Below the pieces are notes generated by a model. The model was not told the DNA's origin. It searched no databases and was given only the letters and a program-made list of their open reading frames with translations. From NCBI GenBank assembly GCA_001724025.1, contig MEDJ01000011.1:1-64000 (forward strand): DNA of 64,000 bases, read 5' to 3'. Positions 1 to 64,000 of this stretch are shown in pieces (the stretch's first letter is position 1; the number at the start of each line of letters is the position of its first letter). Origin of the DNA: Acidobacteria bacterium SCN 69-37. Lineage in GTDB: Bacteria; Acidobacteriota; Vicinamibacteria; Vicinamibacterales; SCN-69-37. The translations under genes were made by a program, and so were the position numbers.

Positions 1-38
1 CTCGGCGTCGCCCCGCCCCGCGGTGCGTACGGACACCG

Positions 39-74
39 CCGGTCCCCGGGCGGTCGCATCCGCCCGGGGACCGG
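39..74. terminator. Strong GC hairpin before the first gene
   Basis: A perfect 15-bp inverted repeat (arms 39-53 and 60-74) with a 6-base loop TCGCAT. It lies just upstream of the -10 box at 89, so it most likely ends transcription of a gene lying before the window. No T-tract follows, so intrinsic termination is inferred from stem strength only. Confidence 0.55.
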
Positions 75-88
75 CGCGGACTTTGCCC

Positions 89-94
89 TACAAT
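89..94 (+). promoter_or_regulatory. -10 box TACAAT for a probably leaderless mRNA
   Basis: TACAAT ends 7 bases before the ATG at 102. A transcript starting 7-8 bases after the box would begin at or next to that ATG. The alternative ATG at 93 lies inside the box, which argues for the 102 start. No Shine-Dalgarno is visible. Confidence 0.5.
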
Positions 95-101
95 GGTGCG
101 C

Positions 102-1988
102 ATGCTGTCTCGCGCCGCCTCCAGGTTCTGGCTCATGGCTCCGGCATTTGCCGCGTTGACGCTGCAGGGTGCCGTTGCGCAGGAGCGCGACCGCGCCGAC
201 GTCCCCGATCAATACAAGTGGGATCTGACGGCCATCTATCCGTCGAACGACGCATGGCGGAGCGCGAAGACCCGCATCGAAGCCGGGCTGCCCGAGCTCA
301 AGCGCTTCGAGGGGCGCCTGGGATCGTCGGCCACGGTGCTGGCCGATGCGATGGACGCGATCTACGGGGCCCAGAAGGAGCTCTATCGCGCCTATGGCTA
401 TGCCAGCCTCCTCGCCGATCAGGACACGCGCGAGGCGTCGAGTGAGGCCATGCGCCAGGAGATGGTGCAGATTGCCGCGGCCTTCGGCGCACAGGTGGCC
501 TACGTCGAACCCGAGATCCTCGGCTTCGCGCAGGGCACCGTCCAGCGGTTCGTGACCGCCGAGCCCCGGCTGGCGCCGTACCGGTTCTATCTCGAGGACA
601 TCGCGCGGCGGGCGCCGCACACGCTGTCGCCGGGCGAGGAGAAGATCCTCGCCGATGTCGGCCCGCTGGCCGGCTCGCCATCGGATGTCTACAACATCCT
701 CTCGAACGCCGACTTCCCGTATCCCGTCGTCACGCTGAGCGATGGCACCGAGGTGCGCATCACGCAGGCGAACTATGGCCTGTATCGCGCGAGCGCGAAC
801 CGTCGCGATCGCGAGAGCGTCATGTCGGCGTTCTTCGGCGCGCTCGGCAGCTTCGGTCGCACGCTCGGCACGACGATGAACGGGAGCGTGCAGAAGGCGC
901 TGTTCTTTGCGAAGGCACGGCACCACGACTCGTCGCTCGAGTCGACCCTGAACGGTCCGAACATTCCGGTCTCGGTCTACACGCGCCTGGTGGACGGCGT
1001 GAACCGGCACCTGCCGAGCTTCCACCGCTACCTGCAGCTGCGCAAGCGCATGCTCGGCGTGGACGAACTCCACTATTACGATCTCTACGCGCCGCTCGTG
1101 TCGTCGGTCGAACTGACCTACACGCCCGACGAGGCCATCGGCCACATCAAGGCCGCCATGGCGCCGCTCGGCACCGAATACGTCTCGGTGCTCGACCGCG
1201 CGTTCAAGGAACGGTGGATCGACATGTTCCCGACGCCGGGCAAGCGGTCCGGCGCGTACTCGCAGGACGCGGCGTTCGACGTCCACCCGTACATGCTGAT
1301 GAACTACAACGGCAAGTACGACGACATGAGCACGCTGGCGCACGAGCTCGGGCACACGATGCAGAGCTACCTGTCGAGCCGCACGCAGCCCTATCCGATG
1401 GCCGACTACCCGACGTTCGTGGCCGAGGTCGCCTCGACCTTCAACGAGTCGCTGCTCGTCGACCATATGCTCACGACGCTGAAGGACGACGACGTGCGGC
1501 TGTCGCTGCTCGGCAGCTATCTCGAGAACATCAAGGGCACGGTCTTCCGCCAGACGCAGTTCGCGGAGTTCGAGCTCGCCATGCACGAGATGGCGCAGAA
1601 GGGACAGCCCATCACGGGCGCGGCGCTCGACGAACTCTACATGGGGATCACGAAGAAGTACTACGGGCACGACGCGGGCGTGACGGTGGTCGACGACTAC
1701 GTCGCGCACGAGTGGAGCTACATTCCGCACTTCTACCGCGATTTCTACGTGTTCCAGTACGCGACGTCGTTCACCGCGTCCGAGGCGCTCGCGCAGCGCG
1801 TGAAGGCGGGCGAGGCCGGGGCGGTGCAGCGGTATCTGGCGTTCCTGTCGGCCGGCGGGTCCAAGTATCCGATCGACCTGCTGCGCGACGCGGGCGTGGA
1901 CATGACCACCGACGAGCCGCTCGATCTCACCATCAGGGAAATGGACCGCGTGATGGACGAGATGGAGGCGCTGCTGGCCCGTCGCTGA
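102..1988 (+). CDS. Secreted oligoendopeptidase F-type M3 metallopeptidase
   Basis: A zinc oligopeptidase of family M3, subfamily M3B (PepF-like), which cuts short peptides. The zinc site HELGH lies at about residues 414-418, with the third ligand expected in the following FVAEVAS segment; the length of 628 aa is usual for the family. Residues 1-28 form a Sec-type signal peptide ending near AVAQ, so the enzyme probably works in the periplasm, unlike the cytosolic Gram-positive PepF. The start at 102 is preferred over 93 because the -10 box covers 93-94. Likely role: trimming peptides from extracellular protein breakdown. Family is certain; substrate is not known. Confidence 0.93.
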   Translation: MLSRAASRFWLMAPAFAALTLQGAVAQERDRADVPDQYKWDLTAIYPSNDAWRSAKTRIEAGLPELKRFEGRLGSSATVLADAMDAIYGAQKELYRAYGYASLLADQDTREASSEAMRQEMVQIAAAFGAQVAYVEPEILGFAQGTVQRFVTAEPRLAPYRFYLEDIARRAPHTLSPGEEKILADVGPLAGSPSDVYNILSNADFPYPVVTLSDGTEVRITQANYGLYRASANRRDRESVMSAFFGALGSFGRTLGTTMNGSVQKALFFAKARHHDSSLESTLNGPNIPVSVYTRLVDGVNRHLPSFHRYLQLRKRMLGVDELHYYDLYAPLVSSVELTYTPDEAIGHIKAAMAPLGTEYVSVLDRAFKERWIDMFPTPGKRSGAYSQDAAFDVHPYMLMNYNGKYDDMSTLAHELGHTMQSYLSSRTQPYPMADYPTFVAEVASTFNESLLVDHMLTTLKDDDVRLSLLGSYLENIKGTVFRQTQFAEFELAMHEMAQKGQPITGAALDELYMGITKKYYGHDAGVTVVDDYVAHEWSYIPHFYRDFYVFQYATSFTASEALAQRVKAGEAGAVQRYLAFLSAGGSKYPIDLLRDAGVDMTTDEPLDLTIREMDRVMDEMEALLARR

Positions 1989-2017
1989 TCGGCCGGGGCA
2001 TCGGCGATCGGGACTGC

Positions 2018-2023
2018 TATAGT
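2018..2023 (+). promoter_or_regulatory. -10 box TATAGT, near-leaderless start
   Basis: TATAGT lies 9 bases before the ATG at 2033. The transcript would carry only one or two untranslated bases. The gene therefore may have its own promoter although it closely follows the peptidase. Confidence 0.45.
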
Positions 2024-2032
2024 AGGCGCCCT

Positions 2033-2818
2033 ATGCGCCACGTCGCCGCTCGCGTCCGTTTCGCCCTGCTGGCGACCGCCGCTCTCGTGGCCGGCGGTCG
2101 AGGCGTTGCCGCCCAGACGCTCCCGCAGCTGCCCGTCGGGAAGACCTCGACCGGCCAGGTGTCCGAACGGGCGCCCACCATTTACCGCTTCACCGCGCCA
2201 TCGGCCGGCGTGTTGTCCGTGGCTGTTCGCGCCGACGCCGACGTCACGATCAAAGTGACCGACGAGGACGGGCAGGTGCTGCCGGACGGTGTGGCCGATG
2301 TCGACCTGTGGGGGAACGCGGGCAACGAACAGGTGCTCGTGCCGCTGCCCGAACGGGGCGACTACCGCGTGCACATCGCGATGTACGGCCGGGGCTCGGC
2401 CGCCATGGACATCGGCGCCGGCTGGATTGCGATGCCCGGGTTTGCCCGGCCGTCGGATGCCGACGGGCGACCGTCACGGGCCACCGTGCTCGAGGTGGGG
2501 CAGAGCCACGAGGATGCACTCGACACGGACGCGGGGGATGTCTGGGACTGGTTCGCGATCACGCCGGCGACCTCGGGGGCGCTGACGGTCATCGTGCGCG
2601 GTGTGAACGACGCGTCGCCGGACCTGGCGATCGAGCTCTACACCGCCGGCGACCTGTCCGAGTACGTCGTGCGGTCCGATGACGACCTGCAGGGGAACGT
2701 CACCAACGAGTCCGCCACGATCGACGTGACGGCCGGCCAGAAGATCTACATCCGCGTGCTCGGCGCCACGGGCGATGCGCGGGGACCGTACCGGATCGCG
2801 TCGAGCCTGATCGAGTAG
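2033..2818 (+). CDS. Exported protein with two PPC-like beta domains
   Basis: A 261-aa protein with a signal peptide (about residues 1-27, cut near VAAQ). Two similar beta-rich units follow, about residues 35-125 and 145-255. Each has the pattern of the bacterial pre-peptidase C-terminal (PPC) domain: a Y-x-F/W-F-like strand, 'G-x-L-S/T-V' and an aspartate-rich turn near the end (DDDLQGN). PPC domains usually sit behind secreted proteases and help secretion or surface binding; here no catalytic domain is attached. It directly follows the secreted M3 peptidase, so an accessory role is possible but is inference only. The reading frame is open far upstream; this ATG is chosen because it opens the signal peptide. 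Confidence 0.72.
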   Translation: MRHVAARVRFALLATAALVAGGRGVAAQTLPQLPVGKTSTGQVSERAPTIYRFTAPSAGVLSVAVRADADVTIKVTDEDGQVLPDGVADVDLWGNAGNEQVLVPLPERGDYRVHIAMYGRGSAAMDIGAGWIAMPGFARPSDADGRPSRATVLEVGQSHEDALDTDAGDVWDWFAITPATSGALTVIVRGVNDASPDLAIELYTAGDLSEYVVRSDDDLQGNVTNESATIDVTAGQKIYIRVLGATGDARGPYRIASSLIE

Positions 2819-2839
2819 GACTTGTCGGCCACCGGCCTT

Positions 2840-2890
2840 CGGCAGCCAGCAGCCAGCAGCCAGCAGCCGGCAGCCGGCAGCCGGCTGCCG
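2840..2890. repeat. 7-bp tandem array (CRGCAGC) ending in a palindrome
   Basis: Six consecutive copies of CGGCAGC or CAGCAGC run from 2840 to 2881, followed by the related CGGCTGC. The end, 2875-2890, is the perfect palindrome CGGCAGCCGGCTGCCG. It fills the gap between two convergent stop codons and could act as a two-way terminator. Confidence 0.75.
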
Positions 2891-2891
2891 A

Positions 2892-4253
2892 CTACGCCGA
2901 CGCCGTCGGCGCGCCGAGCTTGAACACGTGCGGTGCCGGCGTCCGGATGGCGTTGCGGCAATCGACGATCAGGCGTGCGTGCGTGAGGATGGCGTCGTAG
3001 TCGAACACCCGGTGGTCCGTCAGGATCGCGACGCAGTCGGCCGCGGCCAGCGATTCGGGCGACAGCGCCACGGATCGCAGGTCGCCGTTGCCGGGCCAGT
3101 GGCTGGCGTCGATGACCGGCACGTACGGGTCGTGGTACGACAGGCGCGCGCCGCGCTGCTGCAGCTGCGCCATCACGTCGACGGCCGGTGATTCGCGATA
3201 GTCGTCGATGTCGTGCTTGTAGGCCACGCCCAGCACCAGCACCGAGGAGCCGCGGACGGCCTTGGCGTGCGTGTTCAGGGCGTCGGCCACTTTCTGCGCG
3301 GCATGGTGCGGCATGGCGCCGTTGACGTGGCCGGCCAGCTCGATGAACCGCGCTTCGAAGCCGACCTCCTTGACCTTCCACGACAGGTAGAACGGATCGA
3401 TCGGGATGCAGTGGCCGCCCAGGCCGGGCCCGGGGTAGAACGGCATGAAGCCGAAGGGCTTGGTGGCGGCCGCGTCGATGACTTCCCAGACGCTGATCCC
3501 GAGCCTGTCGCACATCAGCGCCAGTTCGTTGACGAGCCCGATGTTGATGGCCCGGAACGTGTTCTCGAGGAGCTTGACCATTTCGGCCACGCGCGGGGAA
3601 CTGACGGGCACGACCGTCTCGACCGAGGCGCCGTACAGCTTGGCTGCCAGCTGCGTGCAGGTGGCCGTGTGGCCGCCGACGACCTTCGGCACGTTCCGCG
3701 TGGTCCAGCGCTCGTTGCCGGGATCGACGCGCTCGGGCGAGAACGCCAGGAAAAAATCGCGTCCCGCGACCAGGCCGCGCTTTTCGAGAATCGGACGGAC
3801 CACCTCGTCCGTCGTCCCCGGATAGGTCGTGGATTCGAGGATGACCAGCTGGCCCGGCCGGAGGTATTCGGCGATCTGTTCGACGGCCGACACGACGAAC
3901 GACAGGTCGGGGTCCTTGGTCTTGCGCAGCGGCGTCGGCACACAGATGTTGATAGTGTCGAGCCCGGCGACCGCGGCGAAATCGGTGGTCGCGGCCAGAC
4001 GCCCCTCGCCGTGGAACCGCGCGACGTCGTCGCCGGGCACGTCCTGGATGTAGGAGGTGCCGGCGTTGACGGCCTGGACTTTGCGGGCGTCGAGATCGAT
4101 CCCGGTGGTGCGGAATCCGCCGCGGGCGAATTCGACGGCCAGCGGCAACCCGACATACCCGAGGCCGACGACGCCGACGAGGGCGGTCCGGGCGGTGAGA
4201 CGGGCGTCGAGGGTGGCAGCGAGGCTGTCAGCAGGGGCCAGAGTATCGGGCAT
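2892..4253 (-). CDS. UDP-GlcNAc 6-dehydrogenase-type nucleotide-sugar dehydrogenase
   Basis: An NAD-dependent four-electron dehydrogenase that oxidises C6 of a UDP-hexosamine to the uronic acid for envelope polysaccharide. The Rossmann motif GLGYVGLP is at residues 30-37. The catalytic cysteine is about residue 282 within GGHCIPIDPFYL, the form typical of WbpA/TviB-type enzymes rather than UDP-glucose dehydrogenase. At 453 aa it has the full three-domain length. It stands alone, convergent with the PPC-domain gene, with no glycosyltransferase cluster beside it, so the exact sugar (GlcNAc or ManNAc) cannot be fixed from context. Confidence 0.88.
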   Translation of the reverse strand: MPDTLAPADSLAATLDARLTARTALVGVVGLGYVGLPLAVEFARGGFRTTGIDLDARKVQAVNAGTSYIQDVPGDDVARFHGEGRLAATTDFAAVAGLDTINICVPTPLRKTKDPDLSFVVSAVEQIAEYLRPGQLVILESTTYPGTTDEVVRPILEKRGLVAGRDFFLAFSPERVDPGNERWTTRNVPKVVGGHTATCTQLAAKLYGASVETVVPVSSPRVAEMVKLLENTFRAINIGLVNELALMCDRLGISVWEVIDAAATKPFGFMPFYPGPGLGGHCIPIDPFYLSWKVKEVGFEARFIELAGHVNGAMPHHAAQKVADALNTHAKAVRGSSVLVLGVAYKHDIDDYRESPAVDVMAQLQQRGARLSYHDPYVPVIDASHWPGNGDLRSVALSPESLAAADCVAILTDHRVFDYDAILTHARLIVDCRNAIRTPAPHVFKLGAPTASA

Positions 4254-4297
4254 GGGTGTGTCGGAGCCGGTGGACGGCCGGGGGAGCGCTGGCGCCC

Positions 4298-4303
4298 ATT
4301 ATG
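4298..4303 (-). promoter_or_regulatory. -10 box CATAAT for the dehydrogenase
   Basis: On the minus strand CATAAT in a GGCATAATGG context lies about 45 bases upstream of the ATG at 4253. It is the only good -10 match in this spacer on that strand. Confidence 0.35.
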
Positions 4304-4469
4304 CCACCGTGAGCCCGCCCGCGAACCGTGTGATGTCATCGCCCTGGCGCACACCCCGATGTACGCCATCTTCACGACGGCGGCTGCGATGGTGCGCTTT
4401 GTCTGGGGGGCGGAAGGCCGATATCCGCGAGCCGCTCGGCCCGGGGGCGGGGCTGGCCGTGCTGCCGGT

Positions 4470-4508
4470 CACGCGTCCCGTCACTGTCCTCAGACAGCGT
4501 GACGCGTG
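4470..4508. other. Long stem-loop between divergent genes
   Basis: Outer arms CACGCGTC (4470-4477) and GACGCGTG (4501-4508) pair perfectly, and inner CACTGTC/GACAG-GTG segments can extend the stem. It lies in the 463-base spacer between the divergent dehydrogenase and radical SAM genes. A T-rich stretch (AACTCTTTGATTTG) follows on the plus strand. It could be a regulatory RNA structure or a protein-binding site; nothing else recognisable is in this spacer. Confidence 0.35.
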
Positions 4509-4716
4509 GTAACTCTTTGATTTGTCTGGGCTTGGACGTCCGAAGCCCGTGGCCGCTCGGGTGGGGGGAGTGCCCGCTCGCCTTGGAAATCTGCCCGTTG
4601 GGGACTTTTCCGGCAGGCCTGGCGCGCCTTGGGACTATTCTGCACCGCGGTAGGTTCCCGCGGGGGCGTGCCGGTTTGGGTCTCCCGACCCACTTCATCT
4701 CGAGGTTGCAACAGAC

Positions 4717-6786
<2,070 letters not shown>

Positions 6787-6807
6787 GGACGGCGGCGGGC
6801 GGCGTGC

Positions 6808-6835
6808 CGGAGCCCCGGGGCTTCAGCCCCGGGGA
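6808..6835 (+). repeat. REP-like palindrome, copy 1
   Basis: GGAG followed by the stem CCCCGGGGCT-TC-AGCCCCGGGG (6813-6834). It belongs to the family also found at 38784-38848, 60585-60656 and 62587-62613. It lies just after the radical SAM gene. Confidence 0.75.
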
Positions 6836-6845
6836 CAGGACCAGG

Positions 6846-6885
6846 ACCACGGGCCGGGTGAGTGTCGACTCACCCGGCCCGTGGT
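6846..6885 (+). terminator. 18-bp perfect hairpin after the radical SAM gene
   Basis: Arms 6846-6863 and 6868-6885 are perfect reverse complements with the tetraloop GTCG. It lies 60 bases after the radical SAM stop codon and is the likely terminator, although no T-run follows. The rest of the spacer to 7213 holds one copy of the GGCTACGAGGCCAC repeat word (6900-6913) and no gene I can support. Confidence 0.65.
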
Positions 6886-7213
6886 GTGTACGAAGGCAAG
6901 GCTACGAGGCCACAAGGCTGCCGGGCAACGCAGGAGACCGTCTCTTGCAGCGTCGGCGCGCCCGGTACGAGCGACGAGAAGACGTGCCAGCCGTCGCCGG
7001 ACCGTCGATGAGGGATTCGGAATCCATCGAACAGCCAGCCGAGCCGCGCGGCCGTCAGGCCATCCACGCCGTTCGCCAAAGAGGACCGGTGCCGCCGCCA
7101 GGCCTGGCCCCGGCCGCCGGCCTTGCGCGGTGGCGCGTGCGCGCATAGGCTGATGCGACTTCACGATCCCGAGTTCGAGACCACTCAGCCGTGCGCCGGC
7201 TGGAAGGAGACCG

Positions 7214-8533
7214 ATGGCTGGAGCCGTCTCACGCGTGGGCTACTACCGCTGGGTCATCTGCGGGCTGCTGTTCTTCGCCGCCACGATCAACTACGTCGAT
7301 CGCCAGGTGATCGGCATCCTGAAGCCCACGCTGCAGGCCGAGTTCGGGTGGAGCGAACTCGACTACGGGGACATCGTCTTCGCATTCCAGTTGGCCTACG
7401 GCCTCGGGTTCCTCGTGGCCGGGCGCGTCATGGACTGGCTCGGCACGCGTCGCGGGTTCGCCCTGGCGATCGTGCTCTGGAGCCTGGCGGCCGTCGGACA
7501 CGCCGAGGCGATCGTCATCGGCGAGCACGTCCAGCCGCTGTTCACGGCGATCGGCCTCGGGTACAGCGTGTCGGTCACCGGGTTCCTGGTGGTGCGGTTC
7601 CTGCTCGGCCTGGGCGAGGCCGGCAACTTCCCGGCGGCCATCAAGACCGTGGCCGAGTGGTTTCCGCGCCGCGAGCGGGCGCTGGCCACGGGGATTTTCA
7701 ACTCCGGCACGAACATCGGCGCGCTCGTCACGCCGATCGTCGTGCCCGTGATCGTCGCACGGTGGGGCTGGTACTGGGCATTCGTCCTCACCGGGATCGT
7801 GGGATTCGCGTGGGTCGGAGCCTGGTGGCTGCTGTACGGGCCGCCCGACCGTCACCCGCGTGTCAGCGCCGAGGAACTGGCGCTGATCCGCAGCGATCCC
7901 CAGGAGCCGCAGCGTCGTCTCCCGTATCGCGCGCTGCTGCCGCATCGCCAGGCCTGGGCGTTCATTGTCGGCAAGTTCCTGACTGACCCGGTCTGGTGGC
8001 TGTATCTCTTCTGGATTCCCGACTTCCTGCATCGCAACTACGGCCTGAACCTGGCCGGCATGGGGCTGCCGCTCGTCGTGATCTATCTGGTGGCCGACAT
8101 CGGCAGCATCGGCGGCGGGTGGCTGTCGTCGCGGCTGATCGGGCACGGGTGGTCGGTGAACGCGTCGCGGAAGACCGCGATGCTGGTGATGGCCCTGGCT
8201 GTCGTGCCGATCGTGTTCGCGTCCAACGTCCAGCACCTGTGGGTGGCCGTCGCCCTGATTGCCATCGCCGCGTCGGCGCACCAGGGCTGGTCGGCGAACC
8301 TGTTCACGCTCACCTCGGACATGTTCCCGAAGTCGGCTGTCGGATCGGTCGTCGGGCTCGGCGGACTGGCCGGATCGATCGGCGGGATGTTGATCGCGAA
8401 GGTCACGGCGTACCTGCTCCAGACGACGGGCAGCTACGTGCCGGTGTTCCTGATGGCGGGATTCATGTATCTGATTGCCCTGGCGATCATCCACCTGCTC
8501 GTCCCGCGACTGGAGCCGGCGAAGATTGAATGA
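7214..8533 (+). CDS. MFS transporter, anion:cation symporter (hexuronate-type)
   Basis: A 439-aa, 12-helix major facilitator protein. The opening stretch ATINYVDRQVIGILKP and the DWLGTRRG loop between helices 2 and 3 are typical of the ACS subfamily (ExuT/GudP/tartrate transporters), which imports sugar acids and other organic anions with protons or sodium. AAGGAG stands 4 bases before the ATG. It acts in the inner membrane. Glucuronate import would fit the alpha-glucuronidase at 17918, but the two genes are 10 kb apart, so the substrate is inference. No catabolic gene is adjacent. Confidence 0.82.
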   Translation: MAGAVSRVGYYRWVICGLLFFAATINYVDRQVIGILKPTLQAEFGWSELDYGDIVFAFQLAYGLGFLVAGRVMDWLGTRRGFALAIVLWSLAAVGHAEAIVIGEHVQPLFTAIGLGYSVSVTGFLVVRFLLGLGEAGNFPAAIKTVAEWFPRRERALATGIFNSGTNIGALVTPIVVPVIVARWGWYWAFVLTGIVGFAWVGAWWLLYGPPDRHPRVSAEELALIRSDPQEPQRRLPYRALLPHRQAWAFIVGKFLTDPVWWLYLFWIPDFLHRNYGLNLAGMGLPLVVIYLVADIGSIGGGWLSSRLIGHGWSVNASRKTAMLVMALAVVPIVFASNVQHLWVAVALIAIAASAHQGWSANLFTLTSDMFPKSAVGSVVGLGGLAGSIGGMLIAKVTAYLLQTTGSYVPVFLMAGFMYLIALAIIHLLVPRLEPAKIE

Positions 8534-8575
8534 ATGAAGGCCCCACGGCGATGAGGCACGAGCCCCGGTCGTCCG

Positions 8576-8602
8576 GTGGCCTCGTAGCCTCGTGGCCTCG
8601 TG
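8576..8602. repeat. Degenerate GTGGCCTCGTAGCC word repeat
   Basis: GTGGCCTCGTAGCC followed by CTCGTGGCCTCGTG. The reverse complement GGCTACGAGGCCAC occurs at 6900-6913 and related words at 50004-50040. These are short noncoding arrays in spacers. Confidence 0.5.
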
Positions 8603-8608
8603 TAGTCT
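8603..8608 (+). promoter_or_regulatory. -10 box TAGTCT, leaderless start
   Basis: TAGTCT lies exactly 7 bases before the ATG at 8616, and no Shine-Dalgarno precedes that codon. Confidence 0.4.
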
Positions 8609-8615
8609 TCCAGCA

Positions 8616-9143
8616 ATGCCAAGAACGCCGCGCGTTGTCGATATCGGGGTGATGCTGAGTCTGGTCGTCGGCACGGCTCTCGCTGTGCGGTGGGGCGGGG
8701 GCGCGCGAATCGTCGGGGACGCGTGGATAACCGCCGTGGCCGCGGGCGTGACCGGGCTGGTCTTCGGACTCCCGATCGTCGCGTTCACGCTCGAACGGGG
8801 CCGGACGTCGGCCGCCTGGCTGACGGGACTCGGCGCCGTGGCCGGGGCCCTGCCACTGGCCCTGCTCGGCCTGAGCGGGATGATGGACCTGCGTTTCCGC
8901 GCGGGCGACTGGGAGCGCGTGACCTGGGCTCTCGAGCGCGGCATGCCCCTGCCGGGCGTCGGCATCCTCTACTGGCCGCGGTACCTGCGGCTCGAAGTAC
9001 AGACCGTGCTGATCGGGCTCGCGTGCGGTCTGATGTTCTGGCTCCTCATGATTCGCGCCCGTCCCGAGACGCGCGCCATCAACGGGCTCCTGGCCCTGTT
9101 CGTCCTCGGCATCCTGATGACGGTCGCGACGTGGCTCCGGTGA
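8616..9143 (+). CDS. Small integral membrane protein of unknown function
   Basis: A 175-aa protein with about five hydrophobic helices (near residues 6-22, 36-54, 60-82, 128-147 and 155-172) joined by short charged loops. There is no signal peptide or catalytic motif. I do not recognise the family. The ATG at 8616 is preferred over an in-frame start at 8592 because the earlier one lies inside the intergenic word repeat and upstream of the -10 box. It sits between the MFS gene and the LysR gene with separate promoters. Confidence 0.6.
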   Translation: MPRTPRVVDIGVMLSLVVGTALAVRWGGGARIVGDAWITAVAAGVTGLVFGLPIVAFTLERGRTSAAWLTGLGAVAGALPLALLGLSGMMDLRFRAGDWERVTWALERGMPLPGVGILYWPRYLRLEVQTVLIGLACGLMFWLLMIRARPETRAINGLLALFVLGILMTVATWLR

Positions 9144-9188
9144 GGCGAGGCTGGGAGCCGCCTCCTTCCCGCCTGTAGCCTCCCCGTC

Positions 9189-9194
9189 TACAAT
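9189..9194 (+). promoter_or_regulatory. -10 box TACAAT, leaderless GTG start
   Basis: TACAAT is followed by 6 bases and then the GTG of the LysR gene. Transcription at the usual distance would begin on the G of the start codon. Confidence 0.5.
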
Positions 9195-9200
9195 CGCCCC

Positions 9201-10115
9201 GTGGATCTGCGTCAGCTCGAAATCCTGCGTGCGGTGGCCGACACCGGCTCGTTCACGGCGGCGGGGCATCACCTGCACCTGTCGCAGTCGGCGGTGAGTC
9301 GTCAGATTCTGGTGCTCGAGGACGAACTCGAAGAGCAGGTGTTCCTGCGGGTCGGCGGCAAGATCCGGATCACGCCGGCCGGTGCCGCGCTGCTGGCGCT
9401 CAGCCGCCGGGTGTTCGAGGACATCGAGGCGACGCGTGCCGCCATCGTCGATGCGCGTCGGACGCTCGCGGGTACGCTCAGGCTCGTCGGCGGCATGACC
9501 GTCTGCCTGTATGTCTTCCCGCCGCTCATCAAGGAGTTCCGCAAGCACCACCCCAACGTCGAGGTGAAGGTCACACCCACGTCGACTCCGCGCCTGGTCC
9601 GGCAGCTGAAGACCGGCGCCGCCGATCTGGGACTGGTGACGCTACCTGTCGACGATCCCGTGCTCGACGTCGAGCCGGTGCTGCAGGAGGAACTGCTGCT
9701 CGTGATGGCGCCGCAGCACCCGCTCGCGCACAAGCGCCATATCGTGCCGAAAGATCTGGTGCGGCAGCCATTCGTGCTCTTCGAGGCCGGATCGAACAGT
9801 CGTCGCACGATCGAGGAATTCTTCGCGCGCCAGCAGATCACGCCGAAGGTCGTCACCGAAACCGAGAACGTGGAGATCATCAAGGCCATGGTGCGCGTCA
9901 GGCTCGGCATCTCGGTCATCCCGTACCAGGCGATGGCGCGCGAGGTGGCCGCCGGCCAGCTGGCCTGCGCGCGGATCGTCGGCCAGACGCTCACGCGGGA
10001 GACGGGCTGGGTCCACCCGCGGTCGGCACGGCTGCCCCGGGCAGTGGTGGAGATGAAACGTATGCTCGACGTGGTGGCGCCCCGCCTGAAACTCCTGCCG
10101 GACGAAACCCTCTGA
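9201..10115 (+). CDS. LysR-family transcriptional regulator
   Basis: A 304-aa LysR regulator: a winged helix-turn-helix at residues 1-60 (MDLRQLEILRAVADTGSFTA, then SQSAVSRQI) and a type-2 periplasmic-binding-like effector domain from about residue 90. The start is GTG with no Shine-Dalgarno. The gene lies directly upstream of gltB in the same direction; in Bacillus the LysR protein GltC activates gltAB, so control of gltBD is an attractive but unproven guess. The effector is unknown. Confidence 0.88.
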   Translation: MDLRQLEILRAVADTGSFTAAGHHLHLSQSAVSRQILVLEDELEEQVFLRVGGKIRITPAGAALLALSRRVFEDIEATRAAIVDARRTLAGTLRLVGGMTVCLYVFPPLIKEFRKHHPNVEVKVTPTSTPRLVRQLKTGAADLGLVTLPVDDPVLDVEPVLQEELLLVMAPQHPLAHKRHIVPKDLVRQPFVLFEAGSNSRRTIEEFFARQQITPKVVTETENVEIIKAMVRVRLGISVIPYQAMAREVAAGQLACARIVGQTLTRETGWVHPRSARLPRAVVEMKRMLDVVAPRLKLLPDETL

Positions 10116-10124
10116 TTCGGTGTT

Positions 10125-10136
10125 TTCAGGCCTGAA
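10125..10136. promoter_or_regulatory. 12-bp palindrome upstream of gltB
   Basis: TTCAGGCCTGAA is a perfect palindrome in the 126-base gap between the LysR gene and gltB, about 105 bases before the gltB start. It contains the dyad typical of LysR sites but not a clear T-N11-A box. It is a candidate operator only. Confidence 0.3.
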
Positions 10137-10241
10137 GCGACCAGTCATGAGTCCGCGACGGCCTGGCCCAGAAGCTGTACGCATGACCCCGATGACAAAA
10201 TTCCGTTCGGTACGCAGGGGGTTCCTGAGCAATAACACGTT

Positions 10242-14817
<4,576 letters not shown>

Positions 14818-14825
<8 letters not shown>

Positions 14826-16272
14826 GATCACGGGATTTCTGGAAATCGATCGCGCGAAGGCAAAGTCGCGGCCGGTCGCCGAGCGGCTCGCGGACTGGAA
14901 CGAGGTGTACCTGCCGGTGCCGGAGGCCGCCTCGCGCGAACAGGGGGCGCGCTGCATGGACTGCAGCATCCCGTTCTGCCATCAGGGCTGTCCGCTCGGC
15001 AACCTGATTCCCGACTGGAACGACCTCGTCTACCGCAACCGCTGGAAGACGGCGATCGATCGCCTGCACGCCACGAACAACTTTCCGGAGTTCACCGGCC
15101 GGTTGTGTCCCGCGCCGTGCGAGGCGTCGTGCGTGCTCGGGATCAACACGGATCCGGTGACGATCAAGGGGATCGAGCTGGCGATCGTCGAGCACGCCTT
15201 CGACGAGGGATGGATCGAGCCGCAGCTGCCGCTGCGCCGGACCGGCAAGCGTGTGGCCGTGGTGGGATCGGGGCCGTCGGGCCTGGCCGCGGCCCAGCAG
15301 CTCAACCGCGCGGGACACCGCGTGACGGTCTTCGAGCGCGACGACCGGATCGGCGGCCTGCTGCGGTACGGGATTCCGGCCTTCAAGATGGAGAAGCGTT
15401 TCCTCGATCGCCGGCTTGCGCAGATGGAGGCCGAAGGCGTGATCTTCCGCACCGGCGTCCACGTCGGACGGACGATGCCGGTGGAGCAGCTGCGCACGGA
15501 GTTCGACGCCGTGCTGCTGGCCGGGGGCGCCACGGCGCCGCGCGACCTGCCGGTGCCGGGACGCGAGCTGAAGGGCGTGCACTTCGCCATGGAACTGCTG
15601 GCGCTCCAGAACCGCCGGAACGAAGGCGATCACATCCCCGACGATCAGTTCATCTCGGCCGCGGGCAAGCGCGTCGTGATCATTGGCGGTGGCGACACCG
15701 GGGCTGACTGCCTGGGCACCGTGCTGCGCCAGGGTGCGCGATCGGTGCACCAGTTCGAACTGATGCCCCGTCCGCCCGCATCGCGGACCGCCGGCAATCC
15801 CTGGCCCGAGTGGCCGCAGATCTTCCGCGTGTCCTCGGCGCACGAAGAGGGGGGCGAGCGGGTGTTCGCCATCTCGACGGTGAAGTTCACCGGAAACGCG
15901 GAAGGGCACGTCACGCAACTGCACGCGGTGTCCGTCGAGCGTGTGACCCGGCCCGACGGCCGCGTCGCGTTCGATCCGGTGCCCGGTTCGGAAACGGTGA
16001 TGGATGTCGATCTGGTCCTGCTCGCGATGGGTTTCGTCGGCGCCGAGCGCCATGGCCTGCTCGCCGATCTGGGCGTGACGATGACCGACCGCGGGAACGT
16101 CTGGACCGATGGCGGCTGGATGACCAGCGTGCCCGGCGTGTTCGCGGCCGGCGACATGCAGCGCGGCCAGTCGCTGATCGTCTGGGCGATTGCCGAGGGC
16201 CGCAGCGCGGCGCATGGTGTCGATGCCTGGCTGATGGGATCGTCGGACCTGCCGGCGCCCGTGTCACGATGA
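14818..16272 (+). CDS. gltD: Glutamate synthase small subunit
   Basis: The beta subunit of GOGAT (484 aa), which passes electrons from NADPH via FAD and 4Fe-4S clusters to GltB. An N-terminal cysteine-rich region ([17 protein letters not shown]) binds the clusters. The FAD motif [12 protein letters not shown] lies near residue 145 and the NADPH motif [13 protein letters not shown] further on. The ATG at 14818 overlaps the last 8 bases of gltB; a longer open frame begins at 14764 but lacks the family N terminus. Confidence 0.96.
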
Positions 16273-16300
16273 CCCTCGTGCCTGTGCGAACCGGGAGCCG

Positions 16301-17857
<1,557 letters not shown>

Positions 17858-17880
17858 AGCAAGCCGTATCGCCCGGTCGG

Positions 17881-17910
17881 TTGACGGTGTGCGCGCGGAC
17901 GGCTTCTAAT
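17881..17910 (+). promoter_or_regulatory. Promoter of the alpha-glucuronidase gene
   Basis: -35 TTGACG (17881-17886), an 18-base spacer, -10 TCTAAT (17905-17910), then 7 bases to the ATG at 17918. This is the only box of the leaderless type here with a good -35 element. Confidence 0.45.
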
Positions 17911-17917
17911 CACGGCC

Positions 17918-20131
17918 ATGCGGATGTGGATACGAAGCGTGCTGGCGGTGGTGTGCGTCGTCTCGCTGGCGGGGCCGGTGTTCGCGCAGCGCCCGGCTGA
18001 CGAGGACGGCTACGAGATGTGGCTGCGGTATCGCGAGGTGGTCGATGCGGGCCGGCTCGCGGCCTACAGGGGCGCGATGCGCCAGGTCGTGGCCCAGGGG
18101 ACGTCGCCGATCCTGCGGTCGGCGGCCGACGAATTGACGCGCGGACTGAGCGGGCTGCTCGGCACGCCGGTGACGACGGCGACGACGGTCGGCGACGATG
18201 GCGCGGTGGTCATCGGAACTCCGGCGGGATCGGCCGCAATCGCGACGCTGGGTCTCGACACACGACTGGCGTCGCTCGGGCGCGAGGGCTTCCTCATCGA
18301 TCGAGTGCCCGTTGCCGGTCGGCAGGCTGTCGTCATTGCCGCCAACGACGATGCGGGGGTGCTGTACGGCGTCTTCCACCTGCTGCGGCACCTGCAGACG
18401 CAGCAGCCGCTCGACGCCATCGCCACCACGTCGAGCCCGAAGGTCCAGATCCGGATGGCGAATCACTGGGATCACCTGAACCGGCGCGGCGTCGAACGCG
18501 GGTATGCCGGCCTGTCGCTGTGGGAGTGGGGCGCGCTGCCGAATTACCGGAACCCGCGCTATACGGACTACGCCCGGTTCCTGGCGTCCCTCGGCATGAA
18601 CGCGACGGCCATCAACAACGTCAACGCCGATCCCCGCATCCTGACCGATCAGTTCCTCGAAAAGGTCGCGGTGCTGGCCGACATGTTCCGGCCCTGGGGC
18701 GTAAGGCTCTACCTGTCGATCAACTTCGATTCGCCGCGCCGCATCGGCGGGCTGAAGACCGCGGATCCGCTCGATCCCGACGTGCGCCGGTGGTGGGCCG
18801 ATCAGGTCGAGAACGTCTATCGCTACGTGCCGGATTTCGGCGGCTTCCTTGTGAAGGCCGACTCGGAAGGGCAGCCCGGACCGCAGGGCTACGGCCGGAC
18901 GCACGCCGATGGCGCGAACATGCTGGCCGAGGCGCTCGCGCCGCACGGCGGCATCGTGATCTGGCGGGCGTTCGTCTACAACCCGGAACAGACCGACAGG
19001 TTCCGGGAAGCGTACGACGAGTTCGTGCCGCTCGACGGCACGTTCCGCGACAACGTGATCGTGCAGGTGAAGAACGGCCCGATCGACTTCCAGCCGCGTG
19101 AGCCGTTCTCGCCGCTCTTCGGCGCGCTCGCGAAGACGGGCACGATGATCGAGCTGCAGGTCACTCAGGAATACTTCGGCTTCTCGAATCACCTGGCGTA
19201 CCAGGGCCCCTTGTTCGTCGAGGCGCTGCAGGCCGACACGTACGTCAAGGGCGAGGGCTCGACGGTCGCGAAGGTCGTGGACGGCACGGTCCACGGGTAC
19301 CGGCTGACGGGCATGGCTGGGGTCATCAATCCCGGCACCGATCGCAACTGGACCGGACACCCGTTCGTGCAGGCGAGCTGGTATGCGTTCGGCCGGCTCG
19401 CGTGGGATCACGAACTGACGGCTGAGGCGATTGCCGACGAGTGGATCCGGATGACGTTCTCGAACGACGCGCGGTTCATCGAGCCCGTCAAGGCGATGAT
19501 GATGATCTCGCGCGAGGCTGGCGTGAACTTCAGGAGTCCGATCGGCCTGACGCACCTGTACTCGCAGGGCGATCACTACGGGCCCGCGCCATGGACCGCG
19601 GGCCTGGCGCGCGCCGACTGGACGGCCGTCTACTATCACCGCGCCGATGCCGAGGGGATCGGCTTCGATCGCACGGCAACGGGATCGGACGCCGTGGCGC
19701 AGTACCGCGAGCCCGTGGCCCGCGTCTTCAGGGACCTGGCGCTGATTCCCGACGAGTACCTGCTCTGGTTCCATCGGGTCGGGTGGGATCACCGCATGAA
19801 GTCCGGCCGCACGCTCTGGAACGAGCTGGTGCACAAGTACTACGAGGGCGTCGACCAGGTGCGCGACATGCAGAAAACCTGGGACTCGATCGAGGGACTC
19901 GTCGACGATCGCCGGTTCCATCACGTGAAGGCGCTGCTCGAGATTCAGGCGCGCGACGCGGTGTGGTGGCGTGACGCCTGCGTGCTCTACTTCCAGACGT
20001 TCTCGCAGCGTCCCATTCCCGATGCCTACGAACGTCCCGAGCACCCGCTCGAGTACTACCGCGGTCGCGAGCGCGTCATCTATTTCCCCGATACCTGGGC
20101 GAACCAGCCGCCACCAGGCGTGCCGCAGTAG
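17918..20131 (+). CDS. aguA: Secreted alpha-glucuronidase, family GH67
   Basis: Removes (4-O-methyl-)glucuronic acid from the non-reducing end of xylo-oligosaccharides. The 737-aa length is normal for GH67. A signal peptide (residues 1-24, ending VFAQ) exports it. The N-terminal domain is followed by the TIM barrel with the conserved [20 protein letters not shown] block and the catalytic Asp/Glu region ([23 protein letters not shown]). The inverting mechanism and the residues are known for the family. No xylanase or xylosidase lies beside it; it stands alone between the sigma-54 activator and the nitrogen block, with its own promoter and terminator. Confidence 0.95.
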
Positions 20132-20154
20132 CACGGACATCGCGTCGGACATCC

Positions 20155-20190
20155 AGGGCCACCACGTCGTACGGCGTGGTGGCCCTTCGT
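20155..20190 (+). terminator. Terminator after aguA
   Basis: A perfect 12-bp stem, AGGGCCACCACG (20155-20166) with CGTGGTGGCCCT (20175-20186), followed by TCGT. It lies 24 bases after the aguA stop codon. Confidence 0.7.
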
Positions 20191-20231
20191 CGTTCTGCCC
20201 ATCTCACAAGAGTGTGGACGCGCGCGTGCGG

Positions 20232-20249
20232 ATGGACAAATTTGTTCAT
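20232..20249. promoter_or_regulatory. AT-rich palindrome, candidate enhancer
   Basis: ATGGACAAATTTGTTCAT is an 18-bp inverted repeat with one mismatched pair and a perfect ACAAATTTGT core. It stands out in GC-rich surroundings and lies about 230 bases upstream of the sigma-54 promoter match, a usual enhancer distance. The rest of the 20191-20551 spacer shows no gene. Confidence 0.35.
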
Positions 20250-20474
20250 CGTCGACGATCTACCGCAGGCAGGACCCGCGTGCGCCGGACGCCGGCGTCC
20301 GCCGGGCGTCCCGGCCGGATCCCCGACTTCGACGATTGTGTGGACGATGGCCTTGCGTACGACACGAATGTCTGAAATCAGCAGACCGGCGACGCACGGA
20401 TCCGCCGACCGCGATCGCTCGGAAACAGGCCAAATTCCGCAAAAAACCCGCTGATCTGCCGGTGCCCGGCCCTC

Positions 20475-20490
20475 TGGCCGTCATCTTGCT
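20475..20490 (+). promoter_or_regulatory. Sigma-54 (-24/-12) promoter
   Basis: TGGCCGTCATCTTGCT matches the sigma-54 consensus TGGCAC-N5-TTGCW with correct GG-to-GC spacing; only the A at position 5 and the C at position 6 differ. It lies about 60 bases before the porin ATG and would drive the porin-glnD-glnK-amtB block. The activator could be the NifA-type protein encoded at 16301. Confidence 0.6.
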
Positions 20491-20551
20491 CTATCAGGCG
20501 GCACAGGCGCTCCTGTTCGAGTCCGGGGCGCCAGGGAGAGGTGAGGGCCCT

Positions 20552-21376
20552 ATGAAACGAATCGTGCTGGGTGTGGTGATGACGACAGCGATCTCGACAG
20601 CGGCGTGGGCCGACGAACCGGTGCCGGTCCGGCTCGCGCTCGACGGGGCCCTGGCCGGGGTCACGATGGTGGCGGCCCCGGTGCAGGAGGCGGTCGACGA
20701 CGGTGCCGCGCGACCCGTGTCGGTGTCGGTGGGGGCCGACATTCCGAGCAGCTATTTTTTCCGCGGGTTCCGTCAGGAAACCGATCCCGGATTCACGGTG
20801 CAGCCGTACGCCGACGTGACGATTGCCGGCGCACGCGCGTCGTTCAACGCCGGGGTGTTCAACAGTCTGCACACGGGCAGTCTGAAGGACGCCGGCTACG
20901 GCTGGTACGAGACGGACTTCTACGCGGGCGTGAGCGTCGGCCCCGTCTCGGCGACCTACACCGCCTACACGTACCCGAAGATTGACGACAGCACGGTCCA
21001 CGAGCTCATGCTCTCGGCCGCGTTCGACCACGCGCTGGCGCCGTCGGTGGCGGTGGCGTTCGAGTTCGCCAAGCCCGAGGGGCTCGACAAGGGGATCTAC
21101 CTCGAGCTCGGTGTCGAGCCGACCCTGCCGCTGGGTGACGAGGCCCCGGTGTCGATCACGATTCCCGTCAGGCTCGGGACCAGCCTCAAGGATTATTACG
21201 GCGACGACTTCTTCGGCTACGTGAGTGCCGGGGTGACGGTGGGACGCGCCGTCAGCGAGGCGGTGGAAGTCCACGGCGGTGTCAGCGTCTTCGGGTTCGG
21301 TTCCACGTTGAAGGCCGTCAACAACGACAAGGCCGGCCAGGTCGTGGCGTCGGTCGGATTCAGCGTCGCGTTCTAG
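20552..21376 (+). CDS. TorF-type outer-membrane porin (Gcw_chp family)
   Basis: A 274-aa protein with a signal peptide (residues 1-22, ending AWADE) followed by alternating-residue beta strands and a C-terminal phenylalanine, the mark of a beta-barrel inserted by the BAM machinery. The block SVGADIPSSYFFRGF matches the opening strand of the TorF/Gcw_chp family (SNV..T.DYVFRG type). A good ribosome site (AGGGAGAGGTGAG) precedes the ATG. In proteobacteria this family often sits beside glnK and amtB; here it heads the glnD-glnK-amtB block behind the sigma-54 promoter, which suggests passage of nitrogen compounds through the outer membrane. The exact solute is unknown. Confidence 0.75.
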   Translation: MKRIVLGVVMTTAISTAAWADEPVPVRLALDGALAGVTMVAAPVQEAVDDGAARPVSVSVGADIPSSYFFRGFRQETDPGFTVQPYADVTIAGARASFNAGVFNSLHTGSLKDAGYGWYETDFYAGVSVGPVSATYTAYTYPKIDDSTVHELMLSAAFDHALAPSVAVAFEFAKPEGLDKGIYLELGVEPTLPLGDEAPVSITIPVRLGTSLKDYYGDDFFGYVSAGVTVGRAVSEAVEVHGGVSVFGFGSTLKAVNNDKAGQVVASVGFSVAF

Positions 21377-21429
21377 GCGCTGAGCCGGATGAGCGGGTGA
21401 GACGACCCGCGGCAAAGGAGCAGTCTGCG

Positions 21430-24024
21430 ATGTCTTCAGATCGAATCACGCCAGCGAACGCACGGGAGGCCGGGGCCAACGAGGCCCGTGCCGAGTGGGC
21501 GGCCCTGCTCGGGACGGCTCGTGATGCGGCGCGTGCCGAGGCGATGGCCGGGCGCGGCGGGCGCGCGGCGCAGGCGGCCTATGCCGCGGCCATGGACGAT
21601 CTGCTGCGGCGGCTCACCGATCGCGCGGCGGCCGGGACCACCGAGCCCTGGATGGTGGCGGCCATCGGGGGCTACGGACGGCGCACGCTCTGCCTGCACT
21701 CCGACGTCGATCTGCTCATCGTCTTCGAACGCACGATCGGGCCGGGCGAGGAGCGGTTCGTCAACGCCGTCCTGCAACCGCTGTGGGATCTCGGGCTCGC
21801 GGTGGGACACCACGTCCGCGTCTTGGCGGAAGTGGGCGACGTCGATGCCGATCCGAACCCGGAGTTCGATCTGGCGCTCTGCGATCTGCGGCTGCTGACG
21901 GGAGACGTCCGGCTCTTCGACGACGTGTGCGCGGTGGCGCACAGGCGCGAGGCGGACAGGACCGAACGTCTCGTGTCGGACCTGCTGGCGCTCGTCGACG
22001 CGCGATACGCCGAGTACAACGACACGGTCTATCAACTCGAGCCCGACGTGAAGAAGGCGCCCGGCGGGCTGCGGGACATCGCGGCGGTCAGGCTGCTGCG
22101 GTCGCTCGCGCGCGATCGCTTCTCGGGTCGCACCCGTCCGGAGCTCGATCGGATCGATGAGGCGGAGGAGTTCCTCTGTCGCGTCCGCTCGGTCCTGCAC
22201 GCCGTCGTGGGGCGCGGCTCGAACCTGCTCACGCACGAACTGCAGGAGATCGCGGCCGAGGCGCTCGGCGCACCGGGGGCCGAACCGCGACTGCGCGTCG
22301 AGGCGCTGATGAGCGAGTACTTCCGCCACGCGCGAGGCGTCGTGCAGGCGCTGGCCTGGGCGCGCAGTGTCGTGCGGCCGCCCGCGCCGGTGGCCGAGCC
22401 CGGGCTGATCACGCGACACGTGGCCGTGGCGGCCGACGGCGTCCGCTTCGCCGATCCGGCCGCCGTCGTCGCGCAGCCGACCGTGTGGCTCGAGGCATTC
22501 GAGGTGGCCGTCGCCAACGGCTATCCCGTGTCCGACGAGGTGCGCAGCCTGATTCAGGAGCACGTCGGCCGCTATACGGCCGACTACTTCGTGGCCAGCG
22601 AAGACGTGCGACTTCGCCTGCGCGCGCTGTTCTGGCCGCGTCCCGGGCTCTCGGCGCGCCTGGGCGACATGCTCGAGTGCGGGCTGCTCGGGGCGCTGTT
22701 CCCGGAGTTCGAGAAGATCCGGTGCCGGGTGATTCGCGACTTCTATCACCGGTACACGGTCGACGAACACACGCTGCTGACGATCAGGCACCTCGAGGCC
22801 CTGTGGCACCCGACCAGCGCGGGGCGCGCGCGGTTCTCGTCGATCCTCAACGAGGTCCGGGCGCCGGAACTGCTGGCCCTGGCGCTGCTGTATCACGACG
22901 TCGGCAAGTGGTGCGACGACGACCACTCGATCGAGAGCGTCAGGCTCGCCGGACCGATGCTCGCGCGCCTGCAACTCGACGCGGAGGATCGGCACACGGT
23001 CGAGTTCCTCATCCGCCACCACCTCGCCATGTCGCGCGTGGCCTTCCGTCACGACGTCGGGGATCCCGAGGTCGTGGCCGCCTTCGCCGCGCTCGTCGGG
23101 AGCGAGGAACTGCTGAAGATGCTCTGCCTGATGACGCTCGTCGACATCGACGCCGTGGCGCCCGGCACGTTGACCGCCTACAAGGAAGATCTGCTCTGGC
23201 GGCTCTACGTCGACACCTACAACCACCTGACGCTCGGCTATGCCGACGACCTGATCCAGCGCGATCAGGCCGACCGCGCGCTGGTGATGGCCGAGTGCCC
23301 GGACGATATCAGCGACGAGGAACTGTCGCAGTTCCTCGACGGCCTGCCGCGCCGGTACCTGAGCGTCTTCGGGCTGTCGGCGATCTACAGGCACGTGCGC
23401 CTGGCCCGGGGCCTGCAGCCCGACGACGTGCACCTGGCGCTCGAGCGGCGCGACGAGGTGTGGGAACTGACGGTGGCGGCCATCGACAAGCCGTTCCTGT
23501 TCTCCAACATCGCCGGCGTGCTGGCGTCGTTCGGGATGGACATCCATCGCGGCCAGGCCATGACGACCCCCGAGCACCTCGTCCTGGACATCTTCGAGTT
23601 CTCGGATCGGGAGGGATTCCTGCGGCAGAACGACGGCGCGCGCGAGGAGATTGCGCGCGTGCTGCGGGGCGTCGTGGCCCGGACGATCGACGTGCGCGAG
23701 CGGCTGCGCGGCCGCGAACGCAGTGTCGTCCACCGGCGCCATCACGACCTCGACACACGCATCGGGTTCGACACCAGTCACACCCGGCGGCACACGGCCG
23801 TCGAGATCGTCACCGCCGACGCGCCCGGCCTGCTGTATCGCATCAGCCGCGCGATCGCGGATTGCGGATTCGACCTGGATCTGGCGCTCATCTCGACCGA
23901 GGGGCACAAGGCGATCGACGTGCTGCACGTCACCAGGCAGGGCCGGAAGCTGGACGACACCGATCGACTCGCACTCACACAACGACTGGAACGCACGCTG
24001 GAGGACACCCATGAAGCTCATTAA
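21430..24024 (+). CDS. glnD: PII uridylyltransferase / uridylyl-removing enzyme
   Basis: The bifunctional sensor that adds UMP to PII when glutamine is low and removes it when glutamine is high. It is 864 aa. The nucleotidyltransferase motif GGYGRR (80-85) with SDVD (91-94) comes first, the HD-domain motif LLYHDVGKW follows near residue 489, and two ACT domains (about 680-750 and 790-860) bind glutamine. The ATG at 21430 is chosen because AAAGGAG (21414-21420) precedes it by 9 bases; an in-frame GTG at 21397 is less likely. Its last 14 bases overlap glnK. Confidence 0.95.
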   Translation: MSSDRITPANAREAGANEARAEWAALLGTARDAARAEAMAGRGGRAAQAAYAAAMDDLLRRLTDRAAAGTTEPWMVAAIGGYGRRTLCLHSDVDLLIVFERTIGPGEERFVNAVLQPLWDLGLAVGHHVRVLAEVGDVDADPNPEFDLALCDLRLLTGDVRLFDDVCAVAHRREADRTERLVSDLLALVDARYAEYNDTVYQLEPDVKKAPGGLRDIAAVRLLRSLARDRFSGRTRPELDRIDEAEEFLCRVRSVLHAVVGRGSNLLTHELQEIAAEALGAPGAEPRLRVEALMSEYFRHARGVVQALAWARSVVRPPAPVAEPGLITRHVAVAADGVRFADPAAVVAQPTVWLEAFEVAVANGYPVSDEVRSLIQEHVGRYTADYFVASEDVRLRLRALFWPRPGLSARLGDMLECGLLGALFPEFEKIRCRVIRDFYHRYTVDEHTLLTIRHLEALWHPTSAGRARFSSILNEVRAPELLALALLYHDVGKWCDDDHSIESVRLAGPMLARLQLDAEDRHTVEFLIRHHLAMSRVAFRHDVGDPEVVAAFAALVGSEELLKMLCLMTLVDIDAVAPGTLTAYKEDLLWRLYVDTYNHLTLGYADDLIQRDQADRALVMAECPDDISDEELSQFLDGLPRRYLSVFGLSAIYRHVRLARGLQPDDVHLALERRDEVWELTVAAIDKPFLFSNIAGVLASFGMDIHRGQAMTTPEHLVLDIFEFSDREGFLRQNDGAREEIARVLRGVVARTIDVRERLRGRERSVVHRRHHDLDTRIGFDTSHTRRHTAVEIVTADAPGLLYRISRAIADCGFDLDLALISTEGHKAIDVLHVTRQGRKLDDTDRLALTQRLERTLEDTHEAH

Positions 24025-24340
24025 GAGCATCGTCAGGCCCAACAAGGTGGACGACGTTCGCGAGGCACTCGAGGCGATGAACATTCCCGGCATGACCGTC
24101 ACCGAGGTGCGCGGCCACGGCCGGCAGCAGGGGCACACGGCGATCTATCGCGGCAGGGAATACACGGTCAGCCTGCTGCCGAAGGTGGAGATCGAGGTCG
24201 TGGTGCCCGACGCGGTGGTCGACGACGCCATCAGGGCGGTGATGACGGCCGCGCGCACGGGCGAGATCGGCGATGGTCGCGTGTTCGTCACGACCGTCGA
24301 GCACAGCTACAACATCCGCACCGGTGAGCAGGACGCCTAG
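24011..24340 (+). CDS. glnK: PII nitrogen regulatory protein, first copy
   Basis: A 109-aa trimeric signal protein. The T-loop carries Tyr51 (GREYTVS), the uridylylation site of GlnD, plus the [11 protein letters not shown] signature and an IRTGE tail. It binds ATP/ADP and 2-oxoglutarate and blocks AmtB when nitrogen is ample. Its start lies inside the end of glnD (14-base overlap), so translation is coupled to that of its modifying enzyme. It is about 84% identical by eye to the second copy at 25965. Confidence 0.95.
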   Translation: MKLIKSIVRPNKVDDVREALEAMNIPGMTVTEVRGHGRQQGHTAIYRGREYTVSLLPKVEIEVVVPDAVVDDAIRAVMTAARTGEIGDGRVFVTTVEHSYNIRTGEQDA

Positions 24341-24415
24341 GCCGTGGCCGACGAACTCGGCCGGCCACCTCGGGGGCGGAGCCGGAACAACAGCAACCAG
24401 ACGTGAGGCAAGCGC

Positions 24416-24432
24416 CGCGGTCGATGACCGCG
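24416..24432 (+). promoter_or_regulatory. Hairpin touching the amtB ribosome site
   Basis: CGCGGTC-GAT-GACCGCG, a perfect 7-bp stem, ends one base before the amtB Shine-Dalgarno CAGGAG (24434-24439). It might limit amtB translation relative to glnK; this is inference. Confidence 0.35.
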
Positions 24433-24445
24433 ACAGGAGCAGAAC

Positions 24446-25843
24446 ATGACAGAGAGAACAGGGATGCCGAACATGTGGGGCCGGCTGACAGCGGGCCTCG
24501 TCCTCGGACTGCTGATGATCGCACGGCCGCTGGTGGCCGTCGCGCAGGACGTGCCCGTCGTCCACGACGACCTGCCGGCCGTGGTCGCCCAGTCGGCGCC
24601 GGCGGCGCTGCCCGACGAGGCGGAACCGGCGTCGGCGATCGATGCCGGCGATACCGCCTGGATGCTGGCGTCGAGCGCGCTCGTGCTGCTGATGACGCCG
24701 GGCCTGGCGTTCTTCTACGGCGGTCTGGTCCGTTCGAAGAACGTGCTCAACACGATGATGATGAGCTTCATTTCCCTGGGCGCCGTCGGCATCCTGTGGG
24801 CGCTGTTCGGCTACTCGCTCGCGTTCGGTGAGGGATCGGCGTTCGTCGGCGACGGCACGGCCTTCTTCCTGCGTGGCGTCGGCCTCGAACCCGGCGGCCT
24901 CGCCACGATCCCCGGGTACCTGTTCGTCGCCTTCCAGGGCACGTTCGCCATCATCACGGCCGCGTTGATCTCGGGGGCCATCGTCGAGCGCATGCGGTTC
25001 CCGGCGTACCTGCTGTTCATCTCGCTGTGGACGCTGATCGTCTACAGTCCGCTCGCACACATGGTGTGGGGCGGGGGGTGGCTCGCGCAGATGGGGGCGC
25101 TCGACTTTGCCGGCGGCACGGTCGTGCACATCAACGCGGCCGTGGCCGCGGCGGTGGCGGTGATCTGCGTCGGCAAGCGGACGGATTACCGGCAGGCCGG
25201 GCTGCTGCCGCACAACGTGCCGTTCGTGCTGCTGGGCGCGGGACTGCTGTGGTTCGGCTGGTTCGGCTTCAACGCGGGCAGTGCGGGGGCGGCCAACGGC
25301 ATCGCCGGTCTCGGTTTCGCCACGACGATGTTCGCGCCGGCGGCCACGGTCGTGGTCTGGGCATTCCTCGACCTGCTGCGCGTCGGCAAGGTGACAGCCG
25401 TGGGGCTGGCCACGGCCATCGTGGTCGGCCTGGTGGCCATCACGCCGGCCGCGGGCCTCATCTCGCCGATGAACGCCATCATCCTCGGCGGGATCGCGGC
25501 GGTGCCGAGCTACATGATGCTGCTGTGGCGTGCGCGCAGCGGTTTCGACGACTCGCTCGACGTACTCGCCGCGCACGGGCTCGGCGGCACGGTGGGCGCG
25601 CTGCTCACCGGCGTGTTTGCCGACGAGGCGCTCAACGGGGTGGGCAGCGGCCTGCTCTACGGCAACCCCGGACAACTCGTCACGCAGGTCGTGGCGGTGG
25701 TGGCGGCGATTGTCTACAGCGGCGTGCTGAGCTTCGTCCTGCTCAAGCTCGTCGGCCTGGTCACGCCGTTGCGCGTCGAGACCGAGGCCGAGAACTTCGG
25801 GCTCGATCCCACGCAGCACGGCGAGGAAGGCTACGTCCACTGA
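24446..25843 (+). CDS. amtB: Ammonium transporter
   Basis: A 465-aa ammonium channel with a cleavable-looking signal sequence (residues 1-34) and about 11 transmembrane helices. The signature DFAGGTVVHINAAVAAAVAV contains the first pore histidine, and AAHGLGGTVGA the second. Export-type N termini are known in AmtB. CAGGAG precedes the ATG. It is flanked on both sides by PII genes, which fits direct gating by GlnK inserting its T-loop from the cytoplasm. Confidence 0.95.
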   Translation: MTERTGMPNMWGRLTAGLVLGLLMIARPLVAVAQDVPVVHDDLPAVVAQSAPAALPDEAEPASAIDAGDTAWMLASSALVLLMTPGLAFFYGGLVRSKNVLNTMMMSFISLGAVGILWALFGYSLAFGEGSAFVGDGTAFFLRGVGLEPGGLATIPGYLFVAFQGTFAIITAALISGAIVERMRFPAYLLFISLWTLIVYSPLAHMVWGGGWLAQMGALDFAGGTVVHINAAVAAAVAVICVGKRTDYRQAGLLPHNVPFVLLGAGLLWFGWFGFNAGSAGAANGIAGLGFATTMFAPAATVVVWAFLDLLRVGKVTAVGLATAIVVGLVAITPAAGLISPMNAIILGGIAAVPSYMMLLWRARSGFDDSLDVLAAHGLGGTVGALLTGVFADEALNGVGSGLLYGNPGQLVTQVVAVVAAIVYSGVLSFVLLKLVGLVTPLRVETEAENFGLDPTQHGEEGYVH

Positions 25844-25858
25844 GAGGGCGCGTAGCGG

Positions 25859-25899
25859 ACGCCGCGCCGGATCCGGCGTATCGCCGGCCGGCGCGGCGT
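25859..25899 (+). terminator. Nested stem-loop between amtB and the second glnK
   Basis: Outer arms ACGCCGCGCCGG (25859-25870) and CCGGCGCGGCGT (25888-25899) pair perfectly, enclosing an inner hairpin CCGGCG-TAT-CGCCGG (25873-25887). It starts 15 bases after the amtB stop. It probably ends or weakens read-through from the upstream block. A possible -10 (ATACAACG, about 25901) follows, so the second glnK may have its own promoter. Confidence 0.6.
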
Positions 25900-25901
25900 G
25901 A

Positions 25902-26294
<393 letters not shown>

Positions 26295-26328
26295 ACGCCC
26301 CGGCGCGCCCGTGCGGCGGGGTGCGACG

Positions 26329-27513
26329 TTACGCGTGCAGCCGGACGCGGTCCGGCGAGGCCCCGGGCCGCACGGCAGGCAGCGGCGAGGACGGCATGCC
26401 CAGCGCGTTCAGCAGGGCGCCGAACTTGGCGCCGGTTTCGTTCGCCTCGGCGACCGGGTCGGAGCCGGCCACGATACCCGCGCCGGCGTACAGTCGCGCC
26501 TGTGCGCCACAGATTTCCGCACATCGGATACTGACCATCCAGCACCCATCTCCCCGTCCGTCGGTCCAGCCGACTGCGCCGGTGAACAGGCCGCGATCGA
26601 ACGGTTCGAGCGCGGCGATGGCCTCGCGTGCCACCGCGCACGGCGTGCCGCACACGGCCGGCGTCGGGTGCAGCGCCAGGGCCAGTTCGAGCGACGAGTG
26701 ATCGCCGCGCAGGCGGCCGATCACCGGTGTGGCGAGGTGCCACATGGTGGCCGTCGAGGCCAGTTCGGGCGTCGACGGCGCATCGAGCTGGTGGCAGAAG
26801 GGCGCCAGGGCGTCCAGCACCGATTCGACGACGAGGCGGTGCTCGCGCCGGTCCTTCTCGGAGGCGAGCAGGCGGGCGGCCCGTTCGCGATCGGCGGCGG
26901 TCGTGGCCGCGCGTGGCGTCGATCCGGCCATCGGCATGGAACGGACCACGTCTCCCTGGCGGTCGACGAGCAGTTCGGGCGACGCGCCGATGAAGTGGGC
27001 CGCGTGTCCGTCGGCACGGGTGAACGCGGTCTGATACACCGTCGAGGCCGGATCGTCGCAGAGCGCTTCGAAGACGGTCCCGGGGTCAATCGGATCCTCG
27101 AACGTTGCGAGCAGCGTGCGCGCCAGCACCACCTTCCTCAGCGCGGCCTCATCGTCGGTGCGTGCGGCCCGGAAGCGATCGAGTGCGGCCTGCACCATCT
27201 GGCAGTAGCCGAACGGCTGCGGCTCGGCACAGACGTCAATCGTGACGGGCATCTCGACCGTCGCGCGCGCACGCGGACGGCGCACGGGCCGCAGGTCGAT
27301 GTCGATCCGCTCGGGGACGAACAGCGCAGCCGGCGCGTCGTGCGCGAAGGGGAGAGCCCCGACGAGACGATCGTCGGGCCCGAGACCGCCGAGCACCGCG
27401 GAGGCGTCGGCCAGCAGGCCGTCGCGCGGCGGGGTGCGCAGGGTGAGCCGGCTCCCGTAACCGGTGAGGCAGGTGCGACGCGAGGCGAATCGGAATGAAG
27501 GTGTGGTGTCCAT
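26329..27513 (-). CDS. Isochorismate synthase (EntC/MenF/DhbC type)
   Basis: Converts chorismate to isochorismate, the entry to menaquinone or catecholate siderophores. The 394-aa protein shows the chorismate-binding family motifs [27 protein letters not shown] and [12 protein letters not shown] in order. The ATG at 27513 is preferred; the open frame runs 14 codons further upstream without a better start. It stands alone with no men or ent partners in the window and is divergent from a two-component system across an 81-base spacer. Which pathway it feeds cannot be told from here. Confidence 0.85.
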
Positions 27514-27516
27514 AAC

Positions 27517-27542
27517 TGAGACGCTTCTCACTTGTGCGAGAA
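27517..27542. promoter_or_regulatory. Overlapping inverted repeats in the divergent spacer
   Basis: TGAGA-CGCT-TCTCA (27517-27530) overlaps TTCTC-ACTTGTGC-GAGAA (27525-27542). Both could be operator half-sites controlling the isochorismate synthase, the response regulator or both. They do not match a Fur box well. Confidence 0.3.
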
Positions 27543-27594
27543 TAAGAGCGACCAAAACGGTCGGTCAACTGACAAGATGTTCAGGAGCGAATCC

Positions 27595-28308
27595 GTGAGC
27601 CAGACCGCTGCCGACGACATTCGGCCCTGCGTGCTCGTCGTCGAGGACGACGAGAAGGTGGCGGGTGCGATCGGCGAGGGGCTGGGACGGAACGGGTATG
27701 TCGTGCAGCGCGCGGCCACCGGCGACGAGGGGCTGCGAATGGCGCTCCAGGGCGCGCTCGACGCCATCGTCCTCGACCTGATGCTGCCCGGCTGCGACGG
27801 GCTCGAGATTCTCGACGCGCTGCGCCGCCGCGGCGACTGGACGCCGGTCCTGATCCTCACCGCGCGCGATGACCTCTCCGACAGGCTGCGCGGCCTCGAT
27901 GGGGGGGCCGACGACTACCTCGTCAAGCCGTTCGCGTTCCCCGAACTGCTGGCGCGGCTGCGCGCCATCGTGCGCCGCGGCGTGGCCACGAACGACACGC
28001 GATTCGGCCTGGCGGATCTGGTGGTGGACGCCGTGACGCGCCGCGCCGTGCGCGGCCGGCGGGAACTGCGCCTCACGCCGCGCGAGTTCGACCTGCTGCT
28101 CTATCTGCTCCGGCACGCGGGCACGGTGGTGTCCCGCGAGATGCTCGCGCGTGACGTGTGGCAGGAAGCCAATCGCGGCACGTCACTCGACAACGTCATC
28201 GACGTCCACCTGGTGCGCCTGCGGCGCAAGGTCGATCAGGATGCGGCCGTCAGGCTGATTCACACGGTACGCGGACTGGGCTTCGTCCTCCAGGAAGCGC
28301 CGGCGTAG
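27595..28308 (+). CDS. OmpR-family response regulator
   Basis: A 237-aa two-component regulator: receiver domain (about 10-125) with the acidic pair in VVEDDEK, phospho-acceptor Asp in IVLDLMLPG and Lys in DYLVKPF; then a winged-helix DNA-binding domain (about 140-235) with LRLTPREFDLL. The GTG at 27595 is chosen because AGGAG precedes it by 7 bases; an in-frame ATG at 27532 lies within the promoter region. It is followed 10 bases later by its kinase. Confidence 0.9.
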   Translation: MSQTAADDIRPCVLVVEDDEKVAGAIGEGLGRNGYVVQRAATGDEGLRMALQGALDAIVLDLMLPGCDGLEILDALRRRGDWTPVLILTARDDLSDRLRGLDGGADDYLVKPFAFPELLARLRAIVRRGVATNDTRFGLADLVVDAVTRRAVRGRRELRLTPREFDLLLYLLRHAGTVVSREMLARDVWQEANRGTSLDNVIDVHLVRLRRKVDQDAAVRLIHTVRGLGFVLQEAPA

Positions 28309-28311
28309 ACT
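28306..28311 (+). promoter_or_regulatory. TAGACT box overlapping the regulator stop codon
   Basis: TAGACT contains the TAG stop of the response regulator and ends 7 bases before the ATG of the kinase, the same spacing seen at other leaderless genes. It may be a second start for the kinase mRNA or chance. Confidence 0.25.
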
Positions 28312-28318
28312 GGCGCGC

Positions 28319-29710
28319 ATGGAGACCCGAGGGCGACGCCCGTCGTGGCGCGCATCGCTCCGGACGCGTCTGGTCGTCTGGTTCGCGGCTGTCCTGGCCG
28401 TGACGCTGCTGGTCTTTGCCGTCTTCCTGCACGTCATCGTGCGCCGCACGCTGTGGCGGGAGCTCGATCTCCGTCTGCACGCGCAGGTCGACAACAGCCG
28501 CGCGCGGCTCGCGCCGCTCTGGACGATCGACGGCCTGACCGAACCCACGTTCATCGATCCGTTCGACGACGACGGTCGCTGGCTGGAGGTGTGGAGTCCC
28601 GAAGGCATCCTGCTGTTCCGGTCGCCGGCGGCCGAGGCCCGGCCCGTGGGTCTCGGGATGCCGTCGCGGCCGATGGTCGTTTCGTTCACGGCTCCCGGGC
28701 TGGGGCACGCGCGTGCGCTCGATGCCACCACGGACATCATCGGTCTGCCCGTCGTCATGCGCGTGATTGAGTCCGAAGAACGCGTACGGACCGAGTTGCG
28801 CGACCTGGTGTGGTGGACCGCGGCCGGGCTGGGGCTGTGTCTCGGCGTGGCAGCCTGGGGCGGTTATCGCCTGGCGCGACGGGCGCTTCGGCCCATGGAA
28901 CGGCTGGTCGAGCAGGCCGCGTCGGTGACGGCCGAGCGTCTCGTCCACCAGTTCGAGGTGGCGCACACCGATGACGAGGTGGGCGTCCTGGCCACGGCGT
29001 TCAACGACACGATGCGCCGGCTGAACGTCTCGTTCGAGCAGGCGCGCCGCTTCAGCGCCGACGCGTCGCACGAACTGCGGACTCCGGTTACGGCCATCCG
29101 GACGGTGGGGCAGGTGGTGCTGCAGGCAGGGGCCGATGCGGACGTCGCGCGCTATCGCGAGGCCGTCGGCAGCATAGTGGAAGAGGCCGAGCGGCTGACG
29201 AGCTTGCTCGACACGCTGCTGCTGCTCTCACGCGCCGACGCGGGACGGGTCGAGATGCGCCGGGCCGCGGTGGCGCTCGACGTGCTCGTGCGCGATGTCG
29301 TCACCGAGTGCGAGGTGCTCGCGGAGGAGAAGGGGCAGGCGCTGACGGTGGATACCGTCCCCGCGAGCGTCGATGGGGATGCCGGGCTCCTGCGACTGGC
29401 CATTACCAACCTCGTCGACAACGCGATTCGCTTCACGCCGTCGGGCGGGCGGATCGCCGTACGCGTGTCGACGCCGGCAGGGGCCGTGCGTATCGATGTG
29501 CAGGACACGGGACCGGGCATTCCGGCCGAGCACCTGCCGCGGCTGTTCGACAGGTTCTATCGCGTGGACGCCGGTCGTGCGCGGCGCGTGGGCGGCACCG
29601 GGCTCGGACTGTCGATCGTGCAGTGGGCCATTGCGCTGCACGACGGACGCGTGAGCGTCGACAGCACGCCGGGCGTGGGGAGCACGTTCCGGATCGACGT
29701 GCCGATGTAA
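28319..29710 (+). CDS. Sensor histidine kinase partner of the OmpR regulator
   Basis: A 463-aa membrane kinase. Helix 1 (about 22-45), periplasmic sensor region (46-160), helix 2 (about 162-184), HAMP linker, HisKA with the phospho-site in DASHELRTPVTAIR, and HATPase with NLVDNAIRF, DTGPGIP and GTGLGLSIV. The order is that of the EnvZ/QseC class. It phosphorylates the regulator encoded just before it. The stimulus is unknown; divergent linkage to isochorismate synthase hints at metal or redox control but does not prove it. Confidence 0.92.
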   Translation: METRGRRPSWRASLRTRLVVWFAAVLAVTLLVFAVFLHVIVRRTLWRELDLRLHAQVDNSRARLAPLWTIDGLTEPTFIDPFDDDGRWLEVWSPEGILLFRSPAAEARPVGLGMPSRPMVVSFTAPGLGHARALDATTDIIGLPVVMRVIESEERVRTELRDLVWWTAAGLGLCLGVAAWGGYRLARRALRPMERLVEQAASVTAERLVHQFEVAHTDDEVGVLATAFNDTMRRLNVSFEQARRFSADASHELRTPVTAIRTVGQVVLQAGADADVARYREAVGSIVEEAERLTSLLDTLLLLSRADAGRVEMRRAAVALDVLVRDVVTECEVLAEEKGQALTVDTVPASVDGDAGLLRLAITNLVDNAIRFTPSGGRIAVRVSTPAGAVRIDVQDTGPGIPAEHLPRLFDRFYRVDAGRARRVGGTGLGLSIVQWAIALHDGRVSVDSTPGVGSTFRIDVPM

Positions 29711-29798
29711 GGGGGCTGAGACGCTTCAGTCGCCGCCGGAGCCCCCGGGTTTTCAAGAGCCTTCCAGTCTCCTCTCAGCCTGCAGCCTCCCCGCCTTC

Positions 29799-30563
29799 CT
29801 AAATCGATCCCGCTTCCACCATGTAGTTGTTCGCCGTGCACATTGCCGCGTCGTCAGAGGCGAGGAAGAGCGCCATGCGCGCCACGTAGACGGGTTCGAT
29901 GGGATCGGGCAGGCATTGCGCGTCCAACTGGCGCGCGAGGCCCTCTGGCGTGACCCACAGCGCCTTCTGCCGCTCGGTCATCGTCCAGCCCGGCACGAGC
30001 GTGTTGACGCGAATGCGGTGAGGACCGAGATCGCGCGCCATGCCGCGCGTCAGGCCGTGCACGGCCGCCTTGGACGTCGTGTACACGGGAAACCCGCCCC
30101 CGGCGCGCCACCATGAATCGGAACCGAGGTTGATGATCGACCCGCCGCCGGCCGCGATCATGCCCGGCGCCACGGCCTGAATCGCGAAGAACATGTGCCG
30201 CAGGTTGGTGGCGATCCGTTCGTCGTAATACTCGGGCGTGACGTCCCGCCAGTCGTGGCGGTCGTCGCGCGCCGCGTTGTTGACGAGTACCCGCGCGGGA
30301 CCGTGAGCCGTGGCCAGCGTGGAGAACGCGCGGGTGAGCGCGGCGAGATCGCGCAGATCGCACGGCTCGAACCGGACCCGCGCGCCGGCCGACGTCAGAT
30401 CGGCAGCCAGCGCCTCGCCGCGTGCCGTATCGAAGTCGACGAACCCGACCCTGGCACCCTGGTCCGCAAAGGCCCGCACGATCTCGGCGCCAATGCCAGA
30501 CGCCCCTCCGGTGACGATGACGGGCGTGTTCTTCAGGCTGGGGTAGATGGCAAATGACGGCAT
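29799..30563 (-). CDS. SDR oxidoreductase resembling D-xylose 1-dehydrogenase
   Basis: A 254-aa short-chain dehydrogenase. The nucleotide motif TGGASGIG, the NNA motif (LVNNAARDD) and the catalytic YTTSK are all present. The opening AIYPSLKNTPVIVTGGASG and the NLRHMFFAIQAVAPGM stretch closely resemble Caulobacter XylB, the NAD-dependent xylose dehydrogenase of the Weimberg route. Start: GGAG lies 7 bases before the ATG at 30563; the longer open frame upstream is a shadow of the next gene. It probably follows the Fsr-type transporter on one transcript. Xylose use fits GH67 elsewhere, but related SDRs act on arabinose, fucose or other sugars. Confidence 0.75.
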   Translation of the reverse strand: MPSFAIYPSLKNTPVIVTGGASGIGAEIVRAFADQGARVGFVDFDTARGEALAADLTSAGARVRFEPCDLRDLAALTRAFSTLATAHGPARVLVNNAARDDRHDWRDVTPEYYDERIATNLRHMFFAIQAVAPGMIAAGGGSIINLGSDSWWRAGGGFPVYTTSKAAVHGLTRGMARDLGPHRIRVNTLVPGWTMTERQKALWVTPEGLARQLDAQCLPDPIEPVYVARMALFLASDDAAMCTANNYMVEAGSI

Positions 30564-30624
30564 GTGTTTCTCCGGACGGGCCGCGGGCTGCGCGGCTGCG
30601 GGCGGCGTGGCGGCGCGCCGCCTT

Positions 30625-31818
30625 CTATCTCTTCCTCTCGGCCGGCAGCAGCGCGGTGAGCAGTCCGAGCGCCGGCAGGAATGCGCAGAGGTGATAGACG
30701 GTCGCGAGGCTGGTGACGTCGGCCAGCCTGCCGAGGCCCGCGGCCGCGAGGCCGCCGATCCCGAAGGCGAGACCGAAGAACAGACCGGCGACCAGCCCGA
30801 CACGTCCGGGCCGCAGTTCCTGCGCGTAGACGAGAATCGCCGAGAACGCCGACGAAATGACGATCCCGATGATGAAGGCGAGGACGCCCGTCCAGTAGAG
30901 GTTGGCCCAGGGCAGCAGCAGCGTGAAGGGCAGCACGCCGAGGATCGACACCCAGATGACGGCCTTGCGTCCGATGCGATCGCCGATCGGCCCCCCGGCA
31001 AACGTCCCGACCGCCACCGCGGCCAGGAAGGCGAACAGGTGGATCTGCGCCACCCGCACCGACACGCCGAAGCGCTCCATCAGGAAGAACATGTAGAAGT
31101 TCGTGAGGCTGGCGATGTAGACCGACTTCGAGATCACCAGCGTCACCAGCACCGCCATGGCCAGGCGGACCTGTCCGGGCCTCAGCCGTGTCGCGGCCGT
31201 GGCGGGCGCGGCGGGTGCGGGGAGCGCGGCCAGGCGCGCCGCGGTCCGCCGATACCAGCCGCCCACGCGCCAGAGCAGCGCGATCCCCACCAGCGCGAGG
31301 ACCGCAAACCACGCAATGCTCGTCTGGCCGAGTGGCAGCACGATGAAGGTGGCCGCGAGCGGCCCCAGGGCCGAACCGCCGTTGCCCCCGGTCTGGAACA
31401 GGGACTGGGCCAGGCCGTGCCGGCCGCCCGAGGCCAGGCGCGCGACGCGCGATGCCTCCGGGTGGAACACCGAGGATCCGACGCCCACGAGTGCCGCGGC
31501 CAGCACCAACAGGCCGTAGCTGCCGGCAAAGGCCAGCAGCAGTAGGCCGGTCAGGGTCGTTGCCATGCCGATGGCCAGGGCGTGCGGCCTCGGGTGCTTG
31601 TCGAGCACGAACCCGACGACCGGCTGCAGCAGCGAGGCCGTCATCTGGTTGGCCAGCGTGATCATGCCGATCTGCCAGAAGTCGAGCTGGAAGTCGTCCT
31701 TGAGAATCGGGTAGATCGCCGGCAGCAGGGCCTGCAGCAGGTCGTTGATGCCGTGCCCGGTGGCCACGGCGGCCAAGACGGTGAAGGTCGTGCGTGAGGC
31801 GGATGACGAGGGTGACAC
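30625..31818 (-). CDS. MFS transporter, Fsr (fosmidomycin-resistance) type
   Basis: A 397-aa, 12-helix major facilitator protein. The segment GVGSSVFHPEASRVAR is the hallmark of the Fsr family, which exports fosmidomycin and probably other small molecules using the proton gradient; IGDRIGRKAVIW is the second-half loop motif. The GTG at 31818 gives a short cytosolic N terminus; an in-frame ATG at 31902 would add 28 unlikely residues, so the start is uncertain. It is divergent from the PspA block and upstream of the SDR gene, 61 bases apart across the palindrome GGCGGCGCGCCGCC. Confidence 0.78.
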   Translation of the reverse strand: MSPSSSASRTTFTVLAAVATGHGINDLLQALLPAIYPILKDDFQLDFWQIGMITLANQMTASLLQPVVGFVLDKHPRPHALAIGMATTLTGLLLLAFAGSYGLLVLAAALVGVGSSVFHPEASRVARLASGGRHGLAQSLFQTGGNGGSALGPLAATFIVLPLGQTSIAWFAVLALVGIALLWRVGGWYRRTAARLAALPAPAAPATAATRLRPGQVRLAMAVLVTLVISKSVYIASLTNFYMFFLMERFGVSVRVAQIHLFAFLAAVAVGTFAGGPIGDRIGRKAVIWVSILGVLPFTLLLPWANLYWTGVLAFIIGIVISSAFSAILVYAQELRPGRVGLVAGLFFGLAFGIGGLAAAGLGRLADVTSLATVYHLCAFLPALGLLTALLPAERKR

Positions 31819-31887
31819 GGATGGACGGCCGTCGCGAGGGCCTCGGGACAGGATACCCGGGATACCTGCGCGCCGACAGGCCCCTGC

Positions 31888-31893
31888 TACAAT
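31888..31893 (+). promoter_or_regulatory. -10 box TACAAT for the PspA block
   Basis: TGCTACAAT at the head of the six-gene block, 20 bases before the TTG start at 31914. GAGGTGA (31904-31910) could serve as ribosome site. Confidence 0.45.
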
Positions 31894-31913
31894 CTCGCGC
31901 ATCGAGGTGACGG

Positions 31914-32570
31914 TTGCGCAAGAAATGGTACAGCTTCTTCGTCGTCACTGACGGCCCCGCGCGGTCCGCCAGCGCGCCGGAGCCTGCCGTGGCGGCCAGG
32001 CGGGCCGAGGACGTGGCGCCGGCCGCACCGGTCGCGATCGCCGACGAGGCGGCCGTGAGCGGTGGCGCATCCATTGCCGACGTGTACGAGGCCGCGAGCA
32101 TCGTGGCGCCCGCGCACGGGTACACGGTGCTCAAGGTTGCCGAGATGCTGCAGAGCGCACACATCCGCGCGCTGCCGCCCGACGTGAAGCGCAAGTCGGT
32201 GCTGGTGGCGCTGGATGCCGCGGGCGTCTCGATTGACGCGGTCGTGGCCGATGCCGTGGCGCGCGATCGGGCGCTCGACACCTATGAACACGTGCTCGAG
32301 CAGCACGTGGACACGCTGCGTGCGGCCAAGGCCGCCGAGAACGAGCAGATCGAAGCGGAATTGGCGCGGCTGACCGCAGAGCTGCGCGCGAAGGTCGACG
32401 GGAACAACCGGGACGTGAGCCGCGAGCAGGCTGAACTGCAGGCGTGGCGGGCGCGTAAACAGCACGAAGAATCGACGATTGCCGAGGTCGTGAGCCACTT
32501 CGTGTCGGAGAACCCGATCACGACGACGGCCGCGGCGGCCGAGGCCAAGGGGGAGACCCATGTTCGCTAG
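31914..32570 (+). CDS. Coiled-coil protein of unknown family, first gene of PspA block
   Basis: A 218-aa protein I do not recognise. It starts with a basic-aromatic stretch (MRKKWYSFFVV), then an Ala/Pro-rich linker (15-50), a globular part (about 55-115, YTVLKVAEMLQSAHIRALP) and a charged coiled coil (about 120-195) like that of its neighbour PspA. The TTG at 31914 is the first possible start after an in-frame TGA, with GAGGTGA just upstream. Its last 11 bases overlap pspA, so translation is coupled. A PspA-binding or PspA-loading role is inference. Confidence 0.6.
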   Translation: MRKKWYSFFVVTDGPARSASAPEPAVAARRAEDVAPAAPVAIADEAAVSGGASIADVYEAASIVAPAHGYTVLKVAEMLQSAHIRALPPDVKRKSVLVALDAAGVSIDAVVADAVARDRALDTYEHVLEQHVDTLRAAKAAENEQIEAELARLTAELRAKVDGNNRDVSREQAELQAWRARKQHEESTIAEVVSHFVSENPITTTAAAAEAKGETHVR

Positions 32571-33309
32571 ACTCAGCCGCCTGCTCCGTGCGTGGATGGG
32601 CTTCTTCATTTCGAAGGCCGAGGATCCCGAGGTGATGCTGCAGGATGCCATCGAGGAGATGCGCATCACCATGCCGAAGCTGAACTCGGTGCTCGTGGCG
32701 ACCCGCGCGACGGTCATTCGCCTCGAGGAAGAACGCGACGCCCTGCAGCGCACCGAGCGCAATCTGACGGCTGCGATTCAGGCCGCGCTGCGCGATGGTT
32801 CGGCCGCGGCGCGCGCCGTGGCCGAGGAAGATGCCGTGCAGCTGCAGCAGCTGCGCGTGGACCTGGCGAGCACGCTCGAACAGTGGGCCTCGGCGCAGAA
32901 GGCGCACGAGAGCGCGCAGGTGTCGGTCGATTCGCTGAAGGCAAAGCTCAAGGACAAGATCGAGGCCAGCCAGCGCGCGCTCAAGGAGCGGGAGAAGGCC
33001 AAGGTCCTGCGCGTGGCAGCCGATGCGATTGCGGAGCTGCAGTCCTACGGGGTGGCGGCCACGGCCGACAAGTTCCTCGATCAGATCAAGCAGGAAGTGG
33101 CCGAGTCGAAGGCGGCCGTGGAGGTGGCGACCGGCCAGCTCGATACCGGCGCGATCGAACGCGAACGAACCGCGCGCAAGGTGAAAGCCGCGGCCGTGCT
33201 ACACCAGTTCGAGGTGGAGATGGGCCTGGTGGCGCCGCCCTCGTCGACGACCGCTGCTTCGACCACGCCCACGGTCGGCGCGCGCGTCGGAGATCAGCAG
33301 GGATCGTAG
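32560..33309 (+). CDS. pspA: PspA/IM30/Vipp1 family membrane-remodelling protein
   Basis: A 249-aa member of the ESCRT-III superfamily. The N-terminal segment (residues 1-22, LSRLLRAWMGFFISKAEDPE) is the membrane-inserting amphipathic helix; long charged coiled-coil helices follow (about 25-215), then a disordered Ser/Thr tail. Such proteins form rods or rings that bind and repair damaged inner membrane. No pspB, pspC or pspF homologue is nearby; instead an AAA+ ATPase is two genes downstream, recalling the ESCRT-III/Vps4 pairing. It overlaps the upstream gene by 11 bases. Confidence 0.88.
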   Translation: MFARLSRLLRAWMGFFISKAEDPEVMLQDAIEEMRITMPKLNSVLVATRATVIRLEEERDALQRTERNLTAAIQAALRDGSAAARAVAEEDAVQLQQLRVDLASTLEQWASAQKAHESAQVSVDSLKAKLKDKIEASQRALKEREKAKVLRVAADAIAELQSYGVAATADKFLDQIKQEVAESKAAVEVATGQLDTGAIERERTARKVKAAAVLHQFEVEMGLVAPPSSTTAASTTPTVGARVGDQQGS

Positions 33310-33324
33310 GCGGCCCCCCGATTC

Positions 33325-34209
33325 ATGGCGGCTCCGGATGACGACGTCTCGGCCGGGTCGATCCTGCGCGAACTGATCTTCAATCAGTACCAGGCGATCA
33401 TTCTTGGCGGTACGACCCTGATGTCGCTCGTCGCGCTCAACCCGCTGCCGCTGCTGGTGTGGCTCGGATCGGAGCTCATGCTGCTGCCGGTGCTCGACTC
33501 GGGGCCGCTCCGTCGGCTCGTGGCGCGGCGCCGGCGCGCGGCGGCGAAGGCCCAGGCCGATGCGGCTCGTCAGCGCGTCGTCGCGGCATTGACGCAGGGC
33601 CACGCGCGCCGGTACCAGGCGCTGGCCGAGCGCTGCCGGAGCATCGAGGCGAACTATCAGAGCCTGACGGGCATCTCGCAGGTGTATCTCGCCGAGCAGC
33701 GCAGCAAGCTCGACCTAATCCTGCAGGGGGCGCTGCACCGGTTGACGGCGCTCCAGCGCTACGAGCGCCTGCCGGTGCACCGTCGCGTCGACGAGGTCGG
33801 GCAGGAGATCGCGCAGATCGCACGCGAGATCGCCCAGCCCGACGTGCCGGAACGCACCGCGGCCGCGTTGCGAAAGAACCTGGAGCTGAAGCAGCGGCTC
33901 CGTGCGTCGCTGGCGGAGGTGGACGCCACGGTGCGGACGCTCGAGACCGAGCTCGACTCGATGGCCTCGCTGCTCGAGGTCCTGCACCAGAACTCGATCT
34001 CGCTGCGCGATCCGCAGGCGATCGCGGAGGAACTCGACACGATCGTCAGGCAGTCGGAGGATTCCGAGCGCGTGGTGCGCGAGATGGAAGCGCTGCTGCG
34101 GGCCGATGGCGCGTCGTGGGCCACTGACGTCGCGCCCGTGGCCATGCCGGCCCGGTGGGACGCGGATGCCGCGGCAGGTGGCGGACCACGGAAGGTCAGG
34201 GACCGGTGA
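33325..34209 (+). CDS. Membrane-anchored coiled-coil protein of unknown family
   Basis: A 294-aa protein with a hydrophobic hairpin near the N terminus (about residues 20-55: AIILGGTTLMSLVALNPL, then LLVWLGSELMLLPVL), an Arg-rich stop (RRLVARRRRAA), and long coiled coils (about 65-255). Predicted topology: membrane anchor with a large cytosolic helical rod. I do not recognise a named family. It lies 15 bases after pspA, and its stop overlaps the AAA+ start (GTGA), so it probably links PspA or the membrane to the ATPase. That is inference from position and shape. Confidence 0.62.
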   Translation: MAAPDDDVSAGSILRELIFNQYQAIILGGTTLMSLVALNPLPLLVWLGSELMLLPVLDSGPLRRLVARRRRAAAKAQADAARQRVVAALTQGHARRYQALAERCRSIEANYQSLTGISQVYLAEQRSKLDLILQGALHRLTALQRYERLPVHRRVDEVGQEIAQIAREIAQPDVPERTAAALRKNLELKQRLRASLAEVDATVRTLETELDSMASLLEVLHQNSISLRDPQAIAEELDTIVRQSEDSERVVREMEALLRADGASWATDVAPVAMPARWDADAAAGGGPRKVRDR

Positions 34210-35963
34210 GCGATACGCTGCCACGCTTCGAGCACTACCCCGCGTGGGCCCGCGCGCTCGCGCACGGCATCCGGGCGCGGCTCGGCAATACGTTCGTCCT
34301 GCACGGCAATACGCACGATCTGCAACCGGCGCCGGTGGAGGGCCGTGTCCCGATCGCGACGGACTTCGTGCCGACGGCGTCGTTCCTGGCCGATTGGATC
34401 TTCGGTCGACGCGAAGTCGTGATCGAGTATCAACGCGCCAACGGTCCGATCTTTCACACGCGCGATGCGCACAGGGACCTGACGGAGGTGGCGGCCACGA
34501 TCGACGCCGTCCATGGGACCGATCTGTCGCGGGCCCTGCCGCGCGATCCCATCGGGTTCTGCACGCTCCTCGACGCGTTTTTCAAGCACTTGGCCTATCG
34601 GCCGCAGCCGATCGGCGTGGCCGTGATCTTCCCGTACGCCGAGACGCTCGTGCCCGACTCGGCGCTCGAGTCGAGTGCCGAGGACCGCGCCGTGCGCGTG
34701 TTCATCCAGAAGTGGTCGACCGACCCCGTGCTGATCGCCGCGCACGTGACGATCGTCCTCGTGACCGAGAACCTGGCCGACATCAGCGCGCGGCTCGTGC
34801 GATCGCCACAGACGATCGAGATCGAGGTCGAGCGGCCGGACGTGGCCGGTCGGCAACGGTACCTCGAGGCGGTCCGTGATCCGGCGTGGTTCGCCGCGCG
34901 CGCCGATCTGTCGGCCGAGCGGCTGGCGGCCATGACGTCGGGCCTGACGCGCATCCAGCTGCGGCAGATCCTGGCGTCGGTCGACGAGCACGGGACGAGG
35001 CTCGATGCGAAGGCGCTGCGCGAACAGAAGAAGGGCGTGATCGAGGCGGAGTGCTTCGGCCTGCTCGAGTACGTCGAGGCGCCCTATTCGCTCGACATGG
35101 TCGCGGGGCACGAGGGCGTGAAGCTGCGCCTGCGTCGCGCGGCCGACGCGATTCTCGCGGGCCGTCTGCGGGGCGTGCCGATGGGCTATCTGATCGCCGG
35201 CCCTGTCGGATCGGCCAAGACGTTCCTCGTCACCTGCTTCGCCGGCGAGATCGGATTCCCGTGCGTGAAGTTTCTGAACTTCCGCTCGCAGTGGCAGGGC
35301 GTGACCGAGGGCAACCTCGAGAAGATCCTGAAGCTGCTGCACGCGATGTGGCCGGTCGGCGTGATCATCGACGAGGCTGACGCGTTCCTCGGCGACCGCA
35401 ACCAGCAGGGCGACTCGGGCACGTCGAACCGCGTGTTCGCGCAGCTCGCGTCGTTCATGGGCAACACCGAGTATCGCGGCCGGATCGTCTGGTTCCTCAT
35501 CACGAGCCGTCCGGACCTGCTGCCCGTGGACCTGAAGCGGCAGGGGCGTGCCGAGGAGCACCTCGCCCTGTTCTATCCGCAGACGATCGACGAGCACGAC
35601 GAGCTGTTCCGCATCATGCTGCGCAAGGGGCAGGTCACCACGCCCGTGCAGTCGATTCGCGAGGTCACCGACGATCCGTCGGGACTGTCGGGGGCCGACA
35701 TCGAGGCCATGCTCGCGCGCGCGATCCTGATGGCCGACAGCGTCGACGAGGCGGGACACCCGGTGCTGTCGGCCGAGGCGCTGCGCCGGAGCTTTGCGGA
35801 TTTCATCCCGGCCACCAGCCCGCTCGAGCGCGAACTGCAGATCCTCGTGGCCGTGCAGGAGTGCACGTCGCGCGAGATCCTGCCCGAGGCGTACCGGGAT
35901 CTCGATCGGTCCGCCGTCCTGACCCGCGTCAACGAACTACGTGCCCTGCTGCGGGATGTCTGA
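34206..35963 (+). CDS. Classic AAA+ ATPase linked to PspA, with unusual P-loop
   Basis: A 585-aa protein. The N-terminal half (about 1-290) looks like a decayed AAA-type domain of the Ycf46 kind (HGNTHDL, then VIFPYAE and an IVLVTENLADIS block). The C-terminal half (about 300-500) is an active-type AAA+ module: Walker A GPVGSAKT, Walker B GVIIDEADAF, sensor 1 ITSRPDL, and KRQGRAEEHL in the arginine-finger position. The P-loop has Ala where Gly normally precedes the Lys, which is odd. A helical C terminus follows. The GTG at 34206 overlaps the upstream stop. By analogy to Vps4 it may disassemble or reshape PspA polymers; unproven. Confidence 0.75.
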   Translation: MSDTLPRFEHYPAWARALAHGIRARLGNTFVLHGNTHDLQPAPVEGRVPIATDFVPTASFLADWIFGRREVVIEYQRANGPIFHTRDAHRDLTEVAATIDAVHGTDLSRALPRDPIGFCTLLDAFFKHLAYRPQPIGVAVIFPYAETLVPDSALESSAEDRAVRVFIQKWSTDPVLIAAHVTIVLVTENLADISARLVRSPQTIEIEVERPDVAGRQRYLEAVRDPAWFAARADLSAERLAAMTSGLTRIQLRQILASVDEHGTRLDAKALREQKKGVIEAECFGLLEYVEAPYSLDMVAGHEGVKLRLRRAADAILAGRLRGVPMGYLIAGPVGSAKTFLVTCFAGEIGFPCVKFLNFRSQWQGVTEGNLEKILKLLHAMWPVGVIIDEADAFLGDRNQQGDSGTSNRVFAQLASFMGNTEYRGRIVWFLITSRPDLLPVDLKRQGRAEEHLALFYPQTIDEHDELFRIMLRKGQVTTPVQSIREVTDDPSGLSGADIEAMLARAILMADSVDEAGHPVLSAEALRRSFADFIPATSPLERELQILVAVQECTSREILPEAYRDLDRSAVLTRVNELRALLRDV

Positions 35964-35990
35964 CGTCCGTCCGTTTCACGGAGGTTGATT

Positions 35991-37649
35991 GTGTCGCGAA
36001 GCCCCCTGTTCGGTTCCCTGCGCCGTGCGTTCCGCCTGGCAGCCCTGTCGTCGCGCGGCGGCGGTCGAACGCCCCCGATCGACGAACTCATCGACATGGC
36101 GTACTCGCGTCGCCGTTTCCTCCGGCAGACGGCGGCTGTCGGCGCCGGCGTGGCGGCGACCTCGCTGGCGGGATGCGCGCGCGGCGAGGGCCCATCAGGA
36201 CCCGCGGGTTCCACGTCGCCAGGGAGCCCCCCGCGCGTGGCGATCGTGGGCGGCGGCATGGCCGGACTCAACACGGCCTACAAGCTGAGCAAAGCGGGTC
36301 TGACCGCGACGATTTACGAGGGCGCGGATCGTACCGGCGGGCGCATGTTCACGGCCACCGATCTGCTCGGCGACCGGCTGACGACGGAACTGGGCGGCGA
36401 GTTCATCGACAGCACGCACGACGAGATGCTGGCGTTGATGGCCGAATTCGACCTCGAGCGGCTCGACACCCAGGGCGCGGGCTCGGAGAACCTGCGCGCC
36501 GAGACGTACTTCATTGATCGACGACACTACACACATGCCGAGGCGGCGCGGGCGTTCGTGCCGCTGGCCGAGAAGATTCTCGCCGACTACGACGAACTGG
36601 ACGACGTGGTCGACTATCGGAACGCGGGCGGCGGGGTCGAGCTCGACCGGATGTCCATTGCCGCGTATCTCGATCGCATCGGCGCGCGTGGCTGGATGCG
36701 TGAGCTGCTCGAGGCGGCGTACGTCACCGAGTACGGTATGGACGCGGGCGATCAGTCGGCGCTGAACTTCGTGTTCCTCATCGGCACCGGCGATCTCGAG
36801 GACGCGACGGCGATGTCGCTGCTCGGCGACAGCGACGAGCGCTACAAGGTGCGCGGCGGCAACCAGCGCATCGTCGATGCGTTGGCGACGCGCGTGGAGT
36901 CGCAGATCCGGCGCCGGCACCGGCTCGAGGCCATTCGCAGCCGCGGCGAGGGTTTCACGCTCACGTTCCAGACCGATGGCGGCGTGATCGATCAGGACGC
37001 CGATATCGTCGTGCTCGCGATCCCCTTCACGCTGCTGCGCGAGGTGCGCATCGACGTGAACCTGCCGGACGTCAAGCGCCACGTGATTCAGGAGCTCGGC
37101 TACGGCGCCAACGCCAAAGTGCTCGTCGGGTTCAACAGCCGTCCCTGGGAGGCGCAGGGCTATAGCGGGGCCACCTACAGCGACGAAACGTTCCAGCTTG
37201 CGTGGGCCAACAGCTATCTGCAGCCGGGCAGCGCCGGCGGACTGACCTTGTATTCGGGGGGAACGCCCGCGATCGAGGCCGGGCAGGGCACCCCGGAAGA
37301 GGCGGCGACGCGCCTGCTGGCCGGCATCGAACGCGCGTACCCGGGGGCGCTGCGCGCGCGTAACGGCAAGGTCTCGCGATTCCACTGGCCGACGTTCCCG
37401 TGGACGAAGGCCAGTTACGCCTGCTACAAGGCCGGGCAGTGGACGACGCTGGCCGGAAGCGAGAGTGTGCCTGTCGGCAACCTGTTCTTCGCGGGCGAGC
37501 ATTGCAGCTACGATTTCCAGGGCTTCATGAACGGCGCGGCGCAGTCCGGCGCCGACACGGCCGTGGCCGTGCTGGCACAGATCAGTGGCAGCCGCCTGCC
37601 GGCGGCCGCACGGCGCTATTCGCGCCGGCAACTGGCTCGACTGGCCTAG
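35991..37649 (+). CDS. Tat-exported FAD-dependent amine oxidase-family protein
   Basis: A 552-aa flavin oxidoreductase. The twin-arginine motif SRRRFLRQ (residues 38-45) is followed by a hydrophobic stretch and a lipobox LAGC, so it is probably a Tat-exported lipoprotein. The dinucleotide motif VAIVGGGMAGLNTAYKL and the C-terminal FAD block LFFAGEHCSYDFQGFMNGA define the amine oxidase/protoporphyrinogen oxidase-like family. The GTG at 35991 has GGAGG 6 bases upstream; an ATG at 36096 directly before the Tat motif is the alternative. It lies 27 bases after the AAA+ gene. The substrate, perhaps an amine or amino acid, is unknown. Confidence 0.82.
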   Translation: MSRSPLFGSLRRAFRLAALSSRGGGRTPPIDELIDMAYSRRRFLRQTAAVGAGVAATSLAGCARGEGPSGPAGSTSPGSPPRVAIVGGGMAGLNTAYKLSKAGLTATIYEGADRTGGRMFTATDLLGDRLTTELGGEFIDSTHDEMLALMAEFDLERLDTQGAGSENLRAETYFIDRRHYTHAEAARAFVPLAEKILADYDELDDVVDYRNAGGGVELDRMSIAAYLDRIGARGWMRELLEAAYVTEYGMDAGDQSALNFVFLIGTGDLEDATAMSLLGDSDERYKVRGGNQRIVDALATRVESQIRRRHRLEAIRSRGEGFTLTFQTDGGVIDQDADIVVLAIPFTLLREVRIDVNLPDVKRHVIQELGYGANAKVLVGFNSRPWEAQGYSGATYSDETFQLAWANSYLQPGSAGGLTLYSGGTPAIEAGQGTPEEAATRLLAGIERAYPGALRARNGKVSRFHWPTFPWTKASYACYKAGQWTTLAGSESVPVGNLFFAGEHCSYDFQGFMNGAAQSGADTAVAVLAQISGSRLPAAARRYSRRQLARLA

Positions 37650-37675
37650 GCGCCTGAGGACGAGGGGGGAGAGGC

Positions 37676-38773
37676 ATGGCGAATGGATCGGGTGGCGGCG
37701 GCGTCCGCTTGACGGGACCGGGCAAGTTCCTGCTGTTTCTCGTGGGGCTCGCGGTATTGGCGTTCGCGGCGTGGACCTACCGCGACTCGCTGCCGTTCGG
37801 GCGGACGACCACTTCGACGTCGAACTCAACGTCGACCAGCGGCGCGCCAGCCGGGCCGTCGACCACGACGGCCGCAGGCGGGCAGCAGGCGGGCGTGCTG
37901 GCGCGGGTGCGACAGAGTGGCGTGTTGCGGGTCGGCATGGAACCCGACGCCCCGCCGCTGCACTTCATCAACGCGCGCAAGCAGGAAGACGGCTTCGACT
38001 TCCGGCTCGCGGGTGTGGTGGCCGAAGGGCTCGGCGCGCAGCGGATTCAGGTGGTCGAGGCCGACTACGAAGATCTCCCGGATCTGCTGCGTCGCGGCGA
38101 CATCGACGTCATCATGGCCGGCTACGTGCCTGATTCGTCGATCGCGGATGTCGTCTGGTCGAACGGCTACCTGGACTTCGGCCTGGCGATGATCGTCCAC
38201 GAGGGCATGACGTCGACGTTCCGATCCGTCCGCGACCTGACGGGCAAGCGGATTGCCATCTACGATGATCCCGCTGCCGATCGCTGGGTCCGCGAGAACA
38301 TCCCGAACGCGCGCATCAGCAGGTTCTCGGGCGACGACGGCTGGTTCGAGGCCGTGGAGCGCAACGATGCCGACGCGTTGATCTACGACTATCCGTTCGC
38401 CGCCGAGGAGATCAAAGCGCACCCGCGCACGACCATCGTGCAGTACAACCTGAATCAGTCGAGGTACGCCGTCGGGATTCCGGCCGGCAACTACGACCTG
38501 GTGTACGAGGTGAACCAGGCCATCGACCGGTTCCGCGCGACGCCGCAGTACACCGAGTTGATGCGCGAGTACCTGTCGAGCGAATCGGACGTGTTCACGC
38601 GGCCGATCGCCGGCCGTCGGACATACACGGTCAAGGCCGGCGACACCCTGAGCCGGATCGCGGGCACCGAACTGAACGATCAGAACCGCTGGCGCGAAAT
38701 CTGGGATCTCAATCGCGACCGCGTCGCCAACGAGAACCTGATCTATCCGCGGCTGGTGTTGCTGATGCCGTGA
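37676..38773 (+). CDS. Anchored solute-binding (SBP3) protein fused to LysM
   Basis: A 365-aa protein with one N-terminal transmembrane helix (about 17-35), a Ser/Thr-rich linker (42-68), a family-3 periplasmic solute-binding domain (about 72-310; VLRVGMEPDAPPLHF, then GDIDVIMAGY) and a C-terminal LysM domain (about 315-365; YTVKAGDTLSRIAG). It faces the periplasm and should bind a small ligand and peptidoglycan. There is no permease nearby, so a sensing role is likelier than uptake; MltF uses a similar SBP3 domain to sense cell-wall peptides. It is the last gene of the block, 26 bases after the oxidase. Confidence 0.82.
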   Translation: MANGSGGGGVRLTGPGKFLLFLVGLAVLAFAAWTYRDSLPFGRTTTSTSNSTSTSGAPAGPSTTTAAGGQQAGVLARVRQSGVLRVGMEPDAPPLHFINARKQEDGFDFRLAGVVAEGLGAQRIQVVEADYEDLPDLLRRGDIDVIMAGYVPDSSIADVVWSNGYLDFGLAMIVHEGMTSTFRSVRDLTGKRIAIYDDPAADRWVRENIPNARISRFSGDDGWFEAVERNDADALIYDYPFAAEEIKAHPRTTIVQYNLNQSRYAVGIPAGNYDLVYEVNQAIDRFRATPQYTELMREYLSSESDVFTRPIAGRRTYTVKAGDTLSRIAGTELNDQNRWREIWDLNRDRVANENLIYPRLVLLMP

Positions 38774-38783
38774 CGCGATCGTC

Positions 38784-38848
38784 GGAGCCCTGGGGCTTCA
38801 GCCCCAGGGGGCGTCGGGTCTCCCCGGGTCTGAAGACCCGGGGCTCCG
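38784..38848. repeat. Head-to-head pair of REP-like palindromes
   Basis: Copy 2, GGAGCCCTGGGGCTTCAG.. with stem 38788-38797/38800-38809, and copy 3 in opposite orientation, stem 38822-38831/38834-38843. They fill the gap between two convergent genes and probably end transcription from both sides. Confidence 0.75.
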
Positions 38849-38858
38849 GATTGTCCCG

Positions 38859-39884
38859 TCATCCGCCCCTCGTATGCATCTCGAGGTGGGCGTCGCGCTT
38901 GAGGGCGGTGATCGGGATGTAGACGCCGCGGTCGTCAACGCGCAGGCGCTCCTCGGCGCCGCGATCCGCGCGGCCCTGCCAGACGGCGTCGATCATCTTC
39001 CGCAGGGTGGCCGTCGACGCCCCGGCCCGCAGCGGACGACGCAGGTCGAGACCGTGCCTGGCGTACAGGCAGAGCAGCAGCACGCCGTCGGCCGTCAGGC
39101 GCGCGCGGTCGCAACTCGAGCAGAAGGGCTGCGTTGTCGACGCGATGATGCCGAAGACCTGGCCGTCGGGCAACTGGAAGCGTTCGGCGGGCGCCGACGA
39201 ATCGGGATCGCCGAGCGGCGTGACCGGCCCGTAGTGCGCGGTGACCGTTTCCAGAATCTCCGCACGTGAGACCACGGCGTCCGGCCGCCAACCGATCGCA
39301 CCGCCGACGTCCATGTACTCGATGAACCGGATTTCGGCGTTCTCGTCGCGCGCGAAAGCGAGCAGGTCCAGGATCTCGTCGTCGTTGTCGCCGCGGCTGA
39401 CGACGGTGTCGATTTTGAGCGCCGTGAAGCCGGCGCGCCGGGCCGCGCGGATGCCCGCCAGGACGCGCGGCAGGGCATCAAGGCGTGCGAGCCGCGCGAA
39501 ACGATCGCCCCGCAGCGTGTCGAGGCTGACCGTCACACGCTGCAGGCCCGCCGCGCGCAGATCCGCTGCCGCTTCGGCCAGCAGCACGCCGTTCGTCGTC
39601 ATGGCCAGGTCGGTCAGCCACGGGCGACTGGCCAGTTGGACGATGAGGTGGGGCAGTTGCGGACGCAGCAGCGGCTCGCCGCCCGTCAGCCGGACGCGCG
39701 CCAGGCCGAGCGACGCGCCGATGTCGGCCAGCGTGACCATCTCGTCGAAGCCCAGCAGATCCTCGCGTGGCAGCCAGGCGTAGGCGTCCTGCGGCATGCA
39801 GTAGTGACAGCGGAGGTTGCACCTGTCGGTCACCGAAATCCGCAGCGTGCGCAGCGGACGACCGAACGTGTCGAGGACGGGCAC
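38859..39884 (-). CDS. moaA: GTP 3',8-cyclase (molybdenum cofactor)
   Basis: A radical SAM enzyme that with MoaC turns GTP into cyclic pyranopterin monophosphate. It is 341 aa. The N-terminal cluster is CNLRCHYC, the second cluster CSSC with a further Cys 13 residues later (ADGVLLLC), and the chain ends in the required Gly-Gly. The start is GTG with no Shine-Dalgarno and a TAGCCT box 6 bases before. No other moa/moe gene is in the window. Confidence 0.95.
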   Translation of the reverse strand: MPVLDTFGRPLRTLRISVTDRCNLRCHYCMPQDAYAWLPREDLLGFDEMVTLADIGASLGLARVRLTGGEPLLRPQLPHLIVQLASRPWLTDLAMTTNGVLLAEAAADLRAAGLQRVTVSLDTLRGDRFARLARLDALPRVLAGIRAARRAGFTALKIDTVVSRGDNDDEILDLLAFARDENAEIRFIEYMDVGGAIGWRPDAVVSRAEILETVTAHYGPVTPLGDPDSSAPAERFQLPDGQVFGIIASTTQPFCSSCDRARLTADGVLLLCLYARHGLDLRRPLRAGASTATLRKMIDAVWQGRADRGAEERLRVDDRGVYIPITALKRDAHLEMHTRGG

Positions 39885-39890
39885 GGATAG

Positions 39891-39896
39891 AGGCTA
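39891..39896 (-). promoter_or_regulatory. -10 box TAGCCT for moaA, leaderless
   Basis: On the minus strand TAGCCT is followed by 6 bases and then the GTG start of moaA. Confidence 0.4.
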
Positions 39897-39993
39897 CACG
39901 GCTGCACGGCGGCGCGGCTACAGGCGGCGCGGCGGCCGGCGGGCTGATAGAGGGCCCCACCGCCCGTAGCCCGCGGCCAGCCGCCTTCTCTTC

Positions 39994-39999
39994 TATAAT
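39994..39999 (+). promoter_or_regulatory. Perfect -10 box TATAAT, leaderless start
   Basis: TATAAT exactly 7 bases before the ATG at 40007, with no Shine-Dalgarno. It is the clearest leaderless promoter in the window. Confidence 0.6.
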
Positions 40000-40006
40000 C
40001 GTTCGG

Positions 40007-40519
40007 ATGCTCCGCCCGTACCGAGGCCGCCTGCCGGTGGTCGATCCGTCCGCGTTCGTCGATGACAGTGCCCAGGTCATCGGTGACGTGACCATCGGCG
40101 CCGAGAGCAGCGTCTGGATGCACGTCGTCATCCGGGGCGACGTGAACGTCATCCGGATCGGGGCCCGCACGAACCTCCAGGACGGCACGATCGTGCACGT
40201 CATGCACGACACGCGCGCCACGACGATTGGCGACGACGTGACGATCGGGCACGGCGCGGTGATTCACGGGTGCACGATTCGCGACCGCGTGCTCATCGGC
40301 ATGGGGACGATCGTGCTCAACGGCGCGGTGATCGGTGAGGATTCGATCGTCGCGGCCGGAACACTCGTCACCGAAGGCACCGTCATTCCGCCGCGATCGA
40401 TGGTGATGGGCCGGCCCGGGACCGTCCGGCGGCCGCTGTCCGACGAGGACGTGACGTCCATCCTCGGATATGCCCGCAATTACGTGGGCTATCGGCTCGA
40501 TTACATGGTGCGCGGTTAG
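40007..40519 (+). CDS. Gamma-carbonic anhydrase-family hexapeptide protein
   Basis: A 170-aa left-handed beta-helix protein with hexapeptide repeats through residues 15-140. The three metal histidines are visible in GTIVHVMHD and IGHGAVIHG, with RGDVN upstream, as in the Cam/YrdA family. YrdA-type proteins bind zinc, and some hydrate CO2; activity differs between members. The ATG at 40007 is fixed by the promoter; the open frame extends upstream only by chance. It is divergent from moaA. Confidence 0.88.
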   Translation: MLRPYRGRLPVVDPSAFVDDSAQVIGDVTIGAESSVWMHVVIRGDVNVIRIGARTNLQDGTIVHVMHDTRATTIGDDVTIGHGAVIHGCTIRDRVLIGMGTIVLNGAVIGEDSIVAAGTLVTEGTVIPPRSMVMGRPGTVRRPLSDEDVTSILGYARNYVGYRLDYMVRG

Positions 40520-40552
40520 GCCGGTGTCGACCGGTTCCGTGCAGACGCTTCG

Positions 40553-41917
40553 ATGACTTCCACCCAGCCCGCGCGCGGTACGCGCGACTTCCTGCCCGAC
40601 ACGCTGCGCCGGCGTCACTACGTGATGGACGTGGTGCGCGACGTGTACCGGCGCTACGGCTTCGAGCCGCTCGAGACCCCGGCGTTCGAGAACATCGCGA
40701 CGCTGATGGGCAAGTACGGCGACGAAGGCAACCAGCTGATCTTCAAGATTCTGCGTCGCGGCGAGCACGAGGCCAGCGGCCAGGCCGACCTGGCGCTGCG
40801 CTACGACCTGACCGTGCCGCTCGCGCGCGTCGTCGCGCAGTACCAGGCCGAGTTGCCGCGCTTCTTCAAGCGGTACCAGATCCAGCCGGTGTGGCGCGCG
40901 GATCGTCCGGCGCGCGGCCGGTTCCGTGAGTTCTATCAATGCGACATCGACGCGGTCGGCTCGACGTCGCTCGTGGTCGAGGCCGATCTGCTCGCGGCGG
41001 CGAGCGACGTGCTGACGCGGCTCGGGTTCACCGACTTCGTGATCCGCCTCAACCATCGACATGCGCTGACCGCGATGCTCGCGTGCGTCGGGATCCCCGC
41101 CGCGCTGCACGGTGAAGCACTCGTCGCGCTCGACAAGCTCGACAAGATTGGCGTCGACGGCGTGGCCGCCGAACTCCGGACACGCGGCGTGAGCGACGTG
41201 GCGGCGTCGGCGTGCCTGGCGTTCCTGGCCGGGAGCACGGCCCCGGGCGTCACGGTCGACGACGTGATCGGACGCCTGCGGACGCTGGTGGCCTCGGACG
41301 AGACGGGGACCGCGGCCGTGGCCGATCTCCAGACGATTGTGGACTTGTCGGCCGGCACGCGGGCCGGCGCGCATATCCGCATCGATCCGAGCCTGGCGCG
41401 CGGCCTGTCGTACTACACCGGCGCCATCATGGAAGTGGCCGTGCCGGATCTGGCAGGCAGCCTCGGCGGTGGCGGCCGGTACGACAACCTGATCGGCATG
41501 TTCCTCGGGCGCGACATCCCGGCCTGCGGGTTTTCGCTCGGGCTCGAACGCATCATCGTGGTGATGACGGAACGCGACATGTTTCCGGCGTCGGTGGCGT
41601 CTGGCGCGGCGGACGTGATGGTCACGTTCCTCGATGATGGCTGTCGCGCGTCGGCGCTGGCCCTGGCGGCCGACCTGCGCCAGGCGGGCCTGGCGATCGA
41701 GATCTACCCGGAGACCAGTCGCAAGTTCGACAAGCCGCTGAAGTATGCGGCCAGCCGCCAGGTCCCGCTCCTGGCCATCGTCGGGCCCGACGAACTGGCG
41801 CGGGGCGAGGTGGCCGTGAAGAATCTGACGACGCGCGCGCAGGAGAGCGTGGCGCGTGATCGTGTGGTGGCCGTGATCGGCGCGGCGTTGGCCGCCGCCC
41901 GTGTCACGCAATCGTAG
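40553..41917 (+). CDS. hisS: Histidine--tRNA ligase
   Basis: A class II aminoacyl-tRNA synthetase (454 aa). Opening RGTRDFLP, motif 2 in QPVWRADRPARGRFREFYQ, and the histidine-specific block LARGLSYYTGAI with GGGGRYDNLIG are all clear; the C-terminal anticodon domain is about residues 355-450. It lies 33 bases after the carbonic anhydrase gene. Its stop codon is followed at once by a palindrome. Confidence 0.96.
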   Translation: MTSTQPARGTRDFLPDTLRRRHYVMDVVRDVYRRYGFEPLETPAFENIATLMGKYGDEGNQLIFKILRRGEHEASGQADLALRYDLTVPLARVVAQYQAELPRFFKRYQIQPVWRADRPARGRFREFYQCDIDAVGSTSLVVEADLLAAASDVLTRLGFTDFVIRLNHRHALTAMLACVGIPAALHGEALVALDKLDKIGVDGVAAELRTRGVSDVAASACLAFLAGSTAPGVTVDDVIGRLRTLVASDETGTAAVADLQTIVDLSAGTRAGAHIRIDPSLARGLSYYTGAIMEVAVPDLAGSLGGGGRYDNLIGMFLGRDIPACGFSLGLERIIVVMTERDMFPASVASGAADVMVTFLDDGCRASALALAADLRQAGLAIEIYPETSRKFDKPLKYAASRQVPLLAIVGPDELARGEVAVKNLTTRAQESVARDRVVAVIGAALAAARVTQS

Positions 41918-41937
41918 GGGCGAGGCATGCCTCGCCC
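41918..41937. repeat. 20-bp perfect palindrome after hisS
   Basis: GGGCGAGGCATGCCTCGCCC begins on the base after the hisS TAG. It is a variant of the palindrome after aspS (43753-43772) with paired base changes. It may act as terminator. Confidence 0.8.
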
Positions 41938-41988
41938 GTGTGACCGTAGGGGGCCGACGGCTGTGTCGACCCACAGAAGGAGACTTTC

Positions 41989-43752
41989 GTGAACCCGTAC
42001 CGCACGCACGCCTGCAACGTGTTGCGTCCAGAACATCTCGAGCAGACGGTCCGCCTGGCGGGCTGGGTCCATCGCAAGCGGGATCACGGCAATCTGCTGT
42101 TCATCGACCTGCGCGATCACTTCGGCATCACGCAGTGCGTGGTGACGCCCGGATCGGAGGCGTTCCGGATCGCCGAGGGACTTCGCAACGAGAGCGTCAT
42201 CTCGGTGGCCGGCAAGGTCGTGGCGCGCACGGACGAGAACATCAATCCGGTGCTGCCCACTGGCCAGATCGAAGTCGACGTCACGTCCATCGACGTGCTG
42301 TCGGCTGCCGAGACGCTGCCGTTCCAGGTCTCGGGGACGCAGGAGATTCCCGAGGAGCAGCGGCTGCGCTATCGGTTTCTCGATCTGCGCCGTGAGCGCA
42401 TCCACGGCAACATCGTCCTGCGGTCGCAGATCATCGCGAGCATCAGGCGGCGCATGCAGGAGCAGGGCTTCCTCGAGTTCCAGACGCCGATCCTGACGTC
42501 GAGTTCCCCCGAAGGTGCGCGCGACTTCCTCGTCCCGAGCCGCCTGCACCCGGGCAAGTTCTACGCGCTGCCGCAGGCGCCGCAGCAGTTCAAGCAGTTG
42601 TTGATGGTGTCGGGCTTCGATCGCTACTTCCAGATCGCGCCGTGCTTCCGCGACGAGGACGCCCGCGCGGATCGATCGCCCGGCGAGTTCTATCAGCTCG
42701 ACGTCGAGCTGTCGTTCGTGACGCAGGACGACGTCTTCTCGGCCATCGAGCCGGTGCTGGCCGGCGTGTTCCGCGAGTTTTCGGACTGGACCGTATCGGA
42801 CGTGCCGTTCCCGCGCATCCGCTACGAGGATGCGATGGTCATGTACGGCAGCGACAAGCCGGACCTGCGCAACCCGATCAAGGCGGCCGACGTCACCGAT
42901 CTGTTCCACGGATCGGGCTTCGCGGTCTTTGCGCAGGTCGTGGCCGAGGGCGGCGTGGTGCGCGCGATTCCCGCGCCGGGCGCGGCCGACAAGGCGCGCA
43001 GCTTCTTCGACAAGACCGTGGCGCTGGCCGGTACACTCGGCCTCGGTGGCCTCGCCTACATCGTCAATGGCGATGCGCCGAAGGGACCGCTCGCGAAGTA
43101 TCTGCCGGACGACGTGCGGCAGACGCTGTTCGAGCGCGCGGGGGTGAAGCAGGGGGATGCGGTGTTCTTCGTCGCGGGGCCGGCGAAGACCGTGGCGAAG
43201 CCGATCGACGGCCTGCGCACGCACCTCGGCCGCGAGCTCGAGCTCATCGAGCCGAACGCGTATCGCTTCTGTTGGATTACCGACTTCCCGTTCTACGAGC
43301 TCGACGAGGAAACGGGGCAGGTGGCGTTCAGTCACAACCCGTTCTCGATGCCGCAGGGCGGACTGGACGCGCTCAACACGCAAGATCCGCTGACGATCAA
43401 GGCCTTCCAGTACGACATCGTCTGCAACGGCGTGGAGCTGTCGTCGGGTGCGATCCGGAACCACCTGCCGGATCTCATGCTGCGCGCGTTCGAGATTGCC
43501 GGGTACGGCGCCGACGAAGTCGAGCGGCGGTTCGGTGGCATGCTCGCCGCCTTCCGCTACGGGGCGCCACCGCACGGCGGCCTCGCGCCGGGCATCGATC
43601 GCATCGTCATGCTGCTGGCGCAGGAGCCGAATCTGCGCGAGGTCATCGCGTTCCCGATGACGCAGAACGCGGAGGACCTGCTCATGCGCGCGCCGTCGAC
43701 CGTCAGCGACAAGCAGTTGCGCGAACTGAGCATTCGGGCGGTGGTCAAGTAG
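41989..43752 (+). CDS. aspS: Aspartate--tRNA ligase
   Basis: A class II synthetase of the bacterial type (587 aa): OB-fold anticodon domain (1-110), catalytic core with the flipping loop and [19 protein letters not shown], a GAD insertion domain (about 290-400), and the C-terminal [17 protein letters not shown] motif 3. The start is GTG with AAGGAG (41977-41982) upstream. Whether it also charges tRNA-Asn cannot be seen here. Confidence 0.96.
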
Positions 43753-43772
43753 GGGCGACGCATGCGTCGCCC
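43753..43772. repeat. 20-bp perfect palindrome after aspS
   Basis: GGGCGACGCATGCGTCGCCC begins on the base after the aspS TAG, the same position as at hisS. Compared with that copy, two symmetrical positions changed together, so pairing is kept. The following spacer to 43960 holds GC-rich imperfect repeats (for example CTCCGCC..GGCGGAG near 43853-43872) and no gene I can support. Confidence 0.8.
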
Positions 43773-43960
43773 TGGCGGCAGGCCGCGCGGCGGCGGGCTG
43801 CGCGGGCCCGCGGAACAGTGACAGCCCGAAGTCGAGCGCGTAGCGCGGCCTGCTCCGCCGTAGGCTTGGCGGAGGCGCGAGTGCTGAGGGCCCGGCGTCA
43901 GTGCTGGCCCGAGGGCGCGGGGGTAGAGCCCCATGGCACGAAGTAGAAGTTGACTCCTGC

Positions 43961-44860
43961 ATGTCTCACCGTCTCGGCATCGATCTCGGCGGTACCAAGA
44001 TTGCGGCAGTGGTCCTCGACCGCGATGGCCGCGTCGCCTGGCAGACACGCGTGTCCACGCCGCGTCACGACTACGTCGCGACGATCGAGGCGCTGGCCAA
44101 CGTCGTCGGCGCGGCAGAGGCGGCCGTGGACGACCGCTGCACCGTGGGGCTCGGCATGCCCGGCGCCATCTCGCCGGCGACGGGACTCGTCAAGAACGCC
44201 AACTCGACCTGGCTGAACGGACGCCCGTTCCAGCGGGATCTCGAAGCGCGGCTCGGGCGCGCGGTGCGCTGCGCGAACGACGCGAACTGTCTGGCGAGAT
44301 CCGAAGCGGCCGACGGCAACGCAGCTGGCGCTTCCGTCGTGTTCGGCGTCATCGTCGGTACCGGCACGGGCGGTGGCCTCGTGGTCAACAGGCAGGTGAT
44401 CACCGGAGCCAATGCCATTGCGGGGGAGTGGGGACACAACGCGTTGCCGTGGCCGTCGCCGGACGAAGTGCCGGGCCCGGCGTGCTACTGCGGACGCGCG
44501 GGATGCCTCGAGACGTGGTTGTCAGGTCCCGGACTGGCAGCCGATTTCGCGCGACGCACAGGCGAGTCCGTTCGGGCCGAGGCAATCGTGACGCGCGCGG
44601 CGGCTGGAGAGGCCGACGCACGCCGGGCGCTCGAGGCGTGGACCGGACGCCTCGCGCGCGGGCTGGCCAGCGTCATCAACCTGCTCGATCCCGACGTCAT
44701 CGTCATGGGCGGCGGGCTGTCGGAGATCGCGTCGCTATATGACGAGGTGCCGCGGCTGTGGCGCGAGTGGGTTTTCTCGGATCGCATCGATACCCGCCTG
44801 GTGCCGGCGATGTACGGCGCCGCCAGCGGCGTCCGCGGGGCGGCGTGGTTGTGGGAATAG
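43961..44860 (+). CDS. ROK-family sugar kinase (Mak fructokinase-like)
   Basis: A 299-aa ROK kinase that phosphorylates a hexose with ATP. The ATP site LGIDLGGTKIAAVVLD opens the protein; GEWGHN precedes the zinc motif CYCGRAGCLETWLSG. The latter form is close to E. coli Mak (fructokinase), but glucose or N-acetyl sugars are possible. The ATG at 43961 is the family start; an upstream in-frame ORF extension lies in repeat-like sequence. No sugar operon surrounds it. Confidence 0.87.
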   Translation: MSHRLGIDLGGTKIAAVVLDRDGRVAWQTRVSTPRHDYVATIEALANVVGAAEAAVDDRCTVGLGMPGAISPATGLVKNANSTWLNGRPFQRDLEARLGRAVRCANDANCLARSEAADGNAAGASVVFGVIVGTGTGGGLVVNRQVITGANAIAGEWGHNALPWPSPDEVPGPACYCGRAGCLETWLSGPGLAADFARRTGESVRAEAIVTRAAAGEADARRALEAWTGRLARGLASVINLLDPDVIVMGGGLSEIASLYDEVPRLWREWVFSDRIDTRLVPAMYGAASGVRGAAWLWE

Positions 44861-44916
44861 ACGGATGTGAACCGAGGAGGCCACGGGCTCGCGGGAGCGA
44901 CTGGGTGATCGCTGCC

Positions 44917-45151
44917 GGATTGACCGTGGAGGACGGAGAGGGCATGAGGCACTGCGGGCCGCGGCAGAGGGGCTCGATCGGATGATCCGGGCGAGACGCG
45001 GCGCGGGACGCGTGCTGGATTGACCATGGAGGACACGGAGAGCATGGAGCGCTGCAGGCCACGGCGATCCGATGGCCGGCAGATACGGGGCCGGTAGGCG
45101 CGCGCCGGACCAACCATGGAGGACAAGGGGGACATGGGGCATTGCGAGGAC
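44917..45151 (+). repeat. Three degenerate direct repeats (about 46-bp core)
   Basis: Units start at 44917, 45017 and 45107, each beginning GGAYYRACCRTGGAGGAC and continuing into a shared CATGRNGC..TGCRGG core. Spacing is 100 then 90 bases. An inverted relative (CTCCATGTCCTCC) stands near 45361. The spacer 44861-45454 contains no convincing gene. Confidence 0.6.
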
Positions 45152-45173
45152 CTGGCGCTGTTCGATGGGATGC

Positions 45174-45205
45174 CCCCCGAGAGTGGCCTATGGCTCTCTC
45201 GGGGG
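45174..45205. other. 10-bp hairpin in the repeat spacer
   Basis: CCCCCGAGAG (45174-45183) pairs perfectly with CTCTCGGGGG (45196-45205), with a 12-base loop. It could be a terminator or a structural part of the repeat region. Confidence 0.45.
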
Positions 45206-45274
45206 TGATCGTCAGACGATTCTGGCCCTGCCCGGTCCTGCCCTGCTGGCCGGTCCTCACCGTCAGGAACTGCC

Positions 45275-45351
45275 GGTCCTGAGAACTCCAGACCGTGATG
45301 GTCCTGCTGCGCGGTCTTCGCGTCAGGGTCAGCGGGTCCTGAGAGATCCAG
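45275..45351 (+). repeat. 60-base direct repeat GGTCCTGAGANNTCCAG
   Basis: The word GGTCCTGAGANNTCCAG occurs at 45275-45291 and 45335-45351, exactly 60 bases apart, just upstream of phoH. Confidence 0.5.
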
Positions 45352-45454
45352 CCTGATCGACCTCCATGTCCTCCATCCCTCCACGGTGTGAATTTCCCCG
45401 GCACCGGCTTCAGTAGCCGGATCCTGCTGCCCCGTGCTAATGTCCTTTCAGCGA

Positions 45455-46429
45455 ATGCCTGCCTCGACGATGCGTCGCATCGCGATGCCGGAAGACGGCA
45501 TCGAGACCCTGTTCGGATCCCTCGACGACAACCTGCGCGCGCTCGAGTCGGCCCTCGGTGTGCGTCTGCGGACGAGCGGCAACAACGTTGTCGTGGTCGA
45601 GGGCGACACGGAGGACGTCGCGCGCGCCGAGCAGGTCTTCGGCCAGCTCGGCGACGTGCTGCGCGACGGTTATCGATTCACCCGTGGTGACGTGAAGATG
45701 GCGGCCCAACTCGTGGCCGACGACCCAGGGGTGGCGCTGGCCGACTATTTCCTGCGGGGCACCTCGCGCACAGTGGGACGACGGCAGGTCTCGCCCAAGA
45801 CGCCGACGCAGCGCCGGTATCTCGACGCGATCGATCGCGCCGACATCGTCTTCGGCGTGGGCCCGGCCGGCACGGGCAAGACCTATCTGGCGATGGCGCA
45901 GGCCGTCAGCGCGCTGCTGGCCAAGCGCGTCTCGCGCATCGTCCTTGCCCGCCCGGCTGTCGAAGCGGGGGAGAAGCTCGGGTTCCTGCCCGGCGATCTG
46001 CAGGAGAAGGTGAATCCCTACCTGCGGCCGCTGTATGACGCCCTCCACGACATGCTCGAGCCGGATCGGGTCGAGCGACTCCTCGAGCGTGGCGTGATCG
46101 AAGTGGCTCCGCTCGCCTTCATGCGCGGCCGGACACTCAACGAGGCGTTCGTCATCCTCGACGAGGCGCAGAACACCACCTCCGAGCAGATGAAGATGTT
46201 CCTGACCCGTCTCGGCTACGGATCGAAGGCCGTGGTCACCGGCGACGTCACGCAGATCGACCTGCCCACCGGCCGGGTGTCGGGCCTTGTCGAGGCCCTG
46301 AAGGTCGTCGCCTCGATCGAGGCGGTCGTGACCGTGCACTTCGACGAACGCGATGTCGTGCGTCATCCTCTCGTCCAGCAGATCGTGAAGGCGTACGAGC
46401 GGTTCGAGTCGCCGTCGCCAGCCTCATGA
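45455..46429 (+). CDS. PhoH-family ATPase (PhoL/YbeZ type)
   Basis: A 324-aa nucleotide-binding protein. A KH-like N-terminal region ([15 protein letters not shown]) precedes the P-loop [14 protein letters not shown] and Walker [12 protein letters not shown]. PhoH-like proteins act with YbeY in RNA metabolism and ribosome quality, and the next gene here is ybeY, as in many bacteria. The start may be ATG 45455 or in-frame GTG 45434; the former is preferred because CTAATGT just upstream could be the -10 box. Its stop overlaps ybeY by 4 bases. Confidence 0.9.
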
Positions 46430-46917
46430 GTACCGCACGCCGGTCCCCGGCGCGATTGATCGTGACCGTTTCCGGCCGGCGCGTCCCGCCGGCTGCGCGT
46501 GGGCTCGCCACCTGGCTGGCGGACGCCGCTCCACGGTCGGCTCGCGGCACGGTCGACATTGCCTTGATCGGGGACGCAGCCATGCGGCGGCTGAACCGCA
46601 CGTATCGCCGCGTGGACAAGGCCACGGACGTGTTGTCGTTTCCCGCCGACGACGGTCCGGCGCCCGGGCGCATCGCCGACGCACCGCTCGGCGACATTGC
46701 CATCGCGCTCGGCGTGGCAGCGCGCCAGGCGAACACCGCCGGACACGCGCTGCGCACCGAACTGCGCGTGCTCGCGCTGCACGGCCTGCTGCACCTGCTC
46801 GGCTACGACCACGAGCAGGACAACGGGTTGATGCGTCGTGTCGAAGAACGCCTGCGTCGTCGCGTGGGGCTGCCGTCGGGGCTGATCGCGCGGGCGCCCG
46901 CGGCTGACCGCTCATGA
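46426..46917 (+). CDS. ybeY: Endoribonuclease YbeY, rRNA maturation factor
   Basis: A 163-aa metal-dependent RNase needed for 16S rRNA 3'-end maturation and 70S quality control. The zinc motif [12 protein letters not shown] (H-x3-H-x5-H) is intact, and DVLSFPADD is the conserved strand before it. It overlaps phoH at its start (ATGA) and the CBS-domain gene at its end, so four genes 45455-49045 form one translationally coupled operon. Confidence 0.95.
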
Positions 46918-48155
46918 TGTCGATTGTCATCGTGCTGGCGGCGGGTGCGTTGCTGGTCCTGGCCCTGCTCGAGACCGCGTTCGATCTGCTGATGCGCCTG
47001 CCGCAGCGTCTCGAGGCCGAGCGCGAGACCGAGAGCGAGGCGCTCGAGGCCTACCTCGAGGATCCAATCCGCTTCTTCGTCCCGGCGCGATTGCTGCACG
47101 GGATCCTGCTCGTCCTGCTGGTCGCGCTGCTGGTCAGCGTGATCGGCCCCGGATTCCCCGGCTGGTTGATCGGCATCGGGATCGGCATCGTGTTGGCCGT
47201 GGCGCTGGGACAGGTGCTGCCCGCGTTCGTCGTGCGTCGATCGCCCGAGCGGTTCCTTGAGCTGCTGCTGCCGGCGTTCACGGCCGTGGCTGCGGTGTTC
47301 GGGCCGTTCACGGCGCTCGTCATCGGCTGGACCGGCGCGGCCGAGGCCCGGCGGCACCATCACGGAACGAACGACACGGGCCGGATGGCCATCGAAGGCC
47401 ACGGCGCGACCGAGACGCCCTCGACCGAAGAAGGCGACGAGAACCGGCTGCTGCGCGCCGTCGTGAATTTCGGCGAAACGCTCGTGCGCGAGGTGATGAC
47501 GCCGCGGCCGGACATCGTCGCGATCCGCGCGGACGCCACGATCGACGATCTTCGCCAGCTCGTTCGCGAACAGGAGTACTCGCGCCTGCCCGTGTACAGC
47601 GACAACCTCGACAACATCGTCGGGCTCATCGTGGTGAAGGACCTGATTCAGATGACGTCCGAGCCCGACGGCACGCGGCCCGTCAGTGTCCTGATGCGGT
47701 CGCCCGCGTTCGTGCCCGAGACCAAGCGCGTCGTCGATCTGCTGCGCGAGTTCCAGCAGGGCCGGATGCAGCTGGCGCTGGTCGTCGACGAGTACGGCGG
47801 CACGGCGGGCCTGGTGACGGTCGAAGACGTCGTGGAGGAACTCGTCGGCGAGATCCACGACGAGTACGACAGCGAGGTCGAGCCGGTCGTGAGGGAGGAC
47901 GACGATACGTTCGTGTTCAGCGCGAAGGTGGGGATCGGTGAAGTGACCGATCGGCTCGGGCTCGAAATCGAGGACGGCGCCTTCGAGACCGTGGGCGGCT
48001 TCGTGCTCTCGCGCGTGGGCCGCGTGCCGGCCGTGGGCGAGCGGTTCGAGTTCGAGGGGCTCGACGTGGAGATCCTCGAAGCCGAGCGGCGCCGCATCCA
48101 CAAGGTGCGCCTGCACCGGCGGCCGTCGGCCGACGCGTCCGAGGTGATCGCATGA
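46914..48155 (+). CDS. CorC/HlyC-type CBS-domain membrane protein
   Basis: A 413-aa protein: membrane part (helices about 4-24, 62-82, 84-106 and 118-142; a reduced DUF21-like region), two CBS domains (about 198-325; MTPRPDIVAIRADATIDDL, then LVVDEYGGTAGLVT) and a C-terminal transporter-associated CorC_HlyC domain. The family is linked to Mg2+/Co2+ efflux and ion tolerance. It lies between ybeY and era, the usual place of corC relatives. Whether it transports or only regulates is debated for the family. Confidence 0.88.
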   Translation: MMSIVIVLAAGALLVLALLETAFDLLMRLPQRLEAERETESEALEAYLEDPIRFFVPARLLHGILLVLLVALLVSVIGPGFPGWLIGIGIGIVLAVALGQVLPAFVVRRSPERFLELLLPAFTAVAAVFGPFTALVIGWTGAAEARRHHHGTNDTGRMAIEGHGATETPSTEEGDENRLLRAVVNFGETLVREVMTPRPDIVAIRADATIDDLRQLVREQEYSRLPVYSDNLDNIVGLIVVKDLIQMTSEPDGTRPVSVLMRSPAFVPETKRVVDLLREFQQGRMQLALVVDEYGGTAGLVTVEDVVEELVGEIHDEYDSEVEPVVREDDDTFVFSAKVGIGEVTDRLGLEIEDGAFETVGGFVLSRVGRVPAVGERFEFEGLDVEILEAERRRIHKVRLHRRPSADASEVIA

Positions 48156-49045
48156 AGGCCGGGTTCGTCTCGCTCGTCGGCCGCCCCAACGCGGGCAAGT
48201 CGACGTTGCTCAATCGTTTTGCCGGCCAGAAGCTGGCCATCGTCTCGGACAAGCCGCAGACGACGCGCCATCGCATCGTCGGCGTGCGACACAGCGCGGC
48301 CGGTCAGATCGTGTTCATCGACACGCCGGGCATCCACAAACCCATGCACCGGATGAACCGTCGCATGGTCGAGACCGCAACGGAGACGCTGCGGGAAGTC
48401 GACGTGGTGGTCCTGGTGCTCGACGTGACGACCAGGCCCGGCCTGGGCGATCGGTTTGTCCTCGACCTGGTGAAGCGGGCGGGGATGACGGCGGTGCTCG
48501 CGCTCAACAAGATCGATCGGATCCGCAAGAACGACCTGCTGCCGATCATCGAGCGCTATGCCCGCGCCCACACGTTCGCGGCCATCGTCCCCGTATCGGC
48601 CGAGCAGGGGGATGGGGTCGAACAGCTCGAGGCCGAGATCCTGGCGGCGCTGCCCGAGGGCGATCCGCTGTTCCCGGACGACTACCTGACCGATCAGACC
48701 GAGCGCACGCTGGCGGCCGAGCTGATCCGCGAGAAGGTCCTGCACCACACGCGTGACGAGCTGCCATACACGACCGGCGTGGTCATCGAACAGTTCGAGG
48801 AGCCGGATCGCGAGGGCGGGCTCACGAAGATCCACGCGTCGATCCTCGTGGAAGGCGAATCGCAGAAGCCGATTGTCGTCGGCAAGGGCGGCGCGATGAT
48901 CAAGCGCATCGGCACCGAGGCGCGCCACGATCTCGAAGAGATGCTCGGCGGCAAGGTCTTCCTCGACCTGCACGTCAAAGTACGTGAAGACTGGCGCGAC
49001 AACGAGCGGATCCTCGACGAGATGGGATTGAGACGCGGACGGTAG
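48152..49045 (+). CDS. era: GTPase Era
   Basis: A 297-aa essential GTPase for 30S assembly. G1 GRPNAGKST, G3 DTPG (VFIDTPGIHKP), G4 NKID, and the C-terminal KH domain with VGKGGAMIKRIG that binds the 3' end of 16S rRNA. The ATGA overlap couples it to the upstream CBS-domain gene. It is the last gene of the operon; ybeY and Era act on the same rRNA end. Confidence 0.97.
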   Translation: MKAGFVSLVGRPNAGKSTLLNRFAGQKLAIVSDKPQTTRHRIVGVRHSAAGQIVFIDTPGIHKPMHRMNRRMVETATETLREVDVVVLVLDVTTRPGLGDRFVLDLVKRAGMTAVLALNKIDRIRKNDLLPIIERYARAHTFAAIVPVSAEQGDGVEQLEAEILAALPEGDPLFPDDYLTDQTERTLAAELIREKVLHHTRDELPYTTGVVIEQFEEPDREGGLTKIHASILVEGESQKPIVVGKGGAMIKRIGTEARHDLEEMLGGKVFLDLHVKVREDWRDNERILDEMGLRRGR

Positions 49046-49082
49046 GCGGGAAGGCGACGCGGCGACGAAGTCGCCCGTCGGT

Positions 49083-49845
49083 TCACTGACGACGTCTGAC
49101 GGTGACCGTCGCCGGCGTTGCTCCCACGTTTTCGAACCAGGTCAGACCTTCGGCCACGAGGTCGATCTTCAGCTGACAGGGACTGTCCACCGGGACGGGC
49201 ACCGTCAGCGTCAGCGGCAGTTCGTCACCCGGCTCGACCGGGACAGGCAGTGTGTGTCTGGAATGGTCGAGGTCGAGGAGGATGCCGTTGGCGTCGTAGA
49301 GATGCGTGCCCACGCGCACGACACCAAAGATCTCGGTGTTCTCGTGCAGCCATCTCGCCCTCGCCCGTGTTCGTGAGCGTCAGGTCGAGGACGAGGTCCT
49401 CGCCTGGGGCCAGGCCGTCGAGCAGACGGCCGAGATTCTCGAGCATCTCCGGTGTTTCGTGGAGGAACGACCACGGCTTGCTCATCAGCGGCGTCGTATC
49501 CGGAACCCGCCGATAGTATTCCTCAGCGGTCTCGATCAACTGCTCGACCGTGTATCGCTGAATGAGATCGGACGGGACAATCCGCGGGCTCGGCGCTGCG
49601 TCTTGCGTCTCCGTGGACGGAGCCGTGGCCGTCGGCGTGGTGGCTGGCTGCTCGAGGGCGCGTGTGGTGGCCCGTTCCCGGTACTCCGCTGAGTCCAGGA
49701 GGCTTCCGATCAGGTCGGTCAGCGGGAGGCCGTCGCGCACGCGTCCGACGTAGTGCCGGAGACCATCCGGATCCGGTTCGCGCCCGAGAATGAGGCGGTA
49801 GGCATGGTGCACATCCGGCTCGATGGCGTGCACATCGATCGGCAC
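49083..49845 (-). pseudogene. DUF4214-domain gene broken by a 1-base frameshift
   Basis: The N-terminal part reads in one frame: a DUF4214 domain (HHAYRLILGREPDPDGLRHY), an acidic linker and LVLDLTLTNTGEGE. The C-terminal part continues one frame over: WLHENTEIFGVVRVGTHL and a beta-sandwich tail ending VTVRRRQ. Removing one base near 49353 joins them into one protein of about 250 aa. DUF4214 proteins usually belong to surface glycan or secreted repeat proteins. The start is uncertain: GTG at 49845 is the first that precedes recognisable sequence. It may be a real pseudogene or a sequencing error. Confidence 0.65.
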
Positions 49846-50187
49846 CGATGTACGCGGGGGGGGGCTGTCTCTTTGCGTCGGCTCCAGAACATCGATTTCG
49901 CGCCTTGTCGTAACTGACTTCGCGACGGCTCCCCAGACAGATGCTGGTGTCAGGCGCCACCACCATAGCGTACACGCTGTATTCGCGCCGGAGTGCCGGA
50001 GACAGGCCACGAGGCCACGAGGCTACAAGGCTACGGCCACGTGTGGCGTTCAGCGCTGCGGACTTGCTGCCCGGGGTTCGCAGCCTCGTCGTCTTGTCGC
50101 CTGCAGCCCTGAAGCCTTGTGGCCCGCCGCCTGCCGCGTCGCCGCCTCGTCGCCATCCGTTGTCGCGTCGTCGCCGACCGCCCGTGC
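49846..50187. other. Spacer with word repeats, no gene
   Basis: Contains a 9-base G run near 49855-49865, the repeat GGCCACGAGGCCACGAGG with GGCTACAAGGCTACGG (50004-50040), and Gly/Ala-coding GC-rich stretches such as CGCCGCCTGCCGCGTCGCCG. No credible coding frame or tRNA is seen. Confidence 0.45.
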
Positions 50188-50197
50188 TACAAATAAT
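50188..50197 (+). promoter_or_regulatory. -10 region TACAAATAAT before mgtE
   Basis: TACAAA (50188-50193) or AATAAT (50192-50197) lies 5-9 bases before the ATG at 50203; there is no Shine-Dalgarno. Confidence 0.4.
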
Positions 50198-50202
50198 GCG
50201 CG

Positions 50203-51576
50203 ATGTCGGCGCCGCGCAGAATCGATGTGAGTCTCGAGTCGGTCCGCCGGCTGTTGCGGGTGGGCGCCACGCCCAACCTGATCAACCTGCTCCAGAAGCA
50301 GCACCCGGCCGACCTGGCGCAGATCTTCGCGGAACTCCCCGAGAAGGAACGCCACGCCGCGTTCAATACTCTCGTCGAGCGCAACGGCCGGCTGGCCATG
50401 GAGGCCCTGAGTGAACTCGGGCCCGAGCAGGGCGCGGAGTTGCTCTCGCAGCGCTCGGCCGAGGAGATTGCCCGGCTCAGCCAGGACATCGCCTCCGACG
50501 ACGCCGCGGCCCTGATCGAGGAACTGTCCGATGATTTGCGGATTGCCGTCCTCGACCTGATCCACCCGCGGCCGGGCGGCGGTGTCAGCGAACTGCTCGA
50601 GTACGACGAACGTACGGCGGGTCGCCTGATGAACCCGCACGTCTTCGCGCTGCCCGAGGACGTGACCGTGGCCGAGGCCATCGTCGGGCTCCAGAATGCT
50701 CGCGACGTCGAGATGGTTTTCTATCTCTACGTCGTCGACGAGCGCCGGCACCTGGTCGGCGTGGTCTCGCTGCGGCGCCTGCTGCTGGTCTCGCCCGACA
50801 CGCCGCTCAAGCGCATCATGACGACCGACGTCTACAGCGCGCGCGTGGACCTCGATCAGGAAGAAGTCGCGCGCCAGGTCGCGTCGTACAACCTGCTGGC
50901 CATCCCGGTCGTCGACGCCGAGAACAAGCTCGTCGGCGTCATCACGGTCGACGACGTCATCGACGTCATCAAGGACGAGGCGACCGAGGACGTCTATCGC
51001 CTGGCCGGCGTGTCGGTCGACGACGGCGTCCTGACGCCGCCGGCCGATTCGCTGCGGCGACGGCTGCCGTGGCTGATGCTCAACCTGGTGACGGCGTTCG
51101 CGGCCGCGTCGGTCGTCGGCCTGTTCACCGACACCATCGAGCAGATCGTCATCCTGGCGGCTTTCATGCCGGTCGTGGCCGGCATGGGCGGCAACGCGGG
51201 TACGCAGACGCTGGCCGTGGTCGTCCGCGGGATCGCGCTCGGCGAGCTGACGTGGGGCAATGCCCGGCAGGCGCTGGTGAAGGAGGTGCTGGTCGGTGTC
51301 GGCAACGGCCTGGCGCTCGGCCTGGTGGGCGCGATTGGCGCCTGGCTGGTCACCTGGGGCAACTGGCCGCTCGGGTTCATCCTGATGGCCGCCATGATCA
51401 CCAACACCTTCGTGGCGGCCGTGGCGGGGACCCTGATCCCGCTCGGGCTGCGCGCGATCAAGGTCGATCCGGCGCTGGCGTCGTCGGTGTTCATCACGAC
51501 GCTGACCGACCTGTTCGGCTTCCTGTCGTTCCTCGGACTGGCCACGATCTTCCGTCGATACCTCGAGTTGGGCTGA
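50203..51576 (+). CDS. mgtE: Magnesium transporter MgtE
   Basis: A 457-aa Mg2+ channel: N domain (about 20-135, superhelical, QKQHPADLAQIFAELPEK), CBS pair (about 140-260) that senses cytosolic Mg2+ through acidic residues, and five C-terminal helices (about 290-455) with the conserved pore region MPVVAGMGGNAGTQT. The length and order are standard. It lies alone between the DUF4214 pseudogene and recO; a corA gene is 8 kb downstream. Confidence 0.94.
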   Translation: MSAPRRIDVSLESVRRLLRVGATPNLINLLQKQHPADLAQIFAELPEKERHAAFNTLVERNGRLAMEALSELGPEQGAELLSQRSAEEIARLSQDIASDDAAALIEELSDDLRIAVLDLIHPRPGGGVSELLEYDERTAGRLMNPHVFALPEDVTVAEAIVGLQNARDVEMVFYLYVVDERRHLVGVVSLRRLLLVSPDTPLKRIMTTDVYSARVDLDQEEVARQVASYNLLAIPVVDAENKLVGVITVDDVIDVIKDEATEDVYRLAGVSVDDGVLTPPADSLRRRLPWLMLNLVTAFAAASVVGLFTDTIEQIVILAAFMPVVAGMGGNAGTQTLAVVVRGIALGELTWGNARQALVKEVLVGVGNGLALGLVGAIGAWLVTWGNWPLGFILMAAMITNTFVAAVAGTLIPLGLRAIKVDPALASSVFITTLTDLFGFLSFLGLATIFRRYLELG

Positions 51577-51626
51577 CTGCGGGTATCATAGGCAAGATAT
51601 ACGCCAGCCCGGCGGTATCGGAGGGG

Positions 51627-51642
51627 CGCAGATTTTTCTGCG
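51627..51642 (+). other. Small hairpin upstream of recO
   Basis: CGCAGA-TTTT-TCTGCG, a perfect 6-bp stem with a T4 loop in the 93-base gap between mgtE and recO. A TATCAT box (about 51586-51591) lies before it. It may be a weak terminator or part of the leader. Confidence 0.3.
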
Positions 51643-51669
51643 GGCCTGCCGACGGATGGCGGCCGACAC

Positions 51670-52437
51670 ATGCCGCTCTACTGCTCGGAGGCGCTCGTGC
51701 TGCGTACGTATCGGTACGGGGAGGCCGATCGCATCGTCGTGTTCCTGACGCAGGATCGCGGCAAGAAGCGCGGGGTGGCGAAGCACGCGAGCCGGTCGCG
51801 GCGGCGGTTCGGGGCGGCGCTGGAACCGCTGACCTGCGGGCGCGCGACGTTCATGGAGCGGGAAGGACGCGACCTCGTGCGGCTCGATCGCGTGGAGCCG
51901 ACCGACATGCCGCTCAGGACCGCGGCCGGGCGCGACCTGGGCGAGGCAGCGCAGGTGCTCGGGCACGTGTCGTACTTCGCGGAACTGCTCGATGAGTGGG
52001 CGCCGGTCGATGCGCCCAATGAGCGGTTGTTCCGGCTGGGAGCGGCGGTGAGTGCCGCCCTGTCGCGGCCCGGTGGATCGATCGAGGCCCTGGCCCGGTA
52101 CTTCGAGTACTGGCTGCTGCGGCTCGAGGGGGTGTACCCGGCCATCGACAGGTGTCCGCGGTGCGAGAGGCGGCTCGAGGGGCCGGTGCGGTTTGCCCCG
52201 ACCGACCGGGCGTACGTCTGCCGGACGTGCGACGGGCAGGGCCCGATGGTGTCGACCGCGGCGCTGGCCTTTCTCCGGGGGATGGGCACGCGGCCGCCGG
52301 CCGACGTGGCCGATCGGGGGATCGACGTCGCGGCGGGACGCGATCTGGAACGGGTCCATCACCAGTTGATCGGGATGCACCTCGAAAAGACGCTGCGATC
52401 GTCGCGGGTCGTCAAGGAGCTTGGAACATATTCGTGA
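51670..52437 (+). CDS. recO: DNA repair protein RecO
   Basis: A 255-aa recombination mediator that loads RecA on SSB-coated DNA with RecR/RecF. N-terminal OB fold ([19 protein letters not shown]), helical middle, and the zinc finger [14 protein letters not shown] near residues 160-185. The next gene, glyQ, starts inside its stop codon region (GTG at 52434), so the two are coupled, an arrangement also seen in other bacteria. Confidence 0.94.
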
Positions 52438-53324
52438 CTTTTCAGGACCTCATCTCCAAACTCTCCGACTACTGGGCCGCCCAGGGCTGCCTGATTCAGC
52501 AACCGCTCGACGTCGAGATGGGCGCCGGCACGATGCACCCCGAGACGTTCCTGCGTGTGCTCGGCCAGCAGCCCTGGAACGTGGCCTACGTGCAGCCGTC
52601 GCGACGCCCCGTCGACGGGCGGTTCGGCCAGAATCCCAATCGGCTCTTCAAGCACCATCAGTTCCAGGTGATCCTGAAGCCCGCACCCGACGACGTGCAG
52701 GATCTCTACCTGCAGAGTCTCGAGGCGTGCGGCATCGACCTGCGCGCGCACGACGTGCGCTTCGAGGAGGACAACTGGGAATCGCCCACGCTCGGGGCGT
52801 GGGGGATTGGCTGGCAGGTGCTCTACGACGGGCTCGAGATCACGCAGTTCACGTATTTCCAGCAGGCCGGCGGCCAGGACCTGCTGCCGATTGCCGTTGA
52901 ACTGACCTACGGCCTGGAGCGGTTCGCGATGGCGCTGCAGGGGGTCGACAACGTCTACGACCTGCAGTGGGCGCCGGGCGTGCCCTATCGTGAGGTGCGG
53001 CTGCGCGACGAGATCGAGCAGTCGAAATACGCGTTCGGCCAGGTGGCGCTGCCCGACGGCGAGTTCGCGGCGTTCCATCGCGACCTGTTCACGCGCCACT
53101 ACGACTTCGCGAAGGCGCTCATCGCGTCGGGGCTCGTGCTGCCGGCGCTCGACCAGTGCCTGAAGTGTTCGCACCTGTTCAACCTGCTCGATTCGAGCGG
53201 CAGCATCGGCGTGACCGAACGGACGGCCTACATCCTGCGCGTACGGCAGCTTGCCGTGGCGATTGCGAAAGCCTGGACGGAGTCCGGGGGGGGCGTGATG
53301 GAGGACGCCGTGCATGGATCGTGA
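52434..53324 (+). CDS. glyQ: Glycine--tRNA ligase alpha subunit
   Basis: The catalytic subunit of the alpha2beta2 glycyl-tRNA synthetase (296 aa). The opening [20 protein letters not shown] and the blocks [32 protein letters not shown] and [14 protein letters not shown] are all conserved. The GTG start overlaps the recO stop by 4 bases; a long upstream open frame is spurious. It is followed by glyS with an 11-base overlap. Confidence 0.96.
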
Positions 53325-55551
53325 GTTGCTGCTGGAAATCGGCGTCGAGGAGATGCCGGCGTCGTGGCTGCCCGGCCTGACGACGGAACTGGCGTCGCGG
53401 GTGGACGCGCGGCTGACCGAGATCGGGCTGCCCATCAAGACCGCGGTCGAGTCGCACTCGACCCCGCGCCGGCTCGCGGCCTGCGTGCCCGAGCTCGTCG
53501 ACCGTCAGGAGGATCGCGAGGAGCGGCTGATGGGACCGCCCGTGGCCGCGGCCTTCGACGGTGAGGGACACCCGACCAATGCGGGTCTCGGGTTCGCGCG
53601 CAAGCTCGGCGTCGACTTCGAGGCTCTCGAGCGGACCGACACGCCGCGCGGGCCGTACCTGTCGTATCTCAAGCGCACGCGTGGGCGGGCAACCGTCGAC
53701 GTGCTGCCCGAGGTGCTCGCGCGCGTGCTGCGCGACCTGACGTTCCCGAAGCAGATGCACTGGGACGCGCTGCTCGAGGACGGCAAGCAGTCGTTCGTCT
53801 TCGGCCGGCCGATCCGCTGGCTGCTGTTCCTGTACGGCGGGCGCGTCGTGCCGTTCACGATCGCGCGCCACGCGCTGGCCTCGAGCCCGCGCGTGCAGGA
53901 CGTCAGTTCTGGCGCGGTGACCTACGGCCACCGGTTCCTGGCCACGAGCGGCCGGGCCGGCCGCGCCATCAAGGTCCGCAGCTTCGACGAGTACCGGAAG
54001 AAGCTGGCCGAGAACTTCGTCGTGCTCTCGCGCATCGAACGGCGTGACCGCGTCATGCGCGAACTGGAGTCGCACGCGCGGCGCATCGGCGGCCGCGCCG
54101 TGCTGCAGGGCGATCCGCAGGCCGAGGCGCTGCTCGACGAGGTACCCGATCTCGTCGAGTTCCCGGCCGTCGTCGCCGGGGCGTTCAGCGCCGAGTTCCT
54201 CGCCCTTCCCGAGGAAGTGCTGACGACGACGCTGATTCACCATCAGCATTTCTTCCCGGTGGCCGGGGTGAACGGGGCGCTGATGCCTGCGTTCCTCGCG
54301 GTGACCAACACGCAGACGAACAACGAGCGCGCCATTGCGACCAACGCCGAGCGCGTCGTGACCGCGCGGCTGCGCGACGCGCGCTTCTTCTGGGACGCCG
54401 ATCGGGAGATCGGGCTCGAGGCGCGGCTGGATCGGCTCGAGACCGTGCTCTTCCACAAGGCACTCGGGTCGTACCGCGCCAAGGCCGAGCGGATGGCGAC
54501 GCTGGCCGCGTGGGTGGCGGCCGAGGTGTTCGGGCAGCCCGATCAGGCCGACGCCGCCAGGCGCGCGGCGCGGCTCGCCAAGGCGGATCTGGCCACGGAC
54601 ATGGTCCGCGAGTTCACCGAGCTGCAGGGCACGATGGGCGGCATCTATGCCCGCGAAGCGGGCGAGCCCGAGACCGTCTGGAAGGCGATCTACTCGCACT
54701 ATCTGCCCACGGCCCTCGAGAGCACCGCGGCCCCTGCGCCGGCCACGCTCGGAACGGCGGCCGTGACGTGGGCGGCCGTGTCGCTGGCCGACAAGCTCGA
54801 CACGCTGGTTGGTCTGTTCCTGGCGGGCGAGCGGCCGACAGGGTCGCGCGATCCGTTCGGGCTGCGGCGGCAGGCGCACGGCGTGATGCGGCTGCTGATC
54901 GACGGCGAGGCCCTGACCGGCGTCCGGATTCGCACGCCGCTGGCCACGCTCGTGGCCGAGGCGCGTGCACGGTATGCCGAGGCGGGTGTGCCGGTGCCCG
55001 ACGACGACACGGATCTGCGGGCGTTCCTGGCCGAACGGCTGGCGTACGTGCTCGAGTCGCGCGGCGCCGATCGCCGGACGATCCGGGCCGTGGTACCCGG
55101 ACCCGAGGTCGCCCTGGAGCGGCCCGTGGCCGACCTGCACGAGAACCTGGCGGCGCTGCCCGAGGTGGCGCGGTCCGAGCAGTTCCGGCAGCTGGCTACG
55201 GCGTTCAAGCGCGTCCGCAACATCGCGCGCGAGGCGCCCGCGGCCGGGGCTGGAGACGACGCCGGCGAGCCGCTCGAGGCCGTGCTCGTCGAGCCGGCCG
55301 AGCAGGCGCTCGTGGCGGACATCGAGGCACGGCGGGGGGTGATCGATCGCGCCGTGGCCGAGGGGCGTGGGTTCCGCGACGCCTATCTGGAAGCAGCGAA
55401 GTTCGAACCGGTCGTCGCCCGGTTCTTCGACGAGGTGTTCGTGATGAGCGACGACCTGCGCCTCAGGCAGGGGCGGTTGAGGTTGATGAAGCGGCTGGAG
55501 ACGGTCATCCTCCAGCTCGGCGATATCTCGGAAATCGTGGCATCGGAGTGA
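53314..55551 (+). CDS. glyS: Glycine--tRNA ligase beta subunit
   Basis: The 745-aa beta subunit. The opening [17 protein letters not shown], the HD-like domain with HQHFFPV and the C-terminal anticodon-binding DALR-like domain (about 620-740) are clear. It holds most tRNA contacts and is needed for activity of the alpha subunit. ppdK follows after 8 bases, so recO-glyQ-glyS-ppdK look like one transcript. Confidence 0.96.
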
Positions 55552-55559
55552 TCAGGCAG

Positions 55560-58424
55560 ATGGCGAAAACAGCGAAGAGGAAGTCCGTGGCGAAGAAGGT
55601 GACGAAGGCGAAGGCAGCGAAGACGGCGGCCCGGAAGCGGGGCGCGTCGACGGCGAAGCGGCTGGCCGCGCCGAAGCGGCGCGTGAGCGCTGCGAAGGCG
55701 GGGGCGAAGGCCAAGGCGCCGGCGGCGGCAGGCAAGTACGTCTATCTCTTCGGCCGCAAGTCGGATGGCAACGGCACGATGAAGGCGTTGCTCGGCGGCA
55801 AGGGCGCGAACCTGGCGGAGATGTGCCGCATCGGTCTGCCCGTGCCTCCCGGATTCACCGTCACCACCGAGGTCTGCACGTACTACTACGCGCACGGCCG
55901 ATCGTACCCGGCCGCGCTGCGTGCGCAGATGGAGGCGGGCATCGCCGCCGTCGAGCAGCAGACGGGCAAGAAGTTCGGGGACCTGAAGAACCCGCTGCTG
56001 GTCTCGGTCCGGTCGGGCGCCCGCGACTCGATGCCCGGGATGATGGACACGATCCTCAACCTCGGCCTGAACGCGCAGACCGTCGAGGCGCTGGCGACCA
56101 AGACCGGCAACGCGCGCTTTGCGTGGGACTGCTACCGTCGCTTCGTGCAGATGTACGGCGACGTCGTGCTCGGCGTGCAGAAGCGACCCGACGAGGATCA
56201 CGAGCCGTTCGAGACCGTGATTCACGCCCTGAAGCACGAGCGGTATCACGAGGACATCGAGGACACGAAGCTCACGGTCGATGACCTGCGGGAGCTCGTG
56301 CTCCGCTTCAAGGCGCTCGTCAAGGAACGCGCCGGCAAGCAGTTCCCCGATTCGCCGTGGGATCAGCTGATGGGCGCGATTGGCGCCGTGTTCGGCTCGT
56401 GGATGAACGATCGTGCCATCGTCTACCGCCGCAAGTACAACATTCCGTCCGAGTGGGGCACGGCCGTCAACGTGCAGGCGATGGTCTACGGCAACACGGG
56501 CGAGACGTCGGGATCGGGCGTCGCGTTCACGCGCAACCCGGCCAACGGCCTCAAGGAGTTCTACGGCGAGTTCCTCATCAACGCGCAGGGTGAGGACGTC
56601 GTCGCCGGCGTGCGCACGCCCGAACCGGTGGCCGAACTGAAGCGGCAGATGCCGAAGGCGTACCGGGAGCTCGATCGGATCCGCCTGACGCTCGAGAAGC
56701 ACTTCAAGGACGTGCAGGACTTCGAGTTCACGATCGAAGATGGCGTCGTCTACATGCTCCAGACGCGCAACGGCAAGCGGACGGCGATGGCCGCGCTGAA
56801 GTTCTCGATGGACATGGTCCGGGAGAAGCTGATCGACTGGAAGACGGCCGTCCTGCGCAATCCGGCCGACCAGCTCGAGCAGCTGCTGGCGCCGGTGTTC
56901 GACGGGGCCGAGGTGGCGAAGGCCGCGACGGTGGCGACCGGCCTGCCCGCCGGGCCGGGGGCGGCCTCGGGCCGGATCTACCTCAACGCCGACCGCGCGG
57001 TCGTAGCGGCGGAGAAGGGGGAGAAGGTCCTGCTCGTCCGCATCGAGACCTCGCCCGAGGACCTGCGCGGCATGATTGCCGCCGAGGGCATCCTCACCGC
57101 GCGCGGCGGCGTGTCGTCGCACGCGGCGCTGGTGGCGCGGCAGATGGGCAAGGTCTGCGTCTGCGGCGCGGCGGCGCTCGAGGTCGACTACACGGCGCGC
57201 ACGGTCTCGGTGGCCGGCCAGACGTTCAAGGAAGGCGACTGGCTGTCGATCGACGGCACGGCCGGCCGGGTCTACGCCGGGAACGTCGACACGGCGCCGT
57301 CGGAAATCATCGCGGGCCTGATCCACGGCGACGCGGCGGCGCGGAAGAGCGAGAAGTTCAGGCACTTCGAGCAGCTGATGAAGTGGTGTGCGCAGGCCTC
57401 GCGCATGTCGGTGCGGACCAACGCGGATACGCCCGAGCAGACGGCCAACGCGCTGGCGTTCGGCGCGGTGGGCATCGGGCTCACGCGGACCGAGCACATG
57501 TTCTTCGAGGGCGACCGCATCGACGCCATGCGGGAGATGATCCTGGCCGAGACCGTGGCGGCGCGCGAAGCGGCGCTCGCCAAGCTGCTGCCGTTCCAGC
57601 GGGCGGACTTCTACGGCATCTTCAAGACGCTGAAGGGGCTGCCGGCCACGATTCGCCTGCTCGATCCGCCGCTGCACGAGTTCCTGCCGCACACGAAGGA
57701 ACAGCAGATGGATCTGGCGCGGAAGCTCGGGATCTCGGTCGAGAAGATCATGCACCGCGTCCACGAGCTGCACGAGTTCAACCCGATGCTCGGCTTCCGC
57801 GGATGCCGTCTCGGCATCCGGTACCCGGAGATCACGCGCATGCAGGCGCGTGCAATCCTCGAAGCCGCGGCCGACGCGACGAAGGCCGGGTTCAAGGCGA
57901 AGCCGGAGATCATGATCCCGCTCGTCGGCTTCAAGCGCGAACTCGATCTGCAGGTCGAGCTCGTCCACGAGGTGGCGAAGGCGGTGCAGGCCGAGAAGAA
58001 GGTGAAGATCGCCTACACGGTCGGCACGATGATCGAGGTGCCGCGCGGGGCCCTGACGGCGGACGAGATCGCCCAGACCGCGCAGTTCTTCAGCTTCGGG
58101 ACCAACGACCTGACGCAGACGGGGCTCGGGATGTCGCGTGACGACTCCGGCTCGTTCCTGCCCGGGTACGCCGAGCTCGAGATCCTGAAGCGGAACCCGT
58201 TCGCCACGGTCGACGCGAGCGGCGTCGGCCAGCTCGTCGAGATTGCCGTGGCCAAGGGACGCGCGACGCGTCCCGACATCAAGCTCGGCATCTGCGGGGA
58301 GCACGGCGGCGATCCCGCCTCGATCGAGTTCTTCGAGAAGGCCGGACTCGACTACGTCAGCTGCTCGCCGTTCCGCGTCCCGGTCGCCCGGCTCGCGGCC
58401 GCACAGGCGGCGCTGAGGAAGTAA
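55560..58424 (+). CDS. ppdK: Pyruvate phosphate dikinase with Lys/Ala-rich N-terminal tail
   Basis: Interconverts pyruvate + ATP + Pi and PEP + AMP + PPi. It is 954 aa, longer than the usual 870-910. Residues 1-58 are a tail of AKK/TAKA-type repeats resembling bacterial histone H1-like tails. The ordinary enzyme then starts at [23 protein letters not shown]-grasp domain, swivelling domain with the phospho-His in [16 protein letters not shown], and the PEP-binding barrel with CGEHGGDP and catalytic Cys in [16 protein letters not shown]. The ATG at 55560 is the only start that follows glyS closely; a start after the tail lacks a good codon. It allows PEP synthesis and gluconeogenesis. Confidence 0.94.
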
Positions 58425-58433
58425 GGCAGGGGA

Positions 58434-58550
58434 CAAGTTGGAAGCGAGAAGTCAGAAGTAAGAAGTCGACAAACGCAGAATTTCGAAGTTCGAACTTCGA
58501 AGTTCCAAATTTGATGAACTCCTCACTTCTGACTTCGGGCTTCTAACTTG
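58434..58550. repeat. 117-bp imperfect palindrome (MITE-like), AT-rich
   Basis: Outer arms CAAGTT/AACTTG, then GAAGC/GCTTC, then GAAGTCAGAAGT/ACTTCTGACTTC (58448-58459 and 58525-58536), and a central 20-bp perfect palindrome TTCGAAGTTCGAACTTCGAA (58482-58501). It fills almost the whole gap between ppdK and corA and has far lower GC than its flanks. Confidence 0.75.
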
Positions 58551-58566
58551 AACCGCGATTCATCGC

Positions 58567-59532
58567 ATGCTGACCGTCCTCGTCCAGCGTGACGGCCGCG
58601 TCGAACGGGCGGAGGCTGTCGATCCGGCGTGGCTCGCGCCGGAATCGACGGTCGTGGTGTGGGCGGACATCGAAGGACCTGTTGACGCCGACCGGGCCCT
58701 GCTCGGCGGCGTGTTCCATATCCACGAGCTCGCGATCGAAGACGCGCTCGAGGAGATCCATCACCCCAAGATCGAAACCTACGACGGCCTGCTGTACCTG
58801 ATCCTGCACGGGATCGTCGCCAACGGCGGCAGCGGCGGCTTCGACACGCAGGACGTCGACTTCTTCCTCGGCCGTAATTTCCTGGTGACCGTGCACCACG
58901 GGCCGTCGCGATCGATTGCCGAAGAGTACGAAGCGTGCCGACGGCGGCCCGACATCTTTCTCGATGGACCGGCTGGCATCTGCCATCGCATCGTCGATCG
59001 GATGGTCGATCGGTACGGCCCGGAAGTGGACGCGATCGAGCGACGACTCGAGGCGCTGGAAGAAGCCGTGTTCGAGCAGGCCACGGGGAACCCGCTGCGT
59101 GCGCTGCTCGACATCAAGCGCGACCTGGCGTCGCTGCGACGCGTCGCGCTCCCGCAACGCGACGCCGTGGGACGCCTGGCGAGACGCGAGTTCGCCCCCA
59201 TCACCGAGTCGCTGGCCTACCGGTTCCGCGATGTTTACGATCAGCTCGTCCGGCTGAGCGATGAGGCGATCCTGTTGCAGGATCGCACCACGGGTCTGGT
59301 CGACGCGCACCTCTCGAACCAGTCGAACCGGCTCAACCAGGTCATGAAAGTCCTCACGGTCATCTCGACGATCTTCATGCCGCTCTCGGTTTTGACGAGC
59401 CTGTGGGGCATGAACGTCCCGCTGCCGCAGCTGCCCGGAGGCGAGGCCGCGCAGTTCTGGTGGATCGCGGCCTTCATCGCCAGCATCAGCGGCGTCATGC
59501 TGTGGGGGTTCCGGAGGATGCGGTGGCTGTGA
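58567..59532 (+). CDS. corA: CorA-family divalent-metal transporter
   Basis: A 321-aa pentameric Mg2+/Co2+ channel. A cytosolic funnel domain (1-245) with a long stalk helix, then two C-terminal helices; the family signature GMN (LWGMNVPLPQ) ends helix 1. The C terminus RRMRWL is basic as usual. Its stop overlaps the mutL start (GTGA), so the two genes are co-translated. MgtE is encoded 8 kb upstream. Confidence 0.93.
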   Translation: MLTVLVQRDGRVERAEAVDPAWLAPESTVVVWADIEGPVDADRALLGGVFHIHELAIEDALEEIHHPKIETYDGLLYLILHGIVANGGSGGFDTQDVDFFLGRNFLVTVHHGPSRSIAEEYEACRRRPDIFLDGPAGICHRIVDRMVDRYGPEVDAIERRLEALEEAVFEQATGNPLRALLDIKRDLASLRRVALPQRDAVGRLARREFAPITESLAYRFRDVYDQLVRLSDEAILLQDRTTGLVDAHLSNQSNRLNQVMKVLTVISTIFMPLSVLTSLWGMNVPLPQLPGGEAAQFWWIAAFIASISGVMLWGFRRMRWL

Positions 59533-61322
59533 CCCGGATTCAGCGACTGCCACCGGCCCTGGCCAACCAGATCGCCGCCGGCGAGGTCGTCGAGCGTCCC
59601 GCGTCCGTCGTGAAGGAGTTGATCGAAAACGCCGTCGACGCCGGTGCACAGCGGATCGGTATCACCATCGAGTTCGGCGGCAAGAAGCTGCTCGTCGTCG
59701 AGGATGACGGCGAGGGCATGTCGCGCGCGGATGCCGAACTGGCGATCGAGCGGCACGCCACGAGCAAGATCCGGCAGGCGACCGACCTGGCGGCGATCCG
59801 TACGCTCGGATTCCGGGGCGAGGCGCTGCCGTCGATTGCGTCGGTCTCGCGGTTCAAGCTGCGGACGCGGCTGCGCGGCGACCTGTCCGGCACCGAGATC
59901 GTCGTCGAGGCCGGCGCGGTCACGACGGTCCGTGAGGTGGGCGCACCGGAAGGCACACGCGTCGAGGTGGCCGAGCTGTTCTACAACCTGCCGGCGCGCC
60001 GCAAGTTCCTCAAGGCCGACACGGCCGAGTCGGCGCAGGTCTCGCGGCTGGTCACGCAGCTCGCACTCGGCTACCACGAGGTCGGCTTCGTGCTGCGGAG
60101 CGGCGAGCGCGTGCTGATCGAGGCGCCGCCGGCCGGGTCGCTCGAGGAGCGGTTCTACCAGATCTATGGCGATCGGCCGGATCTGGTCGTGGTGCAGAAG
60201 CAGGCAGCGGGTATCACGGTGCGAGGCTTCGTGGCGGCGCTGGCCGAGACCGGCCCCGTGCGCGGTCCGCAGCACGTGTTCGTCAACGGCCGCATGGTGC
60301 GCGACCGCACGATCACGCACGCGATCCAGCAGGGCTACAGCGTGGCGACGATCAAGGAGCGGAGTCCCGAGGTGCACCTGTTCCTGGACCTGCCGCCCGA
60401 CCGCGTCGACGTCAACGTCCACCCGACGAAGGCCGAGGTGCGTTTTCTCGATCAGGGGCTCGTGCACGAGGTGCTGCGCCGCGCCGTGATCGACGCCCTC
60501 GGGACGACGGCGGCGCCCGAACTCGTTCTGTCGCCACTCGCGGCGTCGTTCGTGCCGTCGACGCCGGGGCTGCCGCTGGGAGTTCCATGGAGCCCCGGGT
60601 CTTCAGACCCGGGGAAAACAGGGAACGATGAAACACGGAGCCCGGGGCTCCATGGAGACGCGTCTGCTGCGGCCTGGCCGCCCGCCGCCCGCGGCCCGCA
60701 GCCCGCCGAGATCGTCAGCGGGCGCGAATCGGTGGGGGCCCTCATCCGCCCGATGGTGCCGCTCGGGCAGTTCCGCAACACGTTCATTCTCGCCGTCGAT
60801 GACGAGGGCATCGCGATCATCGATCAGCACGTGGCACACGAGCGCATCCTGTTCGAGCAGTTCTCCGAGCGTCTCACCACGCGCACGCTGGAATCGCAGC
60901 GGTTGTTGACGCCCGTCGTACTGGAACTGACGGCGGGGGAGCATCAGACGCTGCTGCAGCATCGCGAGGCCCTGGTGCAGTTCGGCTTCGACCTCGAGGA
61001 CTTCGGCGGCTCGGCCGTCCGCATCGCGGCGGTCCCCGGTGTGCTCGACCTCTCGAGGAGCGAAGAGGTGCTGCGCGCGGTGGCGAGTGACCTGGACGGG
61101 CTGACGCCGGGCGCCGGCATGAACGAGATTCTCCGTCAGATGGCCGCGACGATGGCGTGCCATGCGGCGGTGAAGGCCAACGATCCGCTCACGCGCGAGA
61201 AGATGCAGTACCTGCTCGACGAACTCCGTCGCACCGCGCACTCCTCGGTCTGTCCCCACGGCCGCCCAGTTGTGCTGCGCCTGACCCGGCGCGAGATCGA
61301 GAAGAACTTCGAGCGCATCTGA
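59529..61322 (+). CDS. mutL: DNA mismatch repair protein MutL, interrupted by a repeat
   Basis: A 597-aa GHKL ATPase. N-terminal motifs RLPPALANQIAAGEVVERPA, DDGEGM and GFRGEALPSI; the C-terminal domain carries DQHVAHERILFEQ, the endonuclease-type metal motif, and CPHGRP near the end. Between them, in the flexible linker, residues about 353-376 are encoded by a paired REP-like repeat (60585-60656, 72 bases, 24 codons), so the reading frame survives. The start is GTG 59529, overlapping corA; GTG 59523 is possible. It should nick DNA and act with MutS, which is not here. Confidence 0.95.
   Translation: MTRIQRLPPALANQIAAGEVVERPASVVKELIENAVDAGAQRIGITIEFGGKKLLVVEDDGEGMSRADAELAIERHATSKIRQATDLAAIRTLGFRGEALPSIASVSRFKLRTRLRGDLSGTEIVVEAGAVTTVREVGAPEGTRVEVAELFYNLPARRKFLKADTAESAQVSRLVTQLALGYHEVGFVLRSGERVLIEAPPAGSLEERFYQIYGDRPDLVVVQKQAAGITVRGFVAALAETGPVRGPQHVFVNGRMVRDRTITHAIQQGYSVATIKERSPEVHLFLDLPPDRVDVNVHPTKAEVRFLDQGLVHEVLRRAVIDALGTTAAPELVLSPLAASFVPSTPGLPLGVPWSPGSSDPGKTGNDETRSPGLHGDASAAAWPPAARGPQPAEIVSGRESVGALIRPMVPLGQFRNTFILAVDDEGIAIIDQHVAHERILFEQFSERLTTRTLESQRLLTPVVLELTAGEHQTLLQHREALVQFGFDLEDFGGSAVRIAAVPGVLDLSRSEEVLRAVASDLDGLTPGAGMNEILRQMAATMACHAAVKANDPLTREKMQYLLDELRRTAHSSVCPHGRPVVLRLTRREIEKNFERI
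60585..60656. repeat. Paired REP-like repeat inside mutL
   Basis: The ends TCCATGGAGCCCCGGG (60585-60600) and CCCGGGGCTCCATGGA (60641-60656) are a perfect 16-bp inverted pair. The left side continues as a full REP-like palindrome (stem 60593-60602/60605-60614). The unit is 72 bp and lies in frame in the MutL linker. Confidence 0.8.
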
Positions 61323-61365
61323 GAAGGCGGGGAGCCTGCCGCGACCGCGCGTTTCTTTCGGGTGT

Positions 61366-61371
61366 TATGCT
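61366..61371 (+). promoter_or_regulatory. -10 box TATGCT upstream of the Tat protein
   Basis: GTTATGCT lies 50 bases before the GTG at 61422, in the gap after mutL. It is the best -10 candidate there. Confidence 0.3.
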
Positions 61372-61421
61372 CCCCTGACCATTTGTACGACGTCGCCATG
61401 GTGGCGGCGAAGGAGGCACGC

Positions 61422-62504
61422 GTGGGAAGCGGGATCAGTCGTCGTGAATTCGTGGTCGGTGTAGCGGCCGTGGGCTGGAGTGCGGCGTTCGCCGACGTGC
61501 GCGCACAGAACGCGCTGCCGGCCAAGTCCCCCATCGGCATTGGCGGCGCGGCAATGGGCGCGCTCAATCGCGGCGTGCCCGGCGTATTCGAAGGGCTGCG
61601 GAACAATCCGGTCCGCTATGTGGAGTACTGCCGCATGATGGGGGCGGGCGGGATCCAGGCCGGGTTCTCCACGCAGCTGACGGAGATTCGCGCGAAGCTC
61701 GACGAACTCGGGATGTACTACGAGGGCAACGCGGCCCTGCCGGCCACGCTCGACGGCGACACCGCGCCCTTCGAGCAGTCGTTGCTGGCGGCCAAGGCGC
61801 TGGGCGCGACGTGCGTGCGGGCGGTGAGCCGGTCGCTGCCCGGCGGGACGGGGCGTCGCTACGAGACGTATACGTCCTACGCGCAGTATCAGGAATGGGA
61901 GCGCACGGCCAACGCCATCGTCGAGCGCGTGCTGCCGATTGCCGAGAAGCACCGGATCGCGATCGCGCTCGAGAACCACAAGGACCGCGCGGCCGAGGAC
62001 CACGCCGCGTTCCTGAAGCGCATCTCCAGCGAGTGGCTGGGATCCCTCATCGATCCCGGCAACAACATGTCGTTCATGGAAGAACCGGAGCACACGGTGA
62101 CGTTGCTGGCGCCGTACGTCAAGGCGGTGTCGCTGAAGGACATGGGCGTGGCGCCGTACGAGGACGGCTTTCTGTTGTCGGAAGTCGTGTTCGGCACCGG
62201 CCGAACGGACCAGAAGGCGCTGTTCGAGATCGCGCGCAAGTTCAACCCGCGCGTCCAGGCGACCGAGGAGTTGATCACGCGCGATCCGCTGAAGGTGCCG
62301 GTGTTGACCGACGACTACTATCGGTCCTTCCCGCCGGCGATGCGCACGCGCCGCGACGCGTGGATGGCGATGGTCGAGGCGAGGCAGACGAAGCTGCCGA
62401 TCGTGTCGACGCTCAGCCCGGCCGAACAGTTGAAGGCCGAAGAAGACAACCATCGCGCCACGCTCGCCTGGGGACTGAAGAACCTGACGTTTCCGACGGC
62501 GTGA
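61422..62504 (+). CDS. Tat-exported sugar phosphate isomerase/epimerase-like protein
   Basis: A 360-aa TIM-barrel protein of the xylose-isomerase-like/AP-endonuclease-2 superfamily. The N terminus SRREFVVGVAAVGWSAAFA is a twin-arginine signal. Putative metal ligands are seen in IALENHKD, LIDPGNN and the EVVFGTGR strand. Exported members of this family are common in sugar-degrading soil bacteria; substrates are mostly unknown. The GTG at 61422 has AAGGAGG (61410-61416) 5 bases upstream; ATG 61398 is an alternative. Confidence 0.78.
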   Translation: MGSGISRREFVVGVAAVGWSAAFADVRAQNALPAKSPIGIGGAAMGALNRGVPGVFEGLRNNPVRYVEYCRMMGAGGIQAGFSTQLTEIRAKLDELGMYYEGNAALPATLDGDTAPFEQSLLAAKALGATCVRAVSRSLPGGTGRRYETYTSYAQYQEWERTANAIVERVLPIAEKHRIAIALENHKDRAAEDHAAFLKRISSEWLGSLIDPGNNMSFMEEPEHTVTLLAPYVKAVSLKDMGVAPYEDGFLLSEVVFGTGRTDQKALFEIARKFNPRVQATEELITRDPLKVPVLTDDYYRSFPPAMRTRRDAWMAMVEARQTKLPIVSTLSPAEQLKAEEDNHRATLAWGLKNLTFPTA

Positions 62505-62586
62505 GGGCTTGGTGGCTGCCGGCGGCGGGCGGCGGGCCGCGGGCGATGAGGCTGCGCGGCGGCGGGCGGCGCGGAAAATGATTCAT

Positions 62587-62613
62587 GGAGCCCCGGACCT
62601 TCAGGTCCGGGGA
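62587..62613 (+). repeat. REP-like palindrome, copy 5
   Basis: GGAG followed by the stem CCCCGGACCT-TC-AGGTCCGGGG (62591-62612). The internal base pairs differ from the other copies but still match. It lies in the 344-base spacer after the Tat protein. Confidence 0.75.
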
Positions 62614-62718
62614 ATCTGTAGGACACTTCTGGGATGCGGGCCATCCGCACCGACCCTCCAGCCGCACGCTCGCACGACCTCCACTCGACGAACCGTCGGC
62701 CGCGCTGCGGCAAGTTGG

Positions 62719-62790
62719 CTCAGTGAGGAGAGCGGCCGCACTAAGCTAGCCGCTGAACTGCTCGACAGCCTCGATTCCGAGGTGGATGGT
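62719..62790 (+). pseudogene. Possible remnant of an addiction-module antitoxin
   Basis: An open frame here reads LSEESGRTKLAAELLDSLDS followed by EVDG, resembling the N-terminal helix of the TIGR02574 addiction-module family. The expected continuation is lost and there is no start codon with a ribosome site. It may be a decayed fragment or chance. Confidence 0.25.
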
Positions 62791-62831
62791 GCTATCGCGC
62801 TCATCGCACTCGCGCGCGATGACACCTCGGC

Positions 62832-62837
62832 TATGAT
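62832..62837 (+). promoter_or_regulatory. -10 box TATGAT
   Basis: GGCTATGATTCG lies 11 bases before the ATG at 62849; the mRNA leader would be only a few bases long. Confidence 0.4.
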
Positions 62838-62848
62838 TCGCGCACCCC

Positions 62849-63376
62849 ATGCCGCGTCGCCCCGTCGTCAATGTCTTCACCGGTGAAGAGAAGTGGGAAG
62901 AGTACGAAGCGGGCACGCCGGTCGAGGATCCGGAAACCGCCAGGCTCCTGATCGCACTCACCGGCCTGGCGCTGTCGCCGTGGCTGTATCCGCTGCTCAC
63001 CGTGGCGGCCGGCGCCACCGCATTCGTGGCCGGCGAGATCGCCGACGTGCAGCGGCTGACATCGCCTGCGAGCTACGCGATTATCGTCGTGCCCGCGCTG
63101 ATCGTGTTCGCGCTCGGCATGCGCATCGAGCAGCGCCTCGGCACCATCGCGCCGTATCGCTGGCTGCGGCATCTCATGCGGCTGGCGGCACCAGCCGGCG
63201 CGCTCTACCTGGCAGCGTCGGGCGACGGACAGGTGGTGGGCTCAGACGTCATCGGCGGCACGGTGGTCGTGGCCGTGATCGCGCAGGCCATTCTGTGGTT
63301 CGCGCGTGGCATGCGCAACGACTGGCACGTGGCGTTGCGGGCGATGCGGCTGCGGGCGAAGACGCTGTCGGATTGA
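62849..63376 (+). CDS. Small membrane protein of unknown function
   Basis: A 175-aa protein: a soluble N terminus (1-30, [14 protein letters not shown]), then about four helices (33-60, 70-92, 105-125 and 130-150) and a basic tail ([12 protein letters not shown]). I do not recognise a family. The ATG at 62849 directly follows the -10 box. It lies before a DUF2200 gene with a 163-base gap that holds nothing recognisable. Confidence 0.6.
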
Positions 63377-63539
63377 GGCGCCGGTGTCGAGTGAACCGGA
63401 CGCACGGGGCCGGCCCGCGCGACCAGACGATGGTGGGCTGGCCTCATGTCTTGGTCTGAAGCTCGGCGGAGCATTCACGCAGCGGCGGGACGTGGCTCTC
63501 GCGCTTGAACACGACAGCCATTCGCGCTCAGGGCACACC

Positions 63540-63893
63540 ATGACGAAGATCGATCGCGTCTTCCGGATCTCATTTGCGAGTGTGTATCCCCTCTACGTCC
63601 AGAAGGTGGAGAAGAAGGGACGCGCGCGAGAAGACGTCGACGAGGTCATCTGCTGGCTGACGGGCTACAACAGGCAGACGCTGGCGGACCAGATCGAGCG
63701 GAAGACGGATCTCGAGACCTTCTTCCGCGAGGCGCCCGCGCTCAATCCCAACGCGAGCAAGATCACGGGCGTCATTTGCGGTGTGCGCATCGCGGAGATC
63801 GACGACCCGTTGATGCGAAAGATCCGCTACATGGACAAACTGGTGGATGAACTCGCCAAAGGCAGGCCCATGGCGAAGATCCTTCGGGCGTAA
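63540..63893 (+). CDS. DUF2200 family protein
   Basis: A 117-aa soluble protein. The conserved opening [20 protein letters not shown], the middle VICWLTGY and the [20 protein letters not shown] block are typical of the DUF2200 family, whose function is unknown. The length is normal. The ATG at 63540 opens the conserved region; upstream sequence in the same frame is not family-like. Confidence 0.8.
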
Positions 63894-63977
63894 GGGGCGT
63901 CGTTGGCCGACAGGGTTCTCATCGACCCGGGACGACGCCTTTTCACCCGACGCCGGCCGACGATTGGTCGATAGTCG

Positions 63978-64000
63978 GAGGTGACGTGATGACGACATGG
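63978..64000 (+). CDS. Start of a gene cut by the window end
   Basis: GGAGGTGA (63978-63985) followed by GTG 63986 and ATG 63989, then only four codons to the edge. The strong ribosome site suggests a real start, but nothing can be said of the product. Confidence 0.35.

Follow-up and report, generated by a model that had tools for sequence, protein, structure and literature searches.

What does an AAA ATPase encoded beside the membrane-repair protein PspA do, and does an unusual residue in its P-loop alter that function? The question is raised by a locus of Acidobacteria bacterium SCN 69-37 (GCA_001724025.1), within positions 1-64,000 of contig MEDJ01000011.1 (forward strand); this whole stretch of 64,000 nucleotides is referred to below as the window. 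A first-pass annotation of the window had described an ATPase with alanine where glycine normally precedes the Walker A lysine, an intact Walker B and a degenerate N-terminal AAA half, and had proposed that the alanine might slow hydrolysis or be a clade mark of PspA-linked ATPases. We compared the ATPase, its neighbours and the associated PspA across homologous loci.

Homologue set

The homologue set comprised 84 proteins from 83 genomes: the window protein, that of locus L001, and 69 plus 13 further rows. The 69 were taken from 73 other rows obtained by searching 396 genomes within the phylum of the window at E <= 1e-20; the 13 were new rows from a search of 193 genomes of the class (E <= 1e-100). 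G323:C47, G185:C27, G185:C9 and G291:C294 were left out as fragments or short hits, and G461 was taken to be the same as L001. Other phyla were covered by one scan for close relatives and by plasmid, phage and viral searches. Viral contigs yielded no confirmed relatives of the ATPase, and phage matches spanned the AAA core only; plasmid matches came from Paenibacillus, Brevibacillus and Aneurinibacillus at 24-28% identity, and annotated PspA was absent from the stretch in 3 of the 5 looked at.

Sequence features of the ATPase

The results confirmed the reading frame, the Walker A motif GPVGSAKT with alanine before the lysine, and the intact Walker B (Table 1). The C-terminal half matched PF00004 at residues 329-454 (E 5.2e-19, Pfam), and its best structure matches were Cdc48, VCP and AFG2. 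Lys338, Asp389, Glu390 and Arg448 are all retained in the window ATPase; across the 84 homologues, the Walker A lysine and the Walker B glutamate were invariant, the Walker B aspartate was found in 83, and the pore-loop-1 position was aromatic (W or Y) in 81. Arg445 and Arg448 correspond to the arginine pair in the second region of homology of classical AAA proteins. These residues (Walker A lysine, Walker B glutamate, two arginines and aromatic pore loop) identify the C-terminal half as a classical AAA motor of the active type.

Table 1. Features of the PspA-ATPase locus, with positions in the window
Feature	Position	Strand	Details
CC4, helical partner upstream	31914..32570	+	11-base overlap with pspA; in 17/84 loci
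PspA/Vipp1 family protein, 249 aa	32560..33309	+	PF04012, E 2.1e-14
PspA C-terminal tail	33238..33306	+	lacks K-x-[LIMV]-G-P, unlike Gly-type relatives
CC3, membrane hairpin and coiled coil	33325..34209	+	stop overlaps ATPase start by 4 bases; in 57/84 loci
AAA protein, 585 aa	34206..35963	+	GTG start 34206, stop 35963; N-half without P-loop, C-half active-type AAA by sequence
N-terminal half, degenerate AAA domain by sequence	34206..35051	+	residues 1-282
Walker-B-like strand of N-half, VAVIFPYAE	34617..34643	+	residues 138-146
Walker A, GPVGSAKT	35199..35222	+	residues 332-339; Ala337 replaces Gly
Trp363 (SQWQG), pore-loop-1 position	35292..35294	+	aligned to VCP-like 'skwvG'
Walker B, VIIDEAD	35361..35381	+	residues 386-392; Glu390 in 84/84 homologues
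Arg445 and Arg448	35538..35549	+	R445 in 78/84, R448 in 83/84 homologues
Flavin amine oxidoreductase	35985..37649	+	PF01593, E 1.8e-52; 21 bases 3' of ATPase
SBP_bac_3 solute-binding protein	37676..38773	+	C-terminal LysM; N-terminal membrane segment

A search for Walker-type patterns found no P-loop in the N-terminal half of any of the 84 homologues. A profile of 33 N-half sequences matched the AAA domains of Cdc48, p97, i-AAA protease, Rix7 and CdvC (best E 5.7e-10), with matches that begin at the Walker B strand and take in the lid. Pfam AAA matched 2 of the 33 members, weakly (best E 0.016), and the N-half aligned in register, again weakly, with the protein's own C-half (199 columns, E 2.4e-4, probability 44%; hhalign). 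Structure prediction gave unusable models, both for the whole protein from a 2-row alignment (mean pLDDT 39.6) and for the N-half from two sequences (mean pLDDT 49.5); Foldseek with the low-confidence N-half model returned nothing at E 0.001 or better, with AAA proteins at the top of the list (E >= 0.12), an outcome not counted as support for the fold. Because AAA profiles match a region without a P-loop, the N-terminal half is at the sequence level a degenerate AAA domain, which bears out the original description of it.

Operon context

The ATPase gene is the fourth of six closely spaced genes on one strand (31914-38773), which encode CC4, PspA, CC3, the ATPase, the flavin amine oxidase and the solute-binding protein with LysM (SBP-LysM), with successive gaps of -11, +15, -4, +21 and +26 bases. 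The proposed PspA linkage held, with a single gene between the PF04012 protein and the ATPase; this PspA also matched Vipp1/PspA structures, with E values down to 5.1e-28. CC3 had no convincing match in the PDB, and when it was tested as a PspA/Snf7 relative, only a 62-column coiled-coil match was obtained (E 3.4e-4, probability 38%; hhalign).

In the stretch around the ATPase, PspA was found on the same strand in 59 of the 84 loci and CC3 in 57; PspA was not found there in 25, some of them at contig ends. All six loci whose ATPase carries the alanine contained PspA, CC3 and CC4. A long form is seen in L092, with PspA, SBP-OmpA, an ABC permease, an ABC ATPase, CC3 and an ATPase with GPVGTGKT; the ABC and OmpA genes present in such relatives are absent from the window operon. 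The amine oxidoreductase gene occurred in three of the six alanine-type loci, adjoining the ATPase gene in L001 and lying upstream of it in L090, and the SBP-LysM gene in two, L001 among them. The SBP-LysM protein possibly replaces the SBP-OmpA protein seen in longer operons. The N-terminus of the amine oxidoreductase carries a twin-arginine motif and a lipobox-like sequence about 40 residues in, following a conserved leader.

Within the window's family (f1), a full-length ATPase was found in the window genome (G000) only, among 14 genomes searched. The operon is therefore patchy, by transfer or loss, and the pattern suggests transfer or repeated loss.

The Walker A alanine

The residue before the Walker A lysine was glycine in 78 of the 84 homologues and alanine in 6 (the window, L001, L090, L091, L143 and L144). 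The alanine proteins are the nearest relatives of the window protein (50-73% identity): GPVGSAKT recurs in a 73%-identical protein of a Luteitalea MAG (contig WHSN01000027) and in four others that are 50-53% identical, and this recurrence in five related proteins rules out a sequencing accident. A tree of 73 of the 84 ATPases, built by a quick method with the P-loop columns removed and SH-aLRT support without bootstrap, placed the alanine proteins in one group with a single change (SH-aLRT 100); it omitted the distant L080-L088 and two fragments, L061 and L089. The alanine has persisted across a tree distance of about 1.3 changes per column, as far as L090.

The proposal that alanine marks the PspA-linked ATPases thus survived only in narrowed form: the residue is kept within its six-member clade, and it is the mark of a sub-clade rather than of PspA-linked ATPases at large, because 53 of the 59 loci with same-strand PspA have glycine, in the same operon context, which is the finding that the first-pass annotation had itself named as refuting the broad claim. 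Further changes specific to the clade are Ser336 in place of threonine, Gly385 in place of a bulky residue just before Walker B, and Pro143 in the N-half, at the aspartate position of the Walker-B-like strand (proline in 6/6; D, N or E in most others). The changes at 336 and 385 lie on one branch with the alanine, and so offer a lead for compensation rather than evidence of it. Literature searches on a Walker A glycine-to-alanine change or on Ycf46 found nothing relevant.

A tail motif in the associated PspA

PspA proteins encoded with glycine-type ATPases end in a low-complexity tail in which K/R-x-[LIMV]-G-P lies no more than about 21 residues from the C-terminus. Among 49 glycine-linked PspA, 36 had the strict motif, 5 had the G but not the P, 7 ended in KT[LM] and 1 was without it; the PspA of the alanine clade lacked it in 6 of 6. 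This count excludes L158 (open end), a second ORF in L052, L056, where PspA is truncated, and the seven PspA that accompany distant ATPase subfamilies (L080-L084, L086, L087). PspA of the same clade in genomes whose ATPase is present and unlinked had the strict motif in 9 of 12, including all five f40 genomes, and in genomes lacking the ATPase (E <= 1e-20) in 1 of 28, with 6 showing KQ[IV]G without P and 21 without the motif. The single strict case was G042, whose genus-mates have the ATPase; most of the ATPase-less rows come from one family (f31). Canonical PspA had no motif in genomes with the ATPase (0/8) or without it (0/16), and two f79 genomes (L111, L246) keep a glycine-type ATPase with the motif missing.

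In the f40 genomes (L200, L201, L202, L203 and L208; G108, G135, G175, G063 and G075, respectively), pspA lies away from the ATPase gene and the tail motif is kept; the distance in G108 is about 1 Mb. The PspA of two distant ATPase subfamilies end in LPE (4/4, L080-L083) or RPxI (3/3, L084, L086 and L087), which fits subfamily-specific tails.

Shuffled tails gave the motif in a mean of 0.065 and a maximum of 2 of 49, a figure that is not a probability because the pattern was written after the tails had been seen and because the rows share ancestry. On a tree of 74 PspA, 5 independent pairs differed in whether the ATPase is present; the motif agreed in 1.4 of them on average, none was opposed and 3.6 showed no difference, a number of pairs with which a sign test cannot reach significance, and the phylogeny-corrected support for the motif-ATPase association was accordingly not significant. 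Literature searches for a described PspA tail motif found nothing relevant. The K-x-[LIMV]-G-P tail is a new lead, and motors of this type may recognise it as a tail signal.

Proposed role of the ATPase and its alternatives

The ATPase is probably an ATP-driven remodeller of PspA, acting as Vps4 does on ESCRT-III, in the form of a two-domain AAA protein with a P-loop-less N-half. This assignment draws on the tight, same-strand CC4-pspA-CC3-AAA order, on the frequency of PspA and CC3 among the 84 loci, on the AAA features of the two halves and on the tail-motif counts. The N-half would most likely serve as a docking and ring-stabilising layer, the C-terminal motor would extract PspA subunits from membrane-bound polymers, and CC3 would keep the assembly anchored at the membrane. 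For most relatives, the site gripped on PspA would be the K-x-[LIMV]-G-P tail motif. The same role, comparable to Snf7/VPS4, was suggested on context alone in the article of Ravi et al. 2024 (PMC11237479). Points against it are the missing MIT and Vps4_C domains, the 25 loci in which no PspA was found nearby (some at contig ends), the few independent motif events and the f79 genomes. PspA rods are also reported to remodel membranes and slowly hydrolyse ATP with no AAA partner (PMC11746142), so that, on that report, there is no general need for a dedicated ATPase.

The alternatives to this remodelling role differ in what they make of the motor and of its partner. The alanine might make the motor slow or hydrolysis-poor, so that in the alanine clade it would be an ATP-gated clamp on PspA and not a translocase. 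The alanine does adjoin the catalytic lysine and is fixed in 6/6 clade members, the residue just before Walker B is changed to Gly385, and the clade also lacks the PspA tail motif. Nevertheless, RavA, whose Walker A reads GPPGIAKS, hydrolyses ATP and needs to: in the RavA report, its phenotype requires its ATPase activity and the ATPase-dead K52Q mutant fails to complement (PMC3893208). The MoxR structure 2r44 aligns as 'gvpglakt', with alanine at the same place, and the window genome's own MoxR (L120) has GVPGLAKT. With the remaining catalytic residues all kept, the clamp is distinctly improbable and the original suggestion of slowed hydrolysis is not supported; by analogy with RavA and MoxR, the alanine most likely leaves ATP hydrolysis working. 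The glycine-to-alanine change is an ordinary, tolerated P-loop substitution, the mark of one small clade within a PspA-associated type of ATPase that had already been described, and such a switch inside a classical AAA family is by itself of modest interest. It is unlikely, too, that the ATPase is a general chaperone or transporter-linked envelope factor with which PspA is co-regulated without being its substrate. Many relatives do lie in operons that also encode an ABC transporter together with a solute-binding protein of OmpA type, and the window operon has SBP-LysM and the amine oxidase; yet the commonest neighbours are PspA and CC3, and the tail motif is kept in 9 of the 12 genomes in which pspA does not adjoin the ATPase gene.

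For the tail motif itself, there is a substantial chance, somewhat short of even, that it is clade-inherited, serving for example membrane or partner binding, and bears no relation to the ATPase. The motif and the ATPase follow the same tree, the five pairs give no significant association, and f79 has the ATPase without the motif. On the other hand, PspA from either side of the deepest split in their tree carry the motif, in tails that otherwise resist alignment, and the two groups without an ATPase in the same PspA clade (f31 and f19) have lost it or keep an eroded form. This alternative bears on the tail lead alone and leaves room for the remodeller explanation of the ATPase. A bolder form of the remodeller explanation, which we put forward tentatively and consider rather doubtful, is a bacterial ESCRT-III/Vps4-like pair in which the dead N-ring of a two-layer motor reads the PspA tail (K-x-[LIMV]-G-P, and KT[LM]-, LPE- or RPxI-ends in other subfamilies), with the code rewritten on both sides in the window's clade (a different tail and a GSAK P-loop). 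In that clade, with glycine replaced by alanine and the PspA tail motif gone, the remodelling motor would most likely still hydrolyse ATP. The tail motif is a more interesting outcome than the P-loop change, as it makes the Vps4-like reading concretely and cheaply testable.

Comparison with known systems

The MoxR/RavA proteins share the alanine before the Walker A lysine with the window ATPase and otherwise belong to a different AAA+ family; AAA_3 (PF07726) was not among the Pfam matches of the window protein. Cdc48/p97, AFG2 and Rix7 share the tandem AAA layout and gave the best sequence matches, whereas the window ATPase has a P-loop-less N-half and no Cdc48 N-domain match in Pfam.

The kind of ATPase is already known, because Ravi et al. 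2024 (mSystems, PMC11237479) described a PspA-associated protein with two AAA domains, the N-terminal copy being inactive, and reported that longer operons with an ABC ATPase, a permease, a PBPB-OmpA protein and a TM-bearing Snf7 homologue may occur. The PspA neighbour, the two AAA domains and an apparently inactive N-terminal copy are shared with the window, and its relatives also have a TM coiled-coil protein, the ABC transporter and the PBPB-OmpA protein. The window differs by a GSAK rather than GTGK P-loop, by a PspA tail without K-x-[LIMV]-G-P, and by an operon with the amine oxidase and SBP-LysM instead of the ABC transporter. A term search of the main text of that article found no mention of Walker motif, amine oxidase or LysM.

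With Vps4/CdvC, the window ATPase shares the classical AAA type, an ESCRT-III-superfamily partner (PspA/Vipp1) in the operon and the aromatic pore loop. It differs in being bacterial and in its second, degenerate N-terminal AAA domain, and Pfam gave no MIT match at E up to 1 and no match to the Vps4_C oligomerisation domain. The pore loop of Vps4 is aromatic, and its MIT domain reads tail motifs of ESCRT-III. If the dead N-ring does read the PspA tail, that tail would be the counterpart of the ESCRT-III motifs read by the MIT domain, and an ATPase dedicated to PspA, with a tail motif to read, would be directly testable with short peptides and point mutants.
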